Of a stretch of DNA of 39,874 nucleotides, positions 1-39,874 are shown one piece after another. The DNA is from Burkholderiaceae bacterium. GTDB taxonomy: Bacteria; Pseudomonadota; Gammaproteobacteria; Burkholderiales; Burkholderiaceae_C. The DNA lies in assembly GCA_023150375.1 (NCBI GenBank), contig JAKLLA010000029.1:1-39874 (forward strand). Direction: 5' to 3'. A program made the translations under genes and the position numbers. The notes under the pieces are model-generated. The model ran no database searches and was not told where the DNA came from. It saw only the letters and a program-made list of their open reading frames with translations. Position 1 is the stretch's first letter. Every line of letters starts with the position of its first letter.

Positions 1-195
1 CGAGGCCAGGCGGCGGCAGCGCTCGAAGGTCTGTGCCCAGCTCTGGCGCAGCGCGCCGTGTACGATCGCCAGGCGGTGGGGGTACACGCGGGCCGTGCGC
101 TCCAGGAACGAGAGCGGGCTCAGGGCCACGTGGTTGGCGGGGTTGCGGTCGAGGTCGGTGTCGTAGGGGTTGGCCTGTGGCGAGTGCAGCGTCAT
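1..195 (-). CDS. AMP-dependent acyl-CoA synthetase, N-terminal part only
   Basis: Sixty-five codons read leftward from the ATG at 193-195 and run off the window edge. The protein begins MTLHSPQANPYDTDLDRNP and continues with N-P-A-N-H-V-A-L-S-P-L-S-F-L-E-R and R-L-A-I-V-H-G. This is the usual N-terminus of acyl-CoA synthetases of the AMP-binding superfamily (the medium-chain or methylmercaptopropionate-CoA-ligase-like group), where the first ~40 residues lead into the first beta strand of the adenylate-forming domain. These enzymes activate a carboxylic acid to its CoA thioester through an acyl-adenylate. The catalytic P-loop and substrate pocket lie outside the window, so chain-length preference cannot be judged. 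Confidence 0.72.
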   Translation of the reverse strand, partial: MTLHSPQANPYDTDLDRNPANHVALSPLSFLERTARVYPHRLAIVHGALRQSWAQTFERCRRLAS

Positions 196-398
196 GGTGT
201 CGATTTCCTGTGCAACATCCCGGGCCGGCGCATCGGCCCGTCCAATGGGCAACTCTACCGGCTGAACGGCGATCGGCCGCATCCCGGACCGTCCCGATGC
301 ATGGCTGACCGATGCCACCGGCGTACAGACCACGCGCCGGGCACCGTGTCGGGCACACTGCCAAGCTGATCCGCTCCCCTCCGCTGCCTCCGCCATCC

Positions 399-926
399 GT
401 GAACGCACCGCACGCCGAACCGTCCCTGAAGTACCTTCTCGGCTACCCCCCCGACCTGCTGGCCCAGGTGCGCGAGGCCGTTGCCAGCGGCCGCGCCGCC
501 GCCGCGCTGGCGCGTCGCTACGCCGAGCGGCATGAGGTGCGCACCGACCGCGCGCTGCACGACTACGTGGACGAACTGCGCAGCGCCTACCTGCGCAATT
601 CGCAGCCGCTGTCCAAGGTGGCCTACGACCAGCGCCTGCAGCTGGTCGCCCAGGCGCTGGGCACCCACACCGCCGTCTCCCGGGTGCAGGGCGGCAAGCT
701 CAAGGCCAAACGCGAGATCCGCATCGCCGCGGTGTTCAAGGACGCCCCGGCCGACTTCCTGCGCATGATCGTCGTGCACGAACTGGCCCACCTGCGGCAC
801 CGGGAGCATGACAAGGCGTTCTATGCGCTGTGCTGCCACATGGAGGGCGACTACCACCAGCTGGAGTTCGATCTGCGGCTGTGGCTGGGGTTGAGGGAGG
901 CCGGGCGAGGGTCAACGTCGGAGTGA
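399..926 (+). CDS. YgjP-like (DUF45/M48-type) zinc metallopeptidase
   Basis: The reading frame is open from 312, but the first ~29 codons are Pro/Arg-rich and look non-coding. The GTG at 399 is the likelier start, giving a 175-residue protein, although neither start has a clear Shine-Dalgarno. The C-terminal half contains I-V-V-H-E-L-A-H-L-R followed by H-D-K-A-F-Y. This is the HExxH zinc-binding helix and downstream third-ligand region of the YgjP-like metallopeptidase family, preceded by the G-T-H-T-A-V-S-R-V-Q-G-G-K-L-K-A-K segment typical of its betaproteobacterial members. No signal peptide is seen, so it is probably cytoplasmic. Its substrate is unknown. It stands alone next to a decayed antitoxin gene. 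Confidence 0.8.
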   Translation: MNAPHAEPSLKYLLGYPPDLLAQVREAVASGRAAAALARRYAERHEVRTDRALHDYVDELRSAYLRNSQPLSKVAYDQRLQLVAQALGTHTAVSRVQGGKLKAKREIRIAAVFKDAPADFLRMIVVHELAHLRHREHDKAFYALCCHMEGDYHQLEFDLRLWLGLREAGRGSTSE

Positions 927-960
927 CGGCCCTTCCGGGCAGGCAGGTTCCAGCGAGGCA

Positions 961-1110
961 TCGGCGCGCATCAACCTGCGCACCAGCGCCGAGGCCAAGG
1001 CGCTGATCGAACGGGCGGCAGCGCTGATGGACACCACGGCGCCGGGTTTCATGCGGCAGCACGCCTACGACGCCGCCCGGCGCGTGCTGGCCGACCACGA
1101 CACGCTCCAC
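961..1110 (+). pseudogene. Remnant of a DUF1778 (TacA-like) antitoxin gene
   Basis: Frame 1 reads S-A-R-I-N-L-R-T-S-A-E-A-K-A-L-I-E-R-A-A-A-L-M, then D-T-T-A-P-G-F-M-R-Q-H-A-Y-D-A-A-R-R-V-L-A-D-H-D-T-L-H. This matches the ribbon-helix-helix region of DUF1778 antitoxins, the TacA partner of GNAT-type TacT toxins. No start codon lies just upstream: the frame stays open into the 3' end of the preceding gene without an ATG or GTG. After residue H-S-E the match stops, and the usual C-terminal toxin-neutralising segment and a toxin gene are missing. The remainder up to 1361 holds nothing I recognise. I read this as a decayed type II toxin-antitoxin locus. Confidence 0.6.
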
Positions 1111-1361
1111 AGCGAGGTGCCTGCAGACCAGCAAGGCGTCCTTGGGACTGCCGCTGCGCCGATCGGTGACGAGGATCTTGCCCGCCGTGCCTGCCCCGAT
1201 CACTCCGTGGTGATTCTCGCTGGATATCCGACTCGCCGCAGGGGCCTACGATGCCGGCTGGGCGCACTGAGCAGCGAGTGGCATCGTGTCGAGACTCGCC
1301 AGCCCCGTTCGTCGTGATCCACAGAAGACCGTCCTCTGCCATCTCTGGAGACCCCGCCGCC

Positions 1362-1805
1362 ATGCCCCACACCATCCACCTCCACCGCGTGCTGCGCGCC
1401 CCGCCCGAGCGCGTGTTCCGCGCCTTCACCCAGGCCGATGCCTTCGCGCGCTGGCTGCCGCCGTTCGGCTTCACCGCGCAGGTGTTCGAGCTGGATGTGC
1501 GCGTGGGCGGACGCTGGCGCATGGCGTTCACCAATTTCTCCTCCGGCGGCAGCCACAGCTTCGGCGGCACCTACCTTGCGGTCGAGCCGAACCGGAAGCT
1601 CAGCTACACCAGCGTCTTCGACGACCCGAACCTGCCCGGCGAGATGGTGACGACGGTGACGCTGACGCCGGTGTCCTGCGGCACGTCGGTCACCTTCGAG
1701 CAGTCCGGCATCCCGGAAGTCATCCCGCCGGAGATGTGTTACCTGGGCTGGCAGGAGTCGCTGCTGCAGCTGGCCCAGCTGGTGGAACCCGAGATTCCGG
1801 GCTGA
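1362..1805 (+). CDS. SRPBCC / AHSA1-like domain protein
   Basis: A 147-residue protein. The frame is open further upstream, but the ATG at 1362 begins the conserved fold: H-T-I-H-L-H-R-V-L-R-A-P-P-E-R-V-F-R-A-F-T followed by F-A-R-W-L-P-P-F-G-F. This is the classic start of the helix-grip (START/Bet v 1, SRPBCC) fold of Activator-of-Hsp90 homologue-like proteins, and V-G-G-R-W-R-M matches the next strand. A GGAG about ten bases upstream may serve as ribosome-binding site. Members bind hydrophobic ligands in a deep cavity. The specific ligand cannot be told from sequence, and an Hsp90 role is not implied for bacterial members. It stands alone, convergent with rnk. Confidence 0.82.
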   Translation: MPHTIHLHRVLRAPPERVFRAFTQADAFARWLPPFGFTAQVFELDVRVGGRWRMAFTNFSSGGSHSFGGTYLAVEPNRKLSYTSVFDDPNLPGEMVTTVTLTPVSCGTSVTFEQSGIPEVIPPEMCYLGWQESLLQLAQLVEPEIPG

Positions 1806-1866
1806 ACGCCGTTGTCCGGCCCGCCGCGCGGATCGGCACGGCGATCCAGGAACCGGGTCCTGGCTG

Positions 1867-2292
1867 CTAGACGGTCAGGTCACCCGCCGCCTCGGGCTGG
1901 TACTCGAGGGCCTCGATCCGGACCTCGTGCCATTCGCCGCGGGGACCGCGCCAACGGACCGGCTGGCCAGCCTGCGCGCCGAGCAGGGCCAGACCGAAGG
2001 GAGAGAACACCGAGATCTGGCCCTGCTCGGCATCGGCCTCGTCCGGATAGCACAGGGTGACACGGCGTACCTCGCCGGCCGCAGCAGCGCTTCGCACCTG
2101 CAGCCGGGTGCGCATGGTCACGACATCGGGAGCGATCTCGGGCACGGGCAGCACCTCGGCACTGTCGAGGGCCTCTTCGATCCGGTCGGCCAGTTCGGGC
2201 GCGAGGCCGGCGGCGCGGGCTCGCCGCAGCAGCGAACGCAGGCGAGCTTCATCGAGACCGGAAATCTGCCGGTCGGTGGAGGGGATCTGCAT
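1867..2292 (-). CDS. rnk: Rnk-type nucleoside diphosphate kinase regulator (GreA/GreB fold)
   Basis: A 141-residue protein starting at the ATG 2290-2292, which has a GGAG about ten bases upstream. The N-terminal ~50 residues form a helical segment (D-E-A-R-L-R-S-L-L-R-R-A-R). The C-terminal ~80 residues carry the GreA/GreB C-terminal fold: V-T-L-C-Y-P-D-E-A-D, then I-S-V-F-S-P-F-G-L-A-L-L-G, then the W-R-G-P strand. Rnk binds RNA polymerase near the secondary channel but lacks the long coiled coil of Gre factors, and in E. coli and Pseudomonas it affects nucleotide pools and alginate production. Here it is preceded by an unusually long leader with its own small ORF and alternative hairpins (2346-2557), so it may be regulated by attenuation. 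Confidence 0.85.
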   Translation of the reverse strand: MQIPSTDRQISGLDEARLRSLLRRARAAGLAPELADRIEEALDSAEVLPVPEIAPDVVTMRTRLQVRSAAAAGEVRRVTLCYPDEADAEQGQISVFSPFGLALLGAQAGQPVRWRGPRGEWHEVRIEALEYQPEAAGDLTV

Positions 2293-2345
2293 GAAAGGAA
2301 CTCCAGGGGAAGGCCCCGCCGCCGCGGGCGGAGGCAAAAGGCGGA

Positions 2346-2413
2346 GCCGGGCGCCGAAGAAGCCCGGCGACCCTGTCGTGCGCGAAATCTGCCGAAGGGG
2401 GGGGTCGCCGGGC
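2346..2413 (-). promoter_or_regulatory. Mutually exclusive hairpins between the small ORF and rnk
   Basis: On the minus strand, segment A (2413-2402, GCCCGGCGACCC) is the perfect 12-base reverse complement of segment B (2373-2362). The 3' seven bases of B (GCCGGGC, 2368-2362) can instead pair with segment C (GCCCGGC, 2352-2346) around a nine-base loop, followed a few bases later by a short T run. A begins immediately after the stop codon of the upstream small ORF, so a ribosome at that stop would cover A and leave B free to pair with C. The pairings are read directly from sequence; the regulatory role is inference. The T run is short, so the B:C hairpin would be a weak terminator. Confidence 0.4.
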
Positions 2414-2557
2414 CTAGGAGCGTGCGGCCGAAAGCCCGGCCCGACGCCCCTGGCCCTGCCGCGGCGCGGCAGGCGCGTGCACACGTCGCCCGGTGCAAGT
2501 GCACACCGGGAGGCAGGCGGAGCGAACCGTCAGGTCGCTGCGGAACAGACGTGGCAT
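2414..2557 (-). CDS. Possible 47-aa leader ORF upstream of rnk
   Basis: A short ORF on the minus strand starting M-P-R-L-F-R-S-D-L-T-V-R-S-A-C-L-P-V-C-T-C-T-G-R-R, rich in Arg and with three Cys in a C-x3-C-x-C pattern. There is no Shine-Dalgarno, but a good -10 hexamer (TACAAT, 2569-2564) ends exactly six bases before the ATG. That places the expected transcription start at or next to the A of the ATG, so translation would be leaderless. The stop codon touches the first arm of a strong hairpin, and rnk begins about 120 bases downstream. I do not recognise the peptide. It could be a regulatory uORF or, less likely, an independent small protein. Conservation has not been tested. Confidence 0.42.
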   Translation of the reverse strand: MPRLFRSDLTVRSACLPVCTCTGRRVHAPAAPRQGQGRRAGLSAARS

Positions 2558-2563
2558 GGCGCG

Positions 2564-2569
2564 ATTGTA
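2564..2569 (-). promoter_or_regulatory. -10 hexamer for the rnk leader transcript
   Basis: TACAAT on the minus strand (five of six consensus positions), six bases before the ATG of the small ORF. I see no good -35. An 8-bp inverted repeat with a four-base loop (2584-2603) occupies the place where the -35 would lie. It could be an operator, or a structure at the 3' end of the upstream transporter gene. Confidence 0.45.
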
Positions 2570-2628
2570 GGCAGGTGCGCTGCGCCGCACCGACGGGTGC
2601 GGCATGCCCGCTGCGGAGTCGGCCCTCG

Positions 2629-3912
2629 TCAGCGCAGCCAGGCCATCCAGCCCCAGAGCAGCGCCAGCGTGCCCAGGGTCACCGGCACGCCGATGCGGGC
2701 GTGATCGCGCCAGTGGATCGCGATGCCGTTCTTCTCCGCGCCGTCGACCACGATCAGGTTGGCGATCGAGCCGACCAGCAGCAGGTTGCCCGCGAAGGTG
2801 CTGGCCAGCGCCAGCAGCACGCCGGCCTGCTCGGCCGCCGGGGTGCCGGCGGTGCCCAGGTGCGGCAGCAGCAGCATCACCGCCGGCACGTTGGACACCA
2901 GGTTCGACAGCGCCACCCCGACCACCAGCAGCGCGCCCGGCTCGGCCAGGTGCACGCCCTGCTGCGCCAGCCAGGCCACCGCCTGGGCGGCCACGCCGGT
3001 GCTGTCGAGGGCATGGTTGACGACGAACAGGCCGATGAAGAGCAGCAGCAGCTGCCAGTCGACGAAGCCCATCACATGGGCCGAGTGCAGGCGGCGGCTG
3101 AGCAGCAGCACGCCGGCGCCGACCAGCGCCGCCACGTCGCGCGGCCAGTCGGTGAAGAGAAACACGAGCATCAGCGCGGCCGCCACGCTCAGGCCCTTGG
3201 CGGTCTGGAAGGCGTCGAAATCGTGCTCGTCGTCGGCCACGTCCGTGCGGGGCGCGGGCTGCGGGGCCCGGGAGCCCGGTCCCCAGGCCAGCCAGAGCCA
3301 CAGCAGCAGCAGGCTGGCGGCCACCGGCGGCAGCGCGCCGCGCAGGTAGGCGCCGAAGTCCAGCCGCAGCACCGAGCCGATCAGCATGTTCTGCGGGTTG
3401 CCGATCAGCGTGGCCGCCGAGCCGATGTTGGCCGCGCAGGCCAGCCCGACCAGGAAGGGCAGCGGTGCGAGCCCGCGGCGCAGGCAGAGGTGCGCCACCA
3501 CCGGGGTCATGGCCAGGCAGATGATGTCGTTGGAGAAGACGGCCGACAGCCCCCCGGCGGTGACGACGATCGCCGCCAGCAGGCCGCGCCGCGACAGTGG
3601 CAGCGCGCCGACCCGGCGCGTCACCTCGGTGTAGAAGCCGCCCAGGCGCATCTGCGCCGACACGACCATGAAGGCGAACAGCAGCACGAGGGTGGGCAGG
3701 TCCACCGCGCGTGCGGCCTCTTCGACCGGGTGACCGGCCAGGGCGATCATGGCGATGGCGCCGAGCACGGCCACGCCGGTGCGGTCGAGACGGAAATGCG
3801 GCAGCCCGCCCAGGAACATGCCCAGATAGACGGTGCCGAAGACGGCCAGGATGGCCCAGTCCTGCGCGCCATGGCCGAGCACCTGGAGCGGGGTCAGGTC
3901 GGCGGCGGTCAT
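2629..3912 (-). CDS. SLC13/ArsB-superfamily anion transporter
   Basis: A 427-residue integral membrane protein with about 11-12 hydrophobic segments spread along the chain and no cleavable signal peptide. The loop motif S-N-D-I-I-C-L-A-M-T-P (about residues 128-138), with A-N-I-G-S-A-A-T-L-I-G-N-P-Q-N-M soon after, is the hairpin substrate/cation-binding element of the ion-transporter superfamily that includes SLC13 (DASS), CitM and ArsB/NhaD. A second half repeats the pattern with L-S-N-L-V-S-N-V-P-A-V-M and S-I-A-N-L-I-V near the C-terminus. It probably moves an anion such as a dicarboxylate, citrate or sulfate across the inner membrane; the substrate cannot be assigned. The gene stands alone, divergent from the peptide transporter operon. 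Confidence 0.82.
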   Translation of the reverse strand: MTAADLTPLQVLGHGAQDWAILAVFGTVYLGMFLGGLPHFRLDRTGVAVLGAIAMIALAGHPVEEAARAVDLPTLVLLFAFMVVSAQMRLGGFYTEVTRRVGALPLSRRGLLAAIVVTAGGLSAVFSNDIICLAMTPVVAHLCLRRGLAPLPFLVGLACAANIGSAATLIGNPQNMLIGSVLRLDFGAYLRGALPPVAASLLLLWLWLAWGPGSRAPQPAPRTDVADDEHDFDAFQTAKGLSVAAALMLVFLFTDWPRDVAALVGAGVLLLSRRLHSAHVMGFVDWQLLLLFIGLFVVNHALDSTGVAAQAVAWLAQQGVHLAEPGALLVVGVALSNLVSNVPAVMLLLPHLGTAGTPAAEQAGVLLALASTFAGNLLLVGSIANLIVVDGAEKNGIAIHWRDHARIGVPVTLGTLALLWGWMAWLR

Positions 3913-4186
3913 GCGCGGCGCCCTCGCCGACGAGGACGCCCCCGCGGGCCGGGAGAAGGACAGGAGCGCAGCAGAACGGGTTGCACGCCGCGCATGTTAG
4001 TGGCGCAGGCCGGGGCCGGCGGGGCCGCGCCGGGCCGTGGTGTCAGGGCCGGGGCGTGCGCGCAGGCAGGCCGGCGGGCCTGTTGTGGCGGCGCCGCAGG
4101 GCGCTGCGGCGGGCGGGTGGCCGGCCGTCCTGGCGGCAGCCGGGCGCAGCCAGCCCGCACAATAGCCGCTTCCGTCACGAACCCGG

Positions 4187-5176
4187 GTGCCCGGCACCCC
4201 CGACCCCTTGCTGCGCTGGTTCCTGCTCCGCCGCTTCGCGACCCTGCTGCTCACGCTGGGGGTGGCCTCGGTCATCGTGTTCGCCGTGCTGGAGCTGCTG
4301 CCGGGCAGCGCCGCCCAGGTGGTGCTGGGCGACACCGCGACCCCCGAGGCCCTGGCCGCGCTGGAGGCACGCATGGGCCTGGACCGGCCGGCCCTGCAAC
4401 GCTACGCCGACTGGGTGGGCGGACTGCTGCGCGGCCAGACCGCGCTCAGCCTGGCCTACGACACGCCGACGGCCGAGCTGATCGCCGAGCGGCTGCAGGT
4501 CACGCTGCCGCTGGCGCTGCTGGCGATGGCGCTGACCACGGCGGTCGCCCTGGCCGCGGGGGTGTACGCCGCGGCGCGCCAGAACCGCCTGGGCGACCTG
4601 GCGGTGATGACGCTCAGCCAGGCGGGCATGGCGCTGCCGAACTTCTGGCTGGCCATCCTGCTGATCCTGCTGTTCGCGGTGAAGCTGGCCTGGCTGCCGG
4701 CCGGCGGCTTTCCCGGCTGGAGCGAGGAGGACGGCGGCGGCCTCGGGCCGGGCCTGCAGGCGCTGCTGCTGCCGGCGCTGGCGCTGGCGGCGGTGCAGGC
4801 GGCCATCCTGGCGCGGGTGACGCGCTCGGCGGTGCTCGAGGTGCTGCGCGAGGACTTCGTGCGCACCGCGCGCGCCAAGGGGCTGAGCCGCCGTGCGGTG
4901 CTCTGGCGCCATGTGCTGCGCAACGCGATGATCCCGGTGATCACGCTGATGGGGCTGCAGTTCGCCAACCTGATCACCGGCACCATCGTGGTGGAGAACG
5001 TCTTCGTGCTGCCCGGCATCGGCCGGCTGGTGTTCCAGGCGGTGGCCAACCGCGACCTGGTGGTGGTGCGCGACGTGGTGCTGCTGCTGGCCGCCGTGGT
5101 GGTGGCGGTCAACTTCCTGGTCGACCTGCTCTACGGGCTGATCGACCCGCGGCTGGCCGCGGCCGAGGCGCGCTGA
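4187..5176 (+). CDS. dppB: Dipeptide/oligopeptide ABC transporter permease (DppB type)
   Basis: A 329-residue inner-membrane permease starting at GTG 4187, with a first membrane helix (F-A-T-L-L-L-T-L-G-V-A-S-V-I-V-F) and five more helices. The EAA loop that docks the ATPases is visible as R-E-D-F-V-R-T-A-R-A-K-G-L-S near residues 222-235, followed by H-V-L-R-N-A-M-I-P-V. The end, V-D-L-L-Y-G-L-I-D-P-R, is the family hallmark. It is the first gene of a five-gene operon (B-C-D-F-A) and probably pairs with the following permease to form the channel. Peptide, nickel or glutathione versions share this architecture, so the substrate is not fixed by sequence. A weak -10 (CACAAT, 4158-4163) lies upstream. 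Confidence 0.9.
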   Translation: MPGTPDPLLRWFLLRRFATLLLTLGVASVIVFAVLELLPGSAAQVVLGDTATPEALAALEARMGLDRPALQRYADWVGGLLRGQTALSLAYDTPTAELIAERLQVTLPLALLAMALTTAVALAAGVYAAARQNRLGDLAVMTLSQAGMALPNFWLAILLILLFAVKLAWLPAGGFPGWSEEDGGGLGPGLQALLLPALALAAVQAAILARVTRSAVLEVLREDFVRTARAKGLSRRAVLWRHVLRNAMIPVITLMGLQFANLITGTIVVENVFVLPGIGRLVFQAVANRDLVVVRDVVLLLAAVVVAVNFLVDLLYGLIDPRLAAAEAR

Positions 5177-5178
5177 CG

Positions 5179-6021
5179 ATGTCGCCGGCAAGCCTGCGAC
5201 GGCGCGCACTGCGCCACCCCAGCTTCGTGGCCGGGGCGCTGCTGAGCACGCTGGTCGCGCTGGCCGCGCTGCTGTCGCTGTTCTGGTCGCCGCATGCGCC
5301 GGCGGACATCGACATCGCCAACCGCTTCGCACCGCCCGGTGCGCAGCACTGGCTGGGCACCGACAGCCTGGGGCGCGACGTGGCCTCGCAGCTGCTGGTG
5401 GGCGCGCAGGCCAGCCTGGTGGTGGGCGTGTTCGCGGTGGCGCTGGGGCTGGGCGTGGGCGTGGCGCTGGGCTGCCTGGCCTCGGCGCGGCGCGGCTGGA
5501 CCGAGGAGCTGATCATGCGCGCGGTGGACTTCGGCTTCGCCTTCCCGGCGCTGCTGACGGCCATCCTGCTGGCCGCGCTGCACGGGCCGGGTCTGGTGGG
5601 CAGCATCGTCGCGATCGGCCTGTTCAACATCCCGGTGTTCGCCCGCATCACCCGCGGCGCAGCCAACGCGATCTGGGCGCGCGACTACGTGCTGGCCGCC
5701 CGCGCGGCGGGCAAGGGGCGCTGGCGCATCACGCGCGACCATGTGCTGCCCAACATCGCCGGGGTGCTGATCGTGCAGGCGACGATCCAGTTCGCCATCG
5801 CCATCCTGGCCGAGGCGGCGCTGAGCTACCTCGGCCTGGGCACCCAGCCGCCGCAGCCCAGCTGGGGCCGCATGCTGCACGAGGCGCAGATGCAGATCTT
5901 CCAGGCCCCGCAGCTGGCGCTCTACCCCGGCCTGGCCATCGCCACGGCGGTGCTGGGCCTGAACCTGCTCGGCGACGGCCTGCGCGATCTGCTCGACCCC
6001 AGGCTGGCCCGGCAGCGATGA
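5179..6021 (+). CDS. dppC: Dipeptide/oligopeptide ABC transporter permease (DppC type)
   Basis: A 280-residue permease starting at ATG 5179, two bases after the stop of dppB. The same frame is open far upstream but is only the high-GC shadow of other genes. The N-terminus has the DppC signature: one helix, then [20 protein letters not shown]. Five further helices follow, with the EAA loop [15 protein letters not shown] and N-I-A-G-V-L-I-V-Q. The end [11 protein letters not shown] is diagnostic for the family. It forms the translocation pore with DppB. Its stop overlaps the start of the next gene by four bases (ATGA), indicating translational coupling. Confidence 0.92.
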
Positions 6022-7130
6022 CGGCCCCTCACCGACCCGCGCCTCCCGGCGGACCCGGCACCCCCGACGACCGCGCGGCGCCGCTGCTGGTGCTGCGCGA
6101 CCTGCGCGTGCGCCTGCGTACCGAGCGCGGCATGGTCGAGGCGCTGCGCGGGCTGGACTTCACGCTCGGACGGGGCGAGACGCTCGGCCTGATCGGCGAA
6201 TCGGGCTGCGGCAAGTCGCTCACCGCGCTGGCGCTGATGGGCCTGCTGCCCGAAGGGGCGCAGACGAGCGGCTCGATGCGCTTCGACGGCCGCGAGCTGG
6301 TCGGCCTGCCCGAGCGGGACTGGTGCGCGCTGCGCGGCGACCGCATCGCGATGGTCTTCCAGGAGCCGATGACCGCGCTGAACCCGCTGCACCCGATCGG
6401 CCGGCAGATCGCCGAGCCGCTGCGGCTGCACCGCGGCCTGAGTGCCAGCGCCGCGCGCGCCGAGGCGCTGCGGCTGCTCGAGCGGGTGCGCCTGCCGCAG
6501 GCCGCGCGCCGGCTGGACGCCTACCCGCACCAGCTCTCCGGCGGACAGCGCCAGCGCGTGGTCATCGCCATCGCGCTGGCCTGCCGGCCGGAACTGCTCG
6601 TCGCCGACGAGCCCACCACCGCACTGGACGTGACGCTGCAGCGCGAGGTGCTGGCCCTGCTCGCCGAGCTGGTGGCCGAGGACGGCATGGCGCTGCTGCT
6701 GATCAGCCACGACCTGGGCGTGATGGCGCAGCAGGTGCAGCGCCTGCTGGTGATGTACGGCGGCCAGGTGGTCGAGGACGGCCCCACCGCCGCGGTGTTC
6801 CGCCAGCGCCGCCACCCCTACACCCGCGGACTCTTCGCGGCCCGGCCGCGGCTGGGGCTGCCGCGGGGCACGCGGCTGGCCACGATTGCCGGCCGGGTGC
6901 CCGAACTGGCCGACCTGCCCGCCGGCTGCGCCTTCGCCGACCGCTGCCCCTGGGCGGCCGACGCCTGCCGCGCCGCGATGCCGGCACTGCAGCCGGCCGC
7001 CGCGGGCCATGCCGCACGCTGCCTGCGCCTGGACGCGCTGCCGGAACTGCCGCCACCGCCGCAGCGGGCGCCGGCCGACGCGGCGGGCGGCCCGGTGGAC
7101 GGCGCGCCGGACGGAGCCGCCCATGGCTGA
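6018..7130 (+). CDS. dppD: Peptide ABC transporter ATP-binding protein (DppD type)
   Basis: A 370-residue ATPase. Walker A is G-E-S-G-C-G-K-S (about residues 61-68), the signature is L-S-G-G-Q-R-Q-R-V, Walker B is L-L-V-A-D-E-P, and the switch is I-S-H-D-L-G. The C-terminal oligopeptide-transporter extension is present, with R-H-P-Y-T-R-G-L and then [14 protein letters not shown], the Cys-containing segment typical of DppD/OppD. A Pro/Ala-rich tail of ~30 residues follows. It overlaps dppC by four bases and dppF by eight. It should energise uptake together with DppF at the cytoplasmic face of the DppBC pore. Confidence 0.92.
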
Positions 7131-7914
7131 GCCCTGGCTGCTGGAGGTGCAGGGGCTGTCGCGGCGCTACCCGCTGCCGCGCGAGCGCCTGTTCGGCCCA
7201 GCGCCGCAGTTGCAGGCGCTGCAGGACGTGAGCTTCACCCTCGCGCGCGGGCGCAGCCTGGGTGTGGTCGGCGAGTCCGGCTGCGGCAAGTCGACGCTGG
7301 CGCGGCTGGTGATGGCCCTCGAGACGCCCAGCGCCGGCACGGTCAAGCTGCTCGGCCAGGACCTGCACCGGCTCGGCGCAGCCGCGCTGCGGGCGGCGCG
7401 CGCGCAGTTCCAGATGGTCTTCCAGGACCCCTACGGCTCGCTGGACCCGCGCCTGACCGTGGCGCGCAGCGTCGGCGAGCCGCTGGAGATGCAGCGCGGG
7501 CTGAGCGCCACCGAGCGGCAGCGCCGCATCGTCGAGGCGCTGGACGCGGTGGGGCTGCGCGCCGCCGACGCGGCGAAGTACCCGCACGAGTTCAGCGGCG
7601 GGCAGCGCCAGCGCATCGCCATCGCGCGCGCGCTGGTGACCCGGCCGGCGCTGATCGTGGCCGACGAGCCGGTCAGCGCGCTGGACGTGTCGGTGCAGGC
7701 CCAGGTGCTCAACCTGATGCAGGACCTGCAGGAGCAGTACGGCCTGAGCTACCTCTTCATCAGCCACGACCTGGCGGTGGTAGACCTGGTCTGCGACGAG
7801 GTGCTGGTGCTCGAGGCCGGCCGGGTGGTCGAGCGCGGCGACCCGGACACGCTGTTCCGCAACCCGCAGCACCCCTGCACCCGCCGCCTGATCGAGGCGG
7901 TTCCGTCGTTCTAG
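7123..7914 (+). CDS. dppF: Peptide ABC transporter ATP-binding protein (DppF type), short C-terminus
   Basis: A 263-residue ATPase starting at ATG 7123 inside the end of dppD. Walker A is G-E-S-G-C-G-K-S-T, the signature F-S-G-G-Q-R-Q-R-I, Walker [15 protein letters not shown], and the switch F-I-S-H-D-L. The protein ends at [14 protein letters not shown], so it lacks the ~60-residue Cys-containing C-terminal extension that DppF/OppF proteins usually carry. The core fold is complete and shorter versions exist, so I see no reason to call it broken. It is the second ATPase of the operon. Confidence 0.9.
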
Positions 7915-7996
7915 ACCCCCGCAGCCTGCGCCCCCATCGACGCCCGCTGCGATCGCGCTCGAGGCATCATCGCGCCCCATCGCGAAGGAGACCCCG

Positions 7997-9574
7997 ATGA
8001 CCCCTGCCCCGTCCGTTTCCCACGCCCGCCCGGAATGCCGCCCGGAATGCCGCCCGGAATGCCGCCCGGAGCGCCGCCCGGAACGCCGCCTGGCCGCCCT
8101 GTCACTGGCCGTGCTGGCCCTGCTCGGCCCGCTGACCGCGGCCGAGGCCCAGGCGCAGGCGCGCAAGGACCGCGTGGTGATCGGCATGGTGCTCGAGCCG
8201 CCCGGCCTGGACCCGACCAGCGCGCCGTCGGCGGCGATCGGCGAGATCGTCCACTACAACATCTTCGAGGGCCTGACCCGCATCGAGGTGGACGGCAGCG
8301 TGCGGCCCCTGCTGGCCGAGCGCTGGACGATGGACCCGGACGGCAAGCTCTACACCTTCAAGCTGCGCAAGGGCGTGACCTTCCACGACGGCGAGGCCTT
8401 CGACAGCGCCGACGTCAAGTTCAGCTTCGAGCGTGCCAAGGCCGAGGGCAGCACCAACAAGGCGAAGAAGGCGGTGTTCGACAACATCTCGTCCATCGCC
8501 ACGCCCGATGCACACACGGTGATCGTCACGCTGAACCAGCCCGACGGCAACTTCCTGTTCCGCATGGGCGAGAACACCGCGGTGATCCTGGACGCCCGCA
8601 GCGCTGCCGGCGCGGCCACCAAACCGGTGGGCACCGGCCCCTACCGGCTGGAGAGCTGGCAGAAGGGCAGCGCGGTCACGCTGGTGAAGTGGGACGGCTG
8701 GCGCAACGCCGCGGCGGTGAAGATCCGCCGCGCCACCTTCCGCTTCATCCCCGACGCCGCGGCCCAGTCCGCCGCGCTGCTGGCCGGCGACATCGACGCC
8801 TTCCCGCGTGGCATCGCCAACCAGGCGCTGCCGCAGTTCCGTCAGGATCCGCGCTTCGTCGTCGAGCTGGGCCACCAGGCCGGCAAGGGCATCATGACGA
8901 TCAACAACCGTCGCAAGCCCTTCGACGATGTGCGGGTGCGCCGCGCGCTGGCCCATGCGGTGGACCGCAAGGCCTTCATCGACGGCGTGCTCGACGGCCT
9001 GGGCAAGCCCATCGGCAGCCACTTCGCACCTTCGGACGCCGGCTACATCGACCTCACCGGCCTGTATCCCCACGACCCGGAAAAGGCCAGGGCCCTGCTG
9101 AAGGAAGCCGGCGTGACCACGCCGCTGAACGTGACGCTGACCCTGCCGCCTCCACCCTATGCCCGCAAGGGCGGCGAAGTGCTGGCCGCGCAGCTGGCCA
9201 AGGTGGGCATCGTCGCCCGGATCGAGAACGTCGAGTGGGCGCAGTGGCTGTCGGGCGCCTTCAAGGGCCAGTTCGACCTGACCGTGATCAACCACGTCGA
9301 GCCGCTGGACTACGTGCAGTACGCCAACCCGGCGTACTACTGGGGCTACGACAGCCGGGCCTTCCGCGACCTGGTGGCGCGCCATGCGGCGACCACCAAC
9401 GCCCGGGAGCGCGCCCGCCTGTTCGGCGAACTGCAGCGCCACATCGCCCAGGACGCGGTGAACGTCTTCCTCTTCAACCCCACCCAGGCCGCGGTCTACC
9501 GAAAGGGGCTCGCGGGCGTCTGGGCCAGTTCGCCGATCTTCGCCAACGACCTGGCGGCCCTGGCCTGGCAGTGA
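7997..9574 (+). CDS. dppA: Periplasmic peptide-binding protein, SBP family 5 (DppA type)
   Basis: A 525-residue solute-binding protein with a GGAG seven bases before ATG 7997. The signal peptide is odd: a long basic n-region containing a tetrapeptide repeated five times (RPEC three times, RPER twice), then the hydrophobic core L-S-L-A-V-L-A-L-L-G-P-L-T-A and probable cleavage after A-E-A-Q-A-Q-A (about residue 55). The mature part has the SBP_bac_5 landmarks: I-G-M-V-L-E-P-P-G-L-D-P, then F-K-L-R-K-G-V-T-F-H-D-G-E-A-F-D-S-A-D-V-K-F-S, then G-T-G-P-Y-R-L. It captures the ligand, probably a peptide, in the periplasm for DppBCDF. It is last in the operon, 82 bases after dppF with its own ribosome-binding site, which would allow separate expression of the abundant binding protein. 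Confidence 0.92.
   Translation: MTPAPSVSHARPECRPECRPECRPERRPERRLAALSLAVLALLGPLTAAEAQAQARKDRVVIGMVLEPPGLDPTSAPSAAIGEIVHYNIFEGLTRIEVDGSVRPLLAERWTMDPDGKLYTFKLRKGVTFHDGEAFDSADVKFSFERAKAEGSTNKAKKAVFDNISSIATPDAHTVIVTLNQPDGNFLFRMGENTAVILDARSAAGAATKPVGTGPYRLESWQKGSAVTLVKWDGWRNAAAVKIRRATFRFIPDAAAQSAALLAGDIDAFPRGIANQALPQFRQDPRFVVELGHQAGKGIMTINNRRKPFDDVRVRRALAHAVDRKAFIDGVLDGLGKPIGSHFAPSDAGYIDLTGLYPHDPEKARALLKEAGVTTPLNVTLTLPPPPYARKGGEVLAAQLAKVGIVARIENVEWAQWLSGAFKGQFDLTVINHVEPLDYVQYANPAYYWGYDSRAFRDLVARHAATTNARERARLFGELQRHIAQDAVNVFLFNPTQAAVYRKGLAGVWASSPIFANDLAALAWQ
8027..8086 (+). repeat. Five 12-bp tandem repeats in the dppA signal-peptide coding region
   Basis: The unit CGCCCGGAATGC occurs three times exactly (8027-8062), then twice with changes in the last four bases (8063-8086). 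The array is in frame with dppA, and each unit encodes Arg-Pro-Glu-Cys or Arg-Pro-Glu-Arg. Loss or gain of a unit would keep the reading frame. Confidence 0.9.
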
Positions 9575-9599
9575 GCGCCGTGCCGATCCCCCGGCCCGG

Positions 9600-9630
9600 G
9601 CCGGGCCGACCGGCAGGCCGGCGGCCCGGC
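9600..9630. terminator. GC-rich hairpin between convergent dppA and mscL
   Basis: GCCGGGCCG (9600-9608) pairs with CGGCCCGGC (9622-9630), and CCGG inside each arm extends the stem to about 13 bp around a four-base loop. There is no T run on either side. It could halt transcription from both directions or only protect 3' ends. Confidence 0.4.
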
Positions 9631-9653
9631 GGGTGATCCTTCGGGTCCGACGC

Positions 9654-10079
9654 TCAGCGCTTCAGCGCGTCGCGGATCTCGCGCAGCAGCAGCACGTCCT
9701 CGGACGGGGGCGGCGGCTCGGCCGGCGCCGGCGCAGCGACCGGCTCCTGACGGCGCATGCGGTTCATGATCTTCACCATCTGGAAGATGATGAAGGCCAG
9801 GATGACGAAGTTCAGCGCGATGGTGATGAAGTTGCCGTAGGCCAGCACGGCGCCGGCCTTCTTCGCCTCGACCAGGGTGGTCTCGGTCTGCCCGGCCAGC
9901 GGGATGAAGTGGTTGCTGAAGTCCAGCCCGCCGAAGATCTTGCCGACGATCGGCATGACGATGTCGCCCACGAGCGAATCGACGATCTTGCCGAAGGCCC
10001 CTCCGATGATCACGCCCACGGCAAGATCCATCACGTTGCCCTTCAGGGCGAACTCCTTGAACTCGGTCATCATTCCCAT
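9654..10079 (-). CDS. mscL: Large-conductance mechanosensitive channel MscL
   Basis: A 141-residue protein, normal MscL length. It starts at the ATG 10077-10079, supported by AGGAG seven bases upstream; two in-frame ATGs follow at codons 3 and 4. The first helix and pore are [24 protein letters not shown], with the conserved gating segment M-D-L-A-V-G-V-I-I. The periplasmic loop and second helix ([16 protein letters not shown]) follow, then a cytoplasmic C-terminal helix ([10 protein letters not shown]) after an Ala/Pro linker. It opens under membrane tension to release solutes on osmotic downshock. It is a single gene with its own promoter at 10135-10162. Confidence 0.96.
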
Positions 10080-10134
10080 TGCTGGACTCCTCTAGATTCG
10101 ACGGTTGCGGCGCGTCGCCTGCGCCCGTGCGTGC

Positions 10135-10162
10135 AGTATTCACGGCGTAAGTTACAAGTCAA
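10135..10162 (-). promoter_or_regulatory. Sigma-70-type promoter for mscL
   Basis: On the minus strand, TTGACT (10162-10157) is followed after 16 bases by AATACT (10140-10135). These match the -35 and -10 consensus at five and four of six positions. Transcription would start near 10128, leaving a ~50-base leader with the Shine-Dalgarno of mscL. Confidence 0.55.
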
Positions 10163-10377
10163 GCCGACGGTGCCTGATTGCTGCGCGCGCGACTCGCGAT
10201 CTGCGCTGCAAAGCAGGCCGACGCCCCGGTTGTTGTTTTGAGCCGTCGACTCACCCCGGTCGCGTGCGCGAGCGGGCGCCGCTGCGCTTGCGCGATGCCA
10301 AGCACTGCACGTCGCGCGGCTAGAATCAGGGGTTGCCCCCAAGTCGGATCCGGATTTTCTTTTCCCCGAGGAATCAC

Positions 10378-10974
10378 ATGAGTGACCAGCAAGTCGACCA
10401 GGCCAAGCGGACGTGGCTGATCGCGTCGGGCTGCGCCGGCGCGATCGGCGGTGTCGCCGCGGCGGTGCCCTTCGTCAGCACCTTTGCGCCGTCGGAGCGC
10501 GCCAAGGCGGCCGGTGCCGCCGTCGAAGTCGATGTCTCCAGCCTGAAGCCGGGCGAGAAGATGACCGCCGAATGGCGCGGCAAGCCGGTGTGGGTGGTGC
10601 GTCGGTCGCCCGAACAACTCAAGGACCTCGAGGCGCTGAACGCTCAGGTGGTCGATCCGAACTCGGACCGCAACGCCTACCCGACGCCCGAGTACGCGAA
10701 GAACCTGCACCGCTCGATCAAGCCGGAATACCTGGTCGTCGTGGGCATCTGCACCCACCTGGGCTGCTCGCCCTCCGACAAGTTCCAGGCCGGCCCGCAG
10801 CCCTCGCTGCCCGACGACTGGAAGGGTGGCTTCTTCTGCCCCTGCCACGGCTCGACCTTCGACCTGGCCGGCCGCGTGTTCAAGAACAAGCCGGCCCCGG
10901 ACAACCTCGAGGTGCCGCCGCACATGTACCTGTCCGACACCAAGCTGCTCATTGGTGAAGACAAGAAGGCTTGA
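10378..10974 (+). CDS. petA: Ubiquinol-cytochrome c reductase, Rieske iron-sulfur subunit
   Basis: A 198-residue protein from ATG 10378, with GAGG just upstream; a longer frame from 10333 is not needed. An N-terminal segment (about residues 12-35, L-I-A-S-G-C-A-G-A-I-G-G-V-A-A-A-V-P-F-V) is the uncleaved membrane anchor, and the twin-arginine motif is weak (A-K-R-T-W). The 2Fe-2S ligands are C125-T-H127-L-G-C130 and C154-P-C156-H157-G-S. The protein carries electrons from ubiquinol at the Qo site to cytochrome c1 on the periplasmic side of the bc1 complex. It is the first gene of petABC. A TAGAAT hexamer at 10321-10326 may be its -10, though I see no good -35. Confidence 0.97.
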   Translation: MSDQQVDQAKRTWLIASGCAGAIGGVAAAVPFVSTFAPSERAKAAGAAVEVDVSSLKPGEKMTAEWRGKPVWVVRRSPEQLKDLEALNAQVVDPNSDRNAYPTPEYAKNLHRSIKPEYLVVVGICTHLGCSPSDKFQAGPQPSLPDDWKGGFFCPCHGSTFDLAGRVFKNKPAPDNLEVPPHMYLSDTKLLIGEDKKA

Positions 10975-10994
10975 CAAGGAACATCGAGGTCGAC

Positions 10995-12416
10995 ATGGCT
11001 GAATTCAAAGAGGCTCCCGCCGACGCACCCCTGGGCATGAAGCTCATGACCTGGGTGGACAACCGGTTCCCGGCCAGCAAGCTGTACAAGGAGCACCTCT
11101 CCGAGTACTACGCGCCGAAGAACTTCAACTTCTGGTACTTCTTCGGTTCGCTGGCCCTGCTGGTGCTGGTGATCCAGATCGTCACCGGCATCTTCCTGGT
11201 GATGCACTACAAGCCCGACGCGTCGCTGAACGCCGCGGGCGTGCCGGTGGCCTTCGCCTCGGTCGAGTACATCATGCGCGAAGTCCCCTGGGGCTGGCTG
11301 ATCCGCTACATGCACTCCACCGGCGCGTCGGCGTTCTTCGTCGTCGTGTACCTGCACATGTTCCGGGGCATGCTGTACGGCTCGTACCGCAAGCCGCGCG
11401 AGCTGGTGTGGCTGTTCGGCTGCGCGATCTTCCTGGCGCTGATGGCCGAGGCCTTCATGGGCTACCTGCTGCCCTGGGGCCAGATGTCCTACTGGGGCGC
11501 CCAGGTGATCGTGAACCTGTTCGCCGCCGTGCCGTTCGTGGGTCCGGACCTGGCGCTGCTGATCCGCGGCGACTTCGTCGTCTCCGACGCGACGCTGAAC
11601 CGCTTCTTCAGCTTCCACGTCATCGCGGTGCCGCTGGTGCTGATCGGCCTGGTGGCCGCGCACATCATCGCGCTGCACGAGGTGGGCTCGAACAACCCGG
11701 ACGGCGTCGAGATCAAGGCCAAGAAGGACGAGCGCGGCATCCCGCTGGACGGCATCCCCTTCCACCCCTACTACTCGGTGCACGACATCCTGGGCGTGGC
11801 AGGCTTCCTGATCCTGTTCAGCGCGGTGGTGTTCTTCGCGCCGGAACTGGGCGGCTACTTCCTGGAGTTCAACAACTTCATCCCCGCGGACCCGCTGAAG
11901 ACGCCGCTGCACATCGCGCCGGTGTGGTACTTCACGCCGTTCTACTCGATGCTGCGCGCCACCACCGACGTGATGGTCAACGTGCTGGTCGTGGTGATCG
12001 GTCTGGCCGCGGTGCTGGCCGTGCTCAAGGGCGGCTTCCAGGCCAAGTTCAAGGTCGGCATCCTGATCGCCGCGGTGGTCGCCGCCGCGATGCTCAAGAC
12101 CTTCGACGCCAAGTTCTGGGGCGTGGTGGTGATGGGCGGTGCCGTGATCATCCTGTTCTTCCTGCCCTGGCTGGACAAGAGCCCGGCCAAGTCGATCCGC
12201 TACCGTCCGGGCTGGCACATGGGCCTGTACGCGGTGTTCGTGGCCTTCTTCCTGGTGCTGGGCTACCTCGGCATCCTGCCGCCCTCCGACATCGGGACCA
12301 TCGTCTCGCAGGTCGGCACGCTGTTCTATTTCGGCTTCTTCCTGCTGATGCCGTGGTGGAGCCAGCTGGGGACCTTCAAGAAGGTGCCGGACCGCGTCAC
12401 CTTCAAGCCCCACTGA
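10995..12416 (+). CDS. petB: Ubiquinol-cytochrome c reductase, cytochrome b subunit
   Basis: A 473-residue membrane protein from ATG 10995 (GAGG upstream), 20 bases after petA. A TTG in frame at 10971 overlaps the petA stop and is less likely. Heme-ligand histidines sit in R-Y-M-H-S-T-G-A-S and V-Y-L-H-M-F-R-G (helix B) and in S-F-H-V-I-A-V-P and V-A-A-H-I-I-A-L-H (helix D). The Qo motif usually written PEWY reads P-V-W-Y here (residues 309-312), a known variant. Eight core helices are followed by additional C-terminal hydrophobic segments. It holds both b hemes and the two quinone sites of the bc1 complex. Confidence 0.97.
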   Translation: MAEFKEAPADAPLGMKLMTWVDNRFPASKLYKEHLSEYYAPKNFNFWYFFGSLALLVLVIQIVTGIFLVMHYKPDASLNAAGVPVAFASVEYIMREVPWGWLIRYMHSTGASAFFVVVYLHMFRGMLYGSYRKPRELVWLFGCAIFLALMAEAFMGYLLPWGQMSYWGAQVIVNLFAAVPFVGPDLALLIRGDFVVSDATLNRFFSFHVIAVPLVLIGLVAAHIIALHEVGSNNPDGVEIKAKKDERGIPLDGIPFHPYYSVHDILGVAGFLILFSAVVFFAPELGGYFLEFNNFIPADPLKTPLHIAPVWYFTPFYSMLRATTDVMVNVLVVVIGLAAVLAVLKGGFQAKFKVGILIAAVVAAAMLKTFDAKFWGVVVMGGAVIILFFLPWLDKSPAKSIRYRPGWHMGLYAVFVAFFLVLGYLGILPPSDIGTIVSQVGTLFYFGFFLLMPWWSQLGTFKKVPDRVTFKPH

Positions 12417-12448
12417 TGCCACGCGACGAAACAGGAGCCCTGACCACC

Positions 12449-13204
12449 ATGAAAAAGTTCATTGCGTCCCTGCTCGTCGCGGCGGCGGCCGGTCTCTCGG
12501 CGCTGGCCCCGACGGCTCACGCCGCCACGGACGGCATCGCCTGGGACAAGTTCCCCGTCGAGAAGATGAAGGACCAGGGCGCGCTGCAGCGCGGCGCCCA
12601 GTTGTTCGTCAACTACTGCCTGAACTGCCACAGCGCGGCGTTCATGCGCTTCAACAAGCTGCGCGACATCGGCCTGACCGAACAGCAGATCAAGGACAAC
12701 CTGATCTTCTCGGGCGGCAAGGTCGGCGACCTGATGCAGATCGCGATGAACTCGCGGGATGCCAAGGCCTGGCTGGGCGCCACCCCGCCCGACCTGACGC
12801 TGATCGCGCGCTCGCGTGCCGGCGCCAACGGCACCGGCGCCGACTACCTCTACACCTACCTGCGCACCTACTACCGCGACGAGACCAAGGCCACCGGCTG
12901 GAACAACCTGGCCTTCCCGAGCGTGGGCATGCCGCACGTGCTGTGGGAGCTGCAGGGCGAGCGCCGTGCCGTGTTCGACGACAAGCACAACTTCACCGGC
13001 AAGTACGAGCAGATCACCCCGGGCAAGATGTCGGCCGCCGAATACGACAACGCCGTGGGCGACCTGGTGGCCTTCCTGCAGTGGATGGGCGAGCCGAACC
13101 AGGACATGCGCAAGCGCCTGGGCATGTTCGTGCTGGCCTTCCTGGCGGTGTTCTTCGTGATCGCCTGGCGCCTGAACGCGGCCTTCTGGAAGGACGTCAA
13201 GTAA
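12449..13204 (+). CDS. petC: Ubiquinol-cytochrome c reductase, cytochrome c1
   Basis: A 251-residue protein from ATG 12449. A Sec signal peptide (M-K-K-F-I-A-S-L-L-V, cleavage after A-H-A near residue 25) precedes the mature protein. The heme c site is C57-L-N-C60-H61. A later methionine in P-S-V-G-M-P-H may be the axial ligand. The C-terminal helix (M-F-V-L-A-F-L-A-V-F-F-V-I-A-W-R-L) anchors it to the membrane. It passes electrons from the Rieske protein to soluble or membrane cytochrome c. It is the last gene of petABC and is followed by a strong hairpin terminator. Confidence 0.97.
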   Translation: MKKFIASLLVAAAAGLSALAPTAHAATDGIAWDKFPVEKMKDQGALQRGAQLFVNYCLNCHSAAFMRFNKLRDIGLTEQQIKDNLIFSGGKVGDLMQIAMNSRDAKAWLGATPPDLTLIARSRAGANGTGADYLYTYLRTYYRDETKATGWNNLAFPSVGMPHVLWELQGERRAVFDDKHNFTGKYEQITPGKMSAAEYDNAVGDLVAFLQWMGEPNQDMRKRLGMFVLAFLAVFFVIAWRLNAAFWKDVK

Positions 13205-13252
13205 GTCCCCCGCGGCGGACCCCGGCGGGCTGAGGCCCGCGGGTTCGCACCA

Positions 13253-13295
13253 CGCGCAGCGGCAGGCCACTGCCTCTGCGCGCTTTTGCTTTTCC
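13253..13295 (+). terminator. Intrinsic terminator after petABC
   Basis: CGCGCAG (13253-13259) and GGCAG (13261-13265) pair with CTGCC (13270-13274) and CTGCGCG (13276-13282) around a GCCA loop, with one mismatch in the stem. CTTTTGCTTTT follows. It lies 48 bases after petC and before sspA. Confidence 0.7.
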
Positions 13296-13329
13296 GCTTT
13301 CCCCTTTCACCTCGAGGAGCGATCCCGCC

Positions 13330-13944
13330 ATGATGGTGCTTTACTCCGGGACGACCTGCCCCTACTCGCATCGCTGCCGTTTCGTGCTGTTCGAAAAAGG
13401 CATGGACTTCGAGATCCGCGACGTCGATCTCTACGCCAAGCCCGACGAGATCGCACTGATGAATCCGTACAACGAGGTGCCCATCCTCGTCGAACGAGAA
13501 CTCATCCTGTACGAATCGCACATCATCAACGAGTACATCGACGAGCGTTTCCCGCATCCCCAGCTGATGCCGGGCGACCCGGTGGCGCGTGCACGCGTGC
13601 GTCTGTTCCTGTTCAACTTCGAGAAGGAACTGTTCACCCACGTGAACACCCTCGAGGGGCGCGGCGGCGTCAAGGCCAACGACAAGCAGCTGGAGCGGGC
13701 ACGCTCGCAGATCCGCGACCGCCTGACCCAGCTCGCGCCGATCTTCCAGAAGAACAAGTTCATGCTGGGCGACGACTTCTCGATGCTCGACGTGGCCATC
13801 GCCCCGCTGCTGTGGCGCCTGGACTACTACGGCATCGACCTGTCGAAGAACGCCGCGCCGCTGCTGAAGTACGCCGAGCGCATCTTCTCGCGCCCGGCCT
13901 ACATCGAGGCGCTGACGCCCTCCGAGAAGGTGATGCGCAAGTAA
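13330..13944 (+). CDS. sspA: Stringent starvation protein A (GST-fold, RNA polymerase-associated)
   Basis: A 204-residue protein with GAGGAG upstream of ATG 13330. The N-terminal thioredoxin-like domain has T-T-C-P-Y-S-H-R-C-R-F and N-P-Y-N-E-V-P-I-L-V, followed by the all-helical GST C-domain (L-F-N-F-E-K-E-L-F and L-G-D-D-F-S-M-L-D-V-A-I-A-P-L-L-W-R-L). SspA proteins keep a GST fold but act on RNA polymerase, and are needed for stationary-phase and acid-stress responses and for virulence-gene control in several proteobacteria. The gene sits between petABC and sspB, an order widely kept in betaproteobacteria. Confidence 0.93.
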   Translation: MMVLYSGTTCPYSHRCRFVLFEKGMDFEIRDVDLYAKPDEIALMNPYNEVPILVERELILYESHIINEYIDERFPHPQLMPGDPVARARVRLFLFNFEKELFTHVNTLEGRGGVKANDKQLERARSQIRDRLTQLAPIFQKNKFMLGDDFSMLDVAIAPLLWRLDYYGIDLSKNAAPLLKYAERIFSRPAYIEALTPSEKVMRK

Positions 13945-13969
13945 GGCCGGCGGCCACAGGTTCAGCGAC

Positions 13970-14497
13970 ATGGCGCCCCACGATCCCCCCTCCGACTCGC
14001 CCAGCGCGTCCACCCGTCCCTACCTCATCCGTGCCCTGCACGACTGGTGCACGGACAACGGCTTCACGCCCTATCTGGCGGTCTACGTCGACAGCAGCGT
14101 GCGCGTACCGATGGAGTACGTGAAGAACCACGAGATCGTGCTCAACGTCGGTTTCGAAGCCACCAGCGCGCTGCACCTGGGCAACGAGACGATCGAGTTC
14201 AAGGCCCGCTTCGGCGGCGTGGCCCGCGACATCCTGGTGCCTGTCGACCACGTGATCGCGATCTACGCGCGCGAGAACGGCCAGGGCATGGCCTTCCCGC
14301 TGCCCACGCAGGCCGACCGCGAGGGCGACGGGCAGAACTCGGATGCGACGGCCGTGGAGGTCGAGCCCGCCGCACCGGTGAACCTGCGTCTGGCCACGGC
14401 GCCGGCCGCCGAAGACGAGGGTGGCGACGGCGATGAGCCGCCGACACCCGCCGGCCCCGGCACGGCCCCACGGCCGGCCCTCAAGCGTGTGAAGTAG
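13970..14497 (+). CDS. sspB: ClpXP protease specificity-enhancing factor SspB
   Basis: A 175-residue adaptor 25 bases after sspA. Residues ~18-110 form the ssrA-tag-binding domain: R-P-Y-L-I-R-A-L-H-D-W-C-T-D-N-G-F-T-P-Y, then N-V-G-F-E-A-T, then F-K-A-R-F-G-G-V, then V-P-V-D-H-V-I-A-I-Y-A-R-E-N-G. A ~55-residue acidic, Ala/Pro-rich flexible linker follows. The protein ends in P-A-L-K-R-V-K, which resembles the C-terminal XB motif that docks on the ClpX N-domain. It tethers ssrA-tagged proteins to ClpXP for degradation and is probably co-transcribed with sspA. Confidence 0.95.
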   Translation: MAPHDPPSDSPSASTRPYLIRALHDWCTDNGFTPYLAVYVDSSVRVPMEYVKNHEIVLNVGFEATSALHLGNETIEFKARFGGVARDILVPVDHVIAIYARENGQGMAFPLPTQADREGDGQNSDATAVEVEPAAPVNLRLATAPAAEDEGGDGDEPPTPAGPGTAPRPALKRVK

Positions 14498-14549
14498 GCG
14501 GCCAGGCCCGGGGTGTTCGCCCCGGCGGGCGCAGGCCACCTGCCTTGCC

Positions 14550-14555
14550 TACAAT
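14550..14555 (+). promoter_or_regulatory. -10 hexamer for tRNA-Thr
   Basis: TACAAT, about 35 bases before the tRNA, so transcription would start near 14562. No convincing -35 is seen. Between it and the tRNA lies an inverted repeat, GGGCGGCG / CGCCGCCC. Confidence 0.4.
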
Positions 14556-14590
14556 GCGGCCCGAGCCGGGCGGCGTGCGCGCCGCCCCCT

Positions 14591-14666
14591 GCCGACTTAG
14601 CTCAGCTGGTAGAGCAACCGCCTTGTAAGCGGTAGGTCATCCGTTCGAATCGGATAGTCGGCACCA
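14591..14666 (+). tRNA. tRNA-Thr (anticodon TGT)
   Basis: A 76-base cloverleaf with the CCA end encoded. The acceptor stem is GCCGACT / AGTCGGC. The D arm is GCTC / GAGC. The anticodon stem ACCGC / GCGGT encloses the loop CTTGTAA with TGT at 14624-14626. The T arm is ATCCG / CGGAT around TTCGAAT. The anticodon reads ACA codons, plus other Thr codons by wobble. Confidence 0.97.
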
Positions 14667-14701
14667 GCGTCTGTGCGCAGCGCAGCCCGCTCCCGCCGTC
14701 C

Positions 14702-15151
14702 ATGCCCCCTCCGCACGAACTCCCTGTCGCGACGGCCGTCACGCGGCGCCACCCCTCGCGCTGGCGACGTGCGCCCTGGCTGATCGCCGGGCTGCTGGCC
14801 CTGACGGTGGGCATCGTCGGCATCTTCGTGCCGCTGCTGCCCACCACCCCGCTGGTGCTGCTGGCTGCGGCCTGCTTCTCGCGCGGCAGCAGTCGCTGCG
14901 AACACTGGTTGTTGAGCCACCCCCGCTTCGGCCCGATGGTGCGCGACTGGCGCCGCAACCGCATGGTGCCGCTGCGCGCCAAGCAGCTCGCCACGGTCAC
15001 GATGGCGCTGGGCTCGGCCTACGCCTGGACCATGCTGCCGCGCCTGCCCTGGCTGCCGGCGCTGTGCTGTGCCCTCGTCGCGCTCTGGCTCTGGCAGCTG
15101 CCGACGCGCCCGGTCGACCCGCCGGCTGCCGGGCCCCACGACGCCGCCTGA
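14702..15151 (+). CDS. DUF454 (YbaN-like) inner-membrane protein
   Basis: A 149-residue protein starting 35 bases after the tRNA. Residues ~28-55 hold two closely spaced hydrophobic stretches with the family motif G-I-V-G-I-F-V-P-L-L-P-T-T-P-L-V-L-L-A. A-A-C-F-S-R-G-S follows, then L-L-S-H-P-R-F-G-P-M-V-R-D-W-R-R-N-R, the conserved cytoplasmic segment of DUF454. Two more helices close the protein, before a Pro-rich tail. The function of the family is not established. No regulatory element is evident, and it may be read through from the tRNA promoter. Confidence 0.88.
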   Translation: MPPPHELPVATAVTRRHPSRWRRAPWLIAGLLALTVGIVGIFVPLLPTTPLVLLAAACFSRGSSRCEHWLLSHPRFGPMVRDWRRNRMVPLRAKQLATVTMALGSAYAWTMLPRLPWLPALCCALVALWLWQLPTRPVDPPAAGPHDAA

Positions 15152-15240
15152 TTCTCTCGCGCCGCGCAGGTGCCGCATACCTCGGCCCGCTTCGACGCGG
15201 CGGTCTGCGAGGGCGGCTGCAAGACCTCCTGCAAGGCCGT

Positions 15241-16554
15241 TCAGCGCGCCCGACCCGATCGCAGCGGCTCGCCCAGGCTGTCGGTGTCAGGCGGATCGTC
15301 GAAGAGGGCCAGGCTGTCCGGGCCGACCGAGCCGGCCGCGGGCCGTCGCTCAGGCGCACCGGGAGAGGATTTCGCAGCGCCGACCGACGCCTGCCGACGC
15401 CCAGTGGGCCCGGCACGGGTGGCATCCTCGCGCTGCAGGTTGCCCACCCGTACCCCGAGCAGGCGCAGGCGCCGGTTCAGCGGCACACGCTTCAGGCAGG
15501 CGCCGGCGGCCGCCCGGATCGCCCGCGCCTCCTGCGTGGGCAGCGTCACGGTCTGGTCGCGGGTGACGGTGTGGAAGTCGTCGAAGCGCAGCTTGATGCC
15601 GATGGTGCGCCCGCGATAACCCTTGCGGGCCAGATCGGCCGCCACCTGCTCGCACAGCCGCGTGAAGATGCGGCCCAGCACTTCACGGTCGGCGCGGGGA
15701 TGCAGGTCACGCTCGAAGGTGGTCTCGCGGCTGATCGACACCGGCTCGCTGTGGGTCACCACCGGCCGGTCGTCGCGACCCCAGGCGGCCTCGTGCAGCC
15801 AGCGGCCATGCGCCGCACCGAAGGCCGCCACCAGCTCCGCCTGCGGCCAGGCAGCCAGATCGCCGACCGTGGCCACCCCCATCGCCTCCAGCCGCGCCGC
15901 CGCCTTCGGCCCGACACCATGAATGCGCCGCACCGGCAACGGCCAGATGCGCGCGGGCAGGTCCTCGGCCATCACCACGGTCAGCCCGTCGGGCTTGTCC
16001 AGGTCGCTGCAGATCTTGGCCAGCAGCTTGTTGGGTGCCAGCCCGATCGAACAGCTCAGCCCGGTGGCGCGCCGCACGTTGTTCTTGATCTCCTGGGCCA
16101 GCGCGCGTGCGCCGCCCAGCGGGTCGTGCCCCACCGGCTCGCGCACACCCGGCACGTCGCTGAGGTCGATGTAGATCTCGTCGATGCCACGGTCCTCGAT
16201 CACCGGCGCGCGCTCGGCCACCGCGGCCTTGAAGCGGCGCGACATCTGGCGGTAGGCGTCGAAGTCGGCCGGCAGCAGGATCGCGCGCGGCGCCAGCGCG
16301 GCCGCCTTCATCAGCCCCATGCCGGAGTGCACCCCCATGGCACGGGCCTCGTAGGTGGCGGTGGTCACGACACCGCGCCCGCTGTAGTCCTGCAGGCGCG
16401 GCCAGTCACCCTCGACGACCGCCCCGACGGCACGCCGTCCGCCGACCACCACCGGCAGGCCGCGCAGCTCCGGGCGACGCAGCAGCTCCACGGAGGCATA
16501 GAACGCATCCATGTCGAGGTGGGCGATCAGACGCTGCGGCAGGCGGTCGGCCAT
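15241..16554 (-). CDS. dinB: DNA polymerase IV (DinB, Y-family)
   Basis: A 437-residue translesion polymerase starting at the ATG 16552-16554; the frame is open far upstream, but only as the antisense of tldD. The palm has H-L-D-M-D-A-F-Y-A-S-V-E, with the first catalytic Asp and steric gate, and E-D-R-G-I-D-E-I-Y-I-D-L, with the catalytic Asp-Glu. The thumb/helix-hairpin region is I-H-G-V-G-P-K-A-A-A-R-L-E-A-M-G. The little finger has I-S-R-E-T-T-F-E-R-D-L. An insertion after V-V-V-G-G (about residues 39-60) looks typical of Burkholderiales DinB, as far as I remember the family. A ~60-residue tail ends without an obvious QLxLF clamp motif, though S-L-A-L-F-D-D may serve. GACAAT lies five bases before the ATG with no Shine-Dalgarno. 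Confidence 0.93.
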   Translation of the reverse strand: MADRLPQRLIAHLDMDAFYASVELLRRPELRGLPVVVGGRRAVGAVVEGDWPRLQDYSGRGVVTTATYEARAMGVHSGMGLMKAAALAPRAILLPADFDAYRQMSRRFKAAVAERAPVIEDRGIDEIYIDLSDVPGVREPVGHDPLGGARALAQEIKNNVRRATGLSCSIGLAPNKLLAKICSDLDKPDGLTVVMAEDLPARIWPLPVRRIHGVGPKAAARLEAMGVATVGDLAAWPQAELVAAFGAAHGRWLHEAAWGRDDRPVVTHSEPVSISRETTFERDLHPRADREVLGRIFTRLCEQVAADLARKGYRGRTIGIKLRFDDFHTVTRDQTVTLPTQEARAIRAAAGACLKRVPLNRRLRLLGVRVGNLQREDATRAGPTGRRQASVGAAKSSPGAPERRPAAGSVGPDSLALFDDPPDTDSLGEPLRSGRAR

Positions 16555-16559
16555 GGCCG

Positions 16560-16565
16560 ATTGTC
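16560..16565 (-). promoter_or_regulatory. -10-like hexamer directly before dinB
   Basis: GACAAT on the minus strand (four of six consensus positions), ending five bases before the dinB ATG. There is no Shine-Dalgarno in the interval, so a transcript from here would be leaderless. No clear LexA box is visible nearby. Confidence 0.3.
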
Positions 16566-16626
16566 GGCGCCGGCACGGCCGGGCGGGACATCGCGCAGCG
16601 CCTGCACGGGCGGGCGGCCACCTCCC

Positions 16627-16632
16627 TAGAAT
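16627..16632 (+). promoter_or_regulatory. -10 hexamer directly before tldD
   Basis: TAGAAT (five of six consensus positions) ends exactly six bases before the tldD ATG, so the start of transcription should coincide with the start codon. The -35 region is poor. Confidence 0.45.
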
Positions 16633-16638
16633 GGCTGC

Positions 16639-18102
16639 ATGATCGCCCGCGAACCCACCCTCGAACGTCTGGCCACCGCACGGGGCCTGCTGCTGGAACC
16701 CTTCGGCCTGGAGGAGTCCGACCTGACGCAGGCTCTCAACCTGATCGCGGCGCACCGCGTCGACGACGCGGACCTGTACTTCCAGTACACCCGCAGCGAG
16801 GGCTGGAGCCTGGAAGAGGGCATCGTCAAGAGCGGCAGCTTCAGCATCGACCAGGGCGTGGGCGTGCGCGCAGTGGCCGGCGAGAAGACCGCCTTCGCCT
16901 ACTCCGACGACATCTCGGCGGCGGCGCTGCACGACGCCGCACGCACGGTGCGCAGCATCGCGGCGGCCGGCCAGAGCCGCCGGGTGCGCGTGGACGCACC
17001 GCGCCAGGTGGCAGGCAGCCGGACGCTCTACCGCGACCTGGACCCCATCGCCAGCCTCGACAGCGCCCGCAAGGTGGCCCTGCTCGGGAAGGTGGAAGGC
17101 CTGGCCCGCGCCAAGGATCCGCGTGTGGTGCAGGTGATGGCCGGGCTGGCCGCCGAGTACGACGTGGTGCTGGTGGCCCGCGCCGACGGCACCCTGGCCG
17201 CCGACGTGCGCCCGCTGGTGCGCGTGTCGGTCACCGTGATCGCCGAGCAGAACGGACGCCGCGAGGTCGGCTCCTCCGGCGGCGGCGGACGCTTCGGGCT
17301 GGAGCACTTCGACGACGCGCTGCTGGCGCGCTACGTCGACCGGGCCGTCGGCGCAGCCCTGACCAACCTCGACAGCCGCCCCGCACCGGCCGGCGAGATG
17401 ACCGTGGTGCTGGGCCCGGGTTGGCCCGGCGTGCTGCTGCACGAGGCGGTGGGCCACGGCCTGGAGGGCGACTTCAACCGCAAGGGCTCCAGCACCTTCG
17501 CCGGCCGCATCGGCGAGCGCGTGGCCGCCAAGGGCGTGACGGTGCTCGACGACGGCACCATCGCCGACCGGCGCGGCTCGCTGAACGTCGACGACGAAGG
17601 CAACGCCAGCCAGCGCAACGTGCTGATCGAGGACGGCATCCTGAAGGGCTACCTGCAGGACGCGATGAACGCCAGGCTCATGAAGACCGCCCCCACCGGC
17701 AACGGCCGGCGCGAGAGCTACGCCCATGTGCCGATGCCGCGCATGACCAACACCTACATGCTGGCCGGCGCGCACGACCCGCAGGAGATCATCGCCTCCA
17801 TCGACCGCGGGCTGTACGCCAGCAACTTCGGCGGCGGGCAGGTGGACATCACCAGCGGCAAGTTCGTCTTCTCCGCCAGCGAGGCCTTCTGGGTCGAGAA
17901 GGGCCGCATCCTCTACCCGGTCAAGGGCGCCACGCTGATCGGCAACGGCCCGGAGGCGATGCAGCGCGTCACGATGATCGGCTCGGACCTGGAACTCGAC
18001 GCTGGCGTGGGCGTGTGCGGCAAGGAGGGCCAGAGCGTGCCGGTGGGCGTGGGCCAGCCCACCCTGCGCATCGACGGCCTGACCGTGGGCGGCACGGCCT
18101 GA
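16639..18102 (+). CDS. tldD: TldD, catalytic subunit of the TldD/TldE metalloprotease
   Basis: A 487-residue protein of normal family length. The zinc motif is [13 protein letters not shown] (HExxxH, about residues 272-284). Upstream is [16 protein letters not shown], and downstream [11 protein letters not shown] and [16 protein letters not shown]. TldD and TldE (PmbA) form a barrel-like heterodimer that degrades unfolded peptides inside a closed cavity; in E. coli it matures microcin B17 and degrades the CcdA antitoxin. The partner gene lies 16 kb away at 33814-35193. No Shine-Dalgarno precedes the ATG, and the promoter position suggests a leaderless mRNA. Confidence 0.95.
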
Positions 18103-18144
18103 CCCCGCAGGGGATGCGCCGTCAGCCTTGCGCAATGCCGACCG

Positions 18145-18153
18145 TGCTACATT
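18145..18153 (+). promoter_or_regulatory. Extended -10 promoter of the aromatic leader
   Basis: TGCTACATT combines the TGn extension with a -10 hexamer (TACATT). A TTGCGC at 18128-18133 is spaced only 14 bases away, so the extended -10 probably carries most of the recognition. Transcription should start at about 18160-18161, one or two bases before the ATG of the leader peptide. Confidence 0.5.
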
Positions 18154-18161
18154 TGCGGCCT

Positions 18162-18245
18162 ATGTCGCGCACCGCGTTTTTCTTCGGCTTTTACTTTTGG
18201 TTCTCGCACCGCACCGGCGGCGGAGAGGCCAGCGTACACGCCTAA
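18162..18245 (+). CDS. Aromatic leader peptide (attenuator) of DAHP synthase
   Basis: A 27-codon ORF, ATG 18162 to TAA 18243-18245. Codons 6-14 read F-F-F-G-F-Y-F-W-F: six Phe, one Tyr and one Trp, eight aromatics in nine codons, followed by S-H-R-T-G-G-G-E-A-S-V-H-A. The aromatic run in a short ORF followed by an intrinsic terminator (18267-18298) and then the DAHP synthase gene is the hallmark of ribosome-mediated attenuation, as in trpL and pheL. All three charged aromatic tRNAs would be sensed, with Phe dominant. There is no Shine-Dalgarno, and the promoter position implies a leaderless or nearly leaderless ORF. Translation and regulation are inferred. Confidence 0.85.
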   Translation: MSRTAFFFGFYFWFSHRTGGGEASVHA

Positions 18246-18277
18246 GCAGAACGCTCGCAGACCCAGAAAACCGCCGG
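18214..18277 (+). promoter_or_regulatory. Candidate antiterminator helix of the aromatic attenuator
   Basis: CCGGCGG (18214-18220, inside codons 18-20 of the leader ORF) is complementary to CCGCCGG (18271-18277), the 5' arm of the terminator, and duplicates the terminator's 3' arm. AGCGT (18231-18235) with ACGCT (18251-18255) adds an inner helix flanking the leader stop codon. A ribosome stalled on codons 6-14 leaves 18214 onward free to pair; one waiting at the stop covers the inner helix. The pairings are seen in the sequence, while the switching model is inference. Confidence 0.55.
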
Positions 18278-18298
18278 AGCCCCCGGCGGTTTTTTTTT
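18267..18298 (+). terminator. Intrinsic terminator (attenuator) before DAHP synthase
   Basis: ACCGCCGG (18270-18277) pairs with CCGGCGGT (18283-18290) around the loop AGCCC. A run of nine T follows (18290-18298), and the A bases at 18267-18269 can extend the stem. It lies 21 bases after the leader stop codon and 55 bases before the DAHP synthase ATG, so it can only regulate that gene. Confidence 0.92.
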
Positions 18299-18353
18299 GC
18301 CCCTGGCCCGACCCTCACGCCCCGCCCACCCCTCTCGCCGACCTCACCCTGCC

Positions 18354-19475
18354 ATGAACGCCAAAGCCGCCCATCCGATCGCCGACAGCTGGCAAGCCCC
18401 CGTGGACAAGACCTCTCAGACCGACGACGAAAGGATCCACGACGTGACCCCGCTGCCGCCTCCCGAGCACCTGATCCGCTTCTTCCCGATCCGCGGCACC
18501 CCGGTCGAGGATCTGGTGGCCGGTACGCGCAAGTCGATCCGCCGCATCCTGCACGGCAAGGACGACCGCCTGCTGGTGGTGATCGGCCCCTGCTCGATCC
18601 ACGACCCGGCCGCCGCGCTGGACTACGCCCGCCGCCTGCTGCCGTTGCGCAAGCGCTACGCCGGCACGCTGGAGGTCGTGATGCGGGTCTACTTCGAGAA
18701 GCCGCGCACCACGGTGGGCTGGAAGGGGCTGATCAACGACCCCTACCTGGACGAGAGCTTCCGCATCGACGAGGGCCTGCGCATCGCGCGCCAGCTGCTG
18801 GTGGACATCAACCGCCTGGGCATGCCCGCGGGCAGCGAGTTCCTCGACGTGATCTCGCCGCAGTACATCGGCGACCTGATCAGCTGGGGCGCCATCGGTG
18901 CACGCACCACCGAAAGCCAGGTGCACCGGGAGCTGTCCTCGGGCCTGTCGGCGCCGATCGGCTTCAAGAACGGCACGGACGGCAACCTGAAGATCGCCCT
19001 GGATGCGATCCAGGCCGCCTCGCGCCCGCACCATTTCCTGTCGGTGCACAAGAACGGCCAGGTGGCCATCGTCACCACCAAGGGCAACCAGGACACCCAC
19101 GTCATCCTGCGCGGCGGCAAGAGCACCAACTACGACGCCGCCAGCGTCGCCGCGGCGGTGAAGGAGCTGGAAGGCGCGAAGCTCGCGCCGCGGGTGATGG
19201 TGGACTTCAGCCACGCCAACAGCAGCAAGCAGCACGAGCGCCAGATGGTGGTGGCCCGCGACGTGGCCGACCAGCTCGCCAGCGGCAGCCGCAGCATCTT
19301 CGGCGTGATGGTCGAGAGCCATCTGGTCGGCGGGGCGCAGAAGTTCACCGCCGGCAAGGACGACGTGAGCCGCCTGACCTACGGTCAGAGCATCACCGAC
19401 GCCTGCATCGGCTGGGAAGATTCCGAGCAACTCCTGGAAATCCTGCACCAGGCCGTGCTGGCGCGGCGCGGCTGA
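18354..19475 (+). CDS. aroG: 3-deoxy-7-phosphoheptulonate (DAHP) synthase, class I (AroF/AroG type)
   Basis: A 373-residue enzyme that condenses phosphoenolpyruvate and erythrose 4-phosphate, the committed step of the shikimate pathway. Family landmarks in order: V-V-I-G-P-C-S-I-H-D, M-R-V-Y-F-E-K-P-R-T-T-V-G-W-K-G, S-W-G-A-I-G-A-R-T-T-E-S-Q-V-H-R-E-L, G-F-K-N-G-T-D-G, and metal/substrate residues in V-D-F-S-H-A-N-S-S-K. The N-terminus is ~20 residues longer than E. coli AroG. Which aromatic acid inhibits it cannot be decided by eye; aroG is used here for the class. No clear Shine-Dalgarno precedes ATG 18354, and an upstream extension to 18297 would run into the terminator T tract. Expression is probably controlled by the attenuator. 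Confidence 0.95.
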   Translation: MNAKAAHPIADSWQAPVDKTSQTDDERIHDVTPLPPPEHLIRFFPIRGTPVEDLVAGTRKSIRRILHGKDDRLLVVIGPCSIHDPAAALDYARRLLPLRKRYAGTLEVVMRVYFEKPRTTVGWKGLINDPYLDESFRIDEGLRIARQLLVDINRLGMPAGSEFLDVISPQYIGDLISWGAIGARTTESQVHRELSSGLSAPIGFKNGTDGNLKIALDAIQAASRPHHFLSVHKNGQVAIVTTKGNQDTHVILRGGKSTNYDAASVAAAVKELEGAKLAPRVMVDFSHANSSKQHERQMVVARDVADQLASGSRSIFGVMVESHLVGGAQKFTAGKDDVSRLTYGQSITDACIGWEDSEQLLEILHQAVLARRG

Positions 19476-19540
19476 GGCGTTAGCATCCTGGCTGCGATCC
19501 ACCCGACCAACCCGAAGATCCCGACCCGGAGGTGACAGGC

Positions 19541-19846
19541 ATGCAAGGCGACGTGATGGTGAGTTTCGGCCCCGAGGACAGCCGGCAATGGCACGTGCCC
19601 GCGGCGCCTGATTCGCAGGAGGCCCGCGCCTGGCTGGACGCCCAGTACCTGGCGCTCGAGTGCGAGCCCCTGCGCGCCTCCGGCAAGGTGCTGACGGCCG
19701 ACAAGCTGCTGGCCATCGCCGACGCCGCCGGCCGGGAGCGCTTCGAGGATACGGAATGGGGCGCGCGCTTTGCCGCCTGCGCGATCGGCTCGACGCAACG
19801 TCCGATGCTGCGCATCGACCTGAGCCAGCGCACGGTCAACTTCTAG
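19541..19846 (+). CDS. Hypothetical 101-aa protein downstream of DAHP synthase
   Basis: ATG 19541 has an excellent GGAGGTGA just upstream, which makes this start preferable to GTG 19532 and supports real translation. The protein is soluble-looking, mixed in composition, without signal peptide or membrane segment: M-Q-G-D-V-M-V-S-F-G-P-E-D-S, then A-R-A-W-L-D-A-Q-Y, V-L-T-A-D-K-L-L-A-I-A-D-A-A-G, F-E-D-T-E-W-G-A-R-F-A-A-C-A-I-G and L-R-I-D-L-S-Q-R-T-V-N-F. I do not recognise a family. It begins 65 bases after the DAHP synthase gene, with a possible -10 (TAGCAT, near 19480) between them, so it may be either co-transcribed or separate. Confidence 0.75.
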   Translation: MQGDVMVSFGPEDSRQWHVPAAPDSQEARAWLDAQYLALECEPLRASGKVLTADKLLAIADAAGRERFEDTEWGARFAACAIGSTQRPMLRIDLSQRTVNF

Positions 19847-19851
19847 CCGGG

Positions 19852-19866
19852 TCCGGCGACGCCGGA
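19852..19866. terminator. Small hairpin between convergent genes
   Basis: TCCGGC (19852-19857) pairs with GCCGGA (19861-19866) around a three-base loop, followed by TTCC. It sits six bases after the hypothetical gene's stop and faces the end of pduO. It is weak as an intrinsic terminator. Confidence 0.3.
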
Positions 19867-19895
19867 TTCCGCGCCGACCGCGGCGGGGAATCCGC

Positions 19896-20468
19896 TCAGC
19901 CGCCGCGCGCCAGCCGCTCGCTGCGCCAGTAGACGTCGTCGCCGCCCCGACCGTCCAGGTTGGCGCGGTTGAGCACGCGCGCCAGCACGAACAGCAGGTC
20001 CGACAGCCGGTTCAGGTAGAGCCGGGGCGCATCGTGGACCGCCTCGGCCGCACCCAGCGTGACCACCGCGCGCTCCGCGCGCCGGGCGACCGTGCGGCAG
20101 ACATGGGCGATGGCGGCGCTGCGAGTGCCGGCGGGCAGGATGAACTCCTGCAGGCGCGGCAGCGTGGCGTTGTACTTCTCCAACGCCTGGTCGAGGGCTT
20201 CGACCGCGTCGGCCTTCAGCAGCTCGAAGCCGGGCACCGAGAGCTCGCCGCCGAGGTTGAACAGCTCGTGCTGGATCGTCACCAGCAGCGTGCGCAGCTC
20301 GTCGGGCAGAGGCTCGGCCAGCAGCACGCCGAGGTTGGAATTGAGCTCGTCGACGTCGCCGATGGCCTGGATGCGCAGGTGGTCCTTGCGGACCCGGCTG
20401 CCGTCGCCCAGGCCGGTGCTGCCGTCGTCCCCCGTGCGGGTGCTGATCTGTGTGAGGCGATTTCCCAT
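19896..20468 (-). CDS. PduO-type cob(I)alamin adenosyltransferase
   Basis: A 190-residue protein starting at ATG 20466-20468. The N-terminal ATP-binding motif T-R-T-G-D-D-G-S-T-G-L-G-D-G-S-R-V is characteristic. D-V-D-E-L-N-S-N-L-G, F-I-L-P-A-G-T and C-R-T-V-A-R-R-A-E-R-A-V-V carry the conserved active-site and subunit-interface residues, and L-Y-L-N-R-L-S-D-L-L-F-V-L-A-R closes the five-helix bundle. The trimeric enzyme transfers adenosyl from ATP to cob(I)alamin, making coenzyme B12 and often delivering it to B12-dependent mutases. No other cobalamin gene is nearby. No Shine-Dalgarno is present, and TACGAT lies six bases before the ATG. Confidence 0.93.
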   Translation of the reverse strand: MGNRLTQISTRTGDDGSTGLGDGSRVRKDHLRIQAIGDVDELNSNLGVLLAEPLPDELRTLLVTIQHELFNLGGELSVPGFELLKADAVEALDQALEKYNATLPRLQEFILPAGTRSAAIAHVCRTVARRAERAVVTLGAAEAVHDAPRLYLNRLSDLLFVLARVLNRANLDGRGGDDVYWRSERLARGG

Positions 20469-20474
20469 CCCGAC

Positions 20475-20480
20475 ATCGTA
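20475..20480 (-). promoter_or_regulatory. -10-like hexamer directly before the adenosyltransferase gene
   Basis: TACGAT on the minus strand, exactly six bases before the ATG at 20468. The divergent SEC-C gene has CACAAT at 20488-20493, so two back-to-back promoters with little or no leader fit in the 37-base gap. Confidence 0.35.
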
Positions 20481-20505
20481 GCGCCGGCACAATCACGGGT
20501 TCTGC

Positions 20506-21291
20506 ATGGGTCTGTCCTCCGCCACGATGTCCACCTCCCCCCCCGACCTGAACGACGCGGAGATCCGCGAACTCGACGACCTGCTCGCCGCGGTACCCGA
20601 ACCGCTGGAGGCGCTGGACGTCGTGATGCTCGACGGCTACCTCTGCGGCGTGCTCTGCCAGCCCGAGCGCCTGGCGCTGGACCGCTGGCTGCCGCCGGCT
20701 TGCGACTGGAACCTGGGTTCGCAGGACGACGCCGGCCGCGAACTCGGTCAGCGGCTCACCCCCGACACCCCGGGCTGGCATGCGGCCAAGCACGAACGCC
20801 TGTGCACCCTGGTGCAGAAGCGCTTCGACGCGCTGCAGCACACCTTCATCGAGCAGGGCTGGTTCGACCCGCTGGTGATGGAGCCCGTCGACGAGGACGG
20901 CCAGGCGCTGTCGGGCAAGGCCGCCATCCAGGCCGCCCTGGCCCCCTGGGTGATCGGCTTCGAGCATGCACTGAACCACTTCCACGGGCTCGAAGCCCTG
21001 ACCGCCCCGGAGGTGCCCGACCTGCTGGCCTGCCTGCGCCGCCACCTGCCCGAGCAGGACGAGGACGAGCAGGCCTTCACCAAGGCGCTCGATCAGGAGC
21101 ACCCGCTGAAGTCGCTGGACGCGGCCATCGAGGACCTGGTGGGCAACGTGATCGAACTGGCCGACCTGGCACGGGCCGATATGGTCAAGGTGGCCACGGT
21201 GCGTCGCGACGGCCCGAAGGTCGGCCGCAACGACCCTTGCCCCTGCGGCAGCGGTCGCAAGTACAAGCACTGCCACGGTCGCGACGCCTGA
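20506..21291 (+). CDS. YecA/UPF0149-family protein with C-terminal SEC-C zinc motif
   Basis: A 261-residue protein. The N-terminal two thirds match the UPF0149/YecA helical domain: E-L-D-D-L-L-A, then [13 protein letters not shown], then W-V-I-G-F-E-H-A-L. The C-terminus is a SEC-C motif, [18 protein letters not shown] (CxCx8CH), the same zinc module found at the end of SecA. ATG 20527 is an alternative start seven codons in. I prefer 20506 because CACAAT (20488-20493) would place transcription start near 20500. The family's function is unclear; E. coli YecA has been linked to ribosomes and SecA. It is divergent from the adenosyltransferase. Confidence 0.88.
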
Positions 21292-21328
21292 GCACAGGGT
21301 TTCCACGGCGCAGCGGCGCCGCCTGCGC

Positions 21329-21348
21329 TTGACCTGTCACAAGACAGG
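21329..21348 (+). promoter_or_regulatory. Inverted repeat overlapping a -35-like element upstream of uspA
   Basis: TTGACC (21329-21334) resembles a -35. A perfect six-base inverted repeat, CCTGTC-ACAA-GACAGG (21333-21348), overlaps it. A matching -10 at the right spacing is poor. It could be an operator for an activator or repressor of uspA. Confidence 0.3.
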
Positions 21349-21407
21349 CCGGACGCACCCTGCGAGACTCGGCGCCATTTCGACATCGATCCCTTCTGGA
21401 GGCCCGC

Positions 21408-21827
21408 ATGAAGATCCTGGTCTGCGTGGACGGCAGCGAATACACCAAGCGCATGGTGGCCTACTGGGCCGCGCACGACGAGTGGCTGCGCGGTCATGAG
21501 TTCACCGTGCTGACGGTGGTGCAAGCCCTGCCGCCGCGCGCCGCGGCCACCCTGGACCGTGAGCTGCTGAACTCGTACTACGCCGACGAAGGCGACAAGA
21601 TCTTCCGCCCGATCCGGGCCTTTCTGGACCGCCAGGGCATCTCGGCCACCTACCTGAGCAAGACCGGCTCGGTGGCCGACGTGATCGCCCGCACCGCGGT
21701 CGAGGAAGGCTTCGAGCTGATCATGATGGGCTCGCACGGCCACTCCGAACTGGGCACCCTGGTGATGGGCTCGGTGGCGACCCGGGTGCTGGCCTCCTGC
21801 CGCACGCCGGTGCTGCTCATCCGCTGA
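21408..21827 (+). CDS. uspA: Universal stress protein, UspA family
   Basis: A 139-residue single-domain Usp with GGAGG seven bases before ATG 21408. The first strand M-K-I-L-V-C-V-D-G-S-E-Y-T and the nucleotide-binding stretch M-G-S-H-G-H-S-E-L-G-T-L-V-M-G-S-V-A-T-R-V-L match the G-2x-G-9x-G(S/T) ATP-binding pattern of the MJ0577-like subgroup. The last strand C-R-T-P-V-L-L-I-R is typical. Usp proteins form dimers in the cytoplasm and accumulate under starvation, oxygen limitation or membrane stress; the exact role differs between paralogues. It is a single gene convergent with a small hypothetical gene. Confidence 0.92.
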   Translation: MKILVCVDGSEYTKRMVAYWAAHDEWLRGHEFTVLTVVQALPPRAAATLDRELLNSYYADEGDKIFRPIRAFLDRQGISATYLSKTGSVADVIARTAVEEGFELIMMGSHGHSELGTLVMGSVATRVLASCRTPVLLIR

Positions 21828-21841
21828 GCAGACCACACGGC

Positions 21842-21882
21842 CGGTCGACGGCCTGCGCTGGCGCGCCGCAGGCCGTCGGCCG
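21842..21882. terminator. Long hairpin between convergent genes
   Basis: A 12-base perfect inverted repeat, CGACGGCCTGCG (21846-21857) with its complement at 21867-21878, is extended outward to 16 pairs with one G-U. The loop is nine bases. There is no T run on either strand. It probably serves as a shared 3' end for uspA and the facing gene. Confidence 0.45.
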
Positions 21883-21903
21883 AGGCCGCCTGCCGGTGGG
21901 ACC

Positions 21904-22143
21904 TCAGCGCACCTTGCCTGTCTTCTGTCCGGCCGCGGCGGCGGCCGACTCGGGCTCGTCCTGGGACGGCAGCATCGGTGCAGCCTCGGCGTTGCCCGCC
22001 AGACTCAGATCCAGCCCGAAAGCCGTACCGAAATCGGCGAAGTCAGGACCGCCGGTGCGGGCGCGGCGCGCGGCGGCGCCCGGCTTGAGACGGCTGAACC
22101 AGCGGGAGGTCCAGTGCTGCGGGTGCTGCGACGTGCTCGACAT
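21904..22143 (-). CDS. Hypothetical 79-aa protein
   Basis: ATG 22141-22143 is preceded by GGAGAGTGGAA, a convincing ribosome-binding site, which supports this internal start over the longer frame. The protein begins M-S-S-T-S-Q-H-P-Q-H-W-T-S-R-W-F-S-R-L-K-P-G-A-A-A-R-R-A-R and then becomes acidic and Ala/Glu-rich (L-P-S-Q-D-E-P-E-S-A-A-A-A-A). It has no signal peptide or membrane helix and looks largely unstructured, with an aromatic, basic N-terminus. I do not recognise a family. It lies downstream of the PhoD gene on the same strand (102-base gap) and may be co-transcribed with it. Confidence 0.55.
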   Translation of the reverse strand: MSSTSQHPQHWTSRWFSRLKPGAAARRARTGGPDFADFGTAFGLDLSLAGNAEAAPMLPSQDEPESAAAAAGQKTGKVR

Positions 22144-22245
22144 TTCCACTCTCCCCGGCCGCGCGGACGGCCCGAACCGACGGCGATCCTGCACGGCCTC
22201 GAGCCGCACACGGTCGACTGCGGGCAACAGCGCCTGCCGCATCCC

Positions 22246-23817
22246 TCAGGCGGGACGCGGACCCGGCTGTCCGGCCTCCACGACGAAGCGGGCCTGGCTG
22301 TGCAGCCGGGCTCCGGCAGGGACGGGAAAGGCCGTTGCTCTCGCGTCACAGTGTAGCGACTGTGTGTCGACCTCGCACAACATGTAGCCGCGCTCGTCGC
22401 TGCGCGCGTGCAGGATGTCGGGATTGCTGCGCCGGATCGCCGCCATCACCGCACCGGGCAGGCCGCGCGAACTGATCGAGGTCGCGACCAGCTCGCTGGC
22501 CAGCACCGGCGAGCGCGGATCCCCGGCCCGCTGCCGCAGCGACGCCGCCACGTGGCGGTGCACATCGCCGCCCAGCAGCACCACGTCCCGGACCCCCGCA
22601 TCGGCCACGCCTTGCAACAGGCGCTGGCGGGCCGGCGCGTAGCCGTCCCAGCCGTCGGAGTACACCACCCGGCCGGCGGGCGTGTCGATGCCCCAGGGAC
22701 TCACCTGGCTGGCCTGCCCGACCAGCTTCCAGCGCCGTCGACTGCCGGCCAGGCCCTGCTGCAGCCAGCGCTCCTGCGCCGGACCGAGCAGGCTGCGCTG
22801 CGGGTCGGCGAGTTCGCGGCAGCGCCACAGCATCTGTCCGCCCGCGGTGCCGGCCTCGTTGCAGGCCTGAGGACTGCGGTGCTGGCGCGCATCCAGGGTC
22901 CACAGCTGAGCCAGGCGGCCCCAGTTCAGGGTCGCGTGCAGGCGCAGGCGGCCAGCGCCGTCCCACTGGATGGGCTGCAGCGGCAGGTGCTCGAAGTAGG
23001 CCTGGTAGGCCGCCGCCTGCACGGCCAGGACCTCCCCGGCCGACACGTCGCCCACCGCATACGCGGCGGCGTAGTCGTTGCGAAGTTCATGGTCGTCCCA
23101 GGTGACGATCCAGGGGTGTGCGGCGTGGCAGGCCTGCAGGTCCGGATCCAGCTTGTAGCAGGCGTGCCGGGCGCGGAACTCGTCGAGCCGGCGCGGACGC
23201 TGCGGCGACTCGTGCGGGCGGATCAGGTAGTCCGGATTGCTCGAGTCGTAGATGTAGTCGCCCACGAAAAGCACGAAGTCCAGCGTCCGACCGGCCATCT
23301 CGCGGTGCGCCGCGTAGTGGCCCTGCTCGTAGTGCTGGCAGGAGGCCAGCGCGAAGCGCAGGCGCGGCACGTCTTCGTCGTCGGCCGGCGCCGTGCGGGT
23401 GCGGCCCACCGGGCTGACCGCATCACCGGCAATGAAGCGGTAATGGTAGGTGCGGGCACTGCGCAACCCCTGCACCGGCACGTGCAGGCTGTGCGCCCGC
23501 TCGGGTCGGGCAAGCGCCACGCCCTCGCGCACGATGCGGGCGAAGCCTTCGTCCTCGGCCAGCTGCCAGCGCACCGGCACGGACAGCTCCGGCATGCCGC
23601 CACCGGGCTGCAGCGGCTGCGGTGCCAGCCGGGTCCAGAGCAGCACGCCGTCGGCGCTGGGCGCGCCGCTGGCCACCCCGAGACGGAAGGGCTCGGACGG
23701 GAAGCGTGCCGGCGCGACCCGCCCGGCCGGCACCGCCGCGGCCCAGACCCGCTGCGCCGCCCATCCGGCAGCCAGACTGCAGAGCACCGCGAGCGACTGG
23801 CGCCGAGCCGGCGTCAT
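22246..23817 (-). CDS. phoD: PhoD-family alkaline phosphatase/phosphodiesterase
   Basis: A 523-residue exported metallophosphatase. The N-terminus M-T-P-A-R-R-Q-S-L-A-V-L resembles a Tat signal (twin Arg, then a hydrophobic stretch to A-A-A near residue 28), as usual for PhoD. An N-terminal Ig-like PhoD_N domain (F-R-L-G-V-A-S-G-A-P-S-A-D-G-V-L-L-W-T-R) is followed by the metallophosphatase core: A-S-C-Q-H-Y, F-V-G-D-Y-I-Y-D, T-W-D-D-H-E and L-L-G-G-D-V-H-R-H. These hold the Fe/Ca ligands. Such enzymes release phosphate from mono- and diesters in the periplasm under phosphate limitation. I could not find a convincing Pho box. A CRP-like palindrome lies ~180 bases upstream. Confidence 0.9.
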   Translation of the reverse strand: MTPARRQSLAVLCSLAAGWAAQRVWAAAVPAGRVAPARFPSEPFRLGVASGAPSADGVLLWTRLAPQPLQPGGGMPELSVPVRWQLAEDEGFARIVREGVALARPERAHSLHVPVQGLRSARTYHYRFIAGDAVSPVGRTRTAPADDEDVPRLRFALASCQHYEQGHYAAHREMAGRTLDFVLFVGDYIYDSSNPDYLIRPHESPQRPRRLDEFRARHACYKLDPDLQACHAAHPWIVTWDDHELRNDYAAAYAVGDVSAGEVLAVQAAAYQAYFEHLPLQPIQWDGAGRLRLHATLNWGRLAQLWTLDARQHRSPQACNEAGTAGGQMLWRCRELADPQRSLLGPAQERWLQQGLAGSRRRWKLVGQASQVSPWGIDTPAGRVVYSDGWDGYAPARQRLLQGVADAGVRDVVLLGGDVHRHVAASLRQRAGDPRSPVLASELVATSISSRGLPGAVMAAIRRSNPDILHARSDERGYMLCEVDTQSLHCDARATAFPVPAGARLHSQARFVVEAGQPGPRPA

Positions 23818-23995
23818 CGCGTCCTTGCGACGCCGTGGGCGTCACACAGGGTCGCCGGGCGCCCCGGGGCAGCGAAACCAAAACCTTGCAAGACAGAATC
23901 GATCGATGACGGACGATGAATCGTAATCCAGCCACCGCCCCGGACGGCGCAGGTCGACTTCGCCCGGCGCAGGGGCCGGCCGCCCTTCGATCGAC

Positions 23996-24011
23996 CGTGA
24001 ACAATGTCACA
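23996..24011. promoter_or_regulatory. CRP-like palindrome
   Basis: CGTGA-ACAATG-TCACA differs from the CRP consensus TGTGA-N6-TCACA at a single position. It lies between the divergent phoD gene (start 23817) and a possible small RNA on the plus strand. CRP-family regulators in betaproteobacteria can have differing specificities, so the binding protein is uncertain. Confidence 0.4.
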
Positions 24012-24069
24012 CACCCCCTCCACCTTCGTGGGGATGGGCGAAGCGGTCTTTCGCCCCTACATTCCGCGC

Positions 24070-24224
24070 AGAGAGCTGTCACGCGGACCTCGACCACGCG
24101 GCGCCACAGCCTGCCGACCGCTCGAACAAGAAGCACTGCGGCTGCAGATGTGACTGCCCGGGTTCAGCGCTGTTGCCCCCCGGCAACGGCGATGGGGCCT
24201 GCCCTGCGGGGCAGGCTTTTTTTT
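24070..24224 (+). ncRNA. Candidate small RNA (about 155 nt)
   Basis: The 426-base gap between phoD and the lipoprotein gene has no convincing protein gene, yet it ends in a strong plus-strand terminator. No plus-strand gene precedes that terminator, so a transcript should start inside the gap. A TACATT at 24058-24063 could be the -10, ~50 bases after the CRP-like site. The last part holds two hairpins: GTTGCC-CCCC-GGCAAC (24172-24187) and the terminator stem (24197-24216) with eight T. I recognise no known RNA family. The 5' end is a guess, and the segment could instead encode a short peptide. Confidence 0.35.
24197..24224 (+). terminator. Strong intrinsic terminator without an assigned upstream gene
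   Basis: GCCTGCCC (24197-24204) pairs with GGGCAGGC (24209-24216) around TGCG, followed by eight T (24217-24224). The orientation is plus strand; there is no A run on the left side to serve the minus-strand lipoprotein gene ending at 24245. Confidence 0.85.
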
Positions 24225-24244
24225 GCCCGGCCAGCCCGCCAGGC

Positions 24245-25834
24245 TCAGAAGGTCACCTCGCCGACCCAGGCCGGCCCGTTGACGCGGTAGGCGCTGCGCG
24301 CCTCATCGCCGGGCAGCCGCACCGCCACCCGACCGATGCCGAAACGGCTGGCGTCGCCGTGCCGCAAGTCGAGCTCGCCGACCACCAGGCGCAGCTTGAA
24401 GATGCCCCGGGCCTCGAGCAGACGGCCGAGGCGCTCGCGCGCTGCGGGCAGACGCGCCTGCAGCTGCTGCCGCAGGACCTGCAGGTCGATCGCCAACCCC
24501 TCGGTGGTGCGGATGATCAGAGCATCGTCGAGATCGCCGAAGCCGGCCGGACCACTGCCGAGCTCGGCCCCGTCCGGGCTGCGGGCATAGACGAACAGCT
24601 TCGCGCGCGGGTCCAGCCGGGCCTGCACCGTGCCGCTGGCGGCATCGCGCACCAGGCGCACAGGATCCAGCGCCAGCTGCAGCAGCTGCGATCCGTCGTC
24701 CTGTTCGAGCTGCAGGCCCAGTGCCACCCGCAGGCCGTGGCGAGGCAGGGCGAGCGGCGTGGCGCGCAGCGGCAGCTGCAGCCGCTGCAGGGTCCCGAGG
24801 GTGCTGCCGCGCAGGTCCAGCCCGGTCTCGAGCTGTGCACGGGTGAAATCCAGCTCCCGGGCCGATGGGCCGGCCGGCGTGAACCGCAGCCCGTCGGCGT
24901 GAACGTACTGCGCGCGCCGCGCCTCGTCGCCCCGGCTGCGCAGGCGCGCCTCGCGCACCTGCCCGGCATCCTCCAGGTCGGTCTCGGACACGATGGCCGG
25001 GATCCCTCCGCTGTTCAGATCGTCCTGGGCCGCCTCGTAGCTGCCCTGAACGCGCACGCGGCGCACCACCTCGGTGAGACCGTCGCGGACGATGACCGCC
25101 GCATGGCGCCGGGCCGTCTCCGACCACACGGCCGGATCGACCGAGGCGAAGGCCCGCGTCGCGACGGCCTCGATCAGGTCCCCCAGCGCCGCATCGTCGC
25201 GCAGCAGGTCGCCCGCGCGGGCGGCACGGGCGTGTTCGACCAGCGCCGCCAGCGCCCCCTGGAAGGCCACCTGCGGGTCCGCGCCGGCCGATTCGGCGAC
25301 CTCGACCACCTCGTGCAGGACCTTGCCCAGCGCGGCCGCCGGCCCGGCCAGCGTCGCCTCCTGGGTCGGATCGAAGCGGCGTGGATCGACCCCGGGCAGT
25401 CCCAGCCGGGCCAGCAGGTCCTGGAATTCGGCAAGGTGGAGCCCGCTGTCCATCCACAGTGTGGTGAAGGGCGAGACCACCGTCGAGCCCGCCGGTGCAC
25501 GCCAGCGGGCCTTCGGCGCCTTCAGGAGCGTCAGGTCGTAGCCGGTGCCGGCCACCGACGCCAGAGGCGCGGCGCAGGCCGGGCTGAAGACGAATTCGCC
25601 GCGCGTATCCGTGCGCGTGCTCGTCTCGCCGTCGTCGAGGGTGCCGTCGCCGTTGCGGTCACAGAACACCACGGCATCGACCACACGATCGTCGACCAGC
25701 ACGCCGCGCGTGACGCTGCCGTCGGCATCGCTGCCCGGGCTGCCCGAGCCGCCGCAGGCCGTCAGGCCCAGGGCCAGCATGAGCAGGGCGGTCCGCCCGC
25801 GCCGTCGTGTGGAAGAAAGGGAAGAAGTTCGCAT
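24245..25834 (-). CDS. Large lipoprotein of unknown function with a calcium-loop motif
   Basis: A 529-residue protein from ATG 25832-25834, with AGGA close upstream. A lipoprotein signal peptide ends in the lipobox L-T-A-C (Cys27), followed by G-G-S-G-S-P-G, so the protein should be lipid-anchored, probably in the outer membrane. Residues ~50-70 contain F-C-D-R-N-G-D-G-T-L-D-D-G-E, a DxNxDGxxDxxE calcium loop of the dockerin/EF-hand or SdrD-B-like type, followed by T-D-T-R-G-E-F-V-F-S, as in bacterial carboxypeptidase-like or SdrD B repeats. The rest is mostly helical and charged, with no motif I know. No partner genes give a hint. The upstream 295-base region shared with lspA is relatively AT-rich at 25960-26010. 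Confidence 0.75.
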   Translation of the reverse strand: MRTSSLSSTRRRGRTALLMLALGLTACGGSGSPGSDADGSVTRGVLVDDRVVDAVVFCDRNGDGTLDDGETSTRTDTRGEFVFSPACAAPLASVAGTGYDLTLLKAPKARWRAPAGSTVVSPFTTLWMDSGLHLAEFQDLLARLGLPGVDPRRFDPTQEATLAGPAAALGKVLHEVVEVAESAGADPQVAFQGALAALVEHARAARAGDLLRDDAALGDLIEAVATRAFASVDPAVWSETARRHAAVIVRDGLTEVVRRVRVQGSYEAAQDDLNSGGIPAIVSETDLEDAGQVREARLRSRGDEARRAQYVHADGLRFTPAGPSARELDFTRAQLETGLDLRGSTLGTLQRLQLPLRATPLALPRHGLRVALGLQLEQDDGSQLLQLALDPVRLVRDAASGTVQARLDPRAKLFVYARSPDGAELGSGPAGFGDLDDALIIRTTEGLAIDLQVLRQQLQARLPAARERLGRLLEARGIFKLRLVVGELDLRHGDASRFGIGRVAVRLPGDEARSAYRVNGPAWVGEVTF

Positions 25835-26129
25835 GCCGTTCCTGTCTTTTCCTGGGTGGCGACCCCCGCCGCCGTCTCGTCGGCCCGACGCGAGCGCTGC
25901 ATGGCACCACGCTGCGGAACGCCGCGACCGGCACGCCGCCGGGCGTGCCTGACCGGCCGCAATTCTGCACTGCAGCAATGTGATTGTTTCCCACGTATTG
26001 TGAGCGCTGGTTTCCATCCGGCACGCCAGGTGTCGCCGGTGCGCGGGTGCAGTCGGGCTGCGGCCCTGCCGGCTACAGTTACGACCTTTGCCGCCGGGCA
26101 GCGCGCCCGCCAGGATTCACAGGACCGAC

Positions 26130-26660
26130 ATGGCCCAGAAGAAGACCCGCCCCACCACCAGCTCCTCCCGACCGCGCCTGGGCACCTGGCTCGCACTCGC
26201 CCTGCTGGTGATCCTGCTCGACCAGCTCACCAAGGTGCTGATCGTCGGCCGCTTCGCGCATGGCGAGGGCATCGTCGTCACCGAATGGTTCAACCTCGTG
26301 CGGGTGCACAACACCGGCGCGGCCTTCAGCTTCCTGGCCCAGGCCTCGGGCTGGCAGCGCTGGTTCTTCATCGGTCTGGGCCTGGCAGCCTCGGCGCTGT
26401 TCCTCTGGATGCTGCATCAGCATGCCGGGCAGCGGCTGTTCTGCTTCTCCGTGGCGATGCTGCTCGGCGGGGCAATCGGCAACGTGGTCGACCGGATCTG
26501 GCACGGCTACGTGGTGGACTTCCTGCAATTCCACGGGGCCTGGCTGGCCCCGCTGTTCCCCGGCGGCTATTTCCCGGCCTTCAACCTGGCCGACAGCGCG
26601 ATCACGGCGGGGGCGATCGGGCTCATCCTCGACGAGCTGCGCCGGGTACGGCGCAGCTGA
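26130..26660 (+). CDS. lspA: Lipoprotein signal peptidase (signal peptidase II)
   Basis: A 176-residue inner-membrane aspartyl protease with AGGA six bases before ATG 26130. Four membrane helices are visible. Conserved boxes: L-D-Q-L-T-K (first), [25 protein letters not shown] (first catalytic Asp), V-V-D-F-L-Q-F, and F-N-L-A-D-S-A-I (second catalytic Asp). It removes signal peptides from prolipoproteins after diacylglyceryl transfer, and so would process the divergently encoded lipoprotein. In most proteobacteria lspA follows ileS; here it does not. A possible -10 (TACAGT) lies at 26074-26079. Confidence 0.95.
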
Positions 26661-26679
26661 GCGCGGGCCGGGGTACGTC

Positions 26680-28371
<1,692 letters not shown>

Positions 28372-28387
28372 GCCTGCGCGCCCGGCC

Positions 28388-28654
28388 ATGACCGGCAGCC
28401 CCCCAGGCCTGCAGCCCGACATCGCGGTGTCTCGCTGCACGGGCTGCGGCCGCTGCGTGGCGGTCTGCCCCGACCATGTGCTCTGGCTGGAGGTCGACGC
28501 GGGCCGCAAGCACGCCCGGCTGCACACCCCTGCAGCCTGCAGCGGCTGCCGGCGCTGCGCCCCGGCCTGTCCCTTCGGCGCGATCCGCATGCGCCGGGTC
28601 GCCGCCGCTGCAGCGCAGGAATCCCCCGATGCATCGACGGGCTCCGGCCGCTAG
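28388..28654 (+). CDS. Small 2x[4Fe-4S] ferredoxin-like protein
   Basis: An 88-residue protein starting 16 bases after the ABC1 kinase gene. Two complete cluster motifs are seen: C17-T-G-C20-G-R-C23-V-A-V-C27-P and C51-S-G-C54-R-R-C57-A-P-A-C61-P, each CxxCxxCxxxCP. The spacing between them is larger than in classical clostridial ferredoxins, and the linker is basic. The C-terminal ~20 residues are Ala/Ser-rich. It probably carries electrons in the cytoplasm; the partner is unknown. The tight spacing suggests co-transcription with lspA and the kinase. Confidence 0.88.
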   Translation: MTGSPPGLQPDIAVSRCTGCGRCVAVCPDHVLWLEVDAGRKHARLHTPAACSGCRRCAPACPFGAIRMRRVAAAAAQESPDASTGSGR

Positions 28655-28692
28655 GGTACAAGTCCTGCATCGCTTCGAACGGGGTTGCTCCG

Positions 28693-29517
28693 ATGGATGG
28701 TGTCCAGTCTCCCGCCGAGCCGCCGCGCGCGGCCCCCTCGCCTGCCGGGGGGCCGGCCGCCGCCCGACCTGCCGTCGAGCTGCGCGCACTGACCCTGCGT
28801 GATCCGCTGCGCTGGCTGGCGGCGGGCTGGCGCGACTTCACCCGCGCGCCCGGCATCGGCAGCTTCTACGGCCTGTGCTTCATGGTCATGGGCTGGCTGC
28901 TGATGAAGGTCTTCGAGCAGGCCCCGGCCTGGACGCTGGCGCTGTCGGCCGGTTTTCTGCTGATGGGGCCCTTCGTCTGCATGGGTCTGTACCAGGTCAG
29001 CCGCCGCCTCGAGCGCGGCGAACCAGTCGGCTGGCTCGACTCGCTGACCGCCTGGCGGCAGCATGGGGCACAGATGGCGATCTTCGGCTTCGTGCTGCTG
29101 GTGCTGGAGATGCTCTGGGGACGTGCGTCACTGGTGGTCTTCGCGGTCAGCTTCGATGGCATGCCCGATTTCAAGGGCTCGCTGCTGGCCCTGCTGAACC
29201 CGGAGAACCTGGGCTTCATCGTCACCTACCTCGCGGTGGGCGCCGTGTTCGCAGGGCTGATCTTCGCGGTCAGCGTGGTGAGCATCCCGATGATGCTGGA
29301 CCGCCAGGTCGACGCGATCACGGCCGGCCTGACCAGCCTGCGCCTGGTGCTGGGCCAGCCGCTGGTGATGCTGGCCTGGGGCGCGTCGATCACGCTGCTG
29401 GTCGTGCTGGCCCTGCTGCCGGGGTTCCTCGGCCTGCTGCTGGTCGGCCCGGTGGTGGGACACGCCAGCTGGCACGCCTACCGGGCCGCCGTGCAACCGG
29501 AGGCTGCAGGCGCCTGA
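28693..29517 (+). CDS. DUF2189 / BPSS1780-type membrane protein
   Basis: A 274-residue inner-membrane protein. A Pro/Ala-rich N-terminal ~30 residues is followed by L-T-L-R-D-P-L-R-W-L-A-A-G-W-R-D-F, the amphipathic start typical of DUF2189. Six hydrophobic segments follow, among them G-S-F-Y-G-L-C-F-M-V-M-G-W-L-L-M, L-L-M-G-P-F-V-C-M-G-L-Y and L-V-M-L-A-W-G-A-S-I-T-L-L-V-V-L-A-L-L-P. The end, V-G-H-A-S-W-H-A-Y-R-A-A-V, is a strongly conserved closing motif. The function is unknown, though the gene is common in Burkholderiales. It follows the ferredoxin by 38 bases on the same strand. Confidence 0.87.
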   Translation: MDGVQSPAEPPRAAPSPAGGPAAARPAVELRALTLRDPLRWLAAGWRDFTRAPGIGSFYGLCFMVMGWLLMKVFEQAPAWTLALSAGFLLMGPFVCMGLYQVSRRLERGEPVGWLDSLTAWRQHGAQMAIFGFVLLVLEMLWGRASLVVFAVSFDGMPDFKGSLLALLNPENLGFIVTYLAVGAVFAGLIFAVSVVSIPMMLDRQVDAITAGLTSLRLVLGQPLVMLAWGASITLLVVLALLPGFLGLLLVGPVVGHASWHAYRAAVQPEAAGA

Positions 29518-29548
29518 GGACGCGGGGATCCGGGCGTCCCCAGCGCCC

Positions 29549-30532
29549 TCAGAGCGTCAGCACGCTGCAACCGGTGGTGCGGCGCCCCTCCAGCGCGCGG
29601 TGCGCCTCGGCCACCTGCTCGAGCGGCCAGCGCTGCTCGATCGGGATGCTCACCGCGCCACGGGTGACCATGTCGAACAGATCGTCGGCCATTTCCTGGG
29701 TGCGCTCGCGCGTGGCGATGTGGGTGAACAGGGTCGGGCGGGTCACGTACAGCGAGCCCTTCGCGCCCAGCACCCCCAGGTTGAAGGCCGCCACCGGACC
29801 GGAGGCGTTGCCGTAGCTGGCCAGCAGACCGAAGGGCGCCAGGCAGTCCAGCGAACGATCGAAGGTATCGCGGCCGATCGAGTCGTACACCGCCTTCACG
29901 CCCGCACCGCCGGTGATCTCCCGGACCCGGGCGACGAAGTCCTCGCGCTGGTAGTCGATGGCATGCGCCGCCCCATGCGCGAGGGCCAGCTCGCACTTGG
30001 CATCGCTGCCGGCGGTGCCGATCAGGTTCAGCCCCATGGCACGGGCCCACTGGCAGGCGATCAGCCCGACGCCGCCGGCCGCGGCATGGAAGAGGATGAA
30101 GTCGCCCGGCTGCAGCCCGCCCTGCGGCTGGGTGCGGCGCAGCAGGTACTGCACCGTCAGGCCCTTGAGCATCATGGCCGCGCCGGTCTCGAAGTCGATG
30201 CCGTCGGGCAGCTGCACCACGCTGCGCGCGGGCATCACGCGCAGCTCGCAGTAGGCGCCCGGCGGGGCGCTGGCATACGCCACCCGATCGCCGGGCTGCA
30301 GGTGCGTCACCTCGGCGCCGACCGCCTCCACCACGCCGGCGCCCTCCATGCCCAGCCCGAGCGGCAGAGCGTTCGGATACAGACCGGTGCGCTGGTAGAT
30401 GTCGATGAAGTTCAGCCCCACCGCATGGTGGCGCACGCGGATCTCGCCGGGGCCGGGCTCGCCCACCGGCAGGTCGACGAGCTGCAGCACCTCGGGTCCG
30501 CCGAACTGCTGGATCTGGATGGCACGGGGCAC
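29549..30532 (-). CDS. NADPH:quinone oxidoreductase (zeta-crystallin type, MDR)
   Basis: A 327-residue protein from GTG 30532, preceded by AGAGGAG seven bases upstream. The N-terminal GroES-like domain has A-V-G-L-N-F-I-D-I-Y-Q-R-T-G-L-Y and L-G-M-E-G-A-G-V-V-E-A-V-G. The Rossmann domain shows A-A-A-G-G-V-G-L-I-A-C-Q-W-A and G-T-A-G-S-D-A-K, with the AxxGxxG nucleotide motif and basic residues suited to NADPH. There are no zinc ligands, as expected for QOR-type medium-chain reductases. It performs one-electron quinone reduction or enal detoxification in the cytoplasm. It is a single gene, divergent from the EamA transporter. Confidence 0.93.
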   Translation of the reverse strand: MPRAIQIQQFGGPEVLQLVDLPVGEPGPGEIRVRHHAVGLNFIDIYQRTGLYPNALPLGLGMEGAGVVEAVGAEVTHLQPGDRVAYASAPPGAYCELRVMPARSVVQLPDGIDFETGAAMMLKGLTVQYLLRRTQPQGGLQPGDFILFHAAAGGVGLIACQWARAMGLNLIGTAGSDAKCELALAHGAAHAIDYQREDFVARVREITGGAGVKAVYDSIGRDTFDRSLDCLAPFGLLASYGNASGPVAAFNLGVLGAKGSLYVTRPTLFTHIATRERTQEMADDLFDMVTRGAVSIPIEQRWPLEQVAEAHRALEGRRTTGCSVLTL

Positions 30533-30706
30533 GGTGTGTCTCCTCTGGGTTCCCGGATCGGGAAGGGTTCTGTGACAGGTGGAACAGCTTAGCCCAGGCC
30601 CGCGCGCTGCGGCGCCTGGCGGGCTTCTCGCCGCAGGCGGCCGCAGAGACCCCGCGCGGCCGCTACCATGCGCGGCCGCAGCCCGCCAGCGCCGTCGCGC
30701 CCTCCC

Positions 30707-31651
30707 ATGCAGCTCACCCCTCGCCTGATCGCCCTGCTGACCGTGCCACCCTGCCTCTGGGCCGGCAATGCGGTGGCAGGCCGCATGCTGGTGCCGCTGG
30801 TGCCGCCGCTGCTGCTCAATGCGCTGCGCTGGGGCGGCGCCCTGCTGCTGTTGCTGCTGCTGGGCCGGGCCGTGCTGGCCACGGCCGAAAGCCGCGCGGC
30901 GATCCTGGCACGCTGGCGCTACTTCGCCGTGCTCGGGGCACTGGGGGTGGGCGCCTACAACGCCCTGCAGTACCTGGCACTGACCACCTCGACGCCGATC
31001 AACGTCACCCTGATCGCCGCCAGCATGCCGCTGTGGATGCTCGGCGTGGGCGCTCTGTTCTTCGGCGAGAGGCCGCGCACGCAGCAGATGCTCGGCGCCG
31101 CCCTGTCCCTGGCCGGCGTGGCCACCGTGCTGAGCCGCGGCCATCCGACCGCGCTGGCTCAGGTGCAGTTCGTCCAGGGCGACCTCTTCATGCTCGCGGC
31201 GGCCGCCAGCTGGGCGGGCTACAGCTGGCTGCTGGTCCGTCCGCCCGCGTCGATGCAGGCCGACCGGCGGCCCACCCTTGCGCAGACCGGCGGCCCGGCG
31301 CGTCCCTGGAACTGGGCCGAGTTCCTGCTCGTGCAGGCCCTGTTCGGCATCGTCTGGGCGGGCGGTGCCGCCGGCCTCGAGGCGGTGGTGGCGCCGCGCG
31401 CGCCGCAGTGGACGCCGCTGGTGGCCATTCTGCTGGTCTACATCGTCGTCGGCCCGTCGCTGCTGGCCTACTGGTTCTGGGGCCGCGCCGTCGCGCTGGC
31501 CGGACCCACGACGGCGGGCATGTTCAGCAACCTCACCCCGCTGTTTGCCGCGCTGATGTCCACCGTGCTGATCGGCGAGACCCCGCAGACCTACCACGCC
31601 CTGGCGTTCGCGCTGATCGTCGCGGGCATCGTCGTCAGCTCGAAGCGCTGA
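30707..31651 (+). CDS. EamA/DMT-family transporter
   Basis: A 314-residue membrane protein with about ten helices in two EamA halves. The first half has L-W-A-G-N-A-V-A-G-R-M-L, A-L-R-W-G-G-A and A-L-T-T-S-T-P-I-N-V-T-L-I-A-A-S-M-P-L. The second has S-L-L-A-Y-W-F-W-G-R-A-V and A-G-P-T-T-A-G-M-F-S-N-L-T-P-L-F-A-A-L. The ATG at 30668 overlaps a -10-like TACCAT (30663-30668), so I prefer ATG 30707. A hydrophilic loop of ~30 residues splits the halves. DMT proteins export amino acids or other metabolites; no substrate can be named. Confidence 0.88.
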   Translation: MQLTPRLIALLTVPPCLWAGNAVAGRMLVPLVPPLLLNALRWGGALLLLLLLGRAVLATAESRAAILARWRYFAVLGALGVGAYNALQYLALTTSTPINVTLIAASMPLWMLGVGALFFGERPRTQQMLGAALSLAGVATVLSRGHPTALAQVQFVQGDLFMLAAAASWAGYSWLLVRPPASMQADRRPTLAQTGGPARPWNWAEFLLVQALFGIVWAGGAAGLEAVVAPRAPQWTPLVAILLVYIVVGPSLLAYWFWGRAVALAGPTTAGMFSNLTPLFAALMSTVLIGETPQTYHALAFALIVAGIVVSSKR

Positions 31652-31666
31652 CCACGGCCCGGTCGG

Positions 31667-32455
31667 TCAGAACGTGCCCGGGTAGGCGCCGCCGTCGAGC
31701 AGGATGTTCTGGCCGTTCAGGTAGCCGGCCTGACGGCTGCACAGGAAGGCGCAGACCTCGCCGAACTCGCGCGGATCACCGAAGCGCCGCGCCGGCACGG
31801 TGGCGCGGCGCTCGTCCATGAGCACCTCGACCGGCCGGCCGGTCTTCGCTGCCGCGCCCTCGAAGGTGACGCGCAGCCGGTCGGTCTCGAAGGGGCCGGG
31901 CAGCAGGTTGTTGATCGTCACCCCGCGCGAGGCGATCCTCGGCTGGCGCGCCAGGCCGGCCACGAAGCCGGTCAGGCCGCTGCGCGCGCCGTTGGACAGC
32001 CCGAGGATGTCGATCGGCGCCTTCACCGCAGCGGAGGTGATGTTGACGATGCGGCCGAAGCCGCGTTCGGCCATCGCGTCGACGGTGGCGCGGATCAGCT
32101 CGATCGGCGCGAGCATGTTCGCGTCGATCGCGCGCAGCCAGGTGTCACGGTCCCACTGGCGGAAGTCACCCGGCGGCGGACCGCCCGCGTTGTTCACCAG
32201 GATGTCCACCTGCGGCGCCGCCGCCAGCGCCGCGGCACGCCCTTCGGCACTGGACACGTCGGCCGCCACGGCGCGCACCTGCACCTGCGGATGCTGCGCG
32301 CGCAGCCGCTGCGCGGCGGCCTGCAACGCCGCATCGCCACGCGCCACCACGACGAGGTGCACGCCCTCGCCCGCAAGCGCATCGGCGCAGGCAAGGCCCA
32401 GCCCCTTGCTGGCGCCGCAGACCAGCGCCCAGCGGTCCTTCAATCCCAGATCCAT
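31667..32455 (-). CDS. Short-chain dehydrogenase/reductase-like protein lacking the YxxxK pair
   Basis: A 262-residue Rossmann protein from ATG 32453-32455. The cofactor motif is C-G-A-S-K-G-L-G (residues 13-20), with N-N-A-G (88-91) and the catalytic-type Ser in N-I-T-S141. Thirteen residues on, where the Tyr should be, is Ser154, and the Lys position is Arg158 (L-G-L-S-N-G-A-R). The usual proton-transfer pair is therefore absent. The C-terminus F-L-C-S-R-Q-A-G-Y-L-N-G-Q-N-I-L-L-D-G-G is standard. I recall an SDR subgroup with this L-S-N-G-A-R form, so this is probably a family trait rather than decay. The reaction, if any, is unknown. Confidence 0.88.
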   Translation of the reverse strand: MDLGLKDRWALVCGASKGLGLACADALAGEGVHLVVVARGDAALQAAAQRLRAQHPQVQVRAVAADVSSAEGRAAALAAAPQVDILVNNAGGPPPGDFRQWDRDTWLRAIDANMLAPIELIRATVDAMAERGFGRIVNITSAAVKAPIDILGLSNGARSGLTGFVAGLARQPRIASRGVTINNLLPGPFETDRLRVTFEGAAAKTGRPVEVLMDERRATVPARRFGDPREFGEVCAFLCSRQAGYLNGQNILLDGGAYPGTF

Positions 32456-32516
32456 GGCCACATCTCCTCGGTCGCGACTTGCGCGCCGCCGCCACCGCGC
32501 GACGCCGCAAACATGC

Positions 32517-32552
32517 AAAAAAAAGCCCCGGCGGGCGCGCGGCCGGCCGGGG
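32517..32552 (-). terminator. Intrinsic terminator of the TRAP binding-protein gene
   Basis: On the minus strand, CCCCGGC (32552-32546) pairs with GCCGGGG (32532-32526), followed by C and eight T (32524-32517). The 13-base GC-rich loop can fold further. It lies 25 bases after the stop codon of the gene at 32578. Confidence 0.88.
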
Positions 32553-32577
32553 TGGCAGCGCAGGCGCTGCGGGGGGA

Positions 32578-33672
<1,095 letters not shown>

Positions 33673-33813
33673 GCGATGAGCTCCTCGTGGGTTCTGGAGT
33701 GAACGGGGGCAGAACGCCAGGATTCTAAGGAGCCCGGCAGGCTTGCCTGCCCGGGGCTTTCCCCTGCGCAAGACTGCGTAGGCCGCACACCCGGGCGCGC
33801 CCGGCCGACAGGC

Positions 33814-35193
33814 TCAGGCGCCTGCGACCATCATGCGGTCGATCAGCACCGAGCCCAGCGTCTTGCTGCCCACGGTGTAGCGGTCCGCACCGATGGCCAC
33901 GATGCCGCGCAGCATCTCGCGCAGGTTGCCGGCGATGGTGATCTCGTCGACCGGGTACGCGATGCGGCCGTTCTCGACCCAGAAGCCGGCCGCACCGCGC
34001 GAGTAGTCGCCGGTGACGCCGTTGACGCCCTGCCCCATCAGCTCGGTCACGAACAGGCCCCGGTGCAGCTTGCGCAGCATCGCGTCCAGGTCGTCGTCCG
34101 GGCGGGTCAGACGGCTGGTCCAGCTCAGGTTCTGCGAGCCGCCGGCGTGGCCGGTGGTGGTCATGCCGAGCTTGCGCGCCGAGTAGCTCGACAGGAACCA
34201 GCCCTGCGTCACCCCGGCGTCCACCACCTGGCGCGCGCGGGTGCGCACCCCTTCGTCGTCGAAGGGCGCGCTGCCCTTGCCCTTGCGCAGGTGCGGATCC
34301 TCGTGCAGGTCGATGTGGTCGGCAAAGACCTGCTGGCCCAGCGAGTCGGCCAGGAAGCTCGCCTTGCGGTAGAGCGCGCCGCCGCTGGTGGCCTGCACGT
34401 AGGCGCCCAGCAGGCCCGCGGCCACGGTGTTCTCGAACAGCACCGGCAGCTCGCCGGTGGGCAGGCGACGCGGCTTCAGGCGCGCCAGCGCGCGCTCGGC
34501 GGCATAGCGGCCCACCGCCTCGGGCGAGGCCAGCTCGTCGGCGTCGCGCATCGAGCTGTACCAGGCATCGCGCTGCATGTCGCGCCCGCGCCCAGCGATC
34601 GGCGCCACCGACAGCGAGTGCCGCGAGCTGGCATAGCCGCCGCGAAAGCCCTCGCTGTTGCCGGCGAAGAAGTGCGACTGCTGCGCCGACACGCCCGCCC
34701 CCTCGGAATTGGTGATGCGCCGGTCGGTGGCGAAGGCCGCCGCCTCGCAGCGCAGCGCCAGGCCGGTGGCGGTCTCGGCATCGAGGTCCCAGGGGTGGAA
34801 GAGGTCCAGGTCCAGCCCGGCGTCGGCCCCCAGCGCCAGATCGGCCGGCTCGGGCAGGCCGGCGGCCGGGTCCTCGGCGGTGTAGCGGGCGATGTCGAAG
34901 GCGGCCTGCACGGTCTGGCGCAGCGCGGCCGGCGAGAAGTCCGAGGTGCTGGCATTGCCGCGCCGCTGGCCGAGGTAGACCGTCACGCCGATCGACTTGT
35001 CGCGGTTGCGCTCGACGTTCTCGATCGACCCCTTGCGCACCGACACCGACAGGCCGCAGCCCTCGGAGACCTCGACGGCCGCGTCGCTGGCGCCCATGCT
35101 GCGGGCGATCTTCAGCGCGTCCTCCACCAGTTGGGCGAACTGCGCACGGCTGTGGGCGAATCCGCGCAGGGCGGCCGGGTCGGAAGAGCTCAT
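33814..35193 (-). CDS. pmbA: PmbA/TldE, partner subunit of the TldD/TldE protease
   Basis: A 459-residue protein from ATG 35191-35193; the longer frame upstream is the antisense of yjgA. Landmarks of the PmbA/TldE family: E-V-S-E-G-C-G-L-S-V-S-V-R-K-G-S-I-E-N-V-E, G-V-T-V-Y-L-G-Q-R-R-G-N-A-S-T-S-D, P-V-L-F-E-N-T-V-A-A-G-L-L-G, F-D-D-E-G-V-R-T-R and G-V-N-G-V-T-G-D-Y-S-R-G-A-A-G-F-W-V-E-N-G. It lacks the HExxxH zinc motif present in TldD, as expected for the non-catalytic half. It completes the heterodimer with the product of 16639-18102. It is divergent from yjgA, as in E. coli. Confidence 0.95.
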   Translation of the reverse strand: MSSSDPAALRGFAHSRAQFAQLVEDALKIARSMGASDAAVEVSEGCGLSVSVRKGSIENVERNRDKSIGVTVYLGQRRGNASTSDFSPAALRQTVQAAFDIARYTAEDPAAGLPEPADLALGADAGLDLDLFHPWDLDAETATGLALRCEAAAFATDRRITNSEGAGVSAQQSHFFAGNSEGFRGGYASSRHSLSVAPIAGRGRDMQRDAWYSSMRDADELASPEAVGRYAAERALARLKPRRLPTGELPVLFENTVAAGLLGAYVQATSGGALYRKASFLADSLGQQVFADHIDLHEDPHLRKGKGSAPFDDEGVRTRARQVVDAGVTQGWFLSSYSARKLGMTTTGHAGGSQNLSWTSRLTRPDDDLDAMLRKLHRGLFVTELMGQGVNGVTGDYSRGAAGFWVENGRIAYPVDEITIAGNLREMLRGIVAIGADRYTVGSKTLGSVLIDRMMVAGA

Positions 35194-35343
35194 GGAGGGC
35201 AAGGGGGCAAGGGGCGGTTGCGAGGGGAAGGAGGCCGGCCCACGGCCCGGGCCGCGGAGCCGGCGCGGGCTCGCTCGTATGATAGCTGCCGCCCTTTCGA
35301 CCGGCCGACCGAGGAGTTCCCTGGGGCCGGGTCGCCGAGCCCG

Positions 35344-35985
35344 ATGAGATCCCACCCCCACTCCCCCCCTGCTGCCCACGACGCCGACGCGGCCTCCCGC
35401 GACGACGACGCCCCCTACCTGGCCCCCGGCCGGCCCAGCAAGACGCGCCGCAAGCAGGCCTCGCACGACCTGCAGGACCTCGGCGAAGCCCTGATGGAAC
35501 TGCCCGCCACGAAGCTGGCGAAGCTCGACCTGCCCGAGAACCTGCGCGAGGCCATCGACGAACTCCGGCGCGTGCGCTCGCACGAAGGCCGGCGGCGCCA
35601 CCTGCAGTACATCGGCAAGCTCATGCGCCAGGTCGACCCCGAGCCGCTGCGCGAGGCGGTGGCCGCCCAGCGCCTGCCCTCGGCGAAGGAGACGCTGGCG
35701 CTGCACGAGGCCGAGCGCTGGCGCCTGCGCCTGGTCGAGGACGACAACGCCCTGACCGTCTGGCTGCGCGAGCACCCCGAGACGGACGCCCAGGCGCTGC
35801 GCAGCCTGATCCGCGCCGCGCGCAAGGACCGCAGCGACGCCCTGGCCGCCACCCACGCCGGCACCGAGCCGCGCAAGAGCCGCGCCTGGCGCGAGCTCTT
35901 CCAGCTCGTCAAGGCCGGCCTGGCCGGCGATGCGGCCGCCGCGCCCGACGATGAGGACGATTCCGGAGATCCGACCGATGACTGA
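35344..35985 (+). CDS. yjgA: YjgA/DarP ribosome-associated protein (DUF615)
   Basis: A 213-residue highly charged helical protein. P-S-K-T-R-R-K-Q-A-S-H-D-L-Q-D-L-G-E-A-L is the DUF615 signature, followed by R-R-H-L-Q-Y-I-G-K-L-M-R. The later K-S-R-A-W-R-E-L-F-Q-L-V-K segment is also conserved, and an acidic tail closes the protein. DarP associates with late 50S assembly intermediates and helps 23S rRNA maturation in E. coli. A TATGAT at 35278-35283 may be its -10. The gene overlaps mogA by eight bases, so the two are probably translationally coupled. The ~30-residue N-terminus before the conserved part is low-complexity. Confidence 0.93.
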   Translation: MRSHPHSPPAAHDADAASRDDDAPYLAPGRPSKTRRKQASHDLQDLGEALMELPATKLAKLDLPENLREAIDELRRVRSHEGRRRHLQYIGKLMRQVDPEPLREAVAAQRLPSAKETLALHEAERWRLRLVEDDNALTVWLREHPETDAQALRSLIRAARKDRSDALAATHAGTEPRKSRAWRELFQLVKAGLAGDAAAAPDDEDDSGDPTDD

Positions 35986-36604
35986 TGTGACCCCCGCTTC
36001 GACCCCGGTTCCCCTGCCCCCGCCCGAGCCGATCCGCATCGGCCTGGTCTCGGTCAGCGACCGCGCCAGCGCCGGCACCTACGAGGACAAGGGCATCCCG
36101 GCCCTGCGCGAATGGCTCGAGCGGGCGCTGTGGAACCCGATTCAGTTCGTCACCCGGCTGATCCCGGACGAGCAGGCCGGCATCAGCGCCACGCTGCGCG
36201 AGCTGGTGGACGTCGAGCGCTGCCCGCTGGTGCTCACCACCGGCGGCACCGGTCCGGCCAAACGCGACGTCACCCCCGAGGCGACGCTGGCGGTGGCCGA
36301 CAAGGAGATGCCCGGCTTCGGCGAGCAGATGCGCCAGATCAGCCTGCGCTTCGTGCCCACGGCGATCCTGAGCCGCCAGGTGGCGGTGATCCGCGGCGAC
36401 AGCCTGATCATCAACCTGCCCGGCCAGCCCAAGTCGATCGCCGAGACCCTGGAAGGCCTGCCTCAGGCCACGCCGCCGGCGCCGGGCATCTTCGCCGCGG
36501 TGCCCTACTGCATCGACCTGATCGGCGGGCCCTACCTCGAGACGCGCGAAAGCGTCGTCAAGGCCTTCCGGCCCAAGACCGCACAGCGGCCGAGCCGCGG
36601 CTGA
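35978..36604 (+). CDS. mogA: Molybdopterin adenylyltransferase
   Basis: A 208-residue protein from ATG 35978, with GGAG upstream inside the end of yjgA. MogA motifs: G-L-V-S-V-S-D-R-A-S-A-G-T-Y-E-D-K-G-I-P-A-L, then L-T-T-G-G-T-G-P-A-K-R-D-V-T-P-E-A-T, then S-L-I-I-N-L-P-G-Q-P-K-S-I-A-E. The TTGGTG loop and Asp residues bind molybdopterin. The enzyme adenylates molybdopterin with ATP before molybdenum insertion by MoeA, in the cytoplasm. A ~15-residue Pro-rich N-terminal extension precedes the fold. No other moa/moe genes are in the window. Confidence 0.94.
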   Translation: MTDVTPASTPVPLPPPEPIRIGLVSVSDRASAGTYEDKGIPALREWLERALWNPIQFVTRLIPDEQAGISATLRELVDVERCPLVLTTGGTGPAKRDVTPEATLAVADKEMPGFGEQMRQISLRFVPTAILSRQVAVIRGDSLIINLPGQPKSIAETLEGLPQATPPAPGIFAAVPYCIDLIGGPYLETRESVVKAFRPKTAQRPSRG

Positions 36605-36628
36605 GAACCAGCGAACGCCCTCCAGCCG

Positions 36629-36648
36629 GCTGCGGCGCGCGCCGCAGC
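36629..36648. terminator. Perfect palindrome between convergent mogA and cysE
   Basis: GCTGCGGCGC is followed directly by its reverse complement (20 bases in all), which would fold into a GC-rich hairpin 25 bases after mogA. There is no T run on either side. Confidence 0.4.
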
Positions 36649-36664
36649 GCTCGCACGGGCGGCG

Positions 36665-37444
36665 TCAGCGCACCAGCCGGTTGAGGCGCTCGGCGTCGAA
36701 CTGCTCCGTGGTGTGCGCGTCCTGCGGCACGCAGGCCTGGGCCGGCAGCTCGCGCGCCTGGCCGGAAAGCTTCTCGATGGCCTGCCAGAGCATTGCGATC
36801 TGGTGCTCGTGGCCGGCGGCGTTGTCGATCAGCCCCTTCATCGCCTGCGCCATCGGGTCGTCGCCCTGGGTGACGCCGTAGGCCGAGAAGCCCATGCGGG
36901 CGGCGGCCGTCTCGCGCTTGGCGTCGTCTTCGGCGGCGATGATGCGCGCCGGGTTGCCCACCGCAGTGGCCCCCGGCGGCACCGGCTTGGTCACCACCGC
37001 GCCCGAGCCCACCCGCGCGCCGGCACCCACGGTGAAGCCGCCCAGCACGCAGGCGTTGGCACCCACGATCACGCCCGGCTCGAGCGTCGGGTGCCGCTTG
37101 GCGCCCTTGACCAGCGAGGTGCCACCCAGCGTCACGCCCTGGTAGATCGTGCAGTCGTCGCCCACCTCGGCCATCTCGCCGATCACGATGCCCATGCCGT
37201 GGTCGATGAAGACGCGCCGTCCGAACCTGGCCCCCGGGTGGATCTCGATGCCCGTCAGCCAGCGCGAGAGGTGCGAGATGAAACGCCCCAGCCAGCGCCA
37301 GCCGCGCCCCCAGCAGGCATGCGCCAGCCGGTGCAGCATCAGCGCATGCAGCCCCGGATAGCAGGTCAGCACCTCGAAGCGCGAGCGCGCCGCGGGGTCG
37401 CGCTCGAGGATGCAGGCAATGTCTTCACGCAGGTGGGAGAACAT
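36665..37444 (-). CDS. cysE: Serine O-acetyltransferase
   Basis: A 259-residue enzyme from ATG 37442-37444. The N-terminal helical domain ([20 protein letters not shown], then [12 protein letters not shown]) leads into the left-handed beta helix: [29 protein letters not shown] and [12 protein letters not shown]. The His in D-H-G-M is the usual catalytic base. After the fold come ~80 extra residues, and the extreme C-terminus (L-N-R-L-V-R) lacks the terminal Ile that docks into cysteine synthase in E. coli. It makes O-acetylserine for cysteine synthesis. It lies 59 bases after trmJ and is probably in one operon with it. Confidence 0.93.
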
Positions 37445-37503
37445 GGGAGTCGGGTCTTTCGCAGCAGCGCGCCATCTGTCGCAGGGTGCAACCGAACGGC
37501 AGT

Positions 37504-38340
37504 TTAGGGGCACTTGTCACGATCTGCCGGGCGGTCCGCCGCCGCGCCGGCCGATGCGGCCCGGCCGGCACCCTGCTGCACCGCCCGCGCGATCCCCCGC
37601 AGGATGTGGATCTCCTCGGCGGTCAGCTCCGCGCGGTTGAGCAGCTGGTTCAGCCGCGGCAGCAGCTTCTTGGGCGCTGCGGGGTCGAGGAAGCCGATCT
37701 GCACCAGCGCCTGCTGCCAGTGCGCCAGCGCGCCCTGCACCGCGTCGGCGCTGGCGCGCTCAGCCGGGGCGGTGCGGGGCGTCACGTCGAAGCCGCCCAG
37801 CGCCTGGCGCCAGTCGTAGGCGATCAGCTGCACCGCCTGGGCGAGGTTGAGCGAGCCGTACTCGGCCCGGGTCGGGATCGACAGACAGGTGTGGCAGCGG
37901 TAGACATCCTCGTTGGACAGGCCGAAGCGCTCGCTGCCGAAGAGGAAGGCCACGCGCAGGCCGTCGTTGCGCGCCTGCGGCGCCAGGGTGTCGAAGCAGG
38001 GCCGGGGGGCGAGCGTGGGCGGGCCGAAGTCGCGTGGCGTCATCGCGGTGGCGCAGAGGTGCTGCATGCCCACCAGCGCCTCGTCCAGCGTGTCGACGAT
38101 GCGCGCGCGCGTCAGGATGTCGGCCGCGCCGCTGGCCATCGCGACGGTCTCCTCCTGGCTGAGCACGTCGGCAAAGCGCGGCTGCACCAGCACCAGGTCG
38201 GAAAATCCCATCACCTTCATCGCCCGCGCGGCCGCACCGACATTGCCCGGGTGGCTGGTACGCACCAGCACGAAGCGGGTCGGATCGCGCTGCGGCGGCC
38301 CCGACGGCGGCAGCGAGGGGCGATCGTCGGCTGGGTTCAC
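37504..38340 (-). CDS. trmJ: tRNA (cytidine/uridine-32-2'-O)-methyltransferase
   Basis: A 278-residue SPOUT methyltransferase starting at GTG 38340. Motif 1 is [16 protein letters not shown]. Motif 2 is [16 protein letters not shown]. Motif 3 is [22 protein letters not shown], which forms the trefoil knot and S-adenosylmethionine site. A C-terminal helical region (I-H-I-L-R-G-I-A-R) follows, as in TrmJ, with a short Ala-rich tail. It 2'-O-methylates position 32 in the anticodon loop of several tRNAs. The trmJ-cysE pair divergent from suhB is a common Burkholderiales arrangement. Confidence 0.93.
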
Positions 38341-38364
38341 GGCGGGCGGGTCACAAGCTAGAAT
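38336..38364 (+). promoter_or_regulatory. Sigma-70-type promoter for suhB
   Basis: TTCACG (38336-38341) and TAGAAT (38359-38364) are separated by exactly 17 bases and match the consensus at four and five of six positions. The -35 overlaps the first codons of trmJ on the other strand. Transcription from about 38371 leaves a ~145-base GC-rich leader before suhB, with no ORF I trust. Confidence 0.55.
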
Positions 38365-38514
38365 CGCCCGATCTTAGGGGTTTGCCCGGGGCCCATGCGC
38401 GGCTCAGGGGAAGCCCCCATCCGCTCTTTCTTCCTGCCAGCTGCCCCAGGCCCCGTGCGACTGCGTCCGGTCGCGCCCGCCTGTCCCCCCCACGCCGACC
38501 GAGCCTGCCCTTTC

Positions 38515-39874
38515 ATGTCGCAACTGAACCTGCATCCCATGCTCAACATCGCCGTCAAGGCGGCCCGCGCGGCGGGAGCGATCATCAACCGCGCCAGCCT
38601 CGACGTCGAACGGCTCACGGTGAACCGCAAGGGCAGCAACGACTTCGTCACCGAAGTGGACCAGGCCGCCGAGCAGGCCATCATCGACACCCTCCTGCAG
38701 GCCTATCCCGGCCACGGCATCCTGGCCGAGGAATCCGGGCGCTCGCAGGGTGCGGCCGACAGCGACTACGTCTGGATCATCGACCCCCTGGACGGCACCA
38801 CCAACTTCATCCACGGACTGCCGCAGTACGCGGTGTCGATCGCGCTGTCGTTCCGGGGCAAGATCGAGCAGGCGGTGGTCTACGACCCGGCGCGCAACGA
38901 CCTTTTCTACGCCACCAAGGGCCGCGGCGCCTTCCTCAACGACCGCCGCCTGCGCGTGTCCAAGCGCACCCGCATGCTCGATGCGCTGATCGGCACGGGC
39001 TTTCCCTTCCGCCGCGGCGACAACTTCAAGCGCTACCTGAAGATGTTCGAGGAGGTCATGATGGCCTGTGCCGGCGTGCGCCGCCCCGGCGCCGCGGCAC
39101 TGGACCTGTGCTACGTCGCCGCCGGCTGGTACGACGGCTTCTTCGAGACCGGCCTGTCGCCCTGGGACGTCGCCGCGGGCTCGCTGATCGTCACCGAGGC
39201 CGGGGGGCTGGTGGGCAACTTCACCGGCGAGGCGGACTTCCTGCACCAGCGCGAGGTGCTGGCCGGCAACCCGAAGATCTATGCCCAGCTGGTGCAGATG
39301 CTGGCGTCCTACAGCCGGGTGATCGACCCCGAGGAAGCCGAGGCGCCGGCCGCATCGGCGCCTCTACCCGCCCACGTCGAGGTCCCGGCAGCGGCCCCGC
39401 AGGCCGCCGCGCCGGCGGCCCCGAAGGCGCGCCGCGTGCGCAAGGAAGAAGCGCAGGCCGAGGCCCTGCCGGTGCCGGCCGAAGCGGCCGCGCCCGCCGT
39501 GTCCGAGCCGGCGCAGGCGGGCGAGCCGGACGGCCGAGCGGACGACGAAGGCGACCCGTCGCCCTTCGCGCTGCGCGACATCCCCCTGACGCCGGCGCAG
39601 GCGCTGGCCGCGGCCTTCGAGCCCACGCCGCCGGCCGAGCAGGCCCCCGCGCCGGTGGTGGTGCGCAAGCCGGTGCGCATCCGCAAGGCCGATCTGCCCG
39701 AGCCTGCACCCGAAGCACCGGCCGCCGCCGAGCGCGCGCCCCGCAGCGCCGGCCGTGGCGACGAGCGCCCGCGCGGCCCGGCCGGTGCGCCTCGCGGCGA
39801 CCGCCGGGACGGCGACCGGCGCGACGGCGAGCGCCGCCCCGCCTTCGGCGACCGCGGAGGACGGGACGACCGCC
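38515..39874 (+). CDS. suhB: Inositol-monophosphatase family protein SuhB with a long disordered tail (3' end outside window)
   Basis: From ATG 38515 the frame is open to the window edge (453 codons). Residues 1-262 are a complete inositol monophosphatase domain: L-A-E-E-S (72-73 acidic pair), [11 protein letters not shown] (Asp90 and Asp93) and S-P-W-D-V-A-A-G (Asp218) supply the magnesium ligands. E. coli SuhB ends about here (267 aa) and also joins the rRNA antitermination complex with NusA. This protein goes on for at least 191 residues: an Ala/Pro/Glu-rich stretch, then from about residue 403 an Arg/Gly/Asp-rich region with [10 protein letters not shown]. The tail resembles RNA-binding tails of DEAD-box helicases. 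A frameshift into a neighbouring gene cannot be fully excluded. Confidence 0.9.

Follow-up and report, generated by a model that had tools for sequence, protein, structure and literature searches.

A conserved aromatic leader, probably a ribosome-mediated attenuator, upstream of proteobacterial DAHP synthase genes

The leader locus and its genome

The stretch of DNA analysed here (the window) has a length of 39,874 nucleotides, and all of its features named below lie on the + strand. A class I DAHP synthase gene of the AroFGH type (18354..19475), taken to be the controlled gene, is preceded by a short leader, directly upstream of which tldD (TldD/PmbA-type, 16639-18102) is located. The DAHP synthase was identified by PF00793 (E 5e-94) and TIGR00034 (535 bits, above cut-off), and the solved structures nearest to it carry the name Phe-sensitive or Phe-regulated DAHP synthase, which we take to be the E. 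coli enzyme. The leader ORF (18162..18245) encodes the peptide MSRTAFFFGFYFWFSHRTGGGEASVHA, 27 amino acids plus stop, in which the codons at 18177-18203 read F F F G F Y F W F. Across its six frames the window contains a single 10-codon stretch with seven or more F, W or Y, whereas 200 mononucleotide-shuffled versions contained 0.005 on average. An extended -10-like box, TGCTACATT (18145..18153), precedes the ORF and follows a TGnTAnnnT pattern shared across related loci.

Four segments of the leader RNA can be arranged into alternative helices. Segments 1 and 2 form a putative anti-antiterminator hairpin (18201..18227), in which UUCUC (18201-18205) pairs with GAGAG (18223-18227) and CCGC (18209-18212) with GCGG (18217-18220); folding and covariation in 100 aligned leaders point to this hairpin, with a weak shuffle z. 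Segment 2, CCGGCGG (18214..18220), is a copy of the terminator 3' arm within the ORF. Segment 3, CCGCCGG (18271..18277), is common to the antiterminator, with segment 2, and to the terminator, with segment 4. The latter, CCGGCGG, together with nine T constitutes the intrinsic terminator (18283..18298), whose stem (18268-18277/18283-18292) reads CCGCCGG-AGCCC-CCGGCGG and whose T residues occupy 18290-18298. The terminator folds with -16.8 kcal/mol (ViennaRNA), and a hairpin with a T run is present in all members of the 140-leader set described below. A simple scanner reported neither a promoter nor a terminator in 17900-18500, and the terminator call therefore rests on the ViennaRNA fold and on conservation. 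The ORF, its aromatic codons, the nine-T terminator, the CCGGCGG copy and the adjacent DAHP synthase gene had been listed in an earlier note on this DNA, and each was recovered in its place.

A tRNA gene (14591-14663) was the sole Rfam gathering match in the window, and no named leader family of NCBIfam scored above threshold. The genome encodes a second DAHP synthase (L001) that is 59% identical to the window protein, and no aromatic leader ORF was found upstream of it. A third PF00793 protein, recognised by eye, is presumably a KDO8P synthase. The pheA gene (L165) was considered as leader-bearing and rejected, as its single weak aromatic stretch is not a leader. A candidate trp leader ORF encoding MFLPRKRSITQVTGSHDRGAWPWRR, followed by a stop and including Trp-Pro-Trp, was observed at L164:1103-1180 (G000:C30), 320 nt upstream of the GTG start of trpE; a GCTACACT box lies shortly 5' of its ATG and no T-run terminator was seen at this candidate.

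Distribution of the leader and its target

The related set consisted of 80 DAHP synthase loci, the best 80 among the matches listed. An ORF search for short ORFs with at least five aromatic residues in 10, located within 450 nt upstream of DAHP synthase, found an aromatic leader in 61 of the 80 loci (62 if an unrelated ORF in L082 is counted). The conserved aromatic codons upstream of class I DAHP synthase genes that the earlier note had proposed to look for are thereby found. A covariance model, R1, was built on alignment A1, which holds 61 sequences (the window and 60 related loci). R1 matched 63 of the 80 related loci, 60 of which had built the model, and added L005, L082 and the duplicate L067 to the ORF-search set; the match in L082 lies about 400 nt further upstream of the gene. 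Under strict filters no R1 match was obtained in 17 of the 80 loci, one of which (L038) has just 10 nt of upstream sequence.

For the wider searches genomes were sampled regardless of the leader, and the samples overlap. Among 300 genomes of the order, R1 had matches in 76 and, under strict filters, none in 224. In the class 7 genomes out of 369 were matched, in the phylum 53 out of 398 (E up to 0.01), and in a second class, presumably the Alphaproteobacteria, 10 out of 289. Every matching genome, including that of the window, had a single match. One sampled leader (L112) is identical to a model-building leader (L027). The 79 matches from the order and class searches that were not the model's own all directly precede DAHP synthase; at least five aromatic residues in 10 are found in 75 of them, and the other four are weak leaders, the weakest (L162) having one aromatic residue in its best 10. 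In the phylum search 24 of 33 further genomes were examined and 9 were left out; 20 of the examined matches lie before DAHP synthase, one before pheS and one before a chorismate mutase-prephenate dehydratase gene (Pfam), and two weak matches (E about 0.009) were judged not to be leaders. Of nine new matches from the second-class search, six are located before DAHP synthase and one is cut off by the end of its contig; the other two, which are weak (E 0.0016 and 0.0034), were rejected because they do not lie before DAHP synthase. Four matches in all (L187, L188, L198 and L199; E 0.0016-0.01) were set aside for this reason.

At E <= 0.001 and with downstream sequence available, 104 of 106 matches (79+19+6) are located directly before a DAHP synthase gene. 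The remaining two (E about 1e-3) precede pheS (L185) and pheA (L186), which are classical attenuator targets, and the peptide of the leader before pheS is presumably pheM. The leader family spans beta-, gamma- and, by inference, alphaproteobacteria, and it reaches, with its class, phylum and second-class matches, beyond the Burkholderiales, the order in which the earlier note had proposed to look for it. The four class-search matches outside the order belong to two families, and on the protein tree a named Xanthomonas locus clusters with three of them. In the second class, DAHP synthase leaders were observed at L170-L184, L190, L192, L193 and L195-L197, with cores such as YFWYFSY, and in several of them a TATAT-like box precedes the ATG by 7-8 nt. 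A small SRP RNA gene was seen shortly downstream of DAHP synthase at two loci of family f44 (L113:2773-2870 and L149:1592-1688).

Two DAHP synthases were present in 10 of the 16 genomes searched with the protein, and the leader precedes the copy closest to that of the window. A genome chosen for having no listed R1 match (G120) has a DAHP synthase. On a tree of 186 DAHP synthases the presence of the leader was clustered, requiring 10 changes as against 16.5 when shuffled, a comparison that is biased because most rows were picked for having the leader. Close relatives without a leader were found in Cupriavidus (L023, L041) and Polynucleobacter (L028, L030, L032); as these fall at two distinct positions within the leader-bearing part of the tree, they possibly represent losses.

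Putative sensor codons, predicted transcription start and alternative helices

Leader composition was analyzed in a set of 140 leaders (the window, 60 related loci and 79 sampled leaders; L082 and its identical copy L067 were left out). It had been suggested that one leader lets the ribosome sense all three charged aromatic tRNAs. The necessary codons are present in the window and in 79 of the 140 aromatic cores, whereas 52 cores contain Phe and Tyr only; seven have Phe alone and two Phe and Trp, and Trp occurs in 81 cores. All three residues are found in 15 of 15 second-class leaders (L170-L184). At least five aromatic residues in 10 were counted in 136 of the 140 leaders, 60 of these loci having been selected for that feature. 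The order of F, Y and W varies among leaders, as does the peptide outside the aromatic core. Phe is encoded by TTT in 173 of 264 leader codons as against 69 of 442 in the DAHP synthase genes of the related loci (two loci omitted from the genes). Differences between similar leaders fell on codon positions 1, 2 and 3 in 189, 208 and 379 cases (113 pairs), such that the third position is favoured, not overwhelmingly.

Of 39 loci, comprising the window and the leader loci numbered up to L050, 35 have the TGnTAnnnT pattern ending 6-8 nt 5' of the leader ATG. When 166 leaders were scored for TAnnnT with at least 4 of 6 positions matching, the box ended 6-9 nt before the ATG in 79, and in 98 under a looser rule allowing 5-9 nt; at gaps of more than 10 nt no single box position exceeds four leaders. 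Loci of the Burkholderia and Massilia type have a TATA-like box further up, as judged by eye. A Shine-Dalgarno-like word was detected in 5 of the 166 leaders and was absent from 161. The closeness of the box to the ATG and the scarcity of Shine-Dalgarno-like words suggest that many leader mRNAs are almost leaderless. In the window the predicted transcription start, at about 18160-18162, coincides with the leader ATG or is no more than 2 nt away from it, and translation from an almost leaderless RNA is predicted for roughly half of the leaders or more. Such translation has been reported for S. meliloti trpL (PMC7298713), and near-leaderless translation for several Streptomyces leader peptides (PMC8079986).

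In each of the 140 leaders, folding identified a hairpin with 4 to 10 consecutive T behind it. Segment 2, which has the core GGCGG, follows the last aromatic codon at a median distance of 9 nt. This distance is about the reach of a ribosome with that codon in its A site. In the window the last aromatic codon coincides with the start of segment 1, and a stall at codons 10-14 should therefore hide segment 1 and leave segment 2 free; from the codon coordinates and this ribosome footprint, Phe10-Tyr11-Phe12-Trp13-Phe14 (18189..18203) are the likely sensor codons. The segment 2 copy had been proposed as an antiterminator, and once segment 1 was removed it paired with segment 3 in all 140 leaders. 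The 2:3 duplex was better than at least 95% of shuffles in 105 leaders and fell short of the best 5% in 35.

Conservation of the pairings was assessed on A1 (61 sequences) and on A3 (100 leaders). In the antiterminator 87.4% of cells were paired on A1, compared with at most 58.4% when slid, and 82.5% on A3, compared with at most 53.8%. A variable pair adjoining the core was U-A in 47, C-G in 46, U-G in 7 and A-U in 2 of 133 leaders (the 7 of 140 without the exact core were omitted), and the paired fraction of 0.77 exceeded both the permuted value of 0.59 and its maximum of 0.68. The antiterminator pair at -2/+2 gave no excess pairing (0.71 versus 0.70), and the number of double-change pairs in the antiterminator was not above shuffles (482/500 on A3, 285/500 on A1). 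In helices 1:2 and 3:4 together, 89.7% of the A3 cells were paired as against at most 60.6% when slid, figures that are favoured by the fitting of A3 to the model, and 10 of 17 pairs had changed on both sides. All five outer pairs of hairpin 1:2 show both-side changes in the 100 aligned leaders. The alternative pairings, for which the earlier note had proposed such a comparison, are conserved with compensatory changes, some covariation measures not rising above shuffles.

Hairpin 1:2 was only slightly more stable than dinucleotide shuffles (median z -0.92, best 5% in 23 of 140), and z fell below -2 in 21 of 140 leaders; a control region 5' of the ATG gave such values in 16 of 140. When segment 1 is present and segment 4 has yet to be made, the equilibrium still favours the 2:3 pairing in 127 of 140 leaders, so that the 1:2 step must act kinetically or matter less. 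In the full leader the terminator is absent from the best fold in 13 of 140. The stop codon lies at most 12 nt from the end of segment 2 in 57 leaders and further downstream in 83, so that translation through segment 2 is predicted for many leaders.

Proposed mechanism and comparison with known systems

Given the anatomy, conservation and target of the leader, the element very probably (probability about 0.9) controls the DAHP synthase gene as a ribosome-mediated transcription attenuator, with predicted leader translation, ribosome stalling and response to amino acids. On the best reading it would sense charged tRNA-Phe and tRNA-Tyr, and in addition Trp where the core has it. Transcription would begin at or beside the leader AUG, with a ribosome trailing RNA polymerase through the aromatic codons. 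When charged tRNA-Phe, tRNA-Tyr or tRNA-Trp is scarce, the ribosome would stall around codons 10-14 and cover segment 1; the emerging segment 3 could then pair with the free segment 2, the terminator would be blocked and the gene transcribed. With the tRNAs charged, the ribosome would proceed through segment 2 to the stop codon, and segment 2, either covered or folded onto segment 1, would leave segments 3 and 4 to pair, ending transcription with an RNA of about 140 nt.

The conserved structure and its covariation would also fit an RNA that binds aromatic amino acids directly (a riboswitch) or a protein, the peptide being incidental. This is very unlikely, since the three competing segments make up nearly all of the constant RNA, the variable part encodes changing orders of F, Y and W with TTT-rich codons, and no Rfam leader or riboswitch family scored above threshold in the window or in 20 relatives. 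We regard it as extremely improbable that the hairpin is a mere terminator of the upstream tldD and the ORF a product of chance: tldD is the upstream neighbour in the window, and of the 93 leader loci for which a longer upstream stretch was available 59 also have it there, but the other 34 lack it within that stretch, a -10-like box lies between tldD and the leader, and the aromatic codons and segment 2 are conserved. There is hardly any likelihood that the main product is a trans-acting small RNA or peptide like rnTrpL/peTrpL of S. meliloti, with control of DAHP synthase secondary, because the examined matches keep their place before DAHP synthase and the peptide varies outside its aromatic core, even though there is a resemblance to rnTrpL (PMC7298713) in the near-leaderless start and the terminated product predicted here.

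Beyond attenuation at this locus, it is conceivable, at rather less than even odds, that the leader represents an old and widespread proteobacterial control, in which a near-leaderless ORF adds up how far tRNA-Phe, tRNA-Tyr and, in many cases, tRNA-Trp are charged and lets the total aromatic supply gate the entry enzyme of the whole aromatic pathway, replacing TyrR/TrpR repression of the enteric type, with the F/Y/W mix retuned by lineage. If the attenuator reading is right, a short, easily searched RNA would predict how flux into Phe, Tyr, Trp and all chorismate products is set in many beta-, gamma- and alphaproteobacteria; control of the DAHP synthase step is, in our assessment, best known from enteric bacteria. 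The leaders would also provide a natural series with differing Phe/Tyr/Trp mixtures in which to study the integration of several amino acid signals by ribosomes, and a clear target when strains are engineered to produce aromatics.

The earlier note knew of no formal description of such an element. For a proteobacterial DAHP synthase leader family none was found in Rfam 15, NCBIfam 20 and the full-text literature, a scope outside which key subscription papers lie; leader attenuation of DAHP synthase as such, however, is described in Corynebacterium glutamicum and has been proposed in Acholeplasma. The aroR-aroF leader of C. glutamicum was reportedly described by Neshat et al. in 2014. It resembles the present element in placing an aromatic leader peptide (Phe-Tyr-Phe) before a DAHP synthase gene under attenuation by a stalled ribosome (PMC4046766, PMC11802643), and it has been exploited in strain building (PMC7356990). 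It differs in belonging to another phylum, F-Y-F being the only residues given in these accounts, and the likeness drawn here concerns the published description. Upstream of Acholeplasma aroF, the computationally proposed motif uORFC-13-1 (PMC8632094) likewise combines a uORF having Phe codons with an apparent intrinsic terminator before DAHP synthase; as presented there, it differs in having 24 representatives from Acholeplasma and environmental sequences, an RBS and at least one Phe codon. Attenuators upstream of Vibrio DAHP synthase-tyrA operons have been listed from Merino's predictions (PMC1173090), and a scan of Shewanella gives aroF an attenuator sensing Tyr-tRNA, citing work from 1980 (PMC2659441). 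For Phe/Tyr genes of Actinobacteria, PMC1262725 states that no conserved RNA elements lie upstream, and the terms DAHP, aroF and phenylalanine do not occur in the main text of a terminator survey (PMC2965389).

The attenuators of pheA and pheST (Rfam Phe_leader, RF01859) share a Phe-rich leader and mutually exclusive hairpins with the present element, and R1 matches L185 and L186; they differ in their target genes, and the window reached 21.2 bits with RF01859, below its gathering score of 55. The trpL-trpE(G) system of S. meliloti, in which rnTrpL begins with the ATG of trpL and is a terminated small RNA (PMC7298713), is similar in these two respects, both of which are predicted for the window leader, and differs in relying on Trp only and in targeting anthranilate synthase. 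The TyrR and TrpR regulons described in gammaproteobacteria, which in E. coli include aroF and aroH, also place the same enzyme step under control of aromatic amino acids (PMC5343134), but through DNA-binding regulators and with no leader peptide. The class of mechanism proposed here is thus already known, and what would be new is its breadth, the strict association with one target, the mixed F/Y/W sensor and the predicted near-leaderless start.
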